DNA of 64,000 nucleotides from an uncultured Rubripirellula sp. (lineage in GTDB: Bacteria > Planctomycetota > Planctomycetia > Pirellulales > Pirellulaceae): contig CALJHC010000003.1 in assembly GCA_938075415.1 (NCBI GenBank), forward strand, positions 434,001-498,000, written 5' to 3'. This document shows, piece by piece, positions 1-64,000 of the stretch. A program made the position numbers and the translations under genes. Below the pieces are notes generated by a model. The model made no database searches and was not told the origin of the DNA. It worked only from the letters and a program-made list of their open reading frames with translations. Positions within the stretch are counted from its first letter, which is position 1. The number at the start of each line of letters is the position of its first letter.

Positions 1-1
1 A

Positions 2-235
2 ACCTATGTCGACCTGCTTGATCGTGTTGGTCGCCATCAGGAGGCGATTGAGACGGCGGTTGAAATGATCCCCAACGAAGTGCCAGCTCAACGAGTGATA
101 CCGATGCTGCTGGAAATTGCTGAGAAAGCAAAACAGGTAGATGGTCAGAATGGATATGACGTGTTACTCGAGTATTGCAAGAAAAAACAAGATGTACTCG
201 GATACGCGGCGATGCTCGACGCCTCGAAACAGTGA
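2..235 (+). CDS. C-terminal end of an unknown protein (partial)
   Basis: The frame is open from the window edge and ends with TGA at 233-235, leaving 77 codons of the C-terminus. The visible part is helical and reads like repeated helix pairs (TYVDLLDRVGRHQEAIETA, then PAQRVIPMLLEIAEKAKQV), similar to a TPR-type tail, but this is too short to assign a family. Codon use is coding-like and the stop is followed by non-coding sequence. The start and most of the protein lie outside the window, so no function is proposed. Confidence 0.6.
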   Translation, partial: TYVDLLDRVGRHQEAIETAVEMIPNEVPAQRVIPMLLEIAEKAKQVDGQNGYDVLLEYCKKKQDVLGYAAMLDASKQ

Positions 236-360
236 TCCCCCTCGACTTTCACAAGTTACCGCACAATGGATGAGGTCCAAGTATCTCTACCAAGGTTTAA
301 ATCTTTGTTGCTCGAAGAAATCGGCTGCTTGAAAATACAGCCGATGCCTGAGGACGTTGC

Positions 361-840
361 CTAGAGATACATCCCCACAAAACCGTCGCTTTCGTCACTC
401 TTGGCTTGAACCGCTCGGATGCGTTGCTCGGTTCGTTCCAGATCGCCGGCAGCAATATATCGGTCAAACTCAACAAGGACCGCGTGTCGCACGCTTTCCG
501 CCAGAAAATCAACAACTGGTTCGGTCAGCCATGGACAGGTTTCTTGTTTCAAATCAACCACTACATCGACAGCTTTTGCCTTTCGGTCATCTTGATCCGT
601 CAGGACGGTCCCTTCAAAACTCAATATGACCGAACCAATCTCTCGGGAATTGGTCAAATGATAGGTGCACTCACCACGATGCACATAATAGGTATTGTGG
701 CTGCCATGCTTCGAAATCGCTTGTTTGACTCGCAGAAGAAATTGCTCATAGACAGGTGATGCATCCATCGGAACATCAAAGCGAGTCACTGCTCGCAGGG
801 GCAAACATTCAAATTCGAGATCGACCCATTGTCCGTTCAT
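361..840 (-). CDS. conserved-looking protein of unknown function
   Basis: A soluble protein of about 159 residues with no signal peptide or membrane segment. I place the start at the ATG at 838-840 because AGGAAA lies about 7 bases upstream; the frame could be extended to 882. The protein begins MNGQWVDLEFECLPLRAV and has alternating strand and helix character, with a segment like YYVHRGECTYHLTN and an acidic C-terminus. I do not recognise the family. It converges on the partial gene to its left and runs in the same direction as the coiled-coil membrane gene to its right, about 350 bp away. Its length and composition suggest a real gene. Confidence 0.6.
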   Translation of the reverse strand: MNGQWVDLEFECLPLRAVTRFDVPMDASPVYEQFLLRVKQAISKHGSHNTYYVHRGECTYHLTNSREIGSVILSFEGTVLTDQDDRKAKAVDVVVDLKQETCPWLTEPVVDFLAESVRHAVLVEFDRYIAAGDLERTEQRIRAVQAKSDESDGFVGMYL

Positions 841-1192
841 TTCGTTTCCTGTAATCATTTGCCCCGCGGTGAGAAACATCAACGTTGTTTACTCACCACC
901 ACTTGGATTCACCTAGAATCTGCATTTGCAAGTTTCCAACGAAAATGGATCGGGAAACCTTTGACCAAGAAAAGCAATGCAACACCCCGCGTGTTTGCCA
1001 TCGTGTTTTTCGAATCGGCACGGTCATTCAAATGCCGTGCGTCCAACATTTGATCAACTGCATCGCCTGATCGATGCATCCATTAAACGTTTAGAAGTAT
1101 CGTTGAACACATGGCTTGATCCAATTTCCACCCCGCCAAATGTGAACAAGGGGCGGAAAAGGAAGTATCATCGACACGAATGGAAGCATTCG
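841..1192. other. intergenic, nothing recognised
   Basis: About 350 bp between two minus-strand genes. No convincing ORF. A weak 5-bp inverted repeat (CCGCC near 1134, GGCGG near 1152) lies just past the stop of the gene ending at 1193 and could be a poor terminator. Confidence 0.4.
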
Positions 1193-2707
1193 TTACTCGG
1201 CAAGGGACAACCCGTCAACGCGTCGTTCAATCGCAAGATGCTTCTCTGCGATTTCTTTCTCGAGAAGCAGATTATGCTGGTGCAATTGCGCCATTTCCGT
1301 TCTCATCAGATCAAGTTGGTCACGCATTTCAGCGGTGTAATCTTCAATCGCATTTTTCTCAACGCGAAACTGATCCCTATCCTGCTCAAGCTTCAACTTA
1401 ATATCCTGATTCTCAACCAACATTGCTTCTGTTTTTGCAACCGCCTTCTTCAGAACTTGCTCCTCATATTCTAGTTCTGTCTTGCGGCCGGCTAGCTCAT
1501 CAAGACGCAATCGCAATCGACGCAGGATGTACCGATAGTCATTAAGAGGTCGCAGATAATATCGATCTCGCTTTTCAATAATGCCGTCATTAACTAGCTC
1601 ATTAACCGCCTCTTCTTTCATGAGAAGTTCATCCCCCTTACTGAATCGCACCGCTTCTCCATTCTGCAAACGCCCATCGACGGCACGACCGTTGCCGTCA
1701 AAGAAACCACCGTCTAGAGCTCCGCGTTGCTCGGGACTGTCAACGGCTATGTCGTAACTTTTGATAAACTCGACCTTCCACCAGCGACTGACAGGGGAAT
1801 CATCATCCGTTGCCCGGCGACCATCCTCGAGATAGGTCTTTTGAGAATCAATCGCGGTTTGCAACGCCGGATTTTGCGGTGACTGAGGATTCTTGATCAA
1901 GTCACTTGCTTTGGTGAATAAATCCTTCACGAGATCAGAATCGACACGTCCCAAATATTCATCGTCACTTTCAGTGCTTCCAGCCGCAATGAATGGATCA
2001 TGAGCATCCAATGGCAACAATTCGTAAAGGGTCCAACTCGGATTTTGCACCAAATTTTGTAGATTCTGTAAAGCGTATCTTTGAGTGATTTCCAATGAAC
2101 TCGTTGGTGAAAGCGTCACGGAGTCCGGTGTGCTGGCGGTAACACGGTACTCACCCAAATAAACGCTTGGCAGCATTTGTTGCTGTGCGTCAGGAACTTC
2201 CCCAAAGCCATAAACGACCATATCGACTTCTACGAGAGGATCCGCAGGCCCTGCTGCAGGAGCGGCCGGTGGTTCATTTGCAGGAATCCCAGCAACCCCA
2301 CCCACGTTCTCAGGCTCTTTTTTTAGAACGACTTGGGCGTTGTTGATTTGCTGCACCCGCAAATTTCGCCAACGTCGGCCCGCTTCTATACCAACCTTGG
2401 AGAGCTCGATCCCCAGTTCCACCACACCCTGGCCAAGCTGCGGATTTTCGATGTCACCATATTTGATCAGCCGCTGTTCCGCCACAACTTCCTCTCGCCG
2501 CCGCTCAAGGTCTTCCTTGACTTTATGCCAAGCATTTCTGCTTTTGAGCACCCCGGCGGTGGGGAAGAGAAAAACAACGGCAAGTAGCATCGTGATGCAA
2601 ACGGCAACAAGATTGAACCATCGCCACTCCGGCGATGCCTTCCAAACGACTACGAAAAAGCCGATCAGGAGGCCACCCAACAACGCACCGAGGACTAGAT
2701 ACATCAT
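1193..2707 (-). CDS. membrane-anchored coiled-coil protein, unknown function
   Basis: 504 residues. Two hydrophobic segments at the N-terminus (about residues 3-23 and 32-52) form a hairpin anchor, followed by a charged helix (residues 57-80), a Pro/Ala-rich linker (about 135-155), a middle domain without recognised motifs and a long C-terminal coiled coil (about 395-495) rich in Glu, Lys, Arg and Leu. The start could be either of the two adjacent ATGs at 2705-2707 and 2702-2704. The middle segment contains an Asp/Gly-rich stretch (GGFFDGNGRAVDGRLQNGE). I do not recognise the family. The layout (N-terminal anchor plus coiled coil) resembles the gene at 22401-23882, but I see no clear sequence similarity. 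It is divergent from the TolC-like gene at 3186. Confidence 0.7.
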   Translation of the reverse strand: MMYLVLGALLGGLLIGFFVVVWKASPEWRWFNLVAVCITMLLAVVFLFPTAGVLKSRNAWHKVKEDLERRREEVVAEQRLIKYGDIENPQLGQGVVELGIELSKVGIEAGRRWRNLRVQQINNAQVVLKKEPENVGGVAGIPANEPPAAPAAGPADPLVEVDMVVYGFGEVPDAQQQMLPSVYLGEYRVTASTPDSVTLSPTSSLEITQRYALQNLQNLVQNPSWTLYELLPLDAHDPFIAAGSTESDDEYLGRVDSDLVKDLFTKASDLIKNPQSPQNPALQTAIDSQKTYLEDGRRATDDDSPVSRWWKVEFIKSYDIAVDSPEQRGALDGGFFDGNGRAVDGRLQNGEAVRFSKGDELLMKEEAVNELVNDGIIEKRDRYYLRPLNDYRYILRRLRLRLDELAGRKTELEYEEQVLKKAVAKTEAMLVENQDIKLKLEQDRDQFRVEKNAIEDYTAEMRDQLDLMRTEMAQLHQHNLLLEKEIAEKHLAIERRVDGLSLAE

Positions 2708-3185
2708 GGTCGTACTTCGAGTACCTAATGTTTTGAATTGGGATTTTCGTCTGGGACGAGAAGCAGGTTTACTCGCTATTACACACCGAACATCTTGCGA
2801 TTTTCCGGTTCCGGGACATGCCGAGGCGCGAATGTGCCTTCTCGAATACTAAGTTGGGTGATTTGTAACGTCAAGGATTTCTGGTTTTTACGGAGGAAAT
2901 CATTCTCAAAGCAAGCTCATTTTTGATTCCTATAACAACCTCTGCCGCTGATGACCAGTCTAACCCGATGTTTTCTCATTCCAAACCTTCAAAGCAACGT
3001 ATTTTGCCTAACCCGAACGACCCCAACAAACAGAACACTCAGAAAGGAAACCCGTGCCCTCATGATCACTACGACTGTTTTTACCCTCTGCGAACACCGA
3101 ATTGGTTTCTGTGGGAATCGGTATATCCCGTAATACCGGTTCGAAATGCAATCTCGATCCTCCAGATTCTGCGGCAATTACTGTC
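2708..3185. other. divergent intergenic region
   Basis: About 480 bp between a minus-strand and a plus-strand gene, so promoters in both directions are expected here. Open reading on the plus strand extends upstream of 3186, but the residues before Met 3186 look non-coding, and the lipoprotein signal begins at 3186. No clear sigma-70 pair or repeat was found. Confidence 0.4.
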
Positions 3186-6113
3186 ATGCATCATCTTTCC
3201 CGCCCTCAATTTGGTTCAACGAGTCTTCTGGTTGCAGCAATTGCCGTGACCACCTCCCTGGCGGGGTGCCACCGGCAGTTTTACCGAAAGCAGGCTGATC
3301 TGGAGGTCAATGCTCTCTTAGATGAGAAGGCATCCGCTGTTGCCCGCCCCCCCAATGTAGTGATCAGAACGGAGGTTGATCAACGCAGTCGAATGTTCAA
3401 CCCGTTCGATCTTGATTTTCAGCCAATGCCGTTGGATGACCCCGCTTCCTATCAGTACATGCAATGTGTCGATGAACGCCGAGGCTACCCCTTGTGGGAC
3501 GCAGCTGGATTCACCAACACCACAGAGAACCCCGATTGGTGGAAATACTTGCCACTTGATGAGGACGGGGTACTGGTTCTCAATCAGGAAAATGCCGTTC
3601 AAATTGCTCGGTTACACTCCACACAATATCAAGAAGAAGTTGAGTCGCTCTACTTTTCGGCATTGGATGTTATTGCACAACGATTCCAATTTGAGACGCA
3701 ATTTTTTGGCGGAGCTGACACATCATTTTCCACCCTCAGCGGCGGACCCTCATCGGTTGAGTTAGGCGACCGAAACATGGCGATGCGTCGCGGATTCGTT
3801 AACGGTGCCGATTTACTGGTCAACGTGGCCAATACGATCGTCTGGGACCTTACCGGAAACTCGAGTGTGCGAACCTCCTCTTCGATTCTTGACTTTTCGC
3901 TCGTTCAACCGCTACTTCGGAACGCAGGACGAGACAAAGTGATGGAAGGCCTGACGCAATCCGAAAGATCACTGCTGGCCAGCATTCGCGGTTTCGAGCG
4001 GTTTCGTCGATCCTTCTACCTCAACATCACAGTTGGCTCACCCACTGCAAGAATTGCACAAAATTCCGTTGGCTTCATTGGCGGTCCAAGCGGGTCCGGT
4101 GGTGCCAACGGTAGTGCAGGGGGATATGTTGGCCTGCTTCAAAATCAGTTACGGATTCGCAACACAGAAGAAAACATCGCACGTCAAACTGAGAACCTAC
4201 TGATGCTCGAAGACTCACTCGTTGAACGTCTGACTACCATCCCCGAGTCAGCCGGACAGATTGTCAGTGACCGACTTCAAATTGCACAAACCAAAGCTGC
4301 ACTTCTTCGTGCACAGAGCAGCCTCGTTAGCCAGCAAGCGAGCTATCAGCGTTCCACGGATCAATTCCTGCAGTCACTTGGCCTTCCTCCTTACATTTGC
4401 GTCAAGTTGGACGATCCTATCCTGAGCCGTTTTGAATTAATCGATCGCACACTTCAAAAACGAGGCGAAGAGCTTAGCACGTTAAGAGCCAATGTTGGGG
4501 AGATTAACGTTACCATCCTTGATTCTGCAGAAGTAACAACGGATGAGAACACCGGTCTTCCTGTTTCAAATATCAAATGGTCGGAGACGCTTGCTGCCTC
4601 TCTCGTACGACTCTCAGAGGAATTGAGTCCGCTAGAACAGTTCGTGAAAGACCTGATTGACAATGACCTGACAACCATTGGCAAGGACATCGAAGATCTA
4701 CGGAAATCGCTTCCTGAACGCCGCAAGCAAACAAAACAACTTCAGGATCTCTATGAGATTGAAAAGCAGAGTATCTGTGGAATTCTCAAGCTTGCAGAAA
4801 TAGACGATTCGATTTTTGAAACTGATCAACTAGCCGGCTTGGTGGATGAACTGCAGGGGGAACGTACAAAACTCCAAGTGAACCTAAAGAAGTATCGAAC
4901 TCGCATTATCGAATTGCAGCAATCATTCAAATCCCTAGAAGTAAGTGGCCCGACAACCGAGGCAACGGAACTGGCCAGTCAACTCAGAGATGAAATCATC
5001 TTGGCTTCCCAGGATATCGTTGCTGAAATCGGCGATGACGTGCTTTTGCTGCAGCTGATTCAAGCACGAGCGAGAACGGAAAGTGTTTTGCTTCCCGAAA
5101 TCGATATCACACCTGAAATTGCATTTCAAATTGCTCGACGAAATCGTCGTGATTGGGCTAACGCCCGCGCTGCATTGGTTGACTCATGGAGACAGATCGA
5201 AGTGGTAGCGGATGATCTTGAAAGCTACCTCGATGTTGTGGTCAGCGGAGGTGTTGGAAATACGAACGTCAACAATTCACTTTCGAAAAGTGCGTCGCTA
5301 AACCTTGGGCTGCGGTGGGACGCGCCAATCACTCGCTTGCTGGAACGAAATCGCTATCGCAGTGAGCTGATCCGATACGAGCAGGATAAAAGACAGTACT
5401 ACAAATATGAGGACGCCATCTGGCAATTATTGCGTGCCGAGGTTCGTCAATTACAAGCCAATCGATTGCGTTTCGAATTGGGTCGTCAAGCGGTCACCAT
5501 TGCCGCCGAGCAAATCGACCTGAACACGGACATCCGTCTATTGAGAGATGTTGGAGGAAACCAACAAGGTCCAACCGCTGCCCGTGATGCGATCGAGGCG
5601 ATCAACACATTACTCGACGCTCAGAATGGACTTCTCGATATTTTCGTTAGTTACGAGGTCATTCGACGCAATCTGGACTTGGACATGGGAACAATGGAGC
5701 TAACTCCTGAGGGCCTTTGGCTCGATCCGGGTAAAGTCTCCGCTGAACAACTCTTGGCCCTGCCTGGAACGTCCGGCGGAGGTCTTTTAGAAAATGACTG
5801 CAACGATTGTGGTCTACGCTACAACTCGTTGCCATCTGTCCCAGATTTCACCGGAGCTAGTGCACCAGCGATTGAAAGCACCGGAAAGTCCCTGCTGGAT
5901 AAGAACTCAATGAAAGCCATCGAGCGACGCCCCTCTCGCGTTACCGAGCTGAACACAGGCGTCATTGAGCCTGTTTCAGCGACCGAAGCAATCACCAACC
6001 GTGATTCACCAACCCCCGGTACGAGCTTCAACAACCAGAAAAATTTCTCAAAGGCAGGATCCAAGATCAGCCCAGTAAAGCTGCAGCCAGCAAAGTGGTT
6101 TTCAATCGACTGA
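3186..6113 (+). CDS. TolC-family outer-membrane efflux lipoprotein, unusually long
   Basis: 975 residues from the ATG at 3186. This start is chosen because it gives a clean lipoprotein signal peptide (MHHLSRPQF..., hydrophobic core, lipobox SLAGC with Cys near residue 26). TolC-family features are the N-terminal NQENAVQIARLHS helix (about residue 130), long alpha-hairpins, and a second copy beginning EIDITPEIAFQIARRNRRDW (about residue 640) followed by strands typical of the barrel. Family members are normally about 450-500 residues; the extra length lies mainly in a coiled-coil stretch between the two halves (about 430-640) and in a polar C-terminal tail after residue 900. No HlyD-type adaptor or RND pump is adjacent, so the partner pump is unknown. 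It converges with the TIM-barrel gene to its right. Confidence 0.8.
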   Translation: MHHLSRPQFGSTSLLVAAIAVTTSLAGCHRQFYRKQADLEVNALLDEKASAVARPPNVVIRTEVDQRSRMFNPFDLDFQPMPLDDPASYQYMQCVDERRGYPLWDAAGFTNTTENPDWWKYLPLDEDGVLVLNQENAVQIARLHSTQYQEEVESLYFSALDVIAQRFQFETQFFGGADTSFSTLSGGPSSVELGDRNMAMRRGFVNGADLLVNVANTIVWDLTGNSSVRTSSSILDFSLVQPLLRNAGRDKVMEGLTQSERSLLASIRGFERFRRSFYLNITVGSPTARIAQNSVGFIGGPSGSGGANGSAGGYVGLLQNQLRIRNTEENIARQTENLLMLEDSLVERLTTIPESAGQIVSDRLQIAQTKAALLRAQSSLVSQQASYQRSTDQFLQSLGLPPYICVKLDDPILSRFELIDRTLQKRGEELSTLRANVGEINVTILDSAEVTTDENTGLPVSNIKWSETLAASLVRLSEELSPLEQFVKDLIDNDLTTIGKDIEDLRKSLPERRKQTKQLQDLYEIEKQSICGILKLAEIDDSIFETDQLAGLVDELQGERTKLQVNLKKYRTRIIELQQSFKSLEVSGPTTEATELASQLRDEIILASQDIVAEIGDDVLLLQLIQARARTESVLLPEIDITPEIAFQIARRNRRDWANARAALVDSWRQIEVVADDLESYLDVVVSGGVGNTNVNNSLSKSASLNLGLRWDAPITRLLERNRYRSELIRYEQDKRQYYKYEDAIWQLLRAEVRQLQANRLRFELGRQAVTIAAEQIDLNTDIRLLRDVGGNQQGPTAARDAIEAINTLLDAQNGLLDIFVSYEVIRRNLDLDMGTMELTPEGLWLDPGKVSAEQLLALPGTSGGGLLENDCNDCGLRYNSLPSVPDFTGASAPAIESTGKSLLDKNSMKAIERRPSRVTELNTGVIEPVSATEAITNRDSPTPGTSFNNQKNFSKAGSKISPVKLQPAKWFSID

Positions 6114-6261
6114 TCCTTCCGACGCATTGAAATCCAGACACTGCCCGCTTCGCACCGTGTCTAATCAATGCATTTTCGTGATGGATACGGATGTCACACG
6201 ACCAAAGCCTACTCTGCGAGTCCGATTGATAGACCACGATTCGTTGGCCCCATATGACGAA

Positions 6262-7107
6262 TTAGCCGAGGATCTTGGACCGCAATTCAGTCAGCAGCTC
6301 AATCGCTTGGCCAATTTCTGCGCGCTGACGTGCTGGATCCTGCGGGATTTCCCTCTCAATCGTCAACGGTCCGGTGTAGCCGATCTGTTGAAGCGTCCGC
6401 AGGTAACGCTCCATACCGACGTCACCTTGGCCCAACGGCACCTCGGCGCCCCAAGTTTCACCCGGCTGATCACTCCAAGTCCCGTCTTTGCAATGCACAC
6501 TTCGGACATGCGCCCCCACTTGCTCGAGAGCATCAATCGGTTCTCCTGTTCCGTACAAAATCATGTTGGCGGGGTCGAAATTAATCTTCAAGTTGTCTCG
6601 CCCAACTTGGTCAATGAATTCAAGTAATCCCCCAGCCGTCTCCTGACCCGTCTCAAGATGCAAGTATTGGTCGTGAGATCCGCAGTGATCACATAACTGC
6701 TGAGTCACTTGAACGATTTCCTCATATCCTGCAGCTGAAGCTTCATGAGGAATGAATCCCAAGTGCAGTGCGACGGTATCACAACCGAGCCACCTTGAGA
6801 AATCAGCGATTTCGAACATTTCCTTGAGACGCGACTCGCGAGACTCAGCGGGCACCAGACCGACCGTTTTGACAACCGTCGGAATATCAGCATAGCTTTC
6901 ACCCTCAAAGCCTCCAAAGACAGCAGTGCAACGCACCTGCATGTCATCTAATTGCGTCCGAAAAGATTCAGCTGCTTGACGATTCCGCTTCTCTGAATGC
7001 GGAGCATGCAACTGAATGGTGGGAAGCTTCAATTCTGAAATAACATCCCACGCTACTCCGAGACCAGCGTCAACGGAAGCAAAAACACCAATCGGCCAAG
7101 AATCCAT
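6262..7107 (-). CDS. sugar phosphate isomerase/epimerase-like TIM barrel
   Basis: 281 residues in the AP-endonuclease-2-like (xylose isomerase-like) TIM-barrel superfamily. The start at 7105-7107 is favoured by GAAGAGA about 7 bases upstream; upstream codons to 7164 look spurious. Diagnostic stretches are DTVALHLGFIPHE, YLHLETGQETAGGLLEF with a metal-ligand Glu, KINFDPANMILYG with Asp, VRSVHCKDGTW with His, and the last-strand Glu in GPLTIEREIP. These match the usual Glu/Asp/His/Glu metal site, so it should be an active metal-dependent isomerase or epimerase of a sugar or cyclitol. The substrate cannot be read from sequence. It stands alone between the TolC-like gene and the ABC export pair, 92 bp from the latter. 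Confidence 0.82.
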   Translation of the reverse strand: MDSWPIGVFASVDAGLGVAWDVISELKLPTIQLHAPHSEKRNRQAAESFRTQLDDMQVRCTAVFGGFEGESYADIPTVVKTVGLVPAESRESRLKEMFEIADFSRWLGCDTVALHLGFIPHEASAAGYEEIVQVTQQLCDHCGSHDQYLHLETGQETAGGLLEFIDQVGRDNLKINFDPANMILYGTGEPIDALEQVGAHVRSVHCKDGTWSDQPGETWGAEVPLGQGDVGMERYLRTLQQIGYTGPLTIEREIPQDPARQRAEIGQAIELLTELRSKILG

Positions 7108-7199
7108 AAGTAATCTCTTCACTTGGTTGAATACAAAAGTTTTTAGCTTGAGCCGGTACGTCACTCGGCCTTAAATCATCGGTCACCGTTGACAAACAG

Positions 7200-8609
7200 C
7201 TAACTCGTTTCCCAACGAACAGCCAACAGGCGGGCAATGAGTAGAAACGCTACGCCACTCAATGTCAAAACCATGAGCTGGGGAGCCAATGAATTGACCG
7301 GTAATTCACGCCAGAAAATCTTATCATAGCCATCGATTGCCCACGCATTGAAGGTTAACAACCCCGCACGCTGCAACGATTCATTCATCAGATACCTTGG
7401 TACCATCGACCCCCCCAACGCACTCATTGTCAGAACGATGATTGTTGACAAACCATTCAATTGCCCGCGACTGCGGCACAGCGTTGCCAAAAAAAGGCCA
7501 AATCCTGACACCGCAAGAGAGGTTGCGAGGGTCATCATCAAAAAGCCATCCCAGTGACCCAACAGGTCGACGGAAAAAACCAAATTAGCCCAGGCAAACA
7601 TGACCGAAACTTGAAGCACACCCACGAATGTTATGTAAAACCACTTCCCCAGAAGCAACTGATCCATCGTCAAGTGCGAAGAGAGCAAACGCTCCAGAGT
7701 TTGATTCTCCCTCTCTTCAAGCAAGACTCCACCGCCCGCGGTCGCGCCGAACAATAAGAACATCACCGCAATCCCTGCCGCATACATGCTAACGACTGGA
7801 TTCGCCTTTCCATCCGCCATGACATTGACGACTTTCAGATCGTGCCCCCAACTCCCGCTGAGATTTCTTCCGGTCGGTAAAGAAACGTCTTTGGGATCGG
7901 AAATGTCTTGGGTACGATTGCCAACAATTTGATCTGGCATCGCAGCAAACAAGCGCACCTCGCCTTCATCGGCCTCATGAACTTGAGAACCTAACTCATC
8001 ACGTGATACTCGCTTTGCGAAGTTTTCCTTGGCAGAGAAACTTGAACCAATCGCCGACTCCGTCACCGAATTGAGTTCACGCCCGATTGGTGGGTCAGTA
8101 CGACTTCCAGAGATTGGGTTGGTAAGACTTCCTGAAATATGGGACCGTCCAGCATCCAAAACCGTTAACGCCTTCAAAATCACTGACTCCACATATCGAG
8201 CTGCGATTTGATCAGATGCATCGGTTAACAATTCAATTGACAACGGTGGCGTGCTCATTTCGGAAACGTGACCAGCGCGTGAGTCGCTTTGAATAATCAC
8301 TCCCGCTTTTGCTTGACCGCGTTGAACCAATTCACGAGCCTGCTGGATACTGAGAGACGAGTCAACTTCCTTGGAGAAGATTAATCCGTCATCTTCTTGC
8401 AAAATCTGGATCAGATTCAGTCCTTGCTCGCCACCTGATCGGTCAACAACCACGATCTTGATTTCACGCCTCTCACCAGCTCCGATGCCCCGCCCAAAAA
8501 TCAACGCGAAAATGCTGAAAAAGAGAATCGGTAAGCAAAAAGTGAGGACCAACTCTACAGGCCGATGCAACAGCTGCCGGAGGCTAAGATCGAAGACCGT
8601 AAAAATCAT
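7200..8609 (-). CDS. ABC-2 type transporter permease
   Basis: 469 residues. One N-terminal membrane helix (about 17-38, LVLTFCLPILFFSIFALIFG), a large external domain of about 240 residues, then five C-terminal membrane helices from about residue 275. This is the ABC2-membrane type layout of drug, polysaccharide or Na+ exporters. GATAGGGVLLEERENQTLERLLSS is the typical cytoplasmic E-rich loop. The external domain contains a short imperfect peptide repeat (SGSLTNPISGSRTDPPIG) and is polar. AAAGAGA precedes the ATG at a good distance. It lies 46 bp downstream of the ATPase gene and is surely its partner. The substrate is unknown. Confidence 0.85.
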   Translation of the reverse strand: MIFTVFDLSLRQLLHRPVELVLTFCLPILFFSIFALIFGRGIGAGERREIKIVVVDRSGGEQGLNLIQILQEDDGLIFSKEVDSSLSIQQARELVQRGQAKAGVIIQSDSRAGHVSEMSTPPLSIELLTDASDQIAARYVESVILKALTVLDAGRSHISGSLTNPISGSRTDPPIGRELNSVTESAIGSSFSAKENFAKRVSRDELGSQVHEADEGEVRLFAAMPDQIVGNRTQDISDPKDVSLPTGRNLSGSWGHDLKVVNVMADGKANPVVSMYAAGIAVMFLLFGATAGGGVLLEERENQTLERLLSSHLTMDQLLLGKWFYITFVGVLQVSVMFAWANLVFSVDLLGHWDGFLMMTLATSLAVSGFGLFLATLCRSRGQLNGLSTIIVLTMSALGGSMVPRYLMNESLQRAGLLTFNAWAIDGYDKIFWRELPVNSLAPQLMVLTLSGVAFLLIARLLAVRWETS

Positions 8610-8655
8610 CTTGCAATCTCTTTAGGGGAACGAATTCGGGGACAGATGTGGTTTC

Positions 8656-9639
8656 TCAATCATCACGCAGGTGGTCACCCGTTAACTCGAGAAAAACATG
8701 ATGCAGAGATGGTGATTGGATCTCAATGTCTTGAACGATGCCGAACTGCGACTTAATCACCTTGAGCAATCCGGGCAGATTCTCAGCGACGTCATCCATT
8801 CTTGTTGTGATCGATTGCTCCGCAGCTGATAGCTCGCTGACTTCACACCGATGACCAGCTATTAACTGTTGACTCTCCAACGTTGTGCCTTCCAGATCCG
8901 ATGATTCCACTCGCATGCGAACCCATCGCGAGGTGCCAACTGAGTGGTCGATCAGTTCATCGATCGTTCCGTCTGCTACTACGCTGCCTCTATCAAGAAT
9001 GACCAGACGATCGCACTGGCTCTCTGCTTCCTCCAAGTGATGAGTCGTCAAGAGAATCGAGCACCCACCGTCGCTCAAAGTATCGATCATCGTGTAAATT
9101 CGCTCGCGGCTCTGCGGATCAACACCAACTGTCGGCTCATCAAGAAGAAGAATTCGGGGAGAATGCAGCACACCGCACGCGAGATTGATGCGGCGTTTCA
9201 TTCCACCAGAAAAGTTCCGAACCAAATGCTGAGATCGATCCTCCAATCCTGTCCAGTGCAACGCCCACTTCACTCGATCACGCAGCAACCAACCACGCAA
9301 TCCATGAAACTTGCCGAAGATCATCATGTTTTCACGTGCAGTGAGGTCCTCGTAGATCGCCAATTCCTGCGGAACCACCCCAATCTCTGATTTGGCGCGT
9401 TGATTTGTCAACGGCTCACCACGCATCCAAATATCACCGCTGTCGTGACGTACCCTGCCCGAGAGACATCGAACCAAGGTGGTCTTACCGGCACCATTGG
9501 GTCCCAAGAAGCCAAGTCTCTCGCCTTGCCTGAGAGAAAAACTGACACCGTCCAGTGCGCAACTTCCACCAAAACGCTTCCGCAACTCGCGAATACTGAT
9601 GGCGTAGGGCGTTTCGAAATTAGCCTGAGACGTAGTCAA
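8656..9639 (-). CDS. ABC transporter ATP-binding protein (exporter type)
   Basis: About 327 residues. All nucleotide-binding motifs are present: Walker [11 protein letters not shown]-loop [14 protein letters not shown], signature NFSGGMKRR, Walker [13 protein letters not shown] and H-loop [11 protein letters not shown]. The C-terminal ~90 residues form the regulatory extension common in ABC-2 exporter ATPases. The start is uncertain: the frame stays open to 10095, but the extra sequence is low quality and includes a tandem DNA repeat. I chose the TTG at 9637-9639, just before the domain, though no strong ribosome site supports it. It is followed by the permease gene and forms a two-gene export system with it; it is divergent from the pseudokinase. 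Confidence 0.85.
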
Positions 9640-10119
9640 AATGAAGCAGTCGATACGTACCGGAAAGGAATGGTTCAAATCAGGGACTGAATCTAACCGA
9701 CAATCAGCCTGGCTGTCATTGTTGCGGTAACTGCCGGCGGAGGCAAAAGCAACCAAAACAAAAGACAGAAGATCTGCTGAAAACGCTGGATTCTTACTGC
9801 CTCGTCGCAAGATCAAGAAAAAACAGCTTGAGTCCTTCTCCGCCGACCGTATGTCGCTGGATTCCAGCAGCGGATCCCAAGCAGCGGATCCCAAGGATCC
9901 AAGAGACCGTTGGTTTCCGTGTTGGGGTCTCTCCTCCACTCCAAAGTTTTCAGAAAAGGCCAGAAACTCCTTATATCCGCGGCAAGATAGGCAAGACACG
10001 CGAGGTTTTCCAAGTGCTGATGCATCCATTCGATCCAACCCTTGGGTAAGGTCGATGCAAAAAGATGGGTGGTGCCTCCCTCGTAAAACGACCACTGATT
10101 GCTATCAAAGGAATTCGCT
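9640..10119. other. divergent intergenic region with short tandem duplication
   Basis: About 480 bp between the ABC exporter and the pseudokinase. It contains a 14-bp tandem duplication (GCAGCGGATCCCAA at 9867-9880 and 9881-9894). The minus frame is open here, but its composition does not look like protein. Promoters for both sides are expected but were not identified. Confidence 0.4.
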
Positions 10120-10995
10120 GTGCCCGATGTTTTCGCTGATCCCGACAGATCGCATATGGAAGATGACGGGTGGGGTGTTGTCGAGTCTCAAAAGCACCCG
10201 GGCCTTCCCGATATCCTCGGTATTTGGCGTGTCGGTGGGCTTCTTTATGAGAGTAGCCGCTGTCGAATTTCCCTTGCTCAACCAGCAGATTCCAGGGGCA
10301 ATCCTCGCTGGGATTACGTGATCAAGACCTCCTCTGATGCAATTGATCCCTGGGAAACAAGGCGTCAGGTGAATCAATTTATGGCGGCCAGTTCCAAGGC
10401 CGGTCACCATCCCAACCTGATTCAAACCCTGGATGGTTCAGCGACGGCCAATCTCCCCTACGTCGTGATGCCTCGGCTCGAGGCTTCCCCCATGGAAAAT
10501 TTATTACTGGGTGACTCACCAACCCCATTACCTGTAGCCTTGTGGTTCGTTCGGCAAGCCGCTGAAGCGGTTAGCGTTTTGCATCGAGCAGGGTGGGTGC
10601 ATGGGAATATGACGCCGGCCAACCTACTGGTGGACGCTCGAGGACATCTGACCGTCATTGATTTAGGGCTGGCCCAAAAAATCCATACACTTCCAAACAT
10701 CCAGACTCGAAAGCATGCGGCCTATGCGGCCCCCGAATCTCTCAACGGAGAGTTGGCAGCCATTGCGGCAATGGATGTCTTTTCACTAGGACGCATTCTC
10801 TGGCAGTGGTTAACCAAGACATTGCCCGTCAATCAACGATTGCTGGAGCCGATTGCAGATTTAGTTGAATCGATGGTTTCCAACGATCCGTCCGATCGCC
10901 CCGAGATACGAAGTGTTGTCAAAAGATTACTGCAATTGGAATTGCAGGTACTGGGTCGACACATCGGTCCGAGCAGCAGTCTTCAGGTGGCCTAG
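10120..10995 (+). CDS. predicted protein pseudokinase (Ser/Thr kinase fold)
   Basis: 291 residues from the GTG at 10120, chosen because AAAGGA sits 7 bases upstream. The kinase fold is clear: a degenerate glycine loop (WRVGGLLYESS), the ATP lysine in YVIKTSSD (about residue 69), a catalytic-loop counterpart VHGNMTPANLL (about 160-170), DLG in place of DFG (VIDLGLAQ, about 181-183), an APES motif (about 204) and a kinase helix F (MDVFSLGRILWQWL). The catalytic Asp of HRD is Asn (HGN), so phosphotransfer should be lost or very weak, although Lys, the loop Asn and the DLG Asp remain. No membrane segment or extra domain. It is divergent from the ABC exporter and converges on the binding lipoprotein gene. 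A scaffold or allosteric role is inference only. Confidence 0.75.
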   Translation: MPDVFADPDRSHMEDDGWGVVESQKHPGLPDILGIWRVGGLLYESSRCRISLAQPADSRGNPRWDYVIKTSSDAIDPWETRRQVNQFMAASSKAGHHPNLIQTLDGSATANLPYVVMPRLEASPMENLLLGDSPTPLPVALWFVRQAAEAVSVLHRAGWVHGNMTPANLLVDARGHLTVIDLGLAQKIHTLPNIQTRKHAAYAAPESLNGELAAIAAMDVFSLGRILWQWLTKTLPVNQRLLEPIADLVESMVSNDPSDRPEIRSVVKRLLQLELQVLGRHIGPSSSLQVA

Positions 10996-11094
10996 GGCTA
11001 AGACCTGGGCCTAGCCTTGAACTTGAACTTGGGCTTGCCAATCCAACCATCAAGGTTTGCCACTGTTTTTTTAATCGGTTGAAAATCAACCCGG

Positions 11095-12141
11095 TCAATC
11101 GGCTTCGGTATCCGTTTCCAATTCGGCAACGGGTAAAAAATCAAGACTAAAGCATTGCTCCGCCGTCACAACACCCGACGGAGATGCCGACACGACATCC
11201 ATCTGTGTCACGAGAGTGCGCCACCGTTCCGGTGACATTTTACCAATCTCATTCTGCTCAAGCGTTGGCGGGATCACCAAAGTTCGCAACTGCTTGACTC
11301 CATACTCCAAGGCCTCGGCTGTCATGCCATGTTCGTTTGCGGCGAGGATCGCTTCGTTTCCTAAACTGGGGTCGATCATGTATCGCTGCCAACCGGAACA
11401 TGTTGCCTGCACAAATTTGCGAACCAAATCTGGACGTTCTCTGATCATGTCCCCAGTGGTCACCAACACACTTGCGTAGGGATTCCAACCGAGATCACTG
11501 ACCATTAGGCGACGAACCTTGACACCTTGTTGCTCGGCAAGAAGTGGCTCAGCAAACGAATAGGCTTGAATTGCGATGTTCTTATCAGAGACCAAAGAGG
11601 TGACACTGCCATGGTATGGCACCTCTTTCACTTGATCCAAGATCCCTTTGCTTCGCATGAATTCAAGAAAAGGACGTCCGGCTTGCCGCTGCAGTGTCAT
11701 TCCAGCGAGCCCCGTAAAATCTTTTACTCCGCTTGCTTCCTGAACAAGAATGCAGCGAGGGCTATCTTGCATGGCAGCAGCCACCGCCACAATATCCAAT
11801 CCCTCTCGACGATACGTCACGACATCATCGGCGTTGGCGAAGGCGAATTGAACTCTACCGAGTTGCAACTCAGGTGCAACGGGTGTCGCTCGACCACCAG
11901 GTCTGATCTGCACGTTCAATCCCGCCGCTTCGTAAACACCCTCCGCCTTTGCTTGAAAAACCCCACCATGCTCCGCTTCGGGATACCAATTCAGCTGCAC
12001 GATAACGGACTCAATCTTTGACGCGGATACATCCGCGTTGATGGCATCCGGAGCAGTCGAGGTGGTGGAAGGTCCACAACCGTTAAGAAACACTCCAACA
12101 ACAGCAATGGAGAGCATCAGCAGCGAATTGGTAATTTTCAT
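11095..12141 (-). CDS. NMT1/THI5-like ABC substrate-binding lipoprotein
   Basis: 348 residues from the ATG at 12139-12141. This start gives a lipoprotein signal (MKITNSLLMLSIAVVGVFLNGC, cut here as basic start, hydrophobic core and lipobox LNGC). The body begins with VQLNWYPEAEHGGVFQAKAE, the signature of the NMT1/THI5-like family that binds pyrimidine thiamine precursors, riboflavin or sulfonates. FAFANADDVVTYRREG and GVKDFTGLAGMTLQRQAG are further family blocks. It follows an ATPase and a permease on the same strand, with 184 bp between it and the permease. The likely ligand is a thiamine-type pyrimidine (ThiY/RibY-like), but a sulfonate or another small ring compound is possible. No TPP riboswitch was recognised nearby. 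Confidence 0.8.
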   Translation of the reverse strand: MKITNSLLMLSIAVVGVFLNGCGPSTTSTAPDAINADVSASKIESVIVQLNWYPEAEHGGVFQAKAEGVYEAAGLNVQIRPGGRATPVAPELQLGRVQFAFANADDVVTYRREGLDIVAVAAAMQDSPRCILVQEASGVKDFTGLAGMTLQRQAGRPFLEFMRSKGILDQVKEVPYHGSVTSLVSDKNIAIQAYSFAEPLLAEQQGVKVRRLMVSDLGWNPYASVLVTTGDMIRERPDLVRKFVQATCSGWQRYMIDPSLGNEAILAANEHGMTAEALEYGVKQLRTLVIPPTLEQNEIGKMSPERWRTLVTQMDVVSASPSGVVTAEQCFSLDFLPVAELETDTEAD

Positions 12142-12325
12142 GGATCTTTTATTGGGAAGAGACCAAGGAAGAATAACTTCATTATTCTGAGGGATAGCAC
12201 TGCACTCTCGCAACCACTACCAATGGACTCAGGAATTCGATTTACGGCCAAATCACTCACAAAAGCACCTTAAGCTTGCCAAACAAACGGAAGCGTACCG
12301 GCCGCCATCGCATGGACACAGCGAC

Positions 12326-13111
12326 TCAGGTGTTCACCCAACGGCGAAGAATTGTCTTCGCGAGTAACTGCACCGATCCAAATAAAGCCAAACCCAATAC
12401 GGCGGAAGCAAAAAGTGCAGCAATCAAAGCATCCGTTTTTGCTAACGCTTGCCAACCGGTCATTAACGTCCCCAAGCCATCATAGCTTGTGCCATTGCCT
12501 ACAAAGAACTCTGCAACGATTGCACCAATTACCGCGAGGGCCGCACTCGTTTTCGTCCCGAGAATCAAATGCCCAACTGCTGATGGTATCTGCAAAGAAC
12601 GCAGGGTTTTCCAGCGGCCGGCAACATACACCCTAAACAGGTCTGAGGTGTCACGATCCAAAGCGAGAAGTCCAGTGGTCACACCATTGACGATAGGGAA
12701 TAGACAAACAATCACAGTCACCATCACCACGGTTCGAAACGTGTAGCCGCTCCAAATAATCAGCAAGGGTGCGATTGCAACAACGGGTACCGTCTGAAGC
12801 AGGATCACATAGGGAAACAAGGCAAGACGCAACTTCCTCGACTGGCTGAAAATCATTGCCAGAATTGAACCCAAGGTGACAGCGCAAACGAGCCCGGAAA
12901 CAGCTGCGAGTCCAGTGGACACAAGACCTTCCAGTAAAGCGGTTCGCTGATCAATTGCCGCGGAAAGGCATTGCCGAGGTGTTGGCAACAATGCCTTTGG
13001 CAATTCAAAATGCCAGACAATGAACTCCCAGACAAGCAGACCCACCACTGCCACGCTGATGACCAACGTCGCACTCAGAAGCATCTCCTTGGTTACCGAG
13101 TTGAGTCGCAC
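12326..13111 (-). CDS. ABC transporter permease (SsuC/TauC/ThiX-like)
   Basis: 261 residues with about six membrane helices. The binding-protein-dependent permease EAA loop is visible as VYVAGRWKTLRSLQIPSAVGHLILGTK. LPKALLPTPRQCLSA near residue 35 is the typical periplasmic loop of the SsuC/TauC/ThiX subfamily. The start is a GTG at 13109-13111, 20 bp after the stop of the ATPase. It forms the membrane part of the importer with the ATPase before it and the binding lipoprotein after it. Confidence 0.85.
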   Translation of the reverse strand: MRLNSVTKEMLLSATLVISVAVVGLLVWEFIVWHFELPKALLPTPRQCLSAAIDQRTALLEGLVSTGLAAVSGLVCAVTLGSILAMIFSQSRKLRLALFPYVILLQTVPVVAIAPLLIIWSGYTFRTVVMVTVIVCLFPIVNGVTTGLLALDRDTSDLFRVYVAGRWKTLRSLQIPSAVGHLILGTKTSAALAVIGAIVAEFFVGNGTSYDGLGTLMTGWQALAKTDALIAALFASAVLGLALFGSVQLLAKTILRRWVNT

Positions 13112-13131
13112 AGCTCTCTACACCTTTCTTT

Positions 13132-13911
13132 TTAGACTTTTCGCAGTGTGGAACTGACATGCCGATAAAATTCACCAAATTCGGTTGTTGCCCTCATCAT
13201 TTCACCGCGTGGCCAGGACAAAGGATTCTCGAATGTTTCTTTCAATTGTCCACCATCAAGAATTGCGATGCGATGAGATAACAGAACCGATTCACTGATA
13301 TTGTGGGTTACCATCACAGCAGTGAACCGCTGCTCCCGCCATAGTTCCAGCAACATTTCACCCAATTGATCTCTCAGCATCTCATCAAGAGCCGCAAAAG
13401 GCTCATCGAGAAGGAGAACTCGGGGATTGGTTACCAGAGCCCTTGCGATCGACACCCGCATCTTCATCCCACCGGATAGCTGCCTTGGATATTTGTGCAT
13501 CGCATCCTTCAGACCGACACTTACCAACGCACGCTCCGCGGCTTGCAGCCGTTCTCTGCGACCAAGCGGTCTTGCCATGGGTTGCTTTGCGAGTAATTCC
13601 AAAGGCAAAGCGACGTTCTGCAACGCTGAACGCCAAGACAACAATGTAGGTTGCTGAAAAACGAAAGCAATCTCGCCAAGTTCACCGCGAATGGCGGGTT
13701 GTGCCACCACACTCCCGGCAGTTGGACTCTCTAATCCAGCGATCAGCCGCAGCAGGGTGGTTTTGCCACAACCGCTCGGTCCCACCAACGACAGGATCTC
13801 CCCAGAGGGAATCTCAAGTGACACATCGGTCAAAGCCAGAAAATCGCCCGGATACCGAACCGTTAGCGATTCACAGTGGATTGAAGAAGCGTGCTGACTT
13901 GGAGCGGTCAA
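13132..13911 (-). CDS. ABC transporter ATP-binding protein (SsuB/TauB/ThiZ-like)
   Basis: 259 residues with Walker A GPSGCGKTT, Q-loop FVFQQPTLLSWRSALQNV, signature QLSGGMKMRVSIARAL, Walker B VLLLDEPFAALD and switch VMVTHNISESVLLS. The Q-loop LLSWRSALQNV is characteristic of the nitrate/sulfonate/taurine/pyrimidine importer ATPases. The start is a TTG at 13909-13911 with AGGGA about 6 bases upstream, only 8 bp after the stop of the PilO-cadherin-PilP gene, so the importer is probably read through from the pseudopilin operon. It is the first of three importer genes. Confidence 0.87.
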   Translation of the reverse strand: MTAPSQHASSIHCESLTVRYPGDFLALTDVSLEIPSGEILSLVGPSGCGKTTLLRLIAGLESPTAGSVVAQPAIRGELGEIAFVFQQPTLLSWRSALQNVALPLELLAKQPMARPLGRRERLQAAERALVSVGLKDAMHKYPRQLSGGMKMRVSIARALVTNPRVLLLDEPFAALDEMLRDQLGEMLLELWREQRFTAVMVTHNISESVLLSHRIAILDGGQLKETFENPLSWPRGEMMRATTEFGEFYRHVSSTLRKV

Positions 13912-13919
13912 AACGATCC

Positions 13920-15104
13920 CTAATTATTCGATGACGATGACTTAGCAGCCTCGAGGAGATTCCCTGCAGGCTGCAACTCGATCTCACTCTCACCCACCTT
14001 CAGAATAACGCTTCTCGCATTTACCTCTAACACCGTGCCTTTCTGGCTGCCGATTTCAAAGTCGTCGCCTTTTCGCACCTTGATGGTTTCATCACGTGTT
14101 CGCACATGCAACCACGCAGTCCATTCGTCACGTCCTAGCACTAATGCAGTCAGAACAGTCTGAGAAGCATCATCAAAGCCCAACGGTGGTTCAGGTTCGG
14201 GTTCAGGTTCAGGAGGATCAAGCACCTTGACTTTCAAACGTTGCTCCGAAGAACGATTTGGGTAACCATCGTCGATTGCTCGAACGGTGACGTCAAACTC
14301 AGTTTTCTGATCGCTTCGAATACGCAGCGTCCCGCTCCTGGAGTCCAATGAAACAAATTCGTAAGGACCATCAACAAGCTCATAACGCATTTGGTGACCA
14401 TCCGGGTCGTTGAAGGGAAGGGGAGTCGGCGTGTCGCGTCCCACCACGGCTTCCAAGTCAACTTGCCCACCAAATCGCGGAGGCTGATTAGGAGGTTCAT
14501 ATAAGTTTCGATTCATGATCGGATCAAGGTACGACGCAAGATCACCATCAACTCTCCAAGAAGGTTCCTCCCGAACGGGTAATTCATTGGGAGCATTCAA
14601 CAGAGCCACGGCATCAATTGACATCTCCACCTGAAAACCACCTTGACGATTTTCCGTCACATTCAAGTCACGTATACGATGCAAATAATCTTTCGAATAG
14701 AAAGCATGCATCAGCTTCAAGACTCCAGGCACATCCGATTTACCACGAACTCGAAAATCCAACAGCTGATAAAGACCGCTGATTTCTCGCGAACTGTTTG
14801 CATCAACCAAAGCCTCGGAAAGATCGCTGTCGTGTACCAAATCCAGTAACCACTGCTGATACTTTGCCTGAGCTTGCTCGGGATCTCCCGGTAATGAACG
14901 AACCAGATACTCGCCCATTTGGCGGTTGGCGAATTCGCCTTGCATGCGTTTCTCATTTAACTGCGATTGAGTCGTCAAAAGCAAGTCAATTTGATTCTGA
15001 CGCGACTTGATCGCTGTGTTGTATTTATCAAACCCCCACCAAATCCCGGTGGCAATCAATAATCCACCAACCAAGATGGATAAAAAGCGTTCTCTTTCAT
15101 TCAT
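13920..15104 (-). CDS. PilO/GspM-like protein fused to cadherin-like and PilP/GspC-like domains
   Basis: 394 residues. Residues 7-24 are an N-terminal membrane anchor, then a coiled segment and a PilO/GspM-like ferredoxin-type region to about 175 (VLKLMHAFYSKDYLHRIRDL followed by VEMSIDAVALL). Residues about 205-296 resemble a cadherin/Ig-like repeat (LPFNDPDGHQMRYELVDG, FDVTVRAIDDGYPNRSSEQ). A Pro-Glu linker (about 297-308) leads to a C-terminal beta domain (315-380; LTALVLGRDEWTAWL, KGDDFEIGSQKGTVLEV) matching the PilP/GspC homology region that contacts the secretin. The product would bridge the inner-membrane platform to the secretin in one chain. The ATG overlaps the PilM-like stop by 4 bp. 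Domain calls are by motif and order; the C-terminal one is the best supported after the operon context. Confidence 0.72.
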   Translation of the reverse strand: MNERERFLSILVGGLLIATGIWWGFDKYNTAIKSRQNQIDLLLTTQSQLNEKRMQGEFANRQMGEYLVRSLPGDPEQAQAKYQQWLLDLVHDSDLSEALVDANSSREISGLYQLLDFRVRGKSDVPGVLKLMHAFYSKDYLHRIRDLNVTENRQGGFQVEMSIDAVALLNAPNELPVREEPSWRVDGDLASYLDPIMNRNLYEPPNQPPRFGGQVDLEAVVGRDTPTPLPFNDPDGHQMRYELVDGPYEFVSLDSRSGTLRIRSDQKTEFDVTVRAIDDGYPNRSSEQRLKVKVLDPPEPEPEPEPPLGFDDASQTVLTALVLGRDEWTAWLHVRTRDETIKVRKGDDFEIGSQKGTVLEVNARSVILKVGESEIELQPAGNLLEAAKSSSSNN

Positions 15105-17005
15105 CGTTGAACCTCCTCCGCTGCACTCGCTACTTCGAGGCTCTCGTTAGTCTTTAGTTGTTGTTCTTCTTCATTGGACGGTTCGCCGTCAACCTCTTCT
15201 GGGTCTCCATCGCCAGAATCACCCGCTTCAGAATCACCCGATTCAGAGGCAGCGGGACCTGGAACACCAGCTGCCTCTGAGGAAGCAGCATCGGCAGGTC
15301 CTCCTTCGCTGTTTTGGTCTTTCAATTCATCATCGACCGGTCCCGGTATTTTCGGTTCCCCATCACCAGCCGTGATGGGCTGTGTGTTGACGTTGCCCGT
15401 TGCATCCTCCGTCTTTCCGGTCGTCTCAGAGCCCTCGGGTAAGTCAGAAGCATCCCCCTCAACAATGGTTGTCTGCGAAACCGCACCGTTGTCATCTTCA
15501 TCAGAATCCGTCGCGTCATCTGGCTGAACCGCTGATGGCGATTCGCTCTCCGGTTCGGGCTGATCCATCATCTGCTTCGCAATGCCCTCATAGCGATCAT
15601 TTCGAATCGAATCACTGGTAACTGAGATCACCTCGTTGAACGCCCAACGATAGGCGTCTTCCGTCTTCTGTTCACTAGCTCCGTCTCCGTTAACTTGATG
15701 GCTTGCATCACGAAGGGACCTTTCAAACTCATCAATCACCGATGGGTTGATCGCACCCCCTTCAATCTTAAGGTTGCCACCACCCCTTCTTTGATTTGCA
15801 CTCGCCGAAACACCGCGAACAATCATCTGCTCTGATGGTGGCATCTGCAAAGCCATTCGCCTCACTTCATGAAGCCAGTTCACATCACCGTCAAGAAAAT
15901 TATCCATGGTTTCTGTCTTGGCAATACTCTGATCCGCCAGTTTGACGTCAGACTGCATTGCCGCATTACCGTCCCGCAGCACCGCTATTTGCTGATCAAG
16001 TGTTTTAATCCGTTGATAAACCACGAAGGCAATGAGGACACATGCGGCAATTGGAACGCCCACAACAAGCAGTTTGCGGTAGGGGCTTACCACTTGCACC
16101 CGCGGTTTTCGCGGATTTAGAAAATCGATCAAGCGGTCCGGCTCAATCTCATCGGCCAACAACAGTCCGACAAGTGGTGCCAAGCGTCCAACTTTATCCG
16201 GCAACGACGTCTCATGACTGACATCAACAAGGTCAAAAGGATTGACAACCTGCACTTCGCAACCAGCAGCCGTCTCCAGAGTGGCGACTTCCGCTTCATG
16301 TGCAGAAGTGTTTCCCCAAAGGATCACTCGTCCAAGCTGCCCACTGACACCACATGCGAGGAGGCTTCGTTTTAATTCGCCCGCGAGAGCCTTTGCTCGG
16401 GCCGCTTCGGAACTGGGCATTCTAACCGTTCGAACGAACACGACTTTGCCATCCCTCGCCACGACGATCTCCGCACCATCGGACAATAGATCGATAAAGA
16501 CTACTTCACCTTGTCGACTGCTTGACTCTGCAATGAGGAACAATGCAGCAGCGGATAAAGGACGAAGCGCGATGCGTTTCAAACTAAGCTCAGCATCCCG
16601 AACGCTTTCGTGAATCGCATTGAGGCTTTGTGGCCCAACCGCCGCGGCAATCACTTCAATTCCGGATTCAATTCGTTTGGTCACCAAATAGTCGACCGTC
16701 GCACTGTCTCCCGCGGTTGCAAAACTGCGCAAAGCCTGGAATCGCACCATATCCGGAAGTTCGTCATCAGGAACCGGTGGAAGCTGCAATTCCCTCAGCT
16801 CCGCACTACCACGCCCGATGGCCACGAGCGTTTCCGTTTCCGCTCCACCTAACTCGGATAATTCACGAACGAGAGCCTCGCTGGGAGTCCGCCCGTCCAT
16901 CGCCACGATCCGGGCATCTGTGACTTTGACGCTTCGGCCACTACACTGCGCAGCGACAAGCCGAAGCTCATTTTCGTCCCAATCAATTGCTATTTTTTTT
17001 ACCAT
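15101..17005 (-). CDS. PilM/PilN (GspL)-like assembly-platform protein
   Basis: 634 residues from the ATG at 17003-17005, preceded by GTGAG. The first ~290 residues are an actin-like PilM/GspL cytoplasmic domain (KKIAIDWDENELRLVAAQC start, LVAIGRGSAELRELQLPPVP, VVFIDLLSDGAEIVVARDGK). IDFLNPRKP near residue 295 is the short sequence that in PilN binds PilM, followed by a single membrane helix (about 311-330) and a periplasmic coiled and ferredoxin-like PilN region to about 490. The last ~145 residues are an acidic Ser/Glu/Asp/Pro-rich tail without fold signal. So PilM and PilN are one chain, as in GspL. It overlaps the PilO-type gene by 4 bp and lies 163 bp after gspK. Confidence 0.78.
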   Translation of the reverse strand: MVKKIAIDWDENELRLVAAQCSGRSVKVTDARIVAMDGRTPSEALVRELSELGGAETETLVAIGRGSAELRELQLPPVPDDELPDMVRFQALRSFATAGDSATVDYLVTKRIESGIEVIAAAVGPQSLNAIHESVRDAELSLKRIALRPLSAAALFLIAESSSRQGEVVFIDLLSDGAEIVVARDGKVVFVRTVRMPSSEAARAKALAGELKRSLLACGVSGQLGRVILWGNTSAHEAEVATLETAAGCEVQVVNPFDLVDVSHETSLPDKVGRLAPLVGLLLADEIEPDRLIDFLNPRKPRVQVVSPYRKLLVVGVPIAACVLIAFVVYQRIKTLDQQIAVLRDGNAAMQSDVKLADQSIAKTETMDNFLDGDVNWLHEVRRMALQMPPSEQMIVRGVSASANQRRGGGNLKIEGGAINPSVIDEFERSLRDASHQVNGDGASEQKTEDAYRWAFNEVISVTSDSIRNDRYEGIAKQMMDQPEPESESPSAVQPDDATDSDEDDNGAVSQTTIVEGDASDLPEGSETTGKTEDATGNVNTQPITAGDGEPKIPGPVDDELKDQNSEGGPADAASSEAAGVPGPAASESGDSEAGDSGDGDPEEVDGEPSNEEEQQLKTNESLEVASAAEEVQR

Positions 17006-17168
17006 TTCATTCTCACTTTTTATCAAAGATAAAAAAGCACTCCGATGTGCAATTCGCAATCATCACGATTGCTTTGAACACGTCCCTCATTCATCTAAGT
17101 CTCGCGGTACCCCAATGGTCTCGCACCTTTTTCATCATCTTTTCCAATCACAGCAAGATCGATCATAG

Positions 17169-18872
17169 TCACTCGACCTGTGCAAGTGATGACCGAAGAC
17201 CCAACACAGACAAATCAAAACCTCTTCCGAGGTGACTCAAGTCTCGCCATTCAATCAGCTTCGGATTAACGGTCGTCGCATCGATGACGACCTCCGCACG
17301 GTTGGAAATCCCCGTCCCCTCAAAATAACCAATGACCTGGGCCCGGTAGATATCGCCACGAGCCGTCCACAAAGGTGTTAAAAGCCTCATTTGATCCAAC
17401 GTCACGATGCCCTCCGCTAGGGGCCACGTTTCAAATTTTCGATTTGGATCATCCGAATCGCCCGAACGAGCCTCCAGCAATGCCTGCACCATTTCCTCCG
17501 AGAGAAAGGGAATTCCATAGAGAAGTTCTGCAGGGCACTCATTGAGATTCAACCTTCCGGGCATGACCTCAGATGACTGAGTCGATAGCGAATCCATGAG
17601 ACTCGGTAAGAAAAGAGCTAAGGAAATCGGGTCGCTTGCAAAGGGTGATGTGTACTTTCTTGCTCGATCGCCTTGGCCAATCGTTACCGATGAATCAATC
17701 AGGTCCAGAATCTGCGTCAGCGAGGTACCACCACCACCGGTCAAATCCACTTGCGATAGCAGGTCAGCCGACCAGGGACCTCCATCTTCTGCTTGATCAA
17801 TATTATCCCCGCCTGCCTGGCCAGCGAGAAGGCCGACCGCCGAGCTTGACTGCCCACCGACACGGTAGGCGGCGATGTAACTGGCGAATAAGTCGTTACT
17901 CAAAGCATCGGTCAGTTCTTCATAGAGCAACTCAAGATCATCTTGGTTGACATTCACACGCGGATTGCCATCGATTCGGCGGTTCGACTCAGCACCGTGA
18001 ACCGTTAGGTAGGCTGCCCAACCGAACGCTCCGGGGGTTTCAGCCGTTACCCCAAAACGCTGTTGTTCATCGGCGTCAATCACACCATTTCGATTCACGT
18101 CGGCACCGAACAGTAATGTCGGCGTTACCCCGCGAACCAGCAGCAACTCCTCTACCGTCTGCAATGGCCCATTAGCCGGCGAGTAAGCTGTTGGAAGAGA
18201 ATTGTAATACTCCGCCTCGGCACCATACTCCCGCGCCTCTTCATCCTCATCAATCCAATCCAAGATCGCGTCAACTGTGTCTTCGGTCATTCCGGGCAAA
18301 GCCATTAACAACGACTCAGCAATACCAAGATCGGTTGGGATATCGGTATCTGCAGAGTCAACTGCACCAAACAAAGCAATCGCCGTATCAAACAAAGCGG
18401 AGTTCTGTTCCAGAACAGTCAACGTATTAATGTTCAGTCGAGCAGACTCATCTTGCAGACCAAAACGAATCCCCGAAAAACCAATCGTCGGGCTAAGCCC
18501 TGAAGCAATGACGCTGAAATTACAAAGAGTCTCTTCATCAGCCCCTGCTGAAACGGTGACGGCCTGAAATAATTGTGGGTTATTAAAAACCCCACCCAAT
18601 TCGTCTCTGATCTCTGGCGGCTGCGCGAGTGTAAGTCGAATGGCCTCGCTAGCTGATTCAACCGTTACTCGCGACTGAACGAGATCCCCTGAAAGGTAAG
18701 CTGCATCGTCATATGCAACCATCAAATCGGTGAAAGAGTAGACAGCCATTGTTGCAACCACGATAACAATGAGGACCAAGACGAGAAAAAAACCTTCTCG
18801 ATCCTGACGCCGTCTCTGGGCACCGATGGAAGTTCGAAATGCTGCGGGTTGCGACACAGAGGTCATGCTCAT
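17169..18872 (-). CDS. gspK: type II secretion minor pseudopilin GspK
   Basis: 567 residues. The N-terminus ends in REGFFLVLVLIVIVVATMAVY, i.e. a prepilin peptidase site (after Gly) and the hydrophobic N-helix without Glu at +5, which is the GspK hallmark. The body has LQDESARLNINTL (the usual D-E-x-G/A-K/R-ξ-N-(I/L)N motif of GspK), TEDTVDAILDWIDEDEEAREYGAEAEYY (helix-hairpin-helix part), and late SEVMPGRLNLNECPAELLYGIPFLSEEMVQALLEAR. It is larger than the usual ~330 residues because a second, separate SAM-like segment is inserted. GspK caps the pseudopilus tip with I and J, whose genes precede it. Its ATG overlaps the gspJ stop by 4 bp. Confidence 0.88.
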   Translation of the reverse strand: MSMTSVSQPAAFRTSIGAQRRRQDREGFFLVLVLIVIVVATMAVYSFTDLMVAYDDAAYLSGDLVQSRVTVESASEAIRLTLAQPPEIRDELGGVFNNPQLFQAVTVSAGADEETLCNFSVIASGLSPTIGFSGIRFGLQDESARLNINTLTVLEQNSALFDTAIALFGAVDSADTDIPTDLGIAESLLMALPGMTEDTVDAILDWIDEDEEAREYGAEAEYYNSLPTAYSPANGPLQTVEELLLVRGVTPTLLFGADVNRNGVIDADEQQRFGVTAETPGAFGWAAYLTVHGAESNRRIDGNPRVNVNQDDLELLYEELTDALSNDLFASYIAAYRVGGQSSSAVGLLAGQAGGDNIDQAEDGGPWSADLLSQVDLTGGGGTSLTQILDLIDSSVTIGQGDRARKYTSPFASDPISLALFLPSLMDSLSTQSSEVMPGRLNLNECPAELLYGIPFLSEEMVQALLEARSGDSDDPNRKFETWPLAEGIVTLDQMRLLTPLWTARGDIYRAQVIGYFEGTGISNRAEVVIDATTVNPKLIEWRDLSHLGRGFDLSVLGLRSSLAQVE

Positions 18873-19909
18873 ATCCCAGCCTCCGTTAAATCTTCCTCTG
18901 CCGTTTCCTCTATTGGACGAGCCAGCGGCAGACGGATAATGTGCGAAAACGTTCGCATCGATTCCGTCGACAAGGCGTTTGAAAATCCTGCGTCAGCCGC
19001 CGCTGCGCCGCCCTCAGGAGCAATGGTGACCTGAACTTGAATCGCCAATGGCAATTCCTCAAATGCGTCGCTGCTCCACTCCGGTTGCCAAGTAACTCCA
19101 TCCCAGTAAGAGAACAAAATTGAGGTGACTTCAGGTGCGATCACATCCCCGGTCTGGTTCAGCAAGGTCAGGCTGCCTGTATTGGCTGCCTCGACCGTAG
19201 CGGCACGATCAAGAGAGCGACGTACCAAGCCACCTGTCGATGAATTGTCACCCATCTCCAAACCCATCTCCAAAGTTGCGTTAGACAAGTCATCCTGAAC
19301 ACCACCAATCATCTCTGGCATCTGCACAAAGTAAGCAATGGTCTTGATATCACTGGGAATATCATCAATGTCGTTTGTGTTCTGATCCAATAACGCGACA
19401 TATTCCTCCAGACGCGGTAGACGACTGACATCAATTTGTATCTGTCCCTGATTGCCAATCAACCCCGGCGTTGTAAGCACAGAAACACCGCTGGAAAGGT
19501 CAACCTCGCTCAGGAAATCATCCCCGAGATCGAGAGGATCGATTGAAGAATCGATACCAGCAGCGGAAAGATCTTCGTCTGACGCGTTGGCACCCTGATC
19601 GGATTCACCGCCCCCAATTGATGAAAACAACGCTTCGAGAGGCGCGGTGTCCGCTGGGTTTGTGTGAAGCGTTGAACGTAGATCATCTTCGATCATTTGG
19701 ACAATGGACGCCGCTAATTGGGTTTGGCGAATATCCATATCTCGAACATTCATGTCTCGCATGTAAAACTGAAGAGCTTGCCCAATTAAAACCATCAAAA
19801 CAACCGACATCGACAATGCAAGAACAAGCTCCAGCAAGGTAAAACCCGAACGTCTGAATGATGAAGGACGATCAGCAATCAATGTAAAGTTACGAAACCC
19901 TGAAATCAC
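18869..19909 (-). CDS. gspJ: GspJ-like minor pseudopilin
   Basis: 346 residues. A long, basic leader (about 20 residues) ends in RSGFTLLELVLALSMSVVL, a prepilin peptidase site with Glu at +5. The remainder has the GspJ layout: a long helix (ITDMNVRDMDIRQTQLAASIVQMIEDDLRST region), then a polar beta domain, and a late block SILFSYWDGVTWQPEWSSDAFEELPLAIQVQVTI that is characteristic of GspJ. An acidic insertion in the middle (about 85-140) makes it longer than typical (~200). It overlaps gspI upstream and gspK downstream by 4 bp each. Confidence 0.82.
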   Translation of the reverse strand: MISGFRNFTLIADRPSSFRRSGFTLLELVLALSMSVVLMVLIGQALQFYMRDMNVRDMDIRQTQLAASIVQMIEDDLRSTLHTNPADTAPLEALFSSIGGGESDQGANASDEDLSAAGIDSSIDPLDLGDDFLSEVDLSSGVSVLTTPGLIGNQGQIQIDVSRLPRLEEYVALLDQNTNDIDDIPSDIKTIAYFVQMPEMIGGVQDDLSNATLEMGLEMGDNSSTGGLVRRSLDRAATVEAANTGSLTLLNQTGDVIAPEVTSILFSYWDGVTWQPEWSSDAFEELPLAIQVQVTIAPEGGAAAADAGFSNALSTESMRTFSHIIRLPLARPIEETAEEDLTEAGI

Positions 19910-20391
19910 GCATCACCTCCTTGCAGCGCAGCCTGCTCTTCAAGCAAGGCCTCTTGTTCAGCCTCCGCTTCCTCGAGACCAAGCAGGGGATCAATTACCC
20001 AACGCGTGATCGAGTACCTTGTTCTGGCTTCACCTAGATCAGCGTCCATTGATTCAACTGAAATTTCAATCGACAACAAGCCATCCAGAGGAGCGGGAAG
20101 AACCTCAATGCTGTATTGAAAAGCTGAGTTAGATTGTGAATCAAATGGAATTTCGAAGGCTGCGTCTGCAACCCCCTGTGGAGAGATGCCCATCTGCGTG
20201 TCCAACAACACCTCGGCAAGTTTGGTTTGACATAAGACTCGAGCCGCGGCCAAGTCACGTGACTCCCTCGCAGCAATCATCCCAGTGTCAACAATGCGAC
20301 TGAGGATCGCGAGCGAACCTCCTAGGATCGCCAAGGCGAGCAAGATCTCAAGCAGCGAAAAACCGTCTCGACGTTTTCGATGTGTCTTCAC
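19906..20391 (-). CDS. gspI: GspI-like minor pseudopilin
   Basis: 161 residues. The leader ends at RRDGFSLLEILLALAILGGSLA, a prepilin cleavage site with Glu at +5. ARESRDLAAARVLCQTKLAEVL is the conserved GspI helix (usually A..A..LA..KM.E). The C-terminus carries an unusual Glu/Ala-rich tail (LEEAEAEQEALLEEQAALQ). It would form the tip complex with GspJ and GspK. It overlaps gspH and gspJ by 4 bp on each side, indicating tight translational coupling. Confidence 0.8.
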   Translation of the reverse strand: MKTHRKRRDGFSLLEILLALAILGGSLAILSRIVDTGMIAARESRDLAAARVLCQTKLAEVLLDTQMGISPQGVADAAFEIPFDSQSNSAFQYSIEVLPAPLDGLLSIEISVESMDADLGEARTRYSITRWVIDPLLGLEEAEAEQEALLEEQAALQGGDA

Positions 20392-20993
20392 AGCGGCAAA
20401 ACCTCACTGATCGTGACATCACCCGTGATACCTCGAAGACTTACCACCACTCGGCCTAGTTGCGGGTTGTACAAGGTCACAATGGCCGTACTCGTTGTTC
20501 CATCTGGGTAAAAAAGGATGGGGCGGCTCCAACCCTGGGACTGATTCGCCTCGTTTAATTGCTCGACTTCCATCGATCGGGCTGCAGAAACAACACCCAC
20601 TTGTTCCACCAAAATATCTTCTGGCAGCTCAATTAATTCTTCAGCCTCGGAGTCTTGCTCAATGACGGAAACCACCCCCTGAGTCGCACCGGTTAACAAA
20701 CCTGACTGAGAACCAGTCTGGTCGATCGCTTCGGTGGCATCACCCGCCGAATAGAAGGGCTTCGCTCGCAAATTTGAACCCTCAACCATTCCTTCAAGCA
20801 TTAAAACCCGACCTTGCCGCATCGCATCAATTCGCAGACGAGTCATTTCAACTCTAAGAAGGTCCCCCGCTCGAACTAATCGACGATCACTCGCGAGTAA
20901 CCCGACCTGTGGGATAGCAACAGCCGTCAACGCAGCGAGCACCGCAAGCGTTAGCAATAATTCAAGCAGGGTGAAGGCGAAGCGTTTTGGCAC
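20388..20993 (-). CDS. gspH: GspH-like minor pseudopilin
   Basis: 201 residues. MPKRFAFTLLELLLTLAVLAAL is a class III prepilin leader; the residue before the Phe is Ala rather than Gly, which is tolerated but unusual. Glu +5 is present. The helix continues with VGLLASDRRLVRAGDLLRVEMTRLRIDAMRQGR, the GspH pattern, and the C-terminus has PILFYPDGTTSTAIVTL, the GspH/FimT beta block. It is separated from gspG by 450 bp but is coupled by a 4-bp overlap to gspI. Confidence 0.8.
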   Translation of the reverse strand: MPKRFAFTLLELLLTLAVLAALTAVAIPQVGLLASDRRLVRAGDLLRVEMTRLRIDAMRQGRVLMLEGMVEGSNLRAKPFYSAGDATEAIDQTGSQSGLLTGATQGVVSVIEQDSEAEELIELPEDILVEQVGVVSAARSMEVEQLNEANQSQGWSRPILFYPDGTTSTAIVTLYNPQLGRVVVSLRGITGDVTISEVLPL

Positions 20994-21443
20994 AGCGCGT
21001 GATACCCCAAAAAGAATGAAAGAAGCTCGGCCAAATCAACCACCGTTTTTGCATCGAGGCGACGATTTGACATCGTGATTTGAAATTTGATCCCCTCGAG
21101 CTATCGCACTGGGCGATGCCGGTGCATTGGTAAGGCAAACAGGACCCGTGAAACACCCAAGTGTCCGGCCATACTGCTTCAAGGAGAAGTTGACTGGACG
21201 AAATCTGACGCTTTGGGATCTAGTAACGCAAAACCAGAAAAATGAACAATGTCGCCGAACTTCGGCTGGAAGACTCAGGACGCCCTTTTTGTTGCTGCAT
21301 CCCTCTCAACGTATCGATGAGAGAAACTGGGGTCCTTTCACATCCAACTGAAGCATGTGAATCCGCACGAAGAACGGGTTTGTCTGGTACTGAAATACCG
21401 AACAAACATTCTTCTGTGACGGTTGGATTCAACTAACTCAGAA
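20994..21443. other. 450-bp gap between gspG and gspH
   Basis: No gene is visible in this gap, although the genes on both sides run in the same direction and belong to one system. It contains an imperfect long hairpin next to the gspG stop (see 21369-21414). No second pseudopilin fragment was seen in any frame. Confidence 0.5.
21369..21414 (-). terminator. imperfect long hairpin after gspG
   Basis: Arms starting GAAGAA and ending TTCTTC, with further pairing blocks TTTGT/ACAAA and GGTA/TACC, form an interrupted stem of about 15 pairs, 30 bases after the gspG stop. No U-tract follows on the minus strand. It is more likely an mRNA 3'-end stabiliser or partial attenuator than a full terminator. 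Confidence 0.35.
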
Positions 21444-21881
21444 TCAAGAACTCTCTAAAAGCACGTCGTCTTCCGTATTCACCTGTCCATCAATGCCGGC
21501 ACTTCGAAGCTCGTATGTGTTACCTTCCACCGAATAAGTCAGCGGATTTTCCCAAGCATCGGTCGGAATTTCCGTGATGATCGGGGCAACCCACTTCGCC
21601 TTACCCGATGCGTCACTGGGTCCATCTCGCAATGCCTCAAGCGTCTCAGGCAATTTATTCATTCGCACCTGATAAAGATCGATACTTTGCTTCAGGGAGT
21701 TCAATTGAACTTTCGTCGCATTTGCCTTCGCTTCTTGACCCGCACCGAGGAAGTTTGGCAGAGCAATCCCTCCGATCACCACGAGAATCGCCAAAACCAG
21801 CAGTAATTCGAGTAGGGTGAAACCGCTTTTGGGCCGGGTGATCGCTCGTTGATTCCGCTTTCGAAGTGATCGCATGTTCAT
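21444..21881 (-). CDS. gspG: major pseudopilin GspG
   Basis: 145 residues. The leader (MNMRSLRKRN... basic) ends in KSGFTLLELLLVLAILVVIGG, the prepilin peptidase site with Glu at +5. ALPNFLGAGQEAKANATKVQL continues the helix, and IPTDAWENPLTYSVEGNTYELRSAGIDGQVNTEDDV is the GspG C-terminal loop with the Asp-rich calcium site. Length is typical (~140). It is the first gene of the minus-strand pseudopilin series and the main subunit of the pseudopilus. Start could also be the second Met at 21875. No gspD, E or F gene is in the window. Confidence 0.9.
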   Translation of the reverse strand: MNMRSLRKRNQRAITRPKSGFTLLELLLVLAILVVIGGIALPNFLGAGQEAKANATKVQLNSLKQSIDLYQVRMNKLPETLEALRDGPSDASGKAKWVAPIITEIPTDAWENPLTYSVEGNTYELRSAGIDGQVNTEDDVLLESS

Positions 21882-22400
21882 GTCGTGATTGCTGGTTCGT
21901 TAAAAGAAGTTGTTGACGTTGGAGTTTACTTGGTTTATCCAAAATGATACGCAAACCGTCCAGTCCCCCCCTTTCAGAGGTGGATGATAGTCTGACTTAC
22001 CGGCTATTTCATAATAACCAACGATTTGATCGAAGGTTCCGTTCGTCGCTAGACGAAATTCGTCAAGGATGCATAAGTATTCGTTGGTCTCAACGCCAGC
22101 CCGAACGTCGTCAGACCCTAATTCTGAATCGACCAGAGGAATGAGCGAGCGGGCGACTTACTGAGCAGATACTACACTCGTCATGCGAATTACCCCTATG
22201 TTTTCGGTAGAAAACGTAAGTTTCTGATTCGAAGCTAGGGCAAAAGTCCGAAGATTCTCGTGAGACGATGGGGAAATCTGCTGCGTGCAAAGTAGAATGT
22301 TAAACTGGTGTAAATAATAGACTGTGGTGCTTCTGGCAATCTAGTGCTGGCTTAACCCACTCTTTTCAACCATCCGCCTCCTCGACCGCACTGAAAAACT
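21882..22400. other. divergent intergenic region
   Basis: About 520 bp between gspG (minus) and the BRCT-like coiled-coil gene (plus). It must hold both promoters. A TAAATAAT block near 22310-22317 might be a -10 element for the plus gene, without a good -35. No ORF or repeat stands out. Confidence 0.35.
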
Positions 22401-23882
22401 ATGGTGGCTCGCGACGATTCCGTCATTCGTGGCAGCTTAATTGCCTGTCTCATCTTCTTGGTGCTCTCACTTGCGCTGAACTTCTTTCTTTGGCGTAACG
22501 GGAACCAGGCCAGTCTTGATGCGACTGCCGCTGCTGACCGTCTCTCCAACGTCCAGGAAGCTGTATCTGAAAAGGACAATCAACTGCGTCGACTCAAGGC
22601 GATGCTTGCGGTTGGCAGTTTCACGCAGGCTGAAATTGACGAGATGAAGCAGAGCAGCACTGATGATCCCGAAATGAAAGCGATTGAGGATCAGTTTGCA
22701 AAGGACATGTCCTATTTCGGAGCAGAGGTTGAGCCCCTGAATCGCAATTATCCCGCCTTGCCAGATTATCTCGTGACTGCGATTCGCTCTCGCAACGAGC
22801 AATACGGAATGGCTCGGGACGAAGCGACCAAGATTAAAACTGATGCGGACGCCGACATTGAGAATGCTCGTAACCAGCAACAACTTGCTGAGCAGCAAAG
22901 GGCCGATGCCAACAAGAAAGTTGCAACGCTCAGTCAGCAGTTCGACGAAGATCGAGCTCGCATGAATGTTGACAACGAAAACAACCGCGACAAGCTCACC
23001 AAGACTTCTCAAGAGTTCGATACGTTTCGTCAAACCTCTCGGAATGAATCGAACCAGTTGACCCAGAAAAATCAGCAGATGCAGGGAACAATTGACACGC
23101 AAAAGCTGCAACTGAATCAGCTTCGTGCTGATAAGTTTGAAACAACACAAGGTGAGATCCGCTACGTCGTTGCTGGTGGGAACGTTGTGACGGTCAACCT
23201 GGGTTCAGCGGACGCTCTGCGTCCTGGAGTTACCTTTGGGGTGATTGCTGGGGACGAAACTCGACTTCAAGATGCGAAGGTCAAAGCAACCATCCAAATC
23301 AGCCAAGTACAGGGTCCTCATCTAGCACAAGGTCGCGTCGTTGCTCGTCCTGACATCTCCAGTCCAATCATTCCGGGTGACAAAATCTTCTCACCATTCT
23401 GGGCACCAGGACGCGTGGTTAGGATTGCGATTGCGGGTGATATTGACATTGATGGTGACGGTCGTAATGACAACAACGCAATCAAAGGTCAGATCTTAGC
23501 AGCGGGTGCAGAAGTCGCCGCAGAAATCTCGTCCACTGGCGCAATCTCTGGTCAGCTGGATCCAACCATCAGGTTCTTAGTGGTCGGCGAAGATCCAACC
23601 GTTGGTGATTCAGATCGCAACGCTCAAATTATTGCAACCATGGGCAATGTGAAAACTCGAGCCGCCGAACTCGGTCTGTCGGTCATCCCTGCTTGGAAGC
23701 TTGAGGCCTATCTCAAGACCATTGATGACACCGTGACCACTCCCCTCGGGTCCGCCGTTCGCGCCTCAGACTTCCCACCGGAGACCATGATCGATTCACG
23801 GCGACTTCCCAATGACCGATCACCGCTTTACGACATCCAGACGGAAGGGATGCAGCAGGGGAATCGCGTCCTAGAGCCTTAG
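22401..23882 (+). CDS. membrane-anchored coiled-coil protein with C-terminal BRCT-like domain
   Basis: 493 residues. One membrane helix (about 11-30), coiled-coil stretches (about 36-70 and 130-245), then a beta domain (about 250-335) with VVTVNLGSADALRPGVTFGVI, a pattern like the small 'NlGs.dGv..G..f.V' barrels of envelope proteins. Residues about 337-442 resemble BRCT: a first strand (RIAIAGDIDI), a helix with AAGAEVAAEISS (like the usual GG-K-V), IRFLVVGEDPT (like tdYLVvGe.p), a helix KTRAAELGLSVIP and a last helix WKLEAYLKT. The topology predicts an outside or periplasmic location, strange for BRCT. It stands alone, divergent from gspG and ended by a strong terminator. I rate the BRCT resemblance as likely, not proven. 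Confidence 0.75.
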   Translation: MVARDDSVIRGSLIACLIFLVLSLALNFFLWRNGNQASLDATAAADRLSNVQEAVSEKDNQLRRLKAMLAVGSFTQAEIDEMKQSSTDDPEMKAIEDQFAKDMSYFGAEVEPLNRNYPALPDYLVTAIRSRNEQYGMARDEATKIKTDADADIENARNQQQLAEQQRADANKKVATLSQQFDEDRARMNVDNENNRDKLTKTSQEFDTFRQTSRNESNQLTQKNQQMQGTIDTQKLQLNQLRADKFETTQGEIRYVVAGGNVVTVNLGSADALRPGVTFGVIAGDETRLQDAKVKATIQISQVQGPHLAQGRVVARPDISSPIIPGDKIFSPFWAPGRVVRIAIAGDIDIDGDGRNDNNAIKGQILAAGAEVAAEISSTGAISGQLDPTIRFLVVGEDPTVGDSDRNAQIIATMGNVKTRAAELGLSVIPAWKLEAYLKTIDDTVTTPLGSAVRASDFPPETMIDSRRLPNDRSPLYDIQTEGMQQGNRVLEP

Positions 23883-24394
23883 GCTACTGTAGAGTTCATC
23901 ATTGCAAAACTGATCAAAGCCTCCGATGTGCAATCTGTCGGAGGCTTTTTTTTCGCAGGTTTTCGTGTTTGAAAACATCGAGTCATTTTAGAAAATGATC
24001 CTCGATCAATTCACCGCAAAACATGAAGCGATGGATTTTAGAAAAAGGCATGGATCAGGCACAAAGGCCTTCGGAAGACAGATAGCCAATGTTACGCAGA
24101 CACCCTGCACCTCGCTGGCATTTCTGTAATTGATGAAAAGATCTTCGTTGAGTGCCCTCCAGACGTGTAAATCCTTGCGGTAAGACCTGCGCAAATCTAT
24201 AACCATTGGTCACCAACAATCGGTTTCTATTTCAATGGTTCATCGTGCGTCAAAATCTCGTTAAACTCATTACGGGCCCCTGAACCGACGCGGCGTTCTC
24301 GACCGTCCTCTGGGTTCAGCCAATACCGGCAGGCAACCATTGGCTGTCATCTTCTTCAACGATCATCATTTCCTCCAACAATCGATGCGACGTT
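23883..24394. other. intergenic region after terminator
   Basis: After the terminator at 23918-23953 there are about 440 bp with no convincing gene up to the sugar-binding lipoprotein. The promoter for the transporter operon should be in this stretch, but I could not pick a confident hexamer pair. Confidence 0.4.
23918..23953 (+). terminator. Rho-independent terminator
   Basis: AGCCTCCGA (23918-23926) pairs with TCGGAGGCT (23938-23946) as a perfect 9-bp GC-rich stem, followed by an unbroken run of T to 23953. It lies 36 bases after the stop of the coiled-coil gene and closes that single-gene unit. Confidence 0.92.
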
Positions 24395-25441
24395 ATGAAA
24401 ACAAGAGCAACCATTGTCCTCTCGGCATCATTGATTTTCTCCTGCTTGGGATGTCGCCCCTCATCCGAAACGTCAACATCAGGTGGTTCACAAGGGGCAT
24501 CCGCAGAACGGCCGAAGGTCGCCTACGTCACCAATGGAGTGGCCTCTTTCTGGGTAATCGCTGAATCGGGTGTGACTCAGGGTGGTGAAGACTTTGACGC
24601 TGAGACACAAGTTCTGATGCCCGCTGAAGGCATCAGCGATCAAAAGCGGATGATCGAAGACTTGATTACCAAAGGCATCGATGGAATTGCGGTCAGCCCC
24701 ATCGACCCGGTCAATCAAACCGAACTTCTCAACGAAGCCGCGAAGTACACCAAGCTGATCACTCATGACAGCGATGCACCAGATTCCGATCGAATTTGCT
24801 ACATCGGGATGGACAACTACCTCGCCGGGCGAATGTGTGGTGAACTTGTGAAAGAGGCCATGCCGGAAGGTGGCAAACTTGCAATCTTCATCGGTCGACT
24901 GGAGCAGGACAATGCAAAGCGTCGGCGTCAGGGAGTCATCGACGCCATCCTTGATCGCACAGAAGACCCGAGCCGATTTGATCCCCCGGACGCGGAAATC
25001 AAGGAAGGTAATTGGCATATCGTAGGAACCTACACCGATCAATTTGATCGTGCTCAAGGCAAAGCAAATGCTGAAGATGCACTTTCTCGACATCCGGACC
25101 TTGGTGGCATGGTCGGCCTCTTCGCCTACAACCCTCCGTTAATGCTTGAAGCTCTCAAGCAAGCGGACAAACTTGGCCAGGTGAAGGTCCTTGCATTTGA
25201 CGAAGCTGACGAAACTCTTCAAGGAATTATCGACGGAAATGTTCACGGAACGGTCGTTCAGAACCCATATGAATATGGTCGGCAGTCAGTCCGAGTTTTG
25301 GCCGGCCTTTCACGCGGCGAGTCATTAAGCGATCTGGGCATCCCGGAATCTGGTTTTCTCAACATTGAAGCGACTCAAGTCCGCAGCGACAATGTCGCGG
25401 AATTCTGGGCGAACCTTAAAAAGAATCTCGGAGAAGAATAA
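24395..25441 (+). CDS. RbsB-like sugar ABC substrate-binding lipoprotein
   Basis: 348 residues. Lipoprotein signal (MKTRATIVLSASLIFSCLGC; lipobox CLGC, Cys20), then the periplasmic-binding-protein-1 fold: PKVAYVTNGVASFWVIAESG, DQKRMIEDLITKGIDGIAVSPIDP, THDSDAPDSDRICYIGMDN, LGGMVGLFAYNPP and VLAFDEADETLQGIIDG. These are ribose/galactose/allose-type blocks. It is the first gene of a three-gene importer with the ATPase (25450) and permease (27009) following on the same strand. The sugar is unknown; ribose-like pentoses, allose or inositol are possible. Confidence 0.88.
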   Translation: MKTRATIVLSASLIFSCLGCRPSSETSTSGGSQGASAERPKVAYVTNGVASFWVIAESGVTQGGEDFDAETQVLMPAEGISDQKRMIEDLITKGIDGIAVSPIDPVNQTELLNEAAKYTKLITHDSDAPDSDRICYIGMDNYLAGRMCGELVKEAMPEGGKLAIFIGRLEQDNAKRRRQGVIDAILDRTEDPSRFDPPDAEIKEGNWHIVGTYTDQFDRAQGKANAEDALSRHPDLGGMVGLFAYNPPLMLEALKQADKLGQVKVLAFDEADETLQGIIDGNVHGTVVQNPYEYGRQSVRVLAGLSRGESLSDLGIPESGFLNIEATQVRSDNVAEFWANLKKNLGEE

Positions 25442-25449
25442 GTCAGGTG

Positions 25450-26982
25450 ATGACAGATTCCCAACCCCCTTTGATCGAAGCACGTGGCCTGACCAAACGG
25501 TTCGCCGGCGTTACGGCGTTAAACCAGGTTTCTCTCGCTGTCGATCAAGGAGAGGTTCACGCCGTTATCGGAGAGAACGGGGCCGGCAAGAGCACGCTGA
25601 TGAAGATTCTTGCTGGAGTGCAACCTCAAGATGAAGGAGCAATCTTGATCAATGGAGAGGTTGTCTCTTTGAACTCGGTGGAAAGGGCGATGGGGCATGG
25701 CATTGCCTTAATCCATCAGGAATTGAATTTAGCCGACAACTTGGATGTTGGCTCGAATATCTTCCTTGGACGTGAGCCAACTCGACTAGGCCTGATTGAT
25801 TCACGCCAAATCGAAGCCGAGTCGGAAAAGTTCTTAGAAATGGTTGGTTTGGACATCAGCCCCAAAACACTCGTGGGAACGCTGACCATTGGCGTTCAGC
25901 AAATGATTGAAATCGCGAAGGCACTTTCTGTGAACGCGAGAGTTTTGATCATGGACGAACCAACCAGCAGCCTCTCGCAATTGGAGACCGAAGAACTCTT
26001 TCGCGTGATTGAAAGTCTCAAATCACAGGGCGTGACGATCATTTACATCTCGCACCGCTTATTCGAAATCGAAACAATTGCCGATCGAGTCACCGTACTT
26101 CGAGATGGCGAAAATGCGGGCCAACTCACTCGTGATCAAATCAGTCACGAAGCGATGGTCGAGATGATGGTTGGTCGTGACATTTCTCAATTCTATGCTC
26201 GTGAGAACCATCAAATTGGTGAAACAGTCTTATCCATTGACCGGTTAAGAACATTGGCTTGGCCACGACATGAAGTCAACTTAGAAGTGAAAGCTGGTGA
26301 GATGGTTGGCCTCGCGGGACTGGTTGGTGCGGGACGCAGCGAAATGCTTCGAACTGTTTTTGGCATCGACGCGGCTGTGTCTGGAAGCATTTCCGTCAAT
26401 GGACAAAAACTCAAGAATCACTCCTGCGGTGAAGCAATTGAAATGGGTATCGCGATGGTCCCAGAAGATCGCAAACAGGAAGGCCTGATTCTGGACATGG
26501 GCACGAAAGACAACATCAGCCTTCCGGGATTGAGTCAAAATCGTGTTGGTGGAATCTTTGCTAACGCGAGGCAGGAGGCAAGCGACTCTGACTTGATGAT
26601 CAAAGAAATGCGAATCAAAACACCCGGCGACTCCCAACCGGTTCGCTACCTCTCTGGTGGCAATCAGCAAAAAGTGGTGATTGGAAAATGGTTATCGATG
26701 AACCCGACCGTTCTTTTGCTAGATGAGCCAACCCGTGGGGTGGATATTGGAGCAAAGCAGGAAATCTACCGACTGATGGAAGGTTTGGCAGAAAAAGGAG
26801 TAGGGATTCTTTTTGCGTCAAGTGAGATGGAAGAGGTCCTTAGCATGTCCGACCGGGTTATCGTGATGCACGAGGGATGCGTGACGGGGGAACTAACGCG
26901 CGAAGAACTCTCTGAAGAGGCCATCATGCACCTGGCGACAGGCGGAGCAGGAACTCAGGTGAAAACAGCGGCGAAGGGTTAA
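25450..26982 (+). CDS. sugar ABC transporter ATPase, two-domain RbsA-like
   Basis: 510 residues with two fused ATPase domains. The first has Walker A GENGAGKSTLMK and Walker B VLIMDEPTSSLS with the H-loop YISHRLFEIE. The second has a degenerate Walker A (GLVGAGRSEMLR), signature LSGGNQQKVVIGKWL, Walker B VLLLDEPTRGVDIGAKQEIY and FASSEMEEVL. This degenerate second P-loop and layout are normal for RbsA/XylG/MglA. The start may be GTG 25447 or ATG 25450. It lies 8 bp after the binding protein gene, indicating one transcript. Confidence 0.93.
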   Translation: MTDSQPPLIEARGLTKRFAGVTALNQVSLAVDQGEVHAVIGENGAGKSTLMKILAGVQPQDEGAILINGEVVSLNSVERAMGHGIALIHQELNLADNLDVGSNIFLGREPTRLGLIDSRQIEAESEKFLEMVGLDISPKTLVGTLTIGVQQMIEIAKALSVNARVLIMDEPTSSLSQLETEELFRVIESLKSQGVTIIYISHRLFEIETIADRVTVLRDGENAGQLTRDQISHEAMVEMMVGRDISQFYARENHQIGETVLSIDRLRTLAWPRHEVNLEVKAGEMVGLAGLVGAGRSEMLRTVFGIDAAVSGSISVNGQKLKNHSCGEAIEMGIAMVPEDRKQEGLILDMGTKDNISLPGLSQNRVGGIFANARQEASDSDLMIKEMRIKTPGDSQPVRYLSGGNQQKVVIGKWLSMNPTVLLLDEPTRGVDIGAKQEIYRLMEGLAEKGVGILFASSEMEEVLSMSDRVIVMHEGCVTGELTREELSEEAIMHLATGGAGTQVKTAAKG

Positions 26983-27008
26983 CGCTCGCAAATCAGATCT
27001 TGGAAAAC

Positions 27009-28052
27009 ATGGTTACGTTGACACTTGGAACGCAACCAACGCTGCGTCGCAGGAAAAAGCAAATGAAAAAAGCACTTGGTATCCTTGGACTGTTGATCTT
27101 CATCTGCGTGGCAACCGCCATCATGAGTGATCGATTCTTAACTGAGTACAACGTAGAAAACCTCATCCGAAGAAGCGCGCTCTTTGGAATCCTGTCGATT
27201 GGTGCCGCGTTCGTGATCATCACTGCAGGCATTGACCTTTCAATTGGATCAGTGGTTTGCCTTGTTGGATGCATCCTGCCTTGGATGCTAATTGAATGCG
27301 AGTTCTCAGTCCCTATTGCTCTATTATCGATCACGGGGATTTCGCTTGGCATTGGCCTTACCCATGGAATCCTGATTACAAAAGTCAAATTACAACCGTT
27401 TGTGGTCACACTCTGTGGGCTACTTTTTTACCGTGGACTGACACGTGGAATTGTTCAGGATCAAACGCAGGGATTCCGCGGCGGATTTTCCGAACTTCGC
27501 GAACTCTCTCAGGGTCAGTTATCACTTCCATACACGGACTTTGGCATTCCAAATCCTTGTCTCATACTTATCGCTGTAGCGATACTTGCCATTATTCTTC
27601 TGAACTACACGGTCTATGGCCGATACATGCTCGCTCTGGGGCGAAATGAAACGGCAACTCGATACAGCGGCATCAACACTGACAAAATCACCATTTTAGC
27701 CTACGTGATTTGTGGCTTACTGAGCGGGCTGGGGGGAATGCTATTCGTCTTGGACGTCGGTAGCGCCCAACCGGTTGACTTCGGAAACTTCTATGAACTC
27801 TACGCGATTGCCGGCGCGGTCCTTGGCGGATGCAGCCTCCGAGGAGGCGAGGGTACCATCATCGGGGTCATCATCGGAGCCGCAGTCATGCAGGTGCTGA
27901 AGAACACCATCACGTTGGTTGATGCAATTCCCACCAACATTGAATACGCGGTGATTGGGGCGGTAATCTTGGGTGGCGTGATAACGGATGAACTCGTCAA
28001 ACGGCTTGCCTCACGTCGCAGAGCAAACTTGCAGGCAAAACAGACCGACTGA
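27009..28052 (+). CDS. sugar ABC transporter permease, RbsC-like
   Basis: 347 residues with about 8-10 membrane helices. IITAGIDLSIGSVVCLVGC is the RbsC/XylH hallmark. VKLQPFVVTLCGLLFYRGLTRGI and GRNETATRYSGINTDKITILAYVICG are the cytoplasmic-loop blocks. The start at ATG 27009 has GGAA just upstream; TTG at 27000 is possible. It completes the importer. Confidence 0.92.
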   Translation: MVTLTLGTQPTLRRRKKQMKKALGILGLLIFICVATAIMSDRFLTEYNVENLIRRSALFGILSIGAAFVIITAGIDLSIGSVVCLVGCILPWMLIECEFSVPIALLSITGISLGIGLTHGILITKVKLQPFVVTLCGLLFYRGLTRGIVQDQTQGFRGGFSELRELSQGQLSLPYTDFGIPNPCLILIAVAILAIILLNYTVYGRYMLALGRNETATRYSGINTDKITILAYVICGLLSGLGGMLFVLDVGSAQPVDFGNFYELYAIAGAVLGGCSLRGGEGTIIGVIIGAAVMQVLKNTITLVDAIPTNIEYAVIGAVILGGVITDELVKRLASRRRANLQAKQTD

Positions 28053-28491
28053 TCGCGTCGTGGTGAACATTGACTGACGAATCAACTGGTGGTTCGGTGG
28101 CTCAGCGAAACAAGCATCAATCAATGACCCCCCGTTCGTTGACAGTCGGACACGCAAAAATGAGAGATTCGTCCGGACGTTATTGCTAGAAATCCCCAAG
28201 AGAATCCTCGTGACAAGTCAAAGACGGGTATCGTGTCCTCGGACCACATAGGACCTCCGATGCGTGAATCCAGCCTCGAGGCGGTCCCTTGCCCGAACTC
28301 ACAAGTCGAGATCAGAGGGTTTTGATTGAGGGTCTGAGAGTTGAATTTAATGGACACAATGACTGACAAAGGTCGTTTCGAAGCCATCTGATTCATGGCG
28401 TCAATCATCCGAAACAGAAAACCTTGCTTTTGCAGATCAACTGGCGATTCGGTGCGTGGTGGTCAAGGGCCTTGGAAGTTACACTGCGGAC
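28053..28491. other. intergenic, nothing recognised
   Basis: About 440 bp between the permease and the helicase gene on the same strand. No convincing terminator hairpin, repeat or small gene was seen. The helicase gene probably has its own promoter here. Confidence 0.4.
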
Positions 28492-29742
28492 ATGAATCAA
28501 GACACGACACAGGAAGTCGTCGAATCATTCGACGAATTAGACCTTTCGCCGATCATGCGGCGAGCATTGGAACAAGCCGGTTTCAGCGAACCTTCGCCCA
28601 TTCAGGGCCAGCTGATTCCTCTGGCCCTCGACGGGGAAGATGTCATCGGACAGGCCAGAACCGGAACCGGGAAAACGGCATCATTCGCGATTCCCATTCT
28701 GGAACAACTCGATTCGCTCGACGAATGCAAAGATCCTCAGGCCATTATTGTTGTACCAACCCGTGAACTTGCAGATCAAGTTGCTCGCGAGACGGAAAGA
28801 CTGGCATCTGGTGTCGAAACAGAGATTGCCGTGCTTTCGGGCGGCAAAAACCTTAATCGTCAACTCCGGCAACTTGAGAACGGAGTGCAAGTGGTTGTTG
28901 GAACTCCGGGACGAATCCATGACCACCTGCAACGCCGCTCACTCCGAACCAGCAGTGTTTGGTGCGTGGTGCTTGATGAAGCAGATCGAATGCTGGACAT
29001 TGGATTTCGGCCGCAGATTGAACGAATTCTCCGTAAGTGTCCGAGAGAACGTCAAACACTTCTACTCTCTGCAACCCTTCCAACCTCGGTGAGGCGTCTT
29101 GCTGAATCGTACATGCATGAACCGGTTGTGATCGACTGCAGCCAGAATGAAATGGCTGTCGAAACGATTGAGCAGCACTACTTCACAGTGGCTCATGACC
29201 GAAAATCCGACCTGCTGGACCATGTCCTCAAACGCGAACGTCCCGAGCAAGCAATCATCTTTTGCCGGACCAAACGTGGAACCGATCGACTCTATCGACA
29301 ACTCAGTCACAGCTATCCCAATTGCGGCAGCATGCACGGTGATATGCCGCAGCGAGAAAGAGATCGCGTGCTTCAAAGATTACGTGATGGCGAGCTCAAG
29401 ATTTTAGTAGCTACCGACGTGGTCGGTCGAGGAATCGACATCAGCACCATCTCACATATCATCAACTATGATGTCCCGCAGGATTGTGATGACTATGTTC
29501 ATCGCGTTGGCCGTACGGGGCGAATGGGACGCGATGGCATCGCCTTCACGTTCATTGTGCCAGGGGAGGGTGAAGTACTCACCAGTATCGAACGTCGCAT
29601 CAACAAAGAGCTTAAGCGGGATTCGATTGATGGATTTGAAGCCGTTGCACCAAAACCGCAACCGGTGGCAAAACCCGAAAGTACCGGCCCGGTGAAACGA
29701 CGATTGAACCCCATGCACAAAAAAGTTCGTCGTCGACGCTAG
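28492..29742 (+). CDS. DEAD-box ATP-dependent RNA helicase
   Basis: 416 residues. Motifs in order: Q-motif PSPIQGQLIP, motif I ARTGTGKT, Ia PTRELADQ, Ib GTPGR, II VLDEADRML, III LLSATLP, IV IIFCRTKRG, V ATDVVGRGIDI and VI HRVGRTGRMGRDG. A short basic tail (VKRRLNPMHKKVRRRR) follows, typical of RhlE-like helicases. The ATG at 28492 is preferred because the domain starts right after it; a GTG at 28456 would add 12 residues. Unwinds RNA duplexes in ribosome assembly or RNA decay. Downstream is a 670-bp gap, so it is probably a single-gene unit. Confidence 0.95.
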   Translation: MNQDTTQEVVESFDELDLSPIMRRALEQAGFSEPSPIQGQLIPLALDGEDVIGQARTGTGKTASFAIPILEQLDSLDECKDPQAIIVVPTRELADQVARETERLASGVETEIAVLSGGKNLNRQLRQLENGVQVVVGTPGRIHDHLQRRSLRTSSVWCVVLDEADRMLDIGFRPQIERILRKCPRERQTLLLSATLPTSVRRLAESYMHEPVVIDCSQNEMAVETIEQHYFTVAHDRKSDLLDHVLKRERPEQAIIFCRTKRGTDRLYRQLSHSYPNCGSMHGDMPQRERDRVLQRLRDGELKILVATDVVGRGIDISTISHIINYDVPQDCDDYVHRVGRTGRMGRDGIAFTFIVPGEGEVLTSIERRINKELKRDSIDGFEAVAPKPQPVAKPESTGPVKRRLNPMHKKVRRRR

Positions 29743-30411
29743 CGGGATCCTGGACACCTCGAACGCTCAGGCGGTTTTCAAAATATGTCAACAGATGGCC
29801 GTCTTGAAACCACTCAGCTTCCAGCCTGTGAATGATTGTGTCATTGAGAATGCAATTGAATTCTTGTTAGCGAAAACACCCTCGAGAAGTTGGCAAACAA
29901 CAGGAACGCAAACAATCACTGTGCGGGACCTGATCCAGCTCCTCACATACAAAACCTTGCGTCTTCCAGCTGTGTCATGACAAGATGACCCAAGTCCTTG
30001 CATCACAAGACCACTGAGCGACTACTCAACCTTTTTGAGTCGAGTACTGACTAAACTAGTTAAGGGAAAGCATGACTGCGGACCAGTCCCTGACAACTGG
30101 TCATGGGGGCAATGACTTGGCCTGCGAGGACTCGACAATTGCAACCTTTTCACGATAGTCCATGGTTGCGTCAATCGAATCCTCCATGGGAACCAAGCCT
30201 ACGAAACTCTCCTAGCAAGTGTGGCTAATCAGAGAGCTTGCTTGGTTCATCTAACTCGACCGCCATCAGGGAAAAACTTGATCGGATTGGCAATAACCGC
30301 CACCCTTCCTATTCTGGATCAGTAGCGTGGTCACCCAATACTCACTTGATTCAGCGCGATTCCTCGTCAAAAGAAACACTCGTTCGTTCCTCTCCCTCAG
30401 GCAGAAACGGC
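29743..30411. other. intergenic, nothing recognised
   Basis: About 670 bp between the helicase and the dehydratase gene. The plus frame of the dehydratase is open to 30238, but its conserved N-terminus begins at 30412, and the extra codons look non-coding. No strong hairpin or repeat was found. Confidence 0.35.
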
Positions 30412-32379
30412 ATGCAGCCATTTTTTGATCCACCGCAGTCCGATACGCTCACAACCCATGCCAAAGGCCCCGAGGGCAAACTACCGCTGAGCGATGAAAT
30501 CCTTCGAAACTGGAGCAGCGGTGACCTCTTTGGATTGACCCAAAGTGTTGGCATGGGCCTCGACCCAAGAAGAGCACTTGGGGATCAATACCTCATTCTC
30601 AGCACCCAGGGCGGCGTACGAAATCCGGACGGTAGTCCCATCGCGTTGGGTTACCACACAGGACACTGGGAAGTTGGACTGCTTGTACAGGCGGCCGCGG
30701 AGCAAATCACCGAGCGTGAAGGCGTCCCATTTGCTGCTTTTGTCAGTGACCCATGTGACGGCCGAAGCCAAGGCACCAAGGGCATGTTTGACTCTCTTCC
30801 CTATCGCAACGATGCAGCGATTGTGATGCGTCGGTTGATTCGATCTCTACCACGCCGCAAGGGTGTGGTCGGCATTGCAACATGCGACAAGGGATTACCT
30901 GCAATGATGATGGCACTAGCCGGCTGCGGGCATCTTGCCAATGTCCTTGTTCCCGGTGGGGTCACATTACCGCCAACTGTTGGTGAGGATGCGGGAAAAG
31001 TTCAAACCATCGGTGCAAGGTACAGCCGAGGGGAAATGTCGCTCGAAGAAGCATCACTTGAGGGCTGTCGTGCTTGCGGAACGCCGGGCGGTGGCTGCCA
31101 ATTCCTAGGAACTGCGGCAACCGGACAAGTCGTCGCCGAAGCACTTGGAATGACTGTACCTCATGCCGCATTGGCTCCAAGTGGCCAGCCAATCTGGACA
31201 AAACTGGCAAGGGACTCTGCTTTGGCCTCCTCGGAGATGCATTCTCGTGGAGAAACTTTGGATGATATCCTCACGGAAGATTCGCTCCATAACGCGATGC
31301 TGATTCATGCGGCAGTTGGTGGCAGTACAAATCTCTTACTTCATATTCCCGCCGTTGCAGCCGCAGCGGGACTTGAGCGTCCAACTGCGAAAACGTTTCG
31401 GGAGATCAATCGACTTGTACCGCGGTTTGTTGACTGCCTGCCAAACGGCCCAGTCGGGCACCCAACCGTGCAGCTTTTTTTAGCGGGCGGGGTCCCCGAA
31501 GTTGCTTGGCACCTACGCGAACTGGGACTGCTTAAGTCAGATGCCAGAACCGTCGCTGGAATGAGCTGGAACGAAATCTTGGATATCTGGCAGGCATCGG
31601 AGCGAAGATCCGTGTGCCGAGAACATTTAAGTCGCGTAGATGGAATCGACCCAGATAACGTGATCCTGTCACCAAAAAAGGCCAAGCAATGCGGCATGAC
31701 TAGCACTGTTTGCTTCCCTCAAGGCAACCTTTGCCCTGAGGGTTCAGTGATCAAATCCACCTCCATCGACCCCTCCGTAATCGACACTGACGGTGTCTAT
31801 CGAAAACGTGGACCCGCGAGAGTTTTCACTTCTGAGTCTGATGCCATTGCAGCCATCAAAGGACAAACCGAATCGCCGATCAAGGCTGGAGATGTGATCG
31901 TACTCATTGGTCGCGGCCCAATCGGATGCGGCATGGAAGAGACCTATCAGATTACCTCCGCGTTGAAATACCTCTCATTTGGTAAAGAAGTTGCGTTGAT
32001 CACCGACGCGAGATTTTCAGGTGTCAGCACCGGGGCATGTATTGGGCACGTTGGCCCAGAGGCATTAGCGGGTGGCCCAATTGCAAAGGTGCGAGATGGG
32101 GACACCATTGAGATTGAAATCAATCGCGAGGAACTCGTCGGCAGCGTCAACTTTGTCTCCGAGAATCCTGAACAGCCTGACGCGATTTCAATTCTTGACC
32201 AACGGGCTCCCCATCCCGACCTTTGCGTCGATCCGAGCATGCCAGACGACACACGGTTGTGGGCCGCTCTACAGCAAGCAGGTGGCGGGACGTGGGGTGG
32301 ATGTGTCTACGATGTTGATGCAATCATCGAACGTCTTGGAATGACTGCACCAAAAAGCTCAGGAAAGAGCGACGATTGA
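30412..32379 (+). CDS. yjhG: YjhG/YagF-type dehydratase (D-xylonate dehydratase-like, IlvD/Edd family)
   Basis: 655 residues from the ATG at 30412, the same length as I recall for E. coli YjhG. The alignment by eye is close throughout: [136 protein letters not shown] (EETYQ region) and [25 protein letters not shown]. The conserved cysteines for the Fe-S cluster are in place. It should dehydrate a sugar acid such as D-xylonate to the 2-keto-3-deoxy acid. The sugar importer lies 2.4 kb upstream, separated by the helicase. No aldolase or dehydrogenase of the same route is adjacent. Confidence 0.9.
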
Positions 32380-33119
32380 GCGATCGGGCAACGCCCGCAC
32401 AGACCAAAGACACCCTCGATTGGGTATCGATGCTGCAAAGAAAACTCGCTTTTACAGAACCCGCTGTCTGTTGAAAATTGCCAAGGTGGTTTGTTTGATT
32501 TGCCCGAAATTGAATATCGACACGCGTCTGAAGTCAGGTCGCCCCTACAATCGGTCACTTTCCTAGTTGGAAGACGATTGAATCAGTCTTTCCATCTCAG
32601 GAAATTCGGCAGACAACCGTTGGCGACCCTTGAGAATGCTTGAAACACCCGAGGTTAATCGGGGACCCGGCGAGTCAGCGAAGACACCGGTGACATCTGA
32701 TTCCTTGCTCAAAATCGCTACCTGTGCAGTATCGTTTGCCAAGGAAAGCTAATATTTTCCGGCGGACCAGATTGGCTTCAAAATCGTCAATGGAAATGGC
32801 AATTCGCTCCAGACTCTAGATACCGACCCCCTGAATACTCGGTGGATCATCCCCCTCGAACTACCCAGCCAACTCAACCGGTTGCCAGCTCGGCAGCAAA
32901 TTCACCAGTGAATCCTATCGGATGGGCTTTATCAGGTCCGTAAGATCGAGAATGATGAGGTGTGACGAGGAGATCCGATCGCCGATTATTTTGGGTGGTG
33001 ATTGCTCATTGCAAGCCGTTTCGCCATGCATACCCTTGCGATCAACTTGTTGGTGGGGATAATCGCTGAAGAAATGTAGCATTTACTTTTAAATCCCTCC
33101 CTTTCGTGTGAGTTTCGTC
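32380..33119. other. 740-bp intergenic region
   Basis: No gene was found in any frame that I would defend. Both neighbours are on the plus strand. Upstream of the aldolase ATG at 33120 the sequence is T-rich and includes GTGTGAG close to the start. No terminator-like hairpin was confirmed for the dehydratase. Confidence 0.4.
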
Positions 33120-34133
33120 ATGCCTTTGGTTCCTCTCCGCGTTGTCCTCGATCACGCTGCCGAAAACGATTACGGCGTCGCGGCGTTCAACGTCAACAAC
33201 ATGGAACAAATTCAGTCGATCATGGAAGCGGCTGAAGCAACCGATTCACCGGTCATCATTCAAGCATCTCGCGGTGCTCGCTCATACTCGCAAGATGCAT
33301 ACCTTAGGCATCTGATGCTTGCGGCAACCGAGCTCTATCCGCAAATTCCAATCGTGATGCACCAGGACCACGGAAATTGCCCTGAGACCTGTCAATCGGC
33401 AATCGACAATGGATTTACCAGCGTCATGATGGACGGTTCGTTAATGGAGGACGGGCAAACTCCTGCAGATTACGATTACAACGTTCGTGTCACCGCTGAA
33501 GTCGTCAAAATGGCACACTCTCAGGGTGTTAGCGTTGAGGGCGAATTGGGTTGCCTCGGTTCCTTGGAGTCAGGCGAAGGAGAGCAGGAAGATGGACACG
33601 GTGCCGTCGGTGAACTCTCACGCGATCAACTACTAACCGACCCCGAAGAAGCTGAGAGATTTGTTGCAGAGACCGGTGTGGATGCCCTCGCGGTAGCGAT
33701 CGGAACCAGTCACGGCGCCTACAAGTTCTCCAGCAAACCCACTGGCGAAGTGCTTGCTATGTCTCGAATTGAAGAAATTCATGCCAAGCTGCCCAACACA
33801 CACTTGGTGATGCACGGAAGCAGCAGCGTTCCACAGGATCTTCAAGACATCATCAATCAGTATGGTGGAAAAATGAAGCAAACCTATGGAGTCCCTGTCG
33901 AGGAGATTCAGCGTGGAATCAAGAGTGGTGTGCGAAAGATTAATGTGGACACCGATTGCAGAATGGCAATCACCGGTGCAATTCGCAAGCTTCTGACAGA
34001 GGACCCTTCGGCATTTGACCCGCGAGCTTACCTCAAGCCTGCACGTGCCGCGATGAAAGACGTCTGCGTCGCTAGAATGACCGCGTTTGGACAAGCTGGC
34101 AATGGAGCTAAGCTGCGTCAACTCATTGGCTAA
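33120..34133 (+). CDS. fba: fructose-bisphosphate aldolase, class II (Calvin-cycle subtype)
   Basis: 337 residues. [32 protein letters not shown] is the N-terminus typical of the CbbA/FbaA class II subtype. Metal-binding and catalytic blocks: [12 protein letters not shown] (Asp and His), [31 protein letters not shown] and [11 protein letters not shown]. It needs Zn2+ and splits fructose 1,6-bisphosphate in glycolysis or makes it in gluconeogenesis. The ATG at 33120 is used; a GTG at 33108 would add 4 residues. A terminator follows 50 bp after the stop, so it is probably a single-gene unit. Confidence 0.95.
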
Positions 34134-34182
34134 GTTATGAACCATTGCAAGCCATTTCTCCTGATGGCGAATCACATCGAAT

Positions 34183-34219
34183 GCCCCTCGCGTGAACTTC
34201 CACGACGAGGGGCTTTTTT
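34183..34219 (+). terminator. Rho-independent terminator after fba
   Basis: GCCCCTCG (34183-34190) pairs with CGAGGGGC (34206-34213), with TTTTTT following. Perfect 8-bp GC-rich stem, 15-base loop, 50 bases after the aldolase stop. Confidence 0.92.
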
Positions 34220-34243
34220 CGTGGATCATCCAAAATAGGCTAA

Positions 34244-35710
34244 GTGGAAATCATTCCAGATAGAAATCCCTTCTTAATCCGCTTCCTTGAACAACGCATG
34301 ATCGCGGGTGATCCTCAAACTGCGCTCATTGTGGAGCAGAGTGATGGCACTCTTCGCTCCTACGACTGGACTGAACTCGGCGAATTAGTGGAGATCACCT
34401 GCCGCTACCTTCTCAAGAAAATTCCTCAACAACCAGCAATCGAATTAACAAAGATTGGTTACCTCAGTGACAATTCCATCACTGACATCCTTCTAAGCCT
34501 CGCTTGCATGAAACTTGGCTTCACCGAGTTTCCATTCGACCATCGACTTCCCGAGCACGAAATTCAAGCTAGGTGGTCAACCGTTCAAGGACTGTGGGTG
34601 GTAGGTGATGAATTGCTATCAACCTTGGCCGATACGTCAAACTGGAAACAACTACCTTCAATCGCCGACTTCGCGCCGACCAACCCCGATACAACCGCCC
34701 TGGTCCTTTGGACCAGTGGAACGACCGGTCAGCCCCGTGGCGTTGAACTTTCTCATGCGAGTCTTCTAGGCAATGCCTGGTCAAAACTAAAAGCGGTTCC
34801 TCAAAATCGAACGGACGTTCGATTGTCAATCTTACCGCTGTGCCATGCGTACGCGCGAACTTGTGATCTCGGCACCTGGCTAATTAGCGGATGCACGCTT
34901 GCGACTTCACTTGGTTATCGAGGCTTGGAACGCCTCGCACCCATGGTTCGTCCAACGCTGATCAATGTTGTTCCAAGTATCGCCAAACGGATACTTGAGG
35001 ACCAACAACTAGCGGGACTTGATCGACTCAGATTACTGGGTTGCGGGGGTGCAGGGCTTCCCATTGAAGCGTTTAAATGCTGGTCAGAGGATCGAGGCGT
35101 CATCGTCATTCAAGGGTATGGCCTCACCGAAACAGCTCCAGTGATCTGCAGTGCAACACCCAACCAATCACACCCGGGCCTGGTCGGACATTTTGTCGAC
35201 GGCTGGGAGCACAAAGTAGAGCGGCAACAGCTTTTTGTTCGAGGGCCAAACATGATGCAAGGTTACTGGAACGATTCCACTGCAACCGCTAACAAAATTG
35301 ACGCCAATGGCTGGCTTGCAACAGGCGATCAAGTTGAATTTGATGCTAAAACAGGGCAATTACGTGTGCTCGGACGCTGCGATGATGTCATCGTCCTCGA
35401 TACGGGCAAGAAACTGCATCCGCAATTGATTGAACGCAGTGTGAATGAGATCGAAGGGATCGAAAGATCCATGCTGACGATGCGATCAAAGCTGGAACTA
35501 TGGATTGACCTCAACCCACAAGCTGCTCAAAGTTCCCACGAATCCAATCGTATCGACAAAGAGCTAAAGAATCTGATGCTTGCGATACCTGACCTCGGAA
35601 ACTGCGAAGTCCAGCGGTTCAAGTCGTCACTCATGGCAGAAAGTGGTGAACTGACGACCAAGGGAACGCTTCGACGAACACAAATTATCGCAAACCGTTT
35701 CAGTGTCTGA
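34244..35710 (+). CDS. AMP-forming acyl-CoA synthetase/ligase-like protein
   Basis: 488 residues of the ANL (acyl-CoA synthetase, luciferase) family. Core motifs: LVLWTSGTTGQPRGVELSH (A3 phosphate loop), GYGLTETAP (A5), ANGWLATGDQVEF (A7) and LRVLGRCDDVIVLDTGKKLHPQLIER (A8 hinge). The C-terminal catalytic lysine block is TTKGTLRRTQI near the end (Lys of T-x-K-G). Slightly short for an acyl-CoA synthetase; the N-terminal half is reduced. It starts with GTG at 34244, 24 bp after the terminator, and its substrate is unknown (fatty acid, aryl acid or carrier protein). It converges with tatC, with only 9 bp between stops. Confidence 0.8.
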   Translation: MEIIPDRNPFLIRFLEQRMIAGDPQTALIVEQSDGTLRSYDWTELGELVEITCRYLLKKIPQQPAIELTKIGYLSDNSITDILLSLACMKLGFTEFPFDHRLPEHEIQARWSTVQGLWVVGDELLSTLADTSNWKQLPSIADFAPTNPDTTALVLWTSGTTGQPRGVELSHASLLGNAWSKLKAVPQNRTDVRLSILPLCHAYARTCDLGTWLISGCTLATSLGYRGLERLAPMVRPTLINVVPSIAKRILEDQQLAGLDRLRLLGCGGAGLPIEAFKCWSEDRGVIVIQGYGLTETAPVICSATPNQSHPGLVGHFVDGWEHKVERQQLFVRGPNMMQGYWNDSTATANKIDANGWLATGDQVEFDAKTGQLRVLGRCDDVIVLDTGKKLHPQLIERSVNEIEGIERSMLTMRSKLELWIDLNPQAAQSSHESNRIDKELKNLMLAIPDLGNCEVQRFKSSLMAESGELTTKGTLRRTQIIANRFSV

Positions 35711-35719
35711 ATGGATTCA

Positions 35720-37054
35720 CTAGGCAGGATCGTACGCGGCACTACCAAGTCCACGTCCCCGAGGGATGAACTTACACATCAAAATTCCGAGCGCGTAAAG
35801 AAAAACCAACGGGACAGCCATCGCAAACATACTCGTGACATCCGCAGGTGTCAGCACCATCGAAACCAAGAAGATAACAAGAACTGCCAGTCGCCAACTT
35901 GATACGTAAGCTTCCGTTTCAAAAAGTCCAATTCGCTGAAGGAACAACATAACCAAAGGTAACTGGAAAGCGATTCCGAAACCCAATGGCAGCAGCAGGA
36001 CAAAATTAACGTAATAGGTCAGGCGAGGCTCAATCGCAACATCCAGGCTGCCATTGAACGCGAGCAAAAACGATAAGACGTAGTTAAGGACGACGAAGAA
36101 GGCGAGAACTACACCTGAAGAAAAAAGCATCACACTGAGCGGAAGGTAGAGATAAACATATCGACGCTCGTGTGAATGCAAGCCGGACGCAATGAAAGTC
36201 CATAGGTGATAGAAAATCATTGGTGAAGCTAAAACAGCTCCAACAATCAGACCGGCCTTCACCCAGATCATGAAAGGCTCTTCCATCTTTAACGAACTCA
36301 AGCCCGTCTTGTTCTGCCGAAGCTGTACTTTTGGCTTCAGTGCGCTGGGATCGGGCAAAGACTGTAACAGCTTTGCCATTTGGACCGGCTCAACGGTCGC
36401 TGATGACAAGCCCATTGCGTTTCCCAGGCTAGGTAACGGCTCAACCTTGGCAGATGCATTCTCTTCGGGATCGTCGGATTGCTGACCATCCGTGTCAGCC
36501 TCGGTTTCAGGTTCAACCCCCGTTTCTCCGCCAGCGTCAGCCGTTTCCCCATCAGCGTCAGCGTCAGCCGTTTCTTCATCAGCTTCAGCCGTTTCCGCAT
36601 CAGCGTCAGCCGTTTCCGCATCAGCGTCAGTTGTCTCCGCATCAGCGTCAACCGTTACAGTCGCTGTTTCCATTGGTTGGGAAGTTTCAGATTGGATCCC
36701 GGGAACGATGGCGTCCATCGTCAGTGTTTGATACTCATCCGGGACGTCGTAGACAATCTCCCAGACCAAAGCATTGGTGGCCAGAAACTCTCGAAGCGGT
36801 TCATTGGCTGGATCAGCGGGATCGTACCCCAAGCGGTACAGGTCTCGATCTGCCATGTAATCCTGAATGGCTATTTGCAGTGGTGTTTGCACAAACTGGA
36901 CAACGCGATCGGCAAAAAAGAGACCGACCACGAGGCCCGCAGCCAACCACATCACGGCGCGCACCAAACTGTGCCGGAGCTCATCAAGATGCTCACGAAA
37001 CGTCATCGTCGAGTTTTCGAACAGATCGTCTTTTGGGCGGGCCAATCGGTCCAC
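35720..37054 (-). CDS. tatC: Sec-independent translocase TatC with long acidic periplasmic insertion
   Basis: 444 residues, against about 250 in typical TatC. TatC signatures are MTFREHLDELRHSLVRA at the N-terminus, KMEEPFMIWVKAGLIVGAVLASP (TM2 start, Glu before PF), FIASGLHSHERRYV and six membrane helices. The first periplasmic loop, normally about 40-50 residues, spans about residues 52-258. It contains a tandem acidic repeat (about 136-192, unit ADADAET with variants), then a Pro/Ser-rich stretch. The start is a GTG at 37052-37054; upstream residues PKDDLFENSTMTF match planctomycete-type TatC leaders. It ends with an RG-rich tail. No tatA or tatB is adjacent. It transports folded proteins, such as cofactor-loaded enzymes, across the inner membrane. 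Confidence 0.88.
   Translation of the reverse strand: MDRLARPKDDLFENSTMTFREHLDELRHSLVRAVMWLAAGLVVGLFFADRVVQFVQTPLQIAIQDYMADRDLYRLGYDPADPANEPLREFLATNALVWEIVYDVPDEYQTLTMDAIVPGIQSETSQPMETATVTVDADAETTDADAETADADAETAEADEETADADADGETADAGGETGVEPETEADTDGQQSDDPEENASAKVEPLPSLGNAMGLSSATVEPVQMAKLLQSLPDPSALKPKVQLRQNKTGLSSLKMEEPFMIWVKAGLIVGAVLASPMIFYHLWTFIASGLHSHERRYVYLYLPLSVMLFSSGVVLAFFVVLNYVLSFLLAFNGSLDVAIEPRLTYYVNFVLLLPLGFGIAFQLPLVMLFLQRIGLFETEAYVSSWRLAVLVIFLVSMVLTPADVTSMFAMAVPLVFLYALGILMCKFIPRGRGLGSAAYDPA
36479..36649 (-). repeat. tandem 21-bp acidic repeat inside tatC
   Basis: Degenerate tandem units close to GCATCAGCGTCAGCCGTTTC plus one base (plus-strand reading), 21 bp or 7 codons each, about seven to eight copies. 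On the coding strand they encode ADADAET-type units. The repeats are in phase with the reading frame. Confidence 0.85.
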
Positions 37055-37492
37055 GGGGCAACCTCAGCAATAACGGGTAGAAATCGCTATATGCACACAG
37101 GGGATAAAGCGGTGAAAGGTATCAGGAAATTTTACGCTCGAAACGCAAATTTGGAGAGTCCCCCGTTTTTAGTTTCGTGTTGTCTCGGGCTGCATCATGG
37201 TTTGATGACAACAGAGGCTTGATAACATCGGCCGGGTGTTGGTAAAAACGGTCAAACGGACGCCATGATCTGGACCTAGCCAGTTTTCGGATTCTGTCGG
37301 TTCTGACAGATAACCACGGCATAGCGGTGGTCTATCGATGTCTGCAGCTCTGATTCATGGCATCGTTTTGGGTTTCGACGGTCCATTGTAATCAAGCGGA
37401 GCCTTTTCGCCCCGCAACGCGATTTTAATAGGCTTCTCTCCGCGGTTCACCTTCAACTCGACCACCCAAACGGTTGACGTTCACTCAACGGG
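37055..37492. other. divergent intergenic region
   Basis: About 440 bp between tatC (minus) and manA (plus). It should hold promoters for both genes. I saw no confident hexamers, hairpin or small gene. Confidence 0.35.
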
Positions 37493-38485
37493 ATGTACCC
37501 AATGCCTCAGAAAGAGTCCTGGCAAGCTTACCCACTTCGATTTGCCCCCATTCTGAAACGAACAATCTGGGGAGGAAGACGTCTGGCTGAGAAACTCGAT
37601 AAACCACTTGGCCCCGAGACCGACTACGCCGAAAGTTGGGAAATTGTTGATCACGGTGAAGATCAAAGTGTTGCAATCAATGGCCCTCTCGCCGGCCAAA
37701 CACTGAAGGAAATTCTGGCTAATGACGCCAAAACTATCCTCGGCAACGCGACGAGTCCCCCTCAATTTCCTCTGCTTCTCAAGTATTTGGACTGCAATCG
37801 TGTTTTGTCAGTACAGGTCCACCCCGATGACAATTATGGAGCTCGCATGAGCCCACCGGATCTCGGTAAAACCGAAGCTTGGTATGTCGTTGAAAGCGAG
37901 CCAGATAGCTTGATTTACGCGGGGCTGAAGGAGGGAGTCTGCAGGGAGGATCTGGCAGATGCGATCGATCAAGGCACCACGGAGAGCCTGCTGAATGCTT
38001 TCCACCCAAATGCCGGAGATGTTGTCTTCATACCCGCTGGGACGGTGCACGCCTTGGGAGCGGGTTTGTTAGTCGCTGAAATACAACAATCCAGCAATAC
38101 AACCTTCCGCCTGTTCGACTGGAATCGTGTTGGATCGGATGGGTCAACGAGACCCTTGCATCTTCATGAAAGTCTCGAAGTTGCTGATTTTGATTCTGGT
38201 CCTGTTCATGCCACAAAAGCACATGAAAACCATGCGGATTGGCAAGAATTAGTGAGTTGCGAAAAATTTGTGCTCAGTGCTCTCAATCAGGGACGGCAGT
38301 CGATTGCAGGTGATGGGAAATTCCACATTTTGACCGTACCTAAGGGTCAGGCAACGTTACAGCATGGACAGGATCAGCACATGCTCGAGCAAGGGCAAAC
38401 AATTCTATTGCCAGCATCACTGGGAGAATCCTCGGTAACTCTGGAGCCAGAAACCACAGTCTTGGAAATGCACCATCCGGATTGA
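37493..38485 (+). CDS. manA: mannose-6-phosphate isomerase
   Basis: 330 residues. LKRTIWGGRRLAEKLDKP and ESWEIVDHGEDQS are the type I ManA N-terminal blocks. Zinc and substrate residues occur in LSVQVHPDDNYG (Gln, His), KTEAWYVVESEP (Glu), and PAGTVHALGAGLLVAEIQQSSNTTFRLFDW (His, plus the conserved arginine). It converts mannose 6-phosphate to fructose 6-phosphate. The second Met (37502) is an alternative start and has GGGA at good spacing. Single-gene unit, divergent from tatC. Confidence 0.92.
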   Translation: MYPMPQKESWQAYPLRFAPILKRTIWGGRRLAEKLDKPLGPETDYAESWEIVDHGEDQSVAINGPLAGQTLKEILANDAKTILGNATSPPQFPLLLKYLDCNRVLSVQVHPDDNYGARMSPPDLGKTEAWYVVESEPDSLIYAGLKEGVCREDLADAIDQGTTESLLNAFHPNAGDVVFIPAGTVHALGAGLLVAEIQQSSNTTFRLFDWNRVGSDGSTRPLHLHESLEVADFDSGPVHATKAHENHADWQELVSCEKFVLSALNQGRQSIAGDGKFHILTVPKGQATLQHGQDQHMLEQGQTILLPASLGESSVTLEPETTVLEMHHPD

Positions 38486-38698
38486 AGCTCATTCTCGCTT
38501 CAAATGGACCATGAACTGTACAAATCCTCAGGATTCAAACCGTTCCAAAGGTGCTTCGCTGCAGCTTTCCCGATAGAAGATCGACGTGAGTCTGAATCTT
38601 CCAAATCGGCCCGCCGGCCTTATTCTCTCTTGGCAGCAACACCAAGCAGTCTCTACCCTGCGACATGAGACCCATCTCTCGAATAAAGCGCACCCAAC

Positions 38699-38965
38699 AT
38701 GCCTGCTTGGACCGTAAAACTACTCACATTCGCCCTCCTGGCCCCGCTATTGGCTGTCGTCGCTGGTTGCCGAGGCGCTCAACTGTTGCCACCTGCAGGT
38801 CCCATGAACCAACAGCAGGCCAATGCCGTGGTGCATGATCCGTTTCCGCAAAATGACATCGGACCCTACGACCCCTCCTCGCGTCCGCCAAGCTATCAGC
38901 AACCCCTACCAGAACCAGTGCGTAATCGAATCGTCCCAGATCAAATGTCATGGCTGGGTCGTTAG
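38699..38965 (+). CDS. small lipoprotein, unknown function
   Basis: 88 residues. MPAWTVKLLTFALLAPLLAVVAGC gives a lipoprotein signal with lipobox VAGC (Cys24). The mature part is short, Pro/Gln-rich (QQPLPEPVRNRIVPDQMSW) and has no recognised domain. A clean signal peptide and lipobox in an ORF this short argue that it is real. It lies between manA and the pseudouridine synthase on the same strand with gaps of 213 and 342 bp, so it may be transcribed alone. Confidence 0.65.
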   Translation: MPAWTVKLLTFALLAPLLAVVAGCRGAQLLPPAGPMNQQQANAVVHDPFPQNDIGPYDPSSRPPSYQQPLPEPVRNRIVPDQMSWLGR

Positions 38966-39307
38966 TTTCTCTCTCGCTTAAAATTGGATTGCCTGTCAGT
39001 GATGAATTGATTTCACGCCGACCGGCGAAAAAGGCCGCGAAAACTCACTGCTTGGAGATCGCAGCTTTTAAGTCCGATCAACTCGGCAAAGCCCATCACA
39101 GCGATATTTCACACCCTTTTTGGAAGCATGATCAAAGCTCGATCACAACGTGATTTTGCAAATGCAGGTCGCATCGACCCCGCAGTTGTCCTGCACTTTC
39201 TCACTCAAGTGACCAAATCGGCCATTTGACCTTTTCGGACACTGGAAGGACTGGGCAGTCTTCTGGTAGCCTGAAGCCCTTTCACGGCAGCAAGTACCGA
39301 GACCACA
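38966..39307. other. intergenic, nothing recognised
   Basis: About 340 bp before the pseudouridine synthase gene. No repeat, hairpin or small gene was identified. Confidence 0.4.
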
Positions 39308-40483
39308 ATGCCCCGAAAGTCTGTGTCCAAACGCTCGCGAACACGCTCGAATCGAGCGTCAGCGCCGGAACAACCGATTCGACTTCAGCGGCTTCTAGCT
39401 TCCGCTGGTTATGGTAGTCGCAGGCAATGCGAGGACCTGATCGAAACAGGCCGTGTTGATGTCGACGGTATCACCGTTACCAAGCTTGGCACGACGGTTG
39501 CCGTGGCGGACCAAAAGGTCAAGGTAGACGGCGTTTTGCTGAAAAAGCAAAAGCTCGTCTACTACGCGGTGAACAAACCCGTTGGCTTTGTGACCACCAA
39601 TCGTGATCCTCGAGGTCGGCCACGAGTCATCGACCTTGTCCCTCCCAATGAGCGGGTTTTTCCCGTGGGAAGATTAGATCTTTCGAGTGAAGGCTTATTG
39701 CTTCTCACCAATGATGGTGAGTTATCTCAAAGACTCACCCATCCAAAATTTGGGGTTCGGAAGGTCTATCGAGTGACCGTTGCCGGAAAAGTCGATGTTG
39801 AGTCGATGAAAAAGATGCGGCAAGGCATTTACATCGCCGAAGGATTTGTGAAGGTTGAAGGCGCGAAACTTCTCAAGACTCGAGGTCGCGCGACAGAAAT
39901 GGAAATCATTCTTCGGGAAGGTAAAAATCGGGAAATTCGTCGGATTCTCGCCCGCCTTGGTCACAAAGTTCAAAAACTCAGACGAATCGCAGTTGGGCCG
40001 CTAAAGCTGGGTGAAGTTCCCAGTGGTGCTTATCGTCAACTAACTTCTCAAGAGGTGGACAAACTGTGGCGTGCTACAGAACTTGCTGAACAGGCTGAAA
40101 AAGACAATCCATCCAAACCAAAAAGTGGTCCCAAAAAGAAAGGGAAAGCGAAAAAAGCCACCCGATCGACCAACTCACGAAGTGCTGCAATCAAGCGAGC
40201 AGCAAAACATCCGAGCCCCAACCGGGGAACGAGATCTACCTTCCTGCCCGGTGTCAGCGAACCCAATGCAACCGGCGTCGTGATCGGCGGTGACTTTGAC
40301 TCAAAGTCGGCCAGCAACCCGAACGATCATTCCAAACAAAAGAAAACAACGAAGAAACGCGCGTCCAGTACGCGTGGTAAAAAAAGCTCCAAAAAAACTA
40401 AGAGCCGAACGAGCAGTCGACGCTCCTCTGGCGGCTCGAAGCCAACCCGAAAACGCGGCCCCAATCAACGACGCAAAACTTGA
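39308..40483 (+). CDS. rluB: 23S rRNA pseudouridine synthase, RluB-like
   Basis: 391 residues. An N-terminal S4 domain (IRLQRLLASAGYGSRRQCEDLIETGRVDVDG, split here: S4 core about residues 24-65) is followed by the RsuA/RluB catalytic core: YYAVNKPVGFVTTNRD, FPVGRLDLSSEGLLLLTNDG with the catalytic Asp, and EGKNREIRRILARLGHKVQKLRR. The last ~125 residues (about 266-391) are a low-complexity tail rich in Lys, Arg and Ser (KKKGKAKKATRSTNS type), likely disordered and RNA-binding. It modifies uridine in the large ribosomal subunit near the peptidyl transferase centre. Its stop overlaps the pyrK start (TGATG). Confidence 0.92.
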   Translation: MPRKSVSKRSRTRSNRASAPEQPIRLQRLLASAGYGSRRQCEDLIETGRVDVDGITVTKLGTTVAVADQKVKVDGVLLKKQKLVYYAVNKPVGFVTTNRDPRGRPRVIDLVPPNERVFPVGRLDLSSEGLLLLTNDGELSQRLTHPKFGVRKVYRVTVAGKVDVESMKKMRQGIYIAEGFVKVEGAKLLKTRGRATEMEIILREGKNREIRRILARLGHKVQKLRRIAVGPLKLGEVPSGAYRQLTSQEVDKLWRATELAEQAEKDNPSKPKSGPKKKGKAKKATRSTNSRSAAIKRAAKHPSPNRGTRSTFLPGVSEPNATGVVIGGDFDSKSASNPNDHSKQKKTTKKRASSTRGKKSSKKTKSRTSSRRSSGGSKPTRKRGPNQRRKT

Positions 40484-41361
40484 TGTCAAAACTGCATGCT
40501 GATTACTATGCCGATTCGATGCACCAAATCGATACCCCATTGGTGCGCAACGAACTGATTGCTGAGGATACTTACGTCCTTCGCGTCGAGGCTCCTGAAA
40601 TTGCTCAACAAGTTGTACCAGGGCAGTTCGTCATGATCCGCCTCAGTGACACCGACGCTCCCTTAATTGGACGCGCTCTGGCTGTCTACGCGATCCTTAA
40701 TGACGAATCGGGGCATGCAAAATGGCTGGAATTGGTCTACCTAAAAAAAGGCACGATGACTTCGGCATTGGCCACTTCCCCCCTTGGCCGAGTTGTCACG
40801 CTTTGGGGACCCCTGGGAAATGGATTCGCCAATCGCCCCTGTGACCACCTGATTATGGTTGCCGGAGGAATCGGTCAAACACCGATGCTTCTGATGGGTC
40901 AAGAAGCCAAGGGAAACCAATCCTTTGGTAAGCCGACCAGAACTTCAGGTTGGGGGCAGGAGGTTGAACTGATCTATGGTGCCAGACGAAAAAGCCTGCT
41001 CGCCTGTGTCGATGAATTTGACAAGGCAGGATTCAATGTCACACTTTGCACCGATGATGGTTCTATTGGCCGCCAACAGTTGGTTCCAGATGTACTGAGT
41101 GAAAGACTCGCTGAAATCCCTGCTGACAAGAAAGTTCGCGTCGTTACTTGCGGACCGGAAATCATGATGGAAAAAGTTGCCGAAATCTGCAAAGAAAAGT
41201 CAGTGGATTGTCAGGTTTCCATGGAAACCCCGATGGCTTGCGGAATCGGAATCTGCTTTTCTTGCGTCGCGCAAGTGAAACAAGATGGACCAGAACAATG
41301 GGACTACAAACGCACCTGCGTGGAAGGTCCTATCTTTGACGCTGACCAGATCTGCTGGTGA
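40483..41361 (+). CDS. pyrK: dihydroorotate dehydrogenase electron-transfer subunit (PyrK-like)
   Basis: 292 residues. An N-terminal FAD-binding domain (PGQFVMIRLSDTDAPLIGRALAVY), then an NAD-binding region (MVAGGIGQTPMLLMGQEA, CGPEIMMEKVAEIC), then a 2Fe-2S site CGIGICFSC with Cys near 253, 258, 261 and a last Cys near 279. This is PyrK, which links PyrD-B to NAD+. It is a subunit of ferredoxin-reductase type, so sulfide dehydrogenase gamma is an alternative. No pyrD lies next to it. The ATG overlaps the rluB stop by one base. Confidence 0.85.
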   Translation: MSKLHADYYADSMHQIDTPLVRNELIAEDTYVLRVEAPEIAQQVVPGQFVMIRLSDTDAPLIGRALAVYAILNDESGHAKWLELVYLKKGTMTSALATSPLGRVVTLWGPLGNGFANRPCDHLIMVAGGIGQTPMLLMGQEAKGNQSFGKPTRTSGWGQEVELIYGARRKSLLACVDEFDKAGFNVTLCTDDGSIGRQQLVPDVLSERLAEIPADKKVRVVTCGPEIMMEKVAEICKEKSVDCQVSMETPMACGIGICFSCVAQVKQDGPEQWDYKRTCVEGPIFDADQICW

Positions 41362-41573
41362 AGGATCATCAATGATGCGTGATGTTGGCTCTCAGTCGAA
41401 ATCACGCATCATTGGAAGCATCTTGCTCAGAATGAACGTGGTCACCGGCTCGATCTCCGGAGATCCCCCAGAGATGGCTTCCGTTGCGTATCGAGTTTCG
41501 TTGTACCAACAATGAAAATAACGAACGAAGCCGAATAGCAGATCGAAAAGGAAGCTGAGATTGAATCGTTACT

Positions 41574-41602
41574 TCCCTCATGAGACTTCATTTCATGAGG
41601 GA
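41574..41602. terminator. perfect 10-bp inverted repeat between converging genes
   Basis: TCCCTCATGA (41574-41583) pairs perfectly with TCATGAGGGA (41593-41602) over a 9-base loop. It lies between two converging genes and could stop transcription from both sides. There is no T-run on either side, so its strength is doubtful. Confidence 0.4.
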
Positions 41603-41623
41603 TTGTCGATTGAGAACACTTGG

Positions 41624-41657
41624 TGAAGGACAACGCTGGGTGAAGGACAACGCTGGG
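41624..41657. repeat. 17-bp tandem duplication
   Basis: TGAAGGACAACGCTGGG occurs at 41624-41640 and again directly at 41641-41657, both perfect. Non-coding. Confidence 0.85.
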
Positions 41658-41724
41658 TTGTCAGCGAATCGAAACGATCTCCTTGAAAGGTCAATTCGCA
41701 AAGCGACCTCACACTAGCCTCAGC

Positions 41725-42672
41725 TTAGCGAAAGTAGGAACCGTTTGTGGTCGGTGAAGCTCCGTCAGTAGGATAGGACAAACCGGTGGAAGTACTTCCA
41801 GGGGTGTAAGCCTCACCCACAGTCGGTGGTGACGATCCATTCGGGGGCAAAACTGAACCCGAGGGTGTCGCATAATCCAAGGTTGCATTGGCAGTTGAAA
41901 AATCCGGTGTCGTATTGCTGAATGATCCAACTTGCTCAGCCATCGAATTCGTGGGAACTGTTTGACTACCACCTTGGTTCATGCTTGCCGAGGGTGTGAT
42001 CGCGGCAACAGCGGGCGAATCCGTTGGAAGTGAAAACCCGTTTTTCGGCAACGCTCCCATTCCCGATTGCGATGTCGAAAATTGGTTGCTTGGTGGCGAA
42101 AAACCGTGACCCATCGATGTCGACGCGACAGCAGATGATGGCATTGATGGCTGCGCTGCGAACGTCTGCGTGCTCGGCGCACCAAATGCGTCAGTTGCTA
42201 TCCCGCCATTCGCTCCTTTGGGCGTAAATGCCTTGTCCCCAAATGTGTAAGACTTTGGCATGGCAGTGTCCATTTGACCATTCGACGCGGGAGCAGCTGT
42301 CGGCGAGACTGAAGAGGCAGTTTGGTATCCGTTGGCTCGAGCGGCGCCCAGATTAGCCGTTTGCGTTGCATAATCAGGAGTGCCCCCACCACTAGCAAAC
42401 TGTTGTGTCATTGGTTCGCCCTCATCAATATCAAGATCAGGTATTGAAGTACCACCTGCGATGGATGCAATGGCCTCAGGCGTGGAATTTGCACTTGGTG
42501 GCGCCGGATAAGTAACCTCCGGACCCGCGCTCGCCAACGATTCAGGACTTGGCTCCCCGCGCCAGTTAAAAAAACCTGCTCCGGGAATACTGCTACAACC
42601 GGTCAAAAAGACCGGAATCATCGACAGAGTCAGTGAGACGATTAAATTGCGTTTTAAGTATTGATTCAGCAT
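41725..42672 (-). CDS. low-complexity lipoprotein, unknown function
   Basis: 315 residues. MLNQYLKRNLIVSLTLSMIPVFLTGC is a lipoprotein signal with lipobox LTGC (Cys26). The rest is rich in Ser, Pro, Thr, Ala, Gly and Asn, with no predicted helix and no domain I recognise; it reads as intrinsically disordered. It may be a surface-layer or envelope-associated lipoprotein. The coding sequence lacks stops and has a proper signal, which supports a real gene despite the composition. Confidence 0.65.
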   Translation of the reverse strand: MLNQYLKRNLIVSLTLSMIPVFLTGCSSIPGAGFFNWRGEPSPESLASAGPEVTYPAPPSANSTPEAIASIAGGTSIPDLDIDEGEPMTQQFASGGGTPDYATQTANLGAARANGYQTASSVSPTAAPASNGQMDTAMPKSYTFGDKAFTPKGANGGIATDAFGAPSTQTFAAQPSMPSSAVASTSMGHGFSPPSNQFSTSQSGMGALPKNGFSLPTDSPAVAAITPSASMNQGGSQTVPTNSMAEQVGSFSNTTPDFSTANATLDYATPSGSVLPPNGSSPPTVGEAYTPGSTSTGLSYPTDGASPTTNGSYFR

Positions 42673-43271
42673 CTTGCCAACCTTCCGATGTACTTCGCCA
42701 TCTCACCCCATCATTGGGAGAGATTCCAAGCTTTGCCCAACTCAGTCAGATAAATCCACATCCGACCACAAATTTCAAGACGGTCACGGCACCGTATGAA
42801 GCGAGAGCAAATCACGTCAATGTCAGCTTTCCAAAAGAATCCTTGTGAAACAAAAAATCCTTTTGGATGTTTCACGCGTTAGCTGAAAAATCTGCGATGC
42901 ACGAAATTGCATGAAAGTTCACGACTGAGGGCATCTCTTAGCAACCAATACAAAATAGATTGCCCACATCGCGAAATCATCCGACCGATCGTTGGATCGA
43001 TCGCGACTGCGCGAAACTTGGCGACAGCTCATCGATACGGATCCAGTGGCGTTCCCTGAACCAACTTGGCTTCCGAATTGGTTACCAAGGACTCGTTTCA
43101 TTCTGCGTTTACCCGAGCAGGGCATGCTTCAACCAAGAAATGAGCTAATGCCGAAGTCGGGTTCAAAATAAGAGGATTTCATTGCGATGAAGGGTCACCG
43201 ATTCGCCAGAACACCCTATTACAAAAGAACCGACGATAGAGTTCTCAGCAGAGAAAAATCTCCATCGCCAC
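42673..43271. other. intergenic region with interleaved inverted repeats
   Basis: About 600 bp between gltD (ends at 43272) and the lipoprotein start. It holds the interleaved pairs at 42831-42875. No gene was found in any frame that is convincing. Confidence 0.4.
42831..42875 (-). repeat. two interleaved inverted repeats (pseudoknot or switch candidate)
   Basis: CCAAAAG (42831-42837) pairs with CTTTTGG (42860-42866), and GTGAAACA (42845-42852) pairs with TGTTTCAC (42868-42875). The arms are ordered A-B-A'-B', so the two stems exclude each other as plain hairpins or form an H-type pseudoknot. It sits about 160 bp upstream of the lipoprotein start on the minus strand. Confidence 0.4.
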
Positions 43272-44780
43272 TTAGACACCAACCACCTCCATGCTGGTCC
43301 CTTGCGTGATTCCCGGGGCCGGTAAATCACTGGAACCCTCAAGAAACAGATCAATCGCACGTGCGGCGCCACGCCCCTCGTTGATGGCCCAAACCACCAA
43401 ACTTTGGCCACGACGACAATCACCGGCAGCAAAAACACCTTCCAGGTTGGTGGCAAATCTTCCATGCTCTGCTTTAAAATTACTGCGGCCGTCCAAATCG
43501 ATTTTCAAAGAATCCGCTAGATATTGCTCGGGACCCAAGAATCCCATTGAAAGAAGAATTAACTGAGCTGGCCACTCCTTCTCTGAACCAGCAACCTCAT
43601 TCATCTCCCAACCACCATCTTCTTTTCGGGTCCATTGAACCGTCACTGTTTTGATTCCCTGAACTTGACCGGAATCATCAACAATGAATTCCTTACTAAG
43701 TACCTGAAACTCTCGTGGGTCGCTTCCATATTTAACGGACGCTTCCTCGTGGCCATAATCAACTCGAAAGACACGAGGCCACTCCGGCCATGGATTGTCG
43801 TCAGAACGTTCAGCCGGTGGTTTGGGAAGCAATTCAAAATTCACCAAGCTACGGCAACCGTGGCGCAAACTGGTGGCGATGCAATCGGTTCCGGTATCCC
43901 CACCACCGATCACGATCACGTCCTTTCCTTCAGCACTAATAAATTGGTCGGAAATCGTGTCACCGTGCACCATCTGCTTGGTGTTGGCGGTCAAGAAATC
44001 CATCGCGAAATGCACACCGCTTGCCTCTCGGTTTGGAATGGGCAGGTCACGTGGTTTCGTCGCACCACAGGCGAGCAAGATAGCGTCGTGATCATCACTC
44101 AACTGCTTGGGATCAACGTTTTGACCGACATTGGCCCCGGTGACAAACTTGACGCCTTCAGCGGTCATTTTGTCGACGCGGCGTTGCACCGCTTCTTTCG
44201 ACAATTTCATGTTGGGAATTCCGTACTGCAACAACCCACCAATACGATCCGCTCGCTCAAAAACGGTCACATGATGCCCAGCCTGATTCAATTGGTCAGC
44301 GGCCGATAGTCCCGCGGGACCACTACCAACAATTGCCACCTTCTTGCCAGTTCGGTGCTGCGGTGGTTCGGGTTGAATCCATCCCTCGGACCAGGCACGG
44401 TCAACAATTGCGTTTTCAATGTTCTTGATCGTGACAGGTGGGTTGGTGATTCCCAAAACGCAAGAACCCTCACACGGCGCGGGACAAGTCCGGCCCGTGA
44501 ACTCAGGAAAATTGTTCGTCTTGTGCAACCGTTCACTGGCCTCTTTCCATCGATTGTTGTAGACCAAGTCATTCCACTCGGGGATCAGGTTATCAATCGG
44601 ACACCCTGTCGCTGACTGACAAAAGGGGACTCCACAATCCATACAGCGAGCGCCCTGCTCAAGCAGGTGCTGCTTCTTTGGTTCGGTGTAGATTTCGTCA
44701 TAATCGTTGATTCGAACAACGGGCAATCGCCATTCGACTTTCTTACGTTCAAACTCTTTGAATCCGGTTGGCTTACCCAT
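43272..44780 (-). CDS. gltD: glutamate synthase small (beta) subunit
   Basis: 502 residues. The N-terminal Fe-S region has Cys near 46, 49, 54 and 60 ([20 protein letters not shown]) and 99, 103, 107 (CPAPCEGSC). Then come the FAD motif [21 protein letters not shown], the NADPH motif [15 protein letters not shown], and the C-terminal [18 protein letters not shown]. It feeds electrons from NADPH to GltB for making glutamate from glutamine and 2-oxoglutarate. It follows gltB by 95 bp on the same strand. Confidence 0.96.
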
Positions 44781-44824
44781 CGTTATCGCTGCGTTTATTC
44801 GAGAATTCTTAGTATTGAAATGAA

Positions 44825-44845
44825 AAACGCGTCATGCACGCGTTT
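44825..44845 (-). terminator. attenuator-like hairpin between gltB and gltD
   Basis: AAACGCG (44825-44831) and CGCGTTT (44839-44845) form a perfect 7-bp stem with a 7-base loop. On the minus strand the stem's descending arm runs into TTTTT, which resembles a weak Rho-independent terminator. It would lower gltD relative to gltB, or be a stabilising hairpin. Confidence 0.4.
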
Positions 44846-44875
44846 AAAAACATTTACCTGTGGTTCACACCTGAA

Positions 44876-47800
44876 TCACTGACTTGCGACTTGCTGTTGA
44901 GCTAACTCTTTCAAAACTCGCTTGTAGTCAACCGGCATCACTTTGACGCATTGCGATTTAAATGTTTGCCAATCAGCCAGTGCAGCAGCGGCAACCGAAC
45001 TATCGGTGTATCGATGATGATTCTCAATCATCCCCTTAACCTCCGCTTCTTCCTCGGCATTTTCAATCGACTCCAACTCAACCAAAGCCAAATTGCAGTT
45101 CAAGTTAAAGTCACCCTGTTGGTCCCAAATGTAGGCGATCCCACCAGACATCCCCGCGGCAAAGTTCCTCCCGGTTGGCCCCAGGACAACCACCCGACCG
45201 CCAGTCATGTATTCACAACCGTGGTCTCCAACACCTTCAACGACCGTCTTGGCACCGCTATTGCGAACACAGAAGCGTTCTGCCGCACGACCGCGGAAAT
45301 AAGCCTCTCCGCTGGTTGCACCGTAGAGGCAAACGTTTCCGATCAGAATATTGTTCTCAGCAACAAACGTACTCGATTTGGATGGGTAAATAATGAGCCG
45401 ACCCCCACTTAAACCTTTGCCGACGTAATCATTTGCGTCCCCTTCAAGACGAATGGTTATTCCATGGCTGAGAAATGCACCCAAACTCTGTCCCGCTGAA
45501 CCAGAGAGCTCAATCTGAATGGTTTCATCCGGCAGACCGGCTTGACCGTATTTCTTTGCCACTTCATTACTGAGGATGGTTCCGACGGTGCGGTTGATGT
45601 TAATGATCGGTGATTTAATCACCACGGGCGAACCGGATTCCAGTGCTGGCTGGGCGGCGTCGAGCAAAGTCGTGATATCAAGTGATTTTTCCAGGCCATG
45701 ATCCTGCGCCTGCGAACAAATCACTCCGACATCCTGATGAGGCTTGTTGGCCGGCATCAAGACCGAGGTTAAATCAAGGCCATCAGATTTCCAATGTTTA
45801 ATGGCGTTGTCTGTCTTCAATGCTTCGCAGCGGCCGACCATCTCATCGATGGTTCGGAAACCCAATTTTGCCATCAACTGCCTCGCCTCTTCCGCAACCA
45901 TGAAGAGATAGTTCACGACATGCTCGGGCTTACCACTGAATTTCTTTCGCAAATCTGGGTCTTGAGTCGCAATACCCACAGGGCAGGTGTTCAAGTGGCA
46001 TTTCCGCATCATGATGCACCCCATGGTGATCAGGGGAGCAGTTGAGAAACCAAACTCTTCCGCTCCTAACAATGCAGCAATCACAACGTCTCGCCCTGTC
46101 TTTAATCCACCGTCAGTCTGCAAGACAACACGACTTCGCAGGTCGTTAAGAACAAGAACCTGATGGGTCTCGGCGATACCCAATTCCCAAGGCAAACCGG
46201 CATGCTTGATGCTTGTCAAAGGTGACGCTCCGGTTCCGCCGGTATCACCCGAGATCAAGATATGGTCTGCATGGGCTTTCGCGACTCCCGATGCAATCAC
46301 ACCGACACCCACCTCGCTTACCAACTTGACACTGATACGGGCCTGACGATTAGCGTTCTTCAGATCGTGAATCAGTTGAGCAAGGTCCTCAATCGAGTAA
46401 ATATCATGATGCGGTGGTGGACTGATTAGCCCAACGCCCGGTGTGCTGTAGCGAATCCTCGCAATGTTGTTATCAACCTTTTTGCCTGGTAACTCTCCAC
46501 CCTCACCAGGCTTCGCACCTTGCGAGACCTTGATCTGGATTTCATCAGCGTTGGAAAGGTATTCAATCGTTACACCGAATCGTCCCGAAGCAACCTGCTT
46601 GATTGCTGATCGTTTTGAATCACCATTGGCCATGGCTTGAAAGCGAATAGGATCTTCTCCCCCTTCGCCGGTATTACTCTTGCCACCCAGGCGGTTCATC
46701 GCGACCGCCAACGCTTCATGGGATTCGGCACTGATGCTGCCAAAACTCATCGCTCCGGTGCAAAACCGCTTCACTATTTCTTTGGCAGGTTCAACTTCCT
46801 CCAGAGGAATGGGTGTCGCTCGATCTTCGTCGAATTCGAGCAGGCCACGAAGGGTGCATCGATTACGACTATCCTGATTAATGGTCTCAGAAAATCGCCA
46901 ATAGGCAGCTTCGTCATTTCCCCTAGCAGCCAATTGCAAATTAGAAATCGACTGGGGAGACCACGCATGTTTTTCGCCTTCAGCCCGCCAATGGTATTCC
47001 CCTAGATTGGGTAACTGGCCCAGTTGCTTGTCAATATTTTCTGGGTAACCGAGACGGTGTCGACGCATTGCTTCTTCAGCAACCACATCAAACGAAACAC
47101 CCTGAATTCGGCTTGCTGTTCCCACAAAGCATTTGTCAATAATTTCATCGCGCAGTCCCAGAGCTTCAAAAATCTGCGCTCCCTTGTAACTCTGCAATGT
47201 GCTGATACCCATTTTGGCCATGACCTTTAACATGCCCTTGGCAACGCCTTTTCGATAAGCGGCGACAATTTTCTCATCGTCAAAGCTTGGATCCAACAAT
47301 CCATCTCGGCTTGCCTGCCATAAAGCTTCAAACGCCAGATAAGGGTTAATACCATCGGCACCGTAGCCAATCAGTAGGCAATGATGGTGAACCTCCCTCG
47401 CTTCGCCAGTTTCAACAAGAAGACCAATCTGTGTTCGCTTCGTTTGCTTGACCAGATGATGGTGCACGGCACCAACGGCGAGTAGCGCGCTGACCGGAAC
47501 TCGATCCTGACCCACCCGACGATCGGATAGAACGATCAGCTGAATCCCCTCATCCGCTGCAGCCTCAGCCTCTTGAGAAATTCGGTCCAAAGTCGCCTCA
47601 AGGCCCGCTTTGCCCTCTGCTCGAGAATAGGTGATGTCAATCACCTGACTTTTCCATCCCTGATGATCGATGTCCTTGAGTGAAGCCATTTCCTCGTTGG
47701 TGAGGATTGGGTGCTCAATCAATAGCCGGTGGCAATGCTCGGGAGTTGCATCAAGCAAGTTAGCCTCGGGGCCAACGTAACACTCCAGAGACATGATCAC

Positions 47801-49432
47801 TTCTTCACGTATCGAATCGATCGCCGGATTGGTGACCTGCGCAAAGAGTTGCTTGAAGTAGTCATAGATCATGCGAGGCTTGTCGCTCAAGCAAGCGATT
47901 GCGCTGTCATTACCCATCGAGCCAACAGGATCTCGCAACTGCTCGATCAGAGGTCGAAGCATAAAATTCATTGTCTCGCTGGTAAAACCAAACGCCTGCA
48001 TACGAGATAAAAGCGTTTCGCTATTGAAACCGTGTGAGTCGTGGGATTGCGGCAGATCAGAAAGGCGAATGCGTTGCTCGCGCAACCAATCTCCATATGG
48101 CTTCTTTTGAGCAAAATCGACCTTCAATTCTTCATCAGGTATCAAACGCCCCTGTTCAAAATCGACGAGGAACATCTTGCCCGGCTGAAGCCTCCCTTTT
48201 TCTTTCACCGTTTCAGGTGCGACCGGCAACACACCCACCTCACTTGCCATGATCACACGATCATCATGCGTGATGTAATATCGACTCGGACGCAAGCCAT
48301 TTCGATCAAGCGTGGCACCAATGTAGTGGCCGTCAGTGAACGCTACCGAAGCCGGTCCGTCCCAGGGTTCCATCAAGCAGGAGAAATATTCATAGAAAGC
48401 ACGTTTGTCTTCCGACATCGTCTCGTGCTTTTGCCATGCCTCGGGGACCATCATCATGATCGCCTCTTGCAGCGTACGACCGTTCATCAAGAGGAACTCA
48501 AGAACATTGTCGAAGGTCCCCGAATCACTACAATCTGGCTCAACGACTGGAAACAACTTACTCAGTTCACCACCAAATAACTCACTGCGTGCTGAACCTT
48601 CTCGGGCTTGCATCCAGTTCTTGTTGCCACGCAGGGTATTGATCTCGCCATTGTGGCTCATGAATCTCAAGGGTTGAGCGCGATCCCAACTGGGGAAAGT
48701 GTTGGTCGAAAATCGGCTGTGCACCATCGCTAGATGAGTCTCGAAATCCTCATCTCTTAAATCTGCGTAGTAAGGAAGTAACTGTGCTGGTGTCAACATT
48801 CCCTTGTAAATGATGACCTTGGTGCTGAGCGAGCAAATGTAGAACATCAAAGCCTGCTTTAGACTCTTGCTACCACGCAAACGGTGGCTCGCCTGCTTAT
48901 GAATCTTGTAGAGAGTTCGCTCGAAAGCATCGCCCTGAAGACCCTCCGCAGCAGCAACAAAAATCTGCTCAATCACCGGTTCGCTTTGTCGTGCCGTGGG
49001 ACCGACGTCGGCTAATTCAGACATCTGAGGAACTTTACGCCATCCAATGTGCGTCTGCCCCTCTTCAGCGATGAGAGACTCAACGGTTCGCTTGCACTCT
49101 TCACGTTCAGCAGAATCTTGAGGCAAGAACACCAAGCCCGCTGCGAAGCGGCCAGGTTCAGGTAAATCGACCCCAAGTTCAGACTTTGCAACCTTCTTGA
49201 GAAACTTGTGCGGTAAACCACACATCATTCCCGAACCGTCACCAGTATTGGGCTCACACCCACATGCACCCCGGTGATCCATGTTGATCAGGATCGTATC
49301 CGCATCCAAAACATTCTGATGCGACGGAAGACCTTTGATGTGCGCGATAAAACCAACTCCACATGCATCCTTCTCTTGCTGTGGATCGTAAAGGCCTTGG
49401 GCCGGTGGTAGGTGGAAGAGATTCTTCTTCAT
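44876..49432 (-). CDS. gltB: glutamate synthase large (alpha) subunit
   Basis: About 1518 residues. The start ATG at 49430-49432 gives MKKNLFHLPPAQGLYDPQQEKDACGVGFIA, where Cys24 is the glutaminase nucleophile exposed after propeptide removal; frame could start upstream at 49444 or 49465. Domains in order: class II glutaminase, central domain, FMN-binding synthase (about residues 830-1200; GGLKTGRDVVIAALLGAEEFGF) with the 3Fe-4S site CIMMRKCHLNTCPVG, then the GXGXG helix domain (residues about 1250-1450). It hydrolyses glutamine and channels ammonia to the FMN site. It forms the NADPH-GOGAT with GltD. A LysR gene sits 115 bp upstream on the same strand. Confidence 0.96.
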   Translation of the reverse strand: MKKNLFHLPPAQGLYDPQQEKDACGVGFIAHIKGLPSHQNVLDADTILINMDHRGACGCEPNTGDGSGMMCGLPHKFLKKVAKSELGVDLPEPGRFAAGLVFLPQDSAEREECKRTVESLIAEEGQTHIGWRKVPQMSELADVGPTARQSEPVIEQIFVAAAEGLQGDAFERTLYKIHKQASHRLRGSKSLKQALMFYICSLSTKVIIYKGMLTPAQLLPYYADLRDEDFETHLAMVHSRFSTNTFPSWDRAQPLRFMSHNGEINTLRGNKNWMQAREGSARSELFGGELSKLFPVVEPDCSDSGTFDNVLEFLLMNGRTLQEAIMMMVPEAWQKHETMSEDKRAFYEYFSCLMEPWDGPASVAFTDGHYIGATLDRNGLRPSRYYITHDDRVIMASEVGVLPVAPETVKEKGRLQPGKMFLVDFEQGRLIPDEELKVDFAQKKPYGDWLREQRIRLSDLPQSHDSHGFNSETLLSRMQAFGFTSETMNFMLRPLIEQLRDPVGSMGNDSAIACLSDKPRMIYDYFKQLFAQVTNPAIDSIREEVIMSLECYVGPEANLLDATPEHCHRLLIEHPILTNEEMASLKDIDHQGWKSQVIDITYSRAEGKAGLEATLDRISQEAEAAADEGIQLIVLSDRRVGQDRVPVSALLAVGAVHHHLVKQTKRTQIGLLVETGEAREVHHHCLLIGYGADGINPYLAFEALWQASRDGLLDPSFDDEKIVAAYRKGVAKGMLKVMAKMGISTLQSYKGAQIFEALGLRDEIIDKCFVGTASRIQGVSFDVVAEEAMRRHRLGYPENIDKQLGQLPNLGEYHWRAEGEKHAWSPQSISNLQLAARGNDEAAYWRFSETINQDSRNRCTLRGLLEFDEDRATPIPLEEVEPAKEIVKRFCTGAMSFGSISAESHEALAVAMNRLGGKSNTGEGGEDPIRFQAMANGDSKRSAIKQVASGRFGVTIEYLSNADEIQIKVSQGAKPGEGGELPGKKVDNNIARIRYSTPGVGLISPPPHHDIYSIEDLAQLIHDLKNANRQARISVKLVSEVGVGVIASGVAKAHADHILISGDTGGTGASPLTSIKHAGLPWELGIAETHQVLVLNDLRSRVVLQTDGGLKTGRDVVIAALLGAEEFGFSTAPLITMGCIMMRKCHLNTCPVGIATQDPDLRKKFSGKPEHVVNYLFMVAEEARQLMAKLGFRTIDEMVGRCEALKTDNAIKHWKSDGLDLTSVLMPANKPHQDVGVICSQAQDHGLEKSLDITTLLDAAQPALESGSPVVIKSPIININRTVGTILSNEVAKKYGQAGLPDETIQIELSGSAGQSLGAFLSHGITIRLEGDANDYVGKGLSGGRLIIYPSKSSTFVAENNILIGNVCLYGATSGEAYFRGRAAERFCVRNSGAKTVVEGVGDHGCEYMTGGRVVVLGPTGRNFAAGMSGGIAYIWDQQGDFNLNCNLALVELESIENAEEEAEVKGMIENHHRYTDSSVAAAALADWQTFKSQCVKVMPVDYKRVLKELAQQQVASQ

Positions 49433-49558
49433 TGCTTCTTTCATCAGTTCGGACAATCTTGCCAATTATTCGTTTCTAATTCCGTTTGTTGATCAAACCG
49501 AGATCGATAAGATCGGAGCCTCGGAATGTCAGAGACTCCCAGCCAATCGTGATCCGAC

Positions 49559-50533
49559 CTAGGCGACAACTGAGGTCCCCTCTGGAGTTTCCATCGTTGT
49601 GTTTCCCATGGAATGCTTCCCGCTGCCAGATCTCACACTCTTTCCTGAGTCCAACGGCCGCCCTAGAAGGAGTGAACCAAATTCACTCACCGCTCGGCTG
49701 AGACGACCCGCCCTGCGATAAATGATGCCCAAGGGGCGTGTCATTCGTAACTCGCGACAAGCTACCACCCTCAGAGACCCGTTGGCCGTCTCGCGACGAA
49801 CCGCCGCCTCGGGGACGATACCAATCCCTCGATTCGCTTGAATTGCTCGAATCATCGAGTCCGCGTTGTCAAATTCCATCCTGACGTTGACCGCGATCCC
49901 AGCTCGAGCCAAACATTGATCAATTTCACGACGCAATTTCAATCCTCGATCAAATCCAATCATGTCGAGTGACTGCAGTTGAGACAGCGATACCTCATGC
50001 TGACTCGCTAACGAATGCTCCGACGAACAAACAACCCGCATGGGCTCCTGCTGCCATGGCACACTTTGAAGGTGTTTGGTGCTTTTCGGGTAACTGACCA
50101 AACCCAAATCGACCGTACCCTCTTTGACCATCTCTACAACGCGATCATTCGCCCCAAACTCTGTCTTGACATCAACCTCAGGATGCACGCGTGCGAACGC
50201 ATCAGAGGCTTCTGGCATGTAACTAAGTCCTACCGATACGATCGTCCCGACCGTAATCTGGCCGCTCAAACGCTCGCCAGTCGTTCTCACCTCTCGCTGC
50301 AATCGCTCATAGTTGCGAAGAATGCCGCGTAACCCAGACAGATAAAGCTTGCCGGCCTCGGTCAAAATCAAAGGACGCTTGGAACGATTAATCAGCTGGA
50401 CACCCACTGATTCCTCTAAGTGTTGAATTGCCTGACTCGCCGCACTCTGCGTCATATGATGGACGGCAGCAGCCTGCGAAAAGCTGCGCTGTTCAGCAAC
50501 CGTGCAAAACAATTCGAGTGTCCGAAAATTCAA
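49559..50533 (-). CDS. LysR-family transcriptional regulator
   Basis: 324 residues. The N-terminal helix-turn-helix is RTLELFCTVAEQRSFSQAAAVHHMTQSAASQAIQHLEE (about residues 3-41). The effector domain has TVGTIVSVGLSYMPEASDAF, GTVDLGLVSYP and ANRGIGIVPEAAV. It lies directly upstream of gltB on the same strand with 126 bp between stop and the gltB ATG, so it may control gltBD, like GltC, or may share the transcript. A 6-bp inverted repeat of the LysR type lies just before its own ATG. The effector is unknown. Confidence 0.92.
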   Translation of the reverse strand: MNFRTLELFCTVAEQRSFSQAAAVHHMTQSAASQAIQHLEESVGVQLINRSKRPLILTEAGKLYLSGLRGILRNYERLQREVRTTGERLSGQITVGTIVSVGLSYMPEASDAFARVHPEVDVKTEFGANDRVVEMVKEGTVDLGLVSYPKSTKHLQSVPWQQEPMRVVCSSEHSLASQHEVSLSQLQSLDMIGFDRGLKLRREIDQCLARAGIAVNVRMEFDNADSMIRAIQANRGIGIVPEAAVRRETANGSLRVVACRELRMTRPLGIIYRRAGRLSRAVSEFGSLLLGRPLDSGKSVRSGSGKHSMGNTTMETPEGTSVVA

Positions 50534-51528
50534 CCGCCCCGCCTTTTGCAGTATTAGAAATACTAATATTCAAGTTTTGCTTCAAAAATCATACTTATGA
50601 AAGGTAGGCGTTCTCATATGGCTCGTCAAGCCTTCGCAGTGAAGCAGTTCGCTGATCGCTAAACCATAAGAGCAACCCTTTGCTCTCTCAAAACAACGGC
50701 TGTTAACAAATCGCGGGAAGAAAAAGCCATGCAATAACGGCCGGCTCGGTGCGTTGGACCAGAACAACCCAAACTCGATTGGTTCGAGAAGCCCTCAACC
50801 GCCCAGCTGCCAGCGTCAGAGCTTGGAGTGCCGCTGCTGCCCCAAACCCCAATTACAATCACCGACTTCTGATTCCTCATCAGAAATGAATCTCACACCG
50901 ACCGCTGAAAACCGTGGGCGGGCATTCAGATCACTCGATTCCGACGAGATGGCAGAAGCTTACGGTGGCGCGCGAATCGGCTGATGCATTGCTTGAGCGT
51001 CTGTCGAAATTGACTTGCCCCGCGTGAGACCCCGAACCTCCGAGCATCAACTCCAAGAGGCTTCACCGGACTCTCGAAACGGCAAATTCACCCACCCTTG
51101 CTGATCCGGGTGATGCTCGGAGCAACTGTTTCCCCACCCTGAAAAGACTTCAGCAATGGTGTCGGGCGATCAAAGATGACAAACCCACGGAGAGTGAATC
51201 TGCACCGCTGGTGAAACACTTAAACTTTTGCCTTCAGGGATGAAGCAACGATCCACTGCTAGCTTGAGCAGCCTGAAAACGGAGACGACTGACCGGAGCG
51301 GTTCAAAATAAATGATCGCGAGCGGGCTCTTGATTCCTATTGAGGGAAACCGCGAATAGGCAGCCTGACTAAGATCAGACCCGAGAATTGGTACTGAAGC
51401 GTCTCGCAAGAACAGAATCAAGAATCACAGACGCTCCGCGCTGACTATGGCTCCGACTAACTCTTTAACGTCTTCAGCAAGCGACTTTAGTCGCAGACAA
51501 AAATCAGTGAATCCGCCGAAACAATGTT
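50534..51528. other. 995-bp intergenic region
   Basis: Between the LysR gene and hemDE. Apart from the LysR-type box at 50552-50568 and a GCGAC/GTCGC hairpin near 51481-51494 after the hemDE stop, I found nothing certain. A plus-strand frame at 50754-50984 ends in a small peptide but has no support. Confidence 0.4.
50552..50568. promoter_or_regulatory. LysR-type box upstream of the LysR gene
   Basis: TATTAG - 5 bases - CTAATA is a perfect inverted repeat. The T at 50554 and the A at 50566 fit T-N11-A, the LysR family consensus. It lies about 19 bases upstream of the regulator's ATG, suggesting autoregulation. Confidence 0.6.
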
Positions 51529-53445
51529 TTAGTCTCTTCTGGAGAGCTCTTTGACAGACTCAACCAATGCGATGGCATGGTCTACCGGCGTCTCTTTATG
51601 AATCCCGTGCCCGAGGTTAAAGATATGTCCATCGAGACCCTTGACAGATTCCAGGAGGGAAGCAACTTCCTCTCGAATGACATCAGGATCCGCCAAAAGT
51701 ACAGCCGGATCCAAATTGCCCTGGACCGGACAATCGTGCCCAATCCGTTTCCAAGCAACGTCCAAGGGGACTCGCCAATCCACCCCAACCACCGTGCGAC
51801 GGTCTATTCGCATCAATGGCAAAAGCTCAGGATTTCCCGTTGCGAAATTGATCACAGGTACACCCGGGGTGATACCGGCAATGATCTGCTTCATCCAAGG
51901 CAAAACAAAACGCACATAATCGGTTGACGAAAGGCAGCCCGCCCAACTGTCAAAGAGCTGAACGCACTGGGCGCCAGCGCCAATCTGCAAATTCAAATAA
52001 GTCGTGATGGCAAAAGAGAGTTTCTCCATCAAGATTTCCCAAGTCCCATCATTTGCCCGCATAAGCTTCTTGGTATTCAGATAGGTTCGACTACCGCCTC
52101 CCTCGATTGCGTAACTGGCAAGCGTGAAAGGCGAGCCAGCAAACCCAATGACGGGAATTCCCTCTGGTAGATCAGCTCTCGTATGACGCACTGTCTCGTA
52201 GACAAAATCGAGTTCCTGCGGATTTTCTAGATCACGGATACCCTTCACTCCGTCACGATCTCGAACTGGATTGTGGATCACGGGTCCATCGCCAGCGGCA
52301 AATTCCAAATCAAATCCAAGCGGAACCAGGATTGGCAGCAGGTCCGAAAAAATGATCGCTGCATCCACGCCGAGTCGATCGACAGCAGTGCACATCACCT
52401 CGCTACATAATTGCGGGTTATGGCACAGCTCTAAAAAGGAATGTTTCGCCCGAACCTCTCGGTATTCTTGCATGTACCGCCCAGCCTGACGCATCATCCA
52501 GACGGGGGTACGTTCGGTAGCCTCACCTCGACAAGCTCGGACGAAGAGACTTTGATCGGAAGGATGCTTAATTGACTGAGAGCTTGGAGCCATGATTTGC
52601 CATCGTCGTTTGGATTTCACAAGCGGCACACCTCGCTCGGCCGCTTGCACAACTAAATGCCCCATCTTGGGGTGTGTTGGCTCCAAATCAACGTGAATTT
52701 CACATTCTTCGAGCATTTGTGAAGTCGTGGGTCCGATTGAAGCGATCACCGTTCCCCGAAGCCCCTCCCGAAGAGGATCGACGAGCTGCAATCGATCTGC
52801 CGTTCGCAACAAATTCACCACCTGATGGGCACTTGTCACTAGCAAAAGATCTCTTTGCCCCGCCGCAAGTGCTCGAACATTTTCTTCCAGCAAGGTCGGA
52901 TCCACCGGAAGCTCCCATCCATAAACTCTTACCGGCTCAACAGTTGCGCCGCGAGCTTCCAGTCCAGCCACCAAGGAAGCGTTGGAAACCCCATACTCTT
53001 GCAGCCCAACCACCTGATTGGCAATTGAAACCTGCGCATCGATGGTTTGAAGCAACTCTCTCCAAGTATTGGGCTCGGGAACTCGGTGCGTTGGGGTCAA
53101 ACCGAACTCCCTCATGGCAGCGACCGGTTTAGGGCCCCTGCAAATGGTCGTCACATCGGAGAGCGCATCGAGAAATCGCTGCTTATCGAGGTGCGGCTCA
53201 ATCGCTCGAATTAAGTAACGAAAACCAACACCCGTGGTCAGAATCACGACTCCAACCTGACCGGTGATCAGCCGATAGGCAAAATCAATCGCTTCACGAT
53301 TCGGCTCAACAGGCACCTCACGCATTGAGGGACTGACAAAAGGCTCCCCACCATACTTTTGAATCATGCGTTCCATGTCTCCAGCTCGCCGACTTTCCAA
53401 AGCAGCAACTCGACAGCCCATGAAGTTGTTTGATTTCGATGACAT
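51529..53445 (-). CDS. uroporphyrinogen-III synthase fused to uroporphyrinogen decarboxylase
   Basis: 638 residues. Residues about 1-275 are HemD-like: CRVAALESRRAGDMERMIQKYGG, VVILTTGVGFRYLIRAI, PVRVYGWELP, LLLVTSAHQVVNLLRTA and VIASIGPTTSQMLEE. Residues about 285-638 are HemE: PVWMMRQAGRYMQEYREVR with the substrate-binding Arg cluster, AAIIFSDLLPILVPLGFDLEF with the catalytic Asp, GFAGSPFTLASYAIEGGGSR, QLFDSWAGCLS, VDWRVPLDVAW and FNLGHGIHKETPVDHAI. These are consecutive enzymes: HemD makes uroporphyrinogen III, HemE decarboxylates it to coproporphyrinogen III. No stop interrupts the frame. An internal ATG at 52591-52593 could start a separate HemE, but no strong ribosome site precedes it. 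Confidence 0.92.
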   Translation of the reverse strand: MSSKSNNFMGCRVAALESRRAGDMERMIQKYGGEPFVSPSMREVPVEPNREAIDFAYRLITGQVGVVILTTGVGFRYLIRAIEPHLDKQRFLDALSDVTTICRGPKPVAAMREFGLTPTHRVPEPNTWRELLQTIDAQVSIANQVVGLQEYGVSNASLVAGLEARGATVEPVRVYGWELPVDPTLLEENVRALAAGQRDLLLVTSAHQVVNLLRTADRLQLVDPLREGLRGTVIASIGPTTSQMLEECEIHVDLEPTHPKMGHLVVQAAERGVPLVKSKRRWQIMAPSSQSIKHPSDQSLFVRACRGEATERTPVWMMRQAGRYMQEYREVRAKHSFLELCHNPQLCSEVMCTAVDRLGVDAAIIFSDLLPILVPLGFDLEFAAGDGPVIHNPVRDRDGVKGIRDLENPQELDFVYETVRHTRADLPEGIPVIGFAGSPFTLASYAIEGGGSRTYLNTKKLMRANDGTWEILMEKLSFAITTYLNLQIGAGAQCVQLFDSWAGCLSSTDYVRFVLPWMKQIIAGITPGVPVINFATGNPELLPLMRIDRRTVVGVDWRVPLDVAWKRIGHDCPVQGNLDPAVLLADPDVIREEVASLLESVKGLDGHIFNLGHGIHKETPVDHAIALVESVKELSRRD

Positions 53446-53719
53446 CTTTTCGATTCAGATTACGTGATAAAGTAGCCAAGAGACTCGTGGCAGATTGTAG
53501 AGAAAGCCCTTGAAGTTAGGATATGACGCAACCTTCAGGCCGGACAGGACGATCGTGAAACAAAGTCAAATACAGAGCAACCGCGTAGCTCGATCGCCTT
53601 CTATCTTCTCCATCCAACAAGTCCCAACGTTTCAGAAGACCTGAATCATTCATCATTGATTACGCAGCTCGGTTGATTTTTCCAACAATTGATTCAGTAA
53701 CCCAATCCCGACGGACATC

Positions 53720-54376
53720 ATGCCTCGAAGTTCCCTAAGACGCCCCGGACAGGATCTTGACCTGTCAAAACACCTCATCCAAGCGGATGATCTTCCCGAG
53801 ACAATCTCGAGTGAAAACCTATTTGGTGATCATCGCCCCCTGGAACTGGAGATCGGGTCGGGTAAAGGCTTATTCATGATGAACGCGGCCAGTACTAACC
53901 CGGAGCATGTCTTTTTGGGGGTCGAAATCATCGGCAAGTACGCCAAACATGCAGCAGCAAAACTGGCATCTTCTCAATGCTCTAATGCTAAAATGGTCAG
54001 CGGAAACGCTGAACCTTTACTCTCAAAAGCAATATCGGCAGCAAGCCTCGAAGCGGTTCACGTTTACTTCCCGGATCCTTGGTGGAAAAAACGACACCGT
54101 AAAAGACGTGTCTTGAATGAATCGAGTATCCGGAACCTCACTCGCTGTCTTCGACCGGGGGGTCGATTCCACTTTTGGACCGATGTACTTGATTATTTTG
54201 AAAACACGGTGGAACTGATCGCGGAGATCGCCCCAATCCTCGGCATTCCAATTCCCGAGGATGAAATTGCTGCAGCTCATGACCTTGACTACCGAACCCA
54301 CTTTGAACGCCGAAGTCGGCAGAATCAAATTCCGGTCTATCGAGTTCGCTATATCAAACGCGATGAACACCAATGA
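53720..54376 (+). CDS. trmB: tRNA (guanine-N7)-methyltransferase
   Basis: 218 residues. The SAM site is PLELEIGSGKGLFM. EIIGKYAKHAAAKLA, VHVYFPDPWWKKRHRKRRVLN (the TrmB signature FPDPWpKkrH.KRR) and PGGRFHFWTDVLDYFE are the other blocks. The C-terminal substrate region is THFERRSRQNQIPVYRVRY. It makes m7G46 in tRNA variable loops. ATG at 53720; single-gene unit, converging on the tolC-like gene. Confidence 0.94.
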   Translation: MPRSSLRRPGQDLDLSKHLIQADDLPETISSENLFGDHRPLELEIGSGKGLFMMNAASTNPEHVFLGVEIIGKYAKHAAAKLASSQCSNAKMVSGNAEPLLSKAISAASLEAVHVYFPDPWWKKRHRKRRVLNESSIRNLTRCLRPGGRFHFWTDVLDYFENTVELIAEIAPILGIPIPEDEIAAAHDLDYRTHFERRSRQNQIPVYRVRYIKRDEHQ

Positions 54377-54475
54377 CATCAACGACTGCGTCGACCTCGA
54401 AGACACCAGGCATGATTGGATTGCAGGATTGAACATTCACTCATGGCCGACCGGGGCAGGGTAGGGAAGAGTGCT

Positions 54476-56464
54476 TTAGGGATCCACAGAGAGATCCTTG
54501 ACATGCACTTCTTCAACCTCCAATGCTGATTGATCCTCAGTATCTTCATCAACTGGCAGCGTTGCCTGAACCTCAGATGGATCAAAGGCCGAGCGATCAA
54601 CGGGGTTAGCTAGTTTGACCTTCCCCGACTCGGTTCTCGGGGTGAGGTATCTGCCGACCTGATGTGCACTGAGTTCTGCACCCTGATCCCACGGCCCTTC
54701 CAGCATTTGCACTTGGTTGTAGGCTAACAATGAGCCTTTCTCTCGATGAAAATTTCGGATCGAGAGATTGTATTCCGACAGGGATCGATAGAAGTCAGTT
54801 GCACTGTTAACGACCTGACGCTGCGCTTGCAAAAGAAAGTTAATGGAGTCGCTGCCTTGCTCATAACGTATTCGCAATACGTCAACCTGATTCAGGTCGG
54901 ATTGCAAACGGTTGTAGTTTGTTTCCATCAACTCATGTCGTGTCTCCACATCACGAGCTGCATTGGAGAGCAGGTGGCTAGCTTGATACTCAGCCTGATC
55001 CAAGAGCGCGTGTTCCCGCTTCAGATTCAACTTGGCGTGGGCGACCGCTGAGCCTGCCGCTCGAAACCCGACAGGATAAGTCAGCTCAATACCCGCTTGC
55101 CACTCTTGATAGTTTCCATCAAAAATATTTTCGTAAAAACCTGGAACCAGATGATCACCAATACCTTGATAACGGTACTGACCTAAAAAATCTAAACGCG
55201 GTCGGTAATTCATTTTTGCCGCAACAAGTTCAAGTTCGCGACGCTGCACTTGCATTTTTTGCTGTCGAATTTCAACACGTCGCTGCAAAGCCTGAGCCAG
55301 TGAACTGCGCCAGTCAAACACAACTTTTGCATCCATTGGTTCGGTGGTTGGCTTAATGAGAGAACCATCCGTTGCGGGTAATCCAACCAAGTATCGAAGC
55401 TGTTGCTCTGATTCATACAAACCTGACTGACCAGCCAAGGCTGTTTTGACTTGGGCATCAAACTGATAGTACTGCGACCGGGCCTGCGCTTCGTCATCGG
55501 CGCGACCAGTTCCAACGTCAAGTCGGGCTTTCTGAATTTGCCATGTCTGCAGCGATGCTTCCCTTGCCTTGACCGTTGTATCGAGCAGTCGGTAGGCAGT
55601 TACAAGATTCCAATAAGCCTGCTCAACATCCGCAACCACCTGAATCACGCCAGTCTCAAACTCCGCGAGTGATACATCTTCGTTGATTCTCGCGATTAAT
55701 ACTCCGTTGTACTGACCGACTCGGGAATTGGGACCCGCAATTCGGTTGTAGGTGGTTCCAGCTCCCTGCAACAGAGGCTGCCTCCATTCCGCCTCTAGCC
55801 AACCGGTGAAGGCACTTGGAAAGAGTCGGAAATCAAATCCGTTCCCCACACCCTGATTACTGCGTCGATAATTAACGACATGACGCAAAGCAAAACTGGC
55901 TCCCGTCGCCGTAGTCTTGCTCAACTCACCATTGAAAAGTGAGGAATTGGCTTCCACAACGGATGGCTGGCCGAACGCCTGCTGTGAATTCCTGGGTGTA
56001 TCGTTGTTTGACCAATTAAGCTGCTGGCGGTACTGAGCGTCGAAAGCGCTCAATGCCGCTTCGGTTCCCTGTGCCGATGCAGAAGTGATCCCCGGGTCAT
56101 ACTTGGTGACAACCGACTGCGGCGCTAACCTGGCGTTAAAAGTAGTTCCAGCGCGTCGAAGAACGGGTCGGTTAGTGAGCGCCTGCCGAACCGCGTCCTG
56201 CAACGTCATCTCCAGCGATGGCAACTCAGAGGGATCCTCAAAGGAGAAGGGCTGGACTGTCTCGACCGTAGCGGTGCGACTCTCTGAATCAATCGCATCA
56301 ATCTCGGGGTATTCGATATTGAGGCCAAAATCGTCGTGGTACGACTTTGTCGTATCTCTGGGTCCCTCAGGAACCGCTTGCCTAAGCAAGCCGCACCCCA
56401 CCAAGCATGTCATGCAGCATGCAAGGCCAAAACCGACCACAGGTACGGGAAACATCCGTTTCAC
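54476..56464 (-). CDS. TolC-family outer-membrane efflux lipoprotein
   Basis: About 662 residues from the GTG at 56462-56464; ATG at 56453-56455 is the alternative. The start gives KRMFPVPVVGFGLACCMTCLVGC with lipobox LVGC. TolC-family features: a SLEMTLQDAVRQALTNRP start block, NRIAGPNSRVGQYNGVL, the long helix VIQVVADVEQAYWNLVTAYRLL, VGTGRADDEAQARSQYYQF, and the second repeat RRVEIRQQKMQVQRRELELVAA with RYEQGSDSINFLLQAQRQVVNSATDFYRSL. Longer than usual by about 180 residues, partly in an acidic polar C-terminal tail. No pump gene lies next to it. It converges on trmB and is divergent from the trypsin fusion gene. Confidence 0.88.
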   Translation of the reverse strand: MKRMFPVPVVGFGLACCMTCLVGCGLLRQAVPEGPRDTTKSYHDDFGLNIEYPEIDAIDSESRTATVETVQPFSFEDPSELPSLEMTLQDAVRQALTNRPVLRRAGTTFNARLAPQSVVTKYDPGITSASAQGTEAALSAFDAQYRQQLNWSNNDTPRNSQQAFGQPSVVEANSSLFNGELSKTTATGASFALRHVVNYRRSNQGVGNGFDFRLFPSAFTGWLEAEWRQPLLQGAGTTYNRIAGPNSRVGQYNGVLIARINEDVSLAEFETGVIQVVADVEQAYWNLVTAYRLLDTTVKAREASLQTWQIQKARLDVGTGRADDEAQARSQYYQFDAQVKTALAGQSGLYESEQQLRYLVGLPATDGSLIKPTTEPMDAKVVFDWRSSLAQALQRRVEIRQQKMQVQRRELELVAAKMNYRPRLDFLGQYRYQGIGDHLVPGFYENIFDGNYQEWQAGIELTYPVGFRAAGSAVAHAKLNLKREHALLDQAEYQASHLLSNAARDVETRHELMETNYNRLQSDLNQVDVLRIRYEQGSDSINFLLQAQRQVVNSATDFYRSLSEYNLSIRNFHREKGSLLAYNQVQMLEGPWDQGAELSAHQVGRYLTPRTESGKVKLANPVDRSAFDPSEVQATLPVDEDTEDQSALEVEEVHVKDLSVDP

Positions 56465-57070
56465 GTTGAATGCAGACCCCCGGTCTGGTCTTGAAGGCGA
56501 CCATTTCTTGCTGCATTTCGAATGCAAGTTTTGGTTCGGCGAAGGGGAACTTGGCATGACGGACTGTCAACAGTAAGAATTCTCATGTCGCCGCTTCGTC
56601 GGAACAATCCGAACTCGAGTTATAAGCGGGAACATCCACAGATCCGGTATCGGTGGTTTATCCGTCAATATTGGAGGAACCCATCTGTATCCAACCATAA
56701 CCTGTAACCCGCAAACACAACCCAGTCCGACCAAACCAACCCATGGCCGCTGTCGGCTCTTTCAGCAAACGGCAAACGAATCGAGGGCCCCCAATGGCCA
56801 AGGCTTACCCCTCTGGTTTGGATGCTGCCTTCCCCTCAACTCCCAGATCTACCAGCAAATACCAAATCAAGTGATTCGCGTGGCTCCATGACGTTTCGGA
56901 TCCACTTGATCATTTGTGGCGAGCCAGGGGTCCATCTGACACTGAAGGAGGTGCTAAAGCATTTCGTTCCGATTTTCAAAGTTCGCCGCTATCATCCCAT
57001 TCCGTTTTTGTGCTGCGAGTAAGATAAAAGCATCGTTCTTCAGTCCTAATACCATTGATTGGAATTTGAG
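56465..57070. other. divergent intergenic region
   Basis: About 600 bp between the TolC-like gene and the protease fusion gene. Promoters in both directions expected. No gene, strong hairpin or repeat identified. Confidence 0.35.
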
Positions 57071-59395
57071 ATGAATCCTCGAATACGCGCCGGAAGTATT
57101 CCCGTGATGCTCATACGCACCGTGATCGTCCTGGGATTCCTCTCGGCATCTTGCTCTGATCTTTCAGGTCTTGCTGATGAGGCGACCGATCAAATAACGA
57201 ATGCAACGGAGGAAAAAGCCCCGAGCATTTCAAGGCCGAAAACCTTTGAGAGTATCGAAGAACTGACAAGGTACATTGGACCCTCCATCGTTACGATTCG
57301 CGTGAAGGGACGCGATGGAGAGGAGCTGTCAATTGGAACAGGTTTTGTCCTCAGTGCTGATGGGCAAATTGTCACCAATGCCCATGTGATCGGGGAGGGT
57401 AGATCTTTCACGATTGAACTGCCCTCAGGACGTGCATTGCCGGTCACTGAAGTTGAATCCACAGACCAAACTGCAGATCTGGCTGTCATCCGAGTCGATG
57501 TCGGCGATGCTCCTTTAACTCCGTTGAAACGACGGGAGACCAAGATTGCGCAGGGAACGCGGGTTGCCGCCTATGGAAACCCGCTCGGATTGCGCGACAG
57601 CGTCGTCGCTGGCATTGTCTCAGCCATTCGAGAAGTGCAGGGCAGAGAGCTGATCCAGTTAGCCATGCCGATTCAGCCAGGCAACAGTGGCGGACCTCTG
57701 GTTGATATGCAGGGCAACGTTCGTGGAATCATCAACATGAAGTCAGCCGTCGATGACAACCTCGGATTCGCGATACCGATTGATCAATTAACACCAATCC
57801 TCTCGCAACCGCATCCAGTCAGCTACAACCGCTGGGTAACACTTGGCCGCATGGACCCCAAATCATGGACAACGCAATTTGGTGCGTCTTGGCAACAACG
57901 TGGTGGCGTTATCTCTGCTCGCGGATCAGGCCAGGGATTTGGTGGTCGTTCTCTGTGCCTTTCGAAACGCCAGCCATTGGATTTGCCGATGGAGATTGCC
58001 GTTGACGTCCGGCTGGACGATGAATCCGGGGCTGCCGGGCTAGCGTTCTGCTCCGATGGTAACAATCGACATTACGGTTTTTACCCAAGCAACGGAAATC
58101 TACGACTAACCTGCTTCAAAGGTCCTTCGGTTTACACGTGGGAAGTCCTTGCTGATCTCAATAGCAATCAATATCAACCGAAGAAATGGAATCGCCTTCG
58201 CGTTCGAATCGAAAAGGATCGTTTCCTATGTTTCGTAAACGACGAGCTATTGATTGAATCAAAGGATTCACAATTAACAGGCGGGTCCGTCGGGCTGGTT
58301 AAATTTCGTGAAACCCAACCAGATTTCAAGCGATTCCAGGTGGGTAAAGACCTCGCAATACCTGCTCTGACCTCCGCCCAAGAAGACCTGATTACTCGAG
58401 CCATCAGCAAGAATGGCCCGATCGATGATCAAGATGAAACGACGGTTCAGTTACTCGCGGAATCCAGCGAGGCAGTTAGCCGCAAGCTTGAGAAGCGAGC
58501 AGCAAATCTCGAAAAAAACATCCAGCAACTGCGCCGTCTGGCAAACGATATTGAACTGGCACCAACCCTGCTGGCCTTACGAAAAACCTTTGAAGATCCG
58601 CTGGCGGCTAAGGATCAACTTTTCAGGGGAGCGTTACTGATTGCAAAGATCGATAACCCCGATACGGATCCGAGCGCGTACATGAAGAAAGTTGAATCCA
58701 TGGCCTCCGAAATCCGTGAAGGGATCGGCAAGGATTTCAGCGATGAACAAAAACGCAAACAATTAGATCAATATCTATTCAACGAAAACGGCTTTCGCGG
58801 TGGAAGTTCAGAATATTACCACCCCGCCAACAGCCATCTAGATCGTGTGATTGATGAACGAGAAGGGTTACCAATCACCCTTTCCATCCTCTACATGGAA
58901 CTGGGGCGCCGAATCGGATTAACGATGGAAGGTATTGGCCTTCCGGGGCATTTTGTCGTCCGCCATCTCTTCGAAAACGATGACCAACAACTGATTGATG
59001 TATTTGATCGTGGCAAAACACTCTCCAGCCAAGATAGCGAACAAATCGTCCGTGATTTTGCAAATCGCGAACTGGTAACCTCAGACCTGATCGCTCAGAG
59101 TGACCAGCAAATTCTCTCCCGAGTGCTGAACAACCTTCTCAGCATCGCGAGAAGAGATTCGGACACCGAGGCATTTCGTCGATACTGCGAGGCGCTCGTT
59201 GCAATCGCTCCTGAAGATCCGGAAGCGAGAATCATGCGTTCCCAAGCAAGGGCCCAAACCAAACGTTTTCAGGGTGCGGTTGAAGATGTCAATTGGCTAA
59301 TCGAACGCATCCCTGAAGGAGTCAATCGAGCACAGGCTATTCAACTCAGAGATTCTCTTCTGGAAAGCCAGTCTCGTGAGTCCGAGGTAGACTGA
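57071..59395 (+). CDS. secreted trypsin-like protease fused to DUF1080-like and SirB1 (transglutaminase-like) domains
   Basis: 774 residues from the ATG at 57071 (GGAA 6 bases upstream). N-terminal signal or membrane helix (about 13-28, possible poor lipobox SAS before Cys28). Residues about 60-250: HtrA-type protease with His in VTNAHVIGEG (about 105), Asp in QTADLAVIRVD (about 136) and Ser in QPGNSGGPLV (about 206). No PDZ follows. Residues about 262-420: jelly-roll domain like DUF1080 (RWVTLGRMDPKSWTT, RHYGFYPSNGNLRLTC, WNRLRVRIEKDRFLCFVNDELL). Residues about 430-770: SirB1-type (LFNENGFRGGSSEYYHPANSHLDRVIDEREGLPITL, GLPGHFVVRH) and a TPR-like tail. Each module is well supported by motif; their joint function is unknown. 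Confidence 0.85.
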   Translation: MNPRIRAGSIPVMLIRTVIVLGFLSASCSDLSGLADEATDQITNATEEKAPSISRPKTFESIEELTRYIGPSIVTIRVKGRDGEELSIGTGFVLSADGQIVTNAHVIGEGRSFTIELPSGRALPVTEVESTDQTADLAVIRVDVGDAPLTPLKRRETKIAQGTRVAAYGNPLGLRDSVVAGIVSAIREVQGRELIQLAMPIQPGNSGGPLVDMQGNVRGIINMKSAVDDNLGFAIPIDQLTPILSQPHPVSYNRWVTLGRMDPKSWTTQFGASWQQRGGVISARGSGQGFGGRSLCLSKRQPLDLPMEIAVDVRLDDESGAAGLAFCSDGNNRHYGFYPSNGNLRLTCFKGPSVYTWEVLADLNSNQYQPKKWNRLRVRIEKDRFLCFVNDELLIESKDSQLTGGSVGLVKFRETQPDFKRFQVGKDLAIPALTSAQEDLITRAISKNGPIDDQDETTVQLLAESSEAVSRKLEKRAANLEKNIQQLRRLANDIELAPTLLALRKTFEDPLAAKDQLFRGALLIAKIDNPDTDPSAYMKKVESMASEIREGIGKDFSDEQKRKQLDQYLFNENGFRGGSSEYYHPANSHLDRVIDEREGLPITLSILYMELGRRIGLTMEGIGLPGHFVVRHLFENDDQQLIDVFDRGKTLSSQDSEQIVRDFANRELVTSDLIAQSDQQILSRVLNNLLSIARRDSDTEAFRRYCEALVAIAPEDPEARIMRSQARAQTKRFQGAVEDVNWLIERIPEGVNRAQAIQLRDSLLESQSRESEVD

Positions 59396-59429
59396 CTAGA
59401 CACCACCACAACTGCCCGATTTGCTTGCC

Positions 59430-60908
59430 ATGATTCACCATCAAAAGAACTTCACCCGCTGTAACCAAATAGTCATGTTTGCATTGGCTTTTTGGGCATC
59501 CGCAGTGACGTCGCAAGCAGCCTCGCGTCCGAATATCGTATTCTTTCTGGTTGACGACTTGGGATGGTCCGATCTCGCTTGTTACGGAAGCAAATTCCAC
59601 GCGACCCCACACATCGACAGGCTGGCCAAAAACGGTTTGCGGTTCACTCAAGGTTACGCAGCTTGCTCGGTTTGCTCACCGACTCGAGCAAGCATCTTAA
59701 CGGGACGCTATCCAGCACGACTTGGAATCACGGACTTCATCCCGGGCATGCGTGCCACGAGTGCGATGAAACCCAGGTTCAAACATATAGAAGATCGTGA
59801 TAACCTCGACTTAAGGGAAGTCACGCTGGCTGAATACCTCAAATCCGAAGGAAACTACCAAACGCATTTCCTCGGAAAATGGCACCTTGGTAAAGAAGGG
59901 CACTGGCCGACCGATCAAGGATTTGATGAAAACATTGGCGGGAATGAAAAAGGATCGCCCCCGGGTGGCTACTACGGACCCTGGAACAACCCAACACTCA
60001 AAGCGAAAAATCAAGGCGAGTATCTGACCACCCGCCTAACTGACGAAGCAATCAGAATCATCTCTGATTCGAAAAGCTCTCAGCCATTCCTTCTCTACTT
60101 CAGTTATTACAACGTCCACACCCCCATCCAAGCTGACATCAGATCGATCGAAAAGTTCCGTTCGATAGCAGCAACTCAATTCACGGGTCCAACTCCCCTT
60201 ATCAAACATCGCGGTTCGTTAAGCCGCGGCAGGCAGGACAACCCGGAATTTGCTTCCATGGTTTCGGCAGTGGACACAAGTGTTGGACGGGTGATCGATG
60301 CATTAGAACAATCGGGCATGACAGAAGAAACAATCATCATTTTCTTCTCGGACAACGGAGGTCTTTGCACGCGGCCAGATTCTGGAAAATCGAAGGTGGG
60401 GCCAACCTCTAACTTGCCACTTCGAAGTGGTAAAGGCTGGCTCTACGAAGGTGGCATCCGCGAACCTTTAATTATCAGAGTACCCGGGATGACAAATCCC
60501 GGAACCCAATGCGATACGCCGGTGATCAGCATGGATTTCTTCCCCACAATCATTGAACTCGCTGGTCTGCCACTCGCGCCAAAACTCCACGTGGATGGGA
60601 TCAGCTTGGTCCCGCTGCTCAAAGGCGAACCGCTGCACCAGGCAAGAAGCCTGTATTGGCACTACCCGCACTACCATGGATCGGGCTGGAGACCCGGTGC
60701 GGCAATACGCGAAAACGACTGGAAACTAATCGAATTCTACGAGTCGGATGAAACTGAACTCTACGATCTTTCAAATGACTCCGCCGAGAGAAACGATCTA
60801 TCGACACAATTTCCCGACGAAACCATACGCCTGAAAGCAAAATTATCCGAGTGGCAATCCTCAATCGGCGCCGCCATGCCCGAGGAACGCCCCAAACCAG
60901 ATATCTAG
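59430..60908 (+). CDS. sulfatase, Cys-type (secreted)
   Basis: 492 residues. A signal peptide (hydrophobic core about 17-30, cleavage likely after SQA) precedes [21 protein letters not shown], the metal-binding Asp pair. [16 protein letters not shown] is the formylglycine motif (C-x-P-x-R), so activation by a sulfatase-modifying enzyme is expected. Further: [21 protein letters not shown], and [13 protein letters not shown]. It removes sulfate from sulfated esters, probably algal polysaccharides. The substrate cannot be predicted. It follows the protease fusion gene by 34 bp on the same strand, and may share its transcript. Confidence 0.94.
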
Positions 60909-61368
60909 CTCGATTCACAACAAATCGACAGCACACATGACCCTGTGAACTTTGAAGCTGTATCACCAAATCTTGGATCACTTCAGCAGCGGCATTCATC
61001 ACGCGTAGATGCATCGGCCAACATAGCACTGACATTATCGACGTTTCGATGATCGAATTACAGAAACGTCTCAATTGTCTGGCCGCTCTTGAGCCTCCAA
61101 AACTGCTAAGTCTGAGCAACTACATTGAAACCAGCTGATCCTACCCAGACGCTAGTGGAAACGTTTTCCAGCCGAATCCCACCACCTTCAGTCGCACAGT
61201 GGCCATTAATCAGCCAACGTCACCGACTGATTAGTTGTGTTCTGCGTTCTGGAAAATAACCTGGTGTATCTCTCAAAAACGAGAGAACCTGAGGCGGAAG
61301 GACGCCGTCCGCTTTGGCAGCGCACAAACCGTCAGATTGACCAACGTGAAAGGCTAACGATTCGATCC
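60909..61368. other. intergenic, nothing recognised
   Basis: About 460 bp between the sulfatase and the tRNA terminator. No convincing gene. A GCGGA/TCCGC hairpin followed by TTT occurs near 61296-61316 on the plus strand but is weak. Confidence 0.35.
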
Positions 61369-61407
61369 AAAAAAAGGCCCGCAGGCTAAAAGCCTGCGAG
61401 CCTTTTT
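61369..61407 (-). terminator. Rho-independent terminator after tRNA-Ser
   Basis: GGCCCGCAGGC (61376-61386) and GCCTGCGAGCC (61392-61402) form an 11-bp stem with one mismatch and a 5-base loop. The minus strand is followed by seven T (plus-strand A at 61369-61375). On the plus strand TTTTT follows too, so it can act in both directions. Confidence 0.93.
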
Positions 61408-61413
61408 AAAGAG

Positions 61414-61496
61414 CGGAGGGCACGGGACTCGAACCCGCAACCCCTTGCGGGGCAATTGATTTCGAATCAACCTCCTCACCAATTCGGATACCCTCC
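61414..61496 (-). tRNA. tRNA-Ser (anticodon CGA)
   Basis: The minus strand reads GGAGGGT as the 5' acceptor arm and GCCCTCC as the 3' arm, with discriminator G and no encoded CCA. The anticodon arm reads TTGA-TTCGAAA-TCAA, so the anticodon is CGA (reads UCG). A long variable arm (CCCCGCAAGGGG) and the T arm GCGGGTTCGAGTCCCGT are present, as expected for a class II serine tRNA. A TTGACG hexamer lies at 61530-61535 upstream, with a poor -10. Confidence 0.95.
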
Positions 61497-61895
61497 GGAA
61501 CTGTCCATGTTCTCTAGCACGCTGAGATTCGTCAAGTCGATGGATTTTTTTAACAAGTCCTGACTTTTCACTGTTTCCCACCTAGGAATTGGCCTTTACC
61601 GCCACAAACGGATCAAAAGGTAAAGATCAACCCTGATCTTTTGTGATGCAAAATCAATCGCCGCCATCTCGCACGCAGCCTCGACCATCCATGCTTGGAA
61701 GAAAAACCATCTATTTTCTTGGCTCTCTTACCAACTGATCGCTCTTTCTGGGCAAACGCCAATACCCCTTTGGTTCCATCAACCTCGTGGGCTACGCATC
61801 ATCCCACCATGGGCTGCGGCTAGTGATGAAAACAAGGAGCTTCGGTTGCTCAGCCGCTTTCGCGCTGACAACCGTCACAAACTTGCTGAATCTCA
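61497..61895. other. intergenic, nothing recognised
   Basis: About 400 bp between the tRNA and the small secreted protein gene. It should contain the tRNA promoter. Nothing else was identified. Confidence 0.35.
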
Positions 61896-62207
61896 TCAAT
61901 GTTTGTGAACCGTCTGAAATCTGAACTCCTTCAACCACTTTTCCCATTGATGGGCCTCGGCATGGCTATCCAGTCGCAGTTGACGCCATTTTGGACACCG
62001 GTAACTGACGTCGACGTGGCCACTGTGTTGATTCTTCTTGACTTCACAACCCAGCTTCACCAAAGTTTTGACAATGGTTTCCGCCTTTTTTTCATCATGG
62101 ATGTGCTTGGATTTCCATGTTGGCAACTGATATTTCACCAATTCCTCACCAAGGCACCAAGCTGGTGAAAACGCGATAAAAAAGACTAACAAGCGACAAC
62201 GAAACAT
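61896..62207 (-). CDS. small secreted protein, unknown function
   Basis: 103 residues. A signal peptide (basic MFRCR, hydrophobic LLVFFIAFSPAW, cleavage likely near CLGEE) is followed by a basic, His/Lys-rich body with three Cys overall, two of them in the mature part (LGCEVKK and YRCPKW), which could form a disulfide. A good ribosome site (AAGGAAAAAAC) lies upstream of the ATG. I do not recognise the family. It stands alone next to the tRNA. Confidence 0.7.
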   Translation of the reverse strand: MFRCRLLVFFIAFSPAWCLGEELVKYQLPTWKSKHIHDEKKAETIVKTLVKLGCEVKKNQHSGHVDVSYRCPKWRQLRLDSHAEAHQWEKWLKEFRFQTVHKH

Positions 62208-62748
62208 GTTTTTTCCTTAGCGATGAACCACATCCCGTGTGCTGCTCGAAGCGGGGATTTGAATAGAAGAACCGGATCACGGCGTAGTTACCGAATCTGA
62301 TTTATCAGCGTCAAGCCGATTCCCACAAAAGAATTGCGAATCCAAAAGATCGAACTCACGCCTGACGGTTGTCAATTCGGCACGACAAGCTGACAATCTC
62401 GGCGTCCCCATGACTTAATCGTCTCGGATAATCCGACCCAGAATGGAAACAGCCCCTTCATCTTGGTGACAATCTGAATTGATGATTACCATCACACCCT
62501 GCGTCAATTGTAAAGCGGGGGCCGTGGGGGGTGTTAATGAGGTAAGTCATCGGATCAACCGCACTTCCACCACCGATGACCAACGATAGAAATCTTCCAC
62601 CCTGGGAACAAACGGGGTTGACCAGCGAAATCCCGGCAAATCGGCCAGTGCTGACCCGACCCTCCAAGGCGTGCTCCTCCAAGCCGATTAAGATTCCCAC
62701 CCACACAACACTCATCATCTCAGCGATCATTCAAACAGTGATAACGCC
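62208..62748. other. divergent intergenic region
   Basis: About 540 bp between the small secreted protein gene and lysS. A minus-strand frame at 62458-62730 exists but has no supporting features. The lysS promoter must lie here. Confidence 0.35.
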
Positions 62749-64000
62749 ATGAACAAAAAGCCCAACGAATCACAAACCGATCAAACGGAATTGGATACCA
62801 AAGATCCGCGCGTGGCTCGACGCGAGAAAATGCGACAAATCGAGGCGCTCGGAATTGATCCGTTTGGAAGTCGATTTGATGATCGAGTGTTGATGGGAAA
62901 ATGCAAAGAGCTCTCATCAGAAGTTCGCTGGACGAAGGAAGATGGCACGATCGTCGAACTGCCGGATTTCAGTGATCCAGAACTGGAATATCGACAATGG
63001 AAATCCGACAATGGCCCCGGAAATGAAAGTGGTCCAACCGTTCGAGTTGCGGGCCGTATCATGCTCTCACGAGGGCAAGGAAAACTAATCTTTCTGACTC
63101 TGAAAGACTGGACTGGCGAAATCCAAATCTTTGTAGGAAAAAAACAGGTCGGTGATGAGAATTTTGAACTGGCAAAACTATTTGATCTCGGTGACTTAGT
63201 TGGGGCTGAGGGACGCTTGGGGAGAACGAATACAGGTGAACTAACCGTCTTCGCAGAGAAACTAGTCTTTCACACCAAAATGCTTGAACCCCCGCCCGAC
63301 AAACATGCCGGACTCACTAACCAAGATCTGAAGCAGCGGATGCGTTACGCAGACCTCGCTTTCAACGAAGGCGTGCTCGAAACGTTCTTGGATCGAACCA
63401 AGATTGTAAAATCTGTTCGACAAACGCTGGATCAACAAGGGTTCTGTGAGGTCGAAGGTCCTACCCTGCACACCGTCGCCGGTGGAGCTGCTGCTCGACC
63501 GTTCGCAACCCATCACAACGCGCTTGACATGCCCCTGACGATGCGCATTGCCCTTGAGTTGCATCTCAAACGGCTCATGGTCGGTGGTATGGAACGCGTC
63601 TATGAATTGGGGCGTGTCTATCGCAATGAAGGTATCAGCCCAAAACACAACCCGGAATTCACCATGCTTGAGTGCTATCAAGCTTATGGTGATTACCACT
63701 CCATGATGGATCTTACTGAACAGATCATCGTGCAAGCCATCGAGTCCATTGGCGGTGGACTCGTTCGCGAATATGACGGTCACATGATTGACTTCACCCC
63801 GCCATTTCGGCGAGCGACCTATGCTGAGCTGTTTGAACAAGCCACCGGCATTGACCCTAAAGATGAAACCTCTGTTCTCCAACTGGCTCAAAAACTCAAA
63901 ATTTCAACCGATAACAAACACCCCGACGTCATACGGAATGAAATTTTTGAAGAAAAGGTTGAGGATTCTCTCGAAGGCCCAATCTTTGTCATCGACTACC
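62749..64000 (+). CDS. lysS: lysyl-tRNA synthetase, class II (partial, 3' end missing)
   Basis: First 417 codons; the gene continues past the window. N-terminal anticodon-binding OB domain (VRVAGRIMLSRGQGKLIFLTLKDWTGEIQIFV), then the class II core: ADLAFNEGVLETFLDRTKIVKSVR, motif 1 EVEGPTLHTVAGGAAARPF, LELHLKRLMVGGMERVYELGRVYRNEGIS (motif 2) and NPEFTMLECYQAY. The Lys-class TxAGGAxARPF is decisive, since aspartyl and asparaginyl enzymes differ here. It attaches lysine to tRNA-Lys. ATG at 62749; the start is preceded by a polar 20-residue lead. Confidence 0.95.
   Translation, partial: MNKKPNESQTDQTELDTKDPRVARREKMRQIEALGIDPFGSRFDDRVLMGKCKELSSEVRWTKEDGTIVELPDFSDPELEYRQWKSDNGPGNESGPTVRVAGRIMLSRGQGKLIFLTLKDWTGEIQIFVGKKQVGDENFELAKLFDLGDLVGAEGRLGRTNTGELTVFAEKLVFHTKMLEPPPDKHAGLTNQDLKQRMRYADLAFNEGVLETFLDRTKIVKSVRQTLDQQGFCEVEGPTLHTVAGGAAARPFATHHNALDMPLTMRIALELHLKRLMVGGMERVYELGRVYRNEGISPKHNPEFTMLECYQAYGDYHSMMDLTEQIIVQAIESIGGGLVREYDGHMIDFTPPFRRATYAELFEQATGIDPKDETSVLQLAQKLKISTDNKHPDVIRNEIFEEKVEDSLEGPIFVIDY

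Follow-up and report, generated by a model that had tools for sequence, protein, structure and literature searches.

A conserved fusion of a PDZ-less HtrA-type protease to a CBM66-like jelly roll and a cysteine-less SirB1 module

Introduction

PDZ domains of HtrA-type proteases such as DegS, DegP and HtrA1 present substrates or peptides to the protease or activate it. What could take their place in a protease of this type that carries no PDZ domain is the question raised by one gene in the 64,000-nucleotide stretch of DNA analysed here (the window). The original prediction, made by reading the sequence, was of a secreted protein in which a PDZ-less HtrA-type protease is followed by a DUF1080-type jelly roll and by a cysteine-protease-like SirB1 domain with TPR-like helices, encoded just upstream of a sulfatase. 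The domain architecture, a variant of the HtrA-type protease, is apparently undescribed, and in the literature searched we found no paper describing either the fusion or the resemblance of SirB1 to menin that is presented below. SirB1 (PF13369) modules are widespread, occurring in E. coli SirB1, in human FBXO21 and in 192 of 294 genomes drawn from the source phylum, Planctomycetota, and their function has been described as unknown (PMC10318531). The fusion gives a first testable idea of what such a module may do.

Results

Layout of the gene and its modules

The gene is an uninterrupted open reading frame (57071–59395, +) that translates into 774 aa, with its modules in the order export signal, HtrA-type protease, jelly roll and SirB1 module (Transglut_core2 plus TPR). 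Conservation is given throughout as counts in an alignment of 53 full-length relatives. The N-terminal export signal region (about aa 1–30; 57071..57160, +), read from the sequence, is a hydrophobic stretch followed by LSGLA/DE, and a simple hydropathy test found a hydrophobic segment ahead of the protease core in 49/53 relatives, the other four being borderline. This segment suggests that the protein is probably exported, as had been proposed.

The HtrA-type trypsin domain (aa 60–246; 57248..57808, +) was delimited from Pfam and NCBIfam matches, a phmmer search of the PDB, VIA and conservation among the 53 sequences; within it, Trypsin_2 of Pfam covers aa 89–220 (E 7e-27) and the HtrA/Deg models of NCBIfam align to aa 64–246. 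The CBM66-like jelly roll (aa 256–428; 57836..58354, +) follows, outlined by a profile search of the PDB, a sub-threshold PF06439 match and the strands present in the AlphaFold model. Long helices (aa 466–528; 58466..58654, +), taken from the AlphaFold secondary structure, join it to the SirB1 transglutaminase-like domain (aa 536–687; 58676..59131, +), which is supported by alignments, by AlphaFold and by a Pfam match to Transglut_core2 (PF13369; E 1.6e-40, 138.6 bits against a cut-off of 23.5). The TPR region of the module (aa 690–756; 59138..59338, +) rests on helices in the model, on TPR_9 (E 1e-6, under its curated cut-off) and on the SirB1 equivalog model of NCBIfam, which aligned over aa 514–750, under its equivalog cut-off. 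A SirB1 domain with TPR helices is thus present as predicted, and the GLPGHFVVRH signature noted earlier lies at aa 623–632. No PDZ family in Pfam or NCBIfam matched the 774-aa protein, in which aa 256–774 are taken up by the jelly roll and SirB1.

AlphaFold models of the whole protein and of aa 430–774 were both built on six sequences. At a pTM of only 0.47, the whole-protein model does not fix how the modules sit relative to one another, and gating of the protease is not visible in it.

A protease domain without PDZ and with shortened loops

The triad of H105, D136 and S206 is complete and each residue is conserved in 53/53 relatives, S206, the serine named in the original prediction, being that of GNSGGP. 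This invariance indicates that selection maintains the protease as an enzyme, and the domain is likely to be proteolytically active. By sequence it matches HtrA2 and HtrA1 (PDB phmmer, E 4e-24), and the model matches HtrA1 (3tjn) with a Z of 25.9 over 184 residues at an rmsd of 1.8 (VIA). The HtrA-type protease domain also accounted for the sole matches in a search of plasmids.

Like the HtrA/Deg proteins (HtrA1/HtrA2, DegS, DegP), the protein has a trypsin-fold domain with an H/D/S triad and is probably exported; unlike them, it has no PDZ domain and carries two extra modules. Further differences emerged when the domain was compared with four canonical HtrA paralogues that the genome also encodes: the LA and L3 loops are shortened, L2 is shorter by 3, and QLAMPI replaces QTDAAI. 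An invariant lysine, K224 (53/53), aligns at or beside the S1 pocket, where gap placement is ambiguous; it could give the protease a preference for acidic P1 residues. In DegS the PDZ domain is sensed by the L3 loop, and a shortened L3 would fit a protease that is no longer ruled by PDZ. Together, the cut-short LA and L3 and the shorter L2 fit a loss of PDZ control. Judged by these features, the protein is HtrA-like in its protease domain and is not a canonical HtrA.

The fusion is conserved and most likely arose once

A local assembly error, with modules split among close homologues, would have explained the unusual frame. An assembly or frame error is ruled out by the recurrence of the full-length protein in several families and in two phyla, and chance does not explain dozens of independent genomes that keep this domain order in a single frame; the predicted three-module order is therefore borne out. 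The only SirB1 domain of the source genome (5.96 Mb) belongs to its single copy of the fused protein, which was likewise single-copy per genome in the searches made. Within its own family it occurs in 57 of 149 genomes, in two of them as pieces. The phylum-wide draw of 294 genomes added 15 genomes of one other family, nearly all of those sampled there, and a few further families. Named relatives include Rubripirellula sp. (59% and 54%) and Rhodopirellula maiorica (52%); two metagenome-assembled genomes filed under Verrucomicrobiota names hold relatives at 39–40%, and across the phylum of the Verrucomicrobiota relative the fused protein was found in 7 of 241 genomes.

When 97 SirB1 modules were placed in a maximum-likelihood tree, the 64 fused ones formed one clade (100/100), inside which the Verrucomicrobiota modules form a sub-clade (100/98). 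The sole unfused row in the fused clade, L031, comes from a short locus, and its frame of 271 aa is probably a contig-end fragment. Since all fused modules fall in one clade, a single origin of the fusion, followed by its retention, is most likely. Outside the three-part protein, a search for the middle domain in 199 genomes returned nothing save one weak, remote, kinase-linked match; this restriction and the single clade indicate that the three modules are passed on together. The remote match, the only one outside the family, is a protein in which a protein kinase and a DUF1080/laminin-G jelly roll share one frame (L145:3225–6104, −).

The jelly roll resembles a binding module

When a six-sequence profile of the jelly roll was searched against the PDB (hmmsearch), the CBM66 of a levanase (4b1l) came first at E 1.2e-7 and the next match, the putative glycosyl hydrolase 3imm, followed at E 0.02. 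The match to the CBM66 of Bacillus levanase (4b1l/4azz/4b1m) extends over the jelly roll, although the module is joined here to a protease and there to a glycoside hydrolase. CBM66 and DUF1080 annotations overlap within one jelly-roll superfamily (PMC5673643), and within this genome hhalign links the domain to the DUF1080 domains with a probability of 97.9%.

This shared superfamily membership makes it conceivable that the jelly roll acts as a catalytic DUF1080 domain (3-keto-disaccharide hydrolase, PF06439) that degrades glycans together with the sulfatase while the protease processes glycoproteins; planctomycete DUF1080 proteins have been linked to xanthan degradation (PMC5673643), and sulfatase neighbours recur within the genus. 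We nonetheless regard this explanation as improbable. The Pfam match to 3keto-disac_hyd/DUF1080, at aa 354–403 (E 0.002, 18.5 bits), lies under the cut-off of 26.8 and is the weakest of the 37 PF06439 matches in the genome. Two hallmarks present in 19 DUF1080 domains from this genome are altered, NSG to AAG (aa 321–323) and LQxH to LxKF. The genome's roughly 150 sulfatases and the lack of a conserved operon (see below) also weigh against a partnership in glycan degradation. We do not read the domain as a DUF1080 enzyme, since AAG replaces NSG and the nearest solved structure is that of a binding module. The jelly roll of the original prediction stands and the DUF1080 enzyme does not; the best reading is a putative carbohydrate-type binding module. 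Ligands of CBM66 members are the ends of fructan or modified xanthan (PMC11002231), and the predicted relation to these modules suggests that this jelly roll, too, may bind a glycan.

The highest local conservation of the whole protein falls in this domain, where HYGFYPS, W266, W274 and C387 are strongly conserved, the last three being invariant; W255 lies just ahead of it. C387 may form a disulfide with C296 (45/53).

The neighbouring sulfatase is not a conserved partner

The ATG of the sulfatase gene (59430..60908, +; PF00884, E 4e-58) lies at 59430, 34 bp after the protease-SirB1 gene. An orthologous sulfatase (63–65%) is found downstream in several members of the genus and another is divergently upstream in others; the closest relatives (L097, L185 and L186) have no adjacent sulfatase, and in 20 relatives the surrounding genes have no family in common other than scattered sulfatases. 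With at least 150 sulfatase matches in the source genome, besides its 37 DUF1080-type matches, a sulfatase neighbour is unremarkable. We therefore rejected an operon with the sulfatase: the predicted 34-bp spacing is correct, and the link is at most a genus-level habit that makes only a weak case for a partner role. A 1303-aa frame that fuses the protein to a sulfatase in L074 and L182 reads through a run of N and is artefactual. No Rfam element was found near the protease-SirB1 gene. Elsewhere in the window, a 638-aa frame (51529–53445, −) combines uroporphyrinogen-III synthase (HemD, PF02602) with uroporphyrinogen decarboxylase (HemE, PF01208).

The SirB1 module has lost its cysteine

Alignment of the superfamily placed RGYC of three TPR-type relatives at the nucleophile column, where SirB1-type modules read RxG(I/L)P and the fused proteins have Pro601 in 53/53 cases. 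No conserved cysteine is found within aa 536–690 of the 53-sequence alignment. As proline stands where Cys-bearing relatives have their cysteine, the SirB1 module is not a transglutaminase or cysteine protease, and the cysteine-protease-like enzyme of the original prediction falls away. The three relatives that keep the cysteine are TPR proteins (L137:2751–4490, +; L144:1768–3447, −; L136:2100–3920, −), which indicates that PF13369 holds both possibly active and Cys-less branches.

The other two members of the old triad are mostly retained, H627 in 50/53 and D643 in 53/53, which leaves room for some chemistry. One could thus imagine a bifunctional protein whose SirB1 module is an enzyme of an unrecognised, Cys-free mechanism working through His627 and Asp643, for instance a hydrolase or deamidase. 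We hold this to be very improbable: besides the invariant proline and the missing cysteine, H627 is replaced by N, R or K in three relatives whose protein is otherwise intact, and the human SirB1-type protein FBXO21, which belongs to this family, has been described as inactive (PMC10318531). An enzymatic reading is thus not supported for the SirB1 part, nor is it for the DUF1080 part.

With E. coli SirB1 and human FBXO21 the module shares its full extent, the GIP/GLP and PGHF motifs and the absence of a catalytic cysteine. It differs from the family, whose members are usually free proteins of 230–320 aa, in forming the end of a probably exported protease and in belonging to a separate clade. 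Its near-invariant core comprises N587, S588, R597, E598, G599, P601, P625, F628 and D643.

The predicted fold of the SirB1 module resembles menin

A fold search with the full protein was swamped by HtrA matches, and we therefore modelled the SirB1 module separately (AlphaFold, aa 430–774; pLDDT 86, pTM 0.81). A sequence search found no solved SirB1 structure. With this model, Foldseek returned menin first (E 1.2e-3). In VIA-align the first 39 rows were menin, with Z up to 13.3 over 243–256 residues at only 9–10% identity and an rmsd of about 5–7 Å, a score that helix-rich models may approach (Z of about 13) through common arrangement. The alignment with menin spans both the transglutaminase-like and the TPR parts of the model; transglutaminase TglA reached Z 10.3 over 157 residues of the transglutaminase part only, and TPR proteins reached about 10. 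The prediction thus supports both the fold and its resemblance to menin.

Menin is a human peptide receptor whose transglutaminase fold is catalytically dead. In it, a transglutaminase-like thumb and a TPR palm hold a peptide pocket (PMC13256885). The SirB1 module shares the order of a Cys-less transglutaminase-like domain followed by TPR helices, and menin is its best solved match over both parts; it differs in lacking detectable sequence similarity and a fingers domain, and in being bacterial and probably extracytoplasmic. The menin-like arrangement, as modelled, suggests that the SirB1 module has a ligand.

Discussion

Our favoured reading, held tentatively and at slightly less than an even chance, is that the protein is a secreted protease of the HtrA kind in which two non-catalytic receptor modules, a CBM66-like tether and a SirB1 peptide receptor that gates the protease, have taken the place of PDZ. 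The jelly roll would anchor the enzyme on a polysaccharide, which is probably part of the cell surface or of the glycan on which the cell feeds. The SirB1 module, a Cys-less transglutaminase fold set on TPR helices in a menin-like manner, would bind peptides or unfolded protein and either hand them to the H105/D136/S206 protease or switch it on.

The same architecture could instead describe a polysaccharide-associated protease held on the matrix by the jelly roll and the long helices. Its SirB1/TPR part would then be only a structural or oligomerisation scaffold, which builds multimers and binds no substrate peptides. HtrA proteins act as trimers or larger cages, the models contain a long helix at aa 466–508, and the jelly roll is better conserved than the SirB1/TPR part, all of which such a scaffold would accommodate. 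We think it rather unlikely, as the near-invariance of core residues between N587 and D643 goes beyond the needs of a spacer and the menin-like arrangement points to a ligand. A further consideration comes by analogy. SirB1 modules appear to recur beside proteolysis: FBXO21 is an F-box protein that mediates the degradation of EID1 (PMC10318531), and SirB1/Transglut_core2 and YccV appear in the domain maps that a study of plastid Clp interactors gives for its protein families (PMC8889267). Such settings would favour a receptor over a spacer.

Under the gated-receptor reading, SirB1 would be a second means, besides PDZ, of controlling HtrA-type proteases. More doubtful is a wider proposal, that SirB1 modules in general are bacterial menin-type peptide receptors and that this HtrA-like branch uses one in place of PDZ, choosing substrates or sensing misfolded protein at a polysaccharide surface. 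The conserved fusion to a protease and the menin-like fold nonetheless pose a concrete question: do SirB1 modules bind peptides and deliver them to proteases?

Among the other long SirB1 frames that we screened with Pfam, which comprise a kinase fusion and TPR proteins, none contains a protease. The kinase fusion, from another planctomycete, combines a protein kinase (PF00069), TPR and SirB1 (Transglut_core2) (L133:337–2286, −). In two genera of Pirellulaceae (L171–L174), a free SirB1 gene of 227–229 aa is located some 3 kb away from the fused one; its product has no obvious signal peptide, and it adjoins a dnaG-like primase gene, the primase being recognised by eye.
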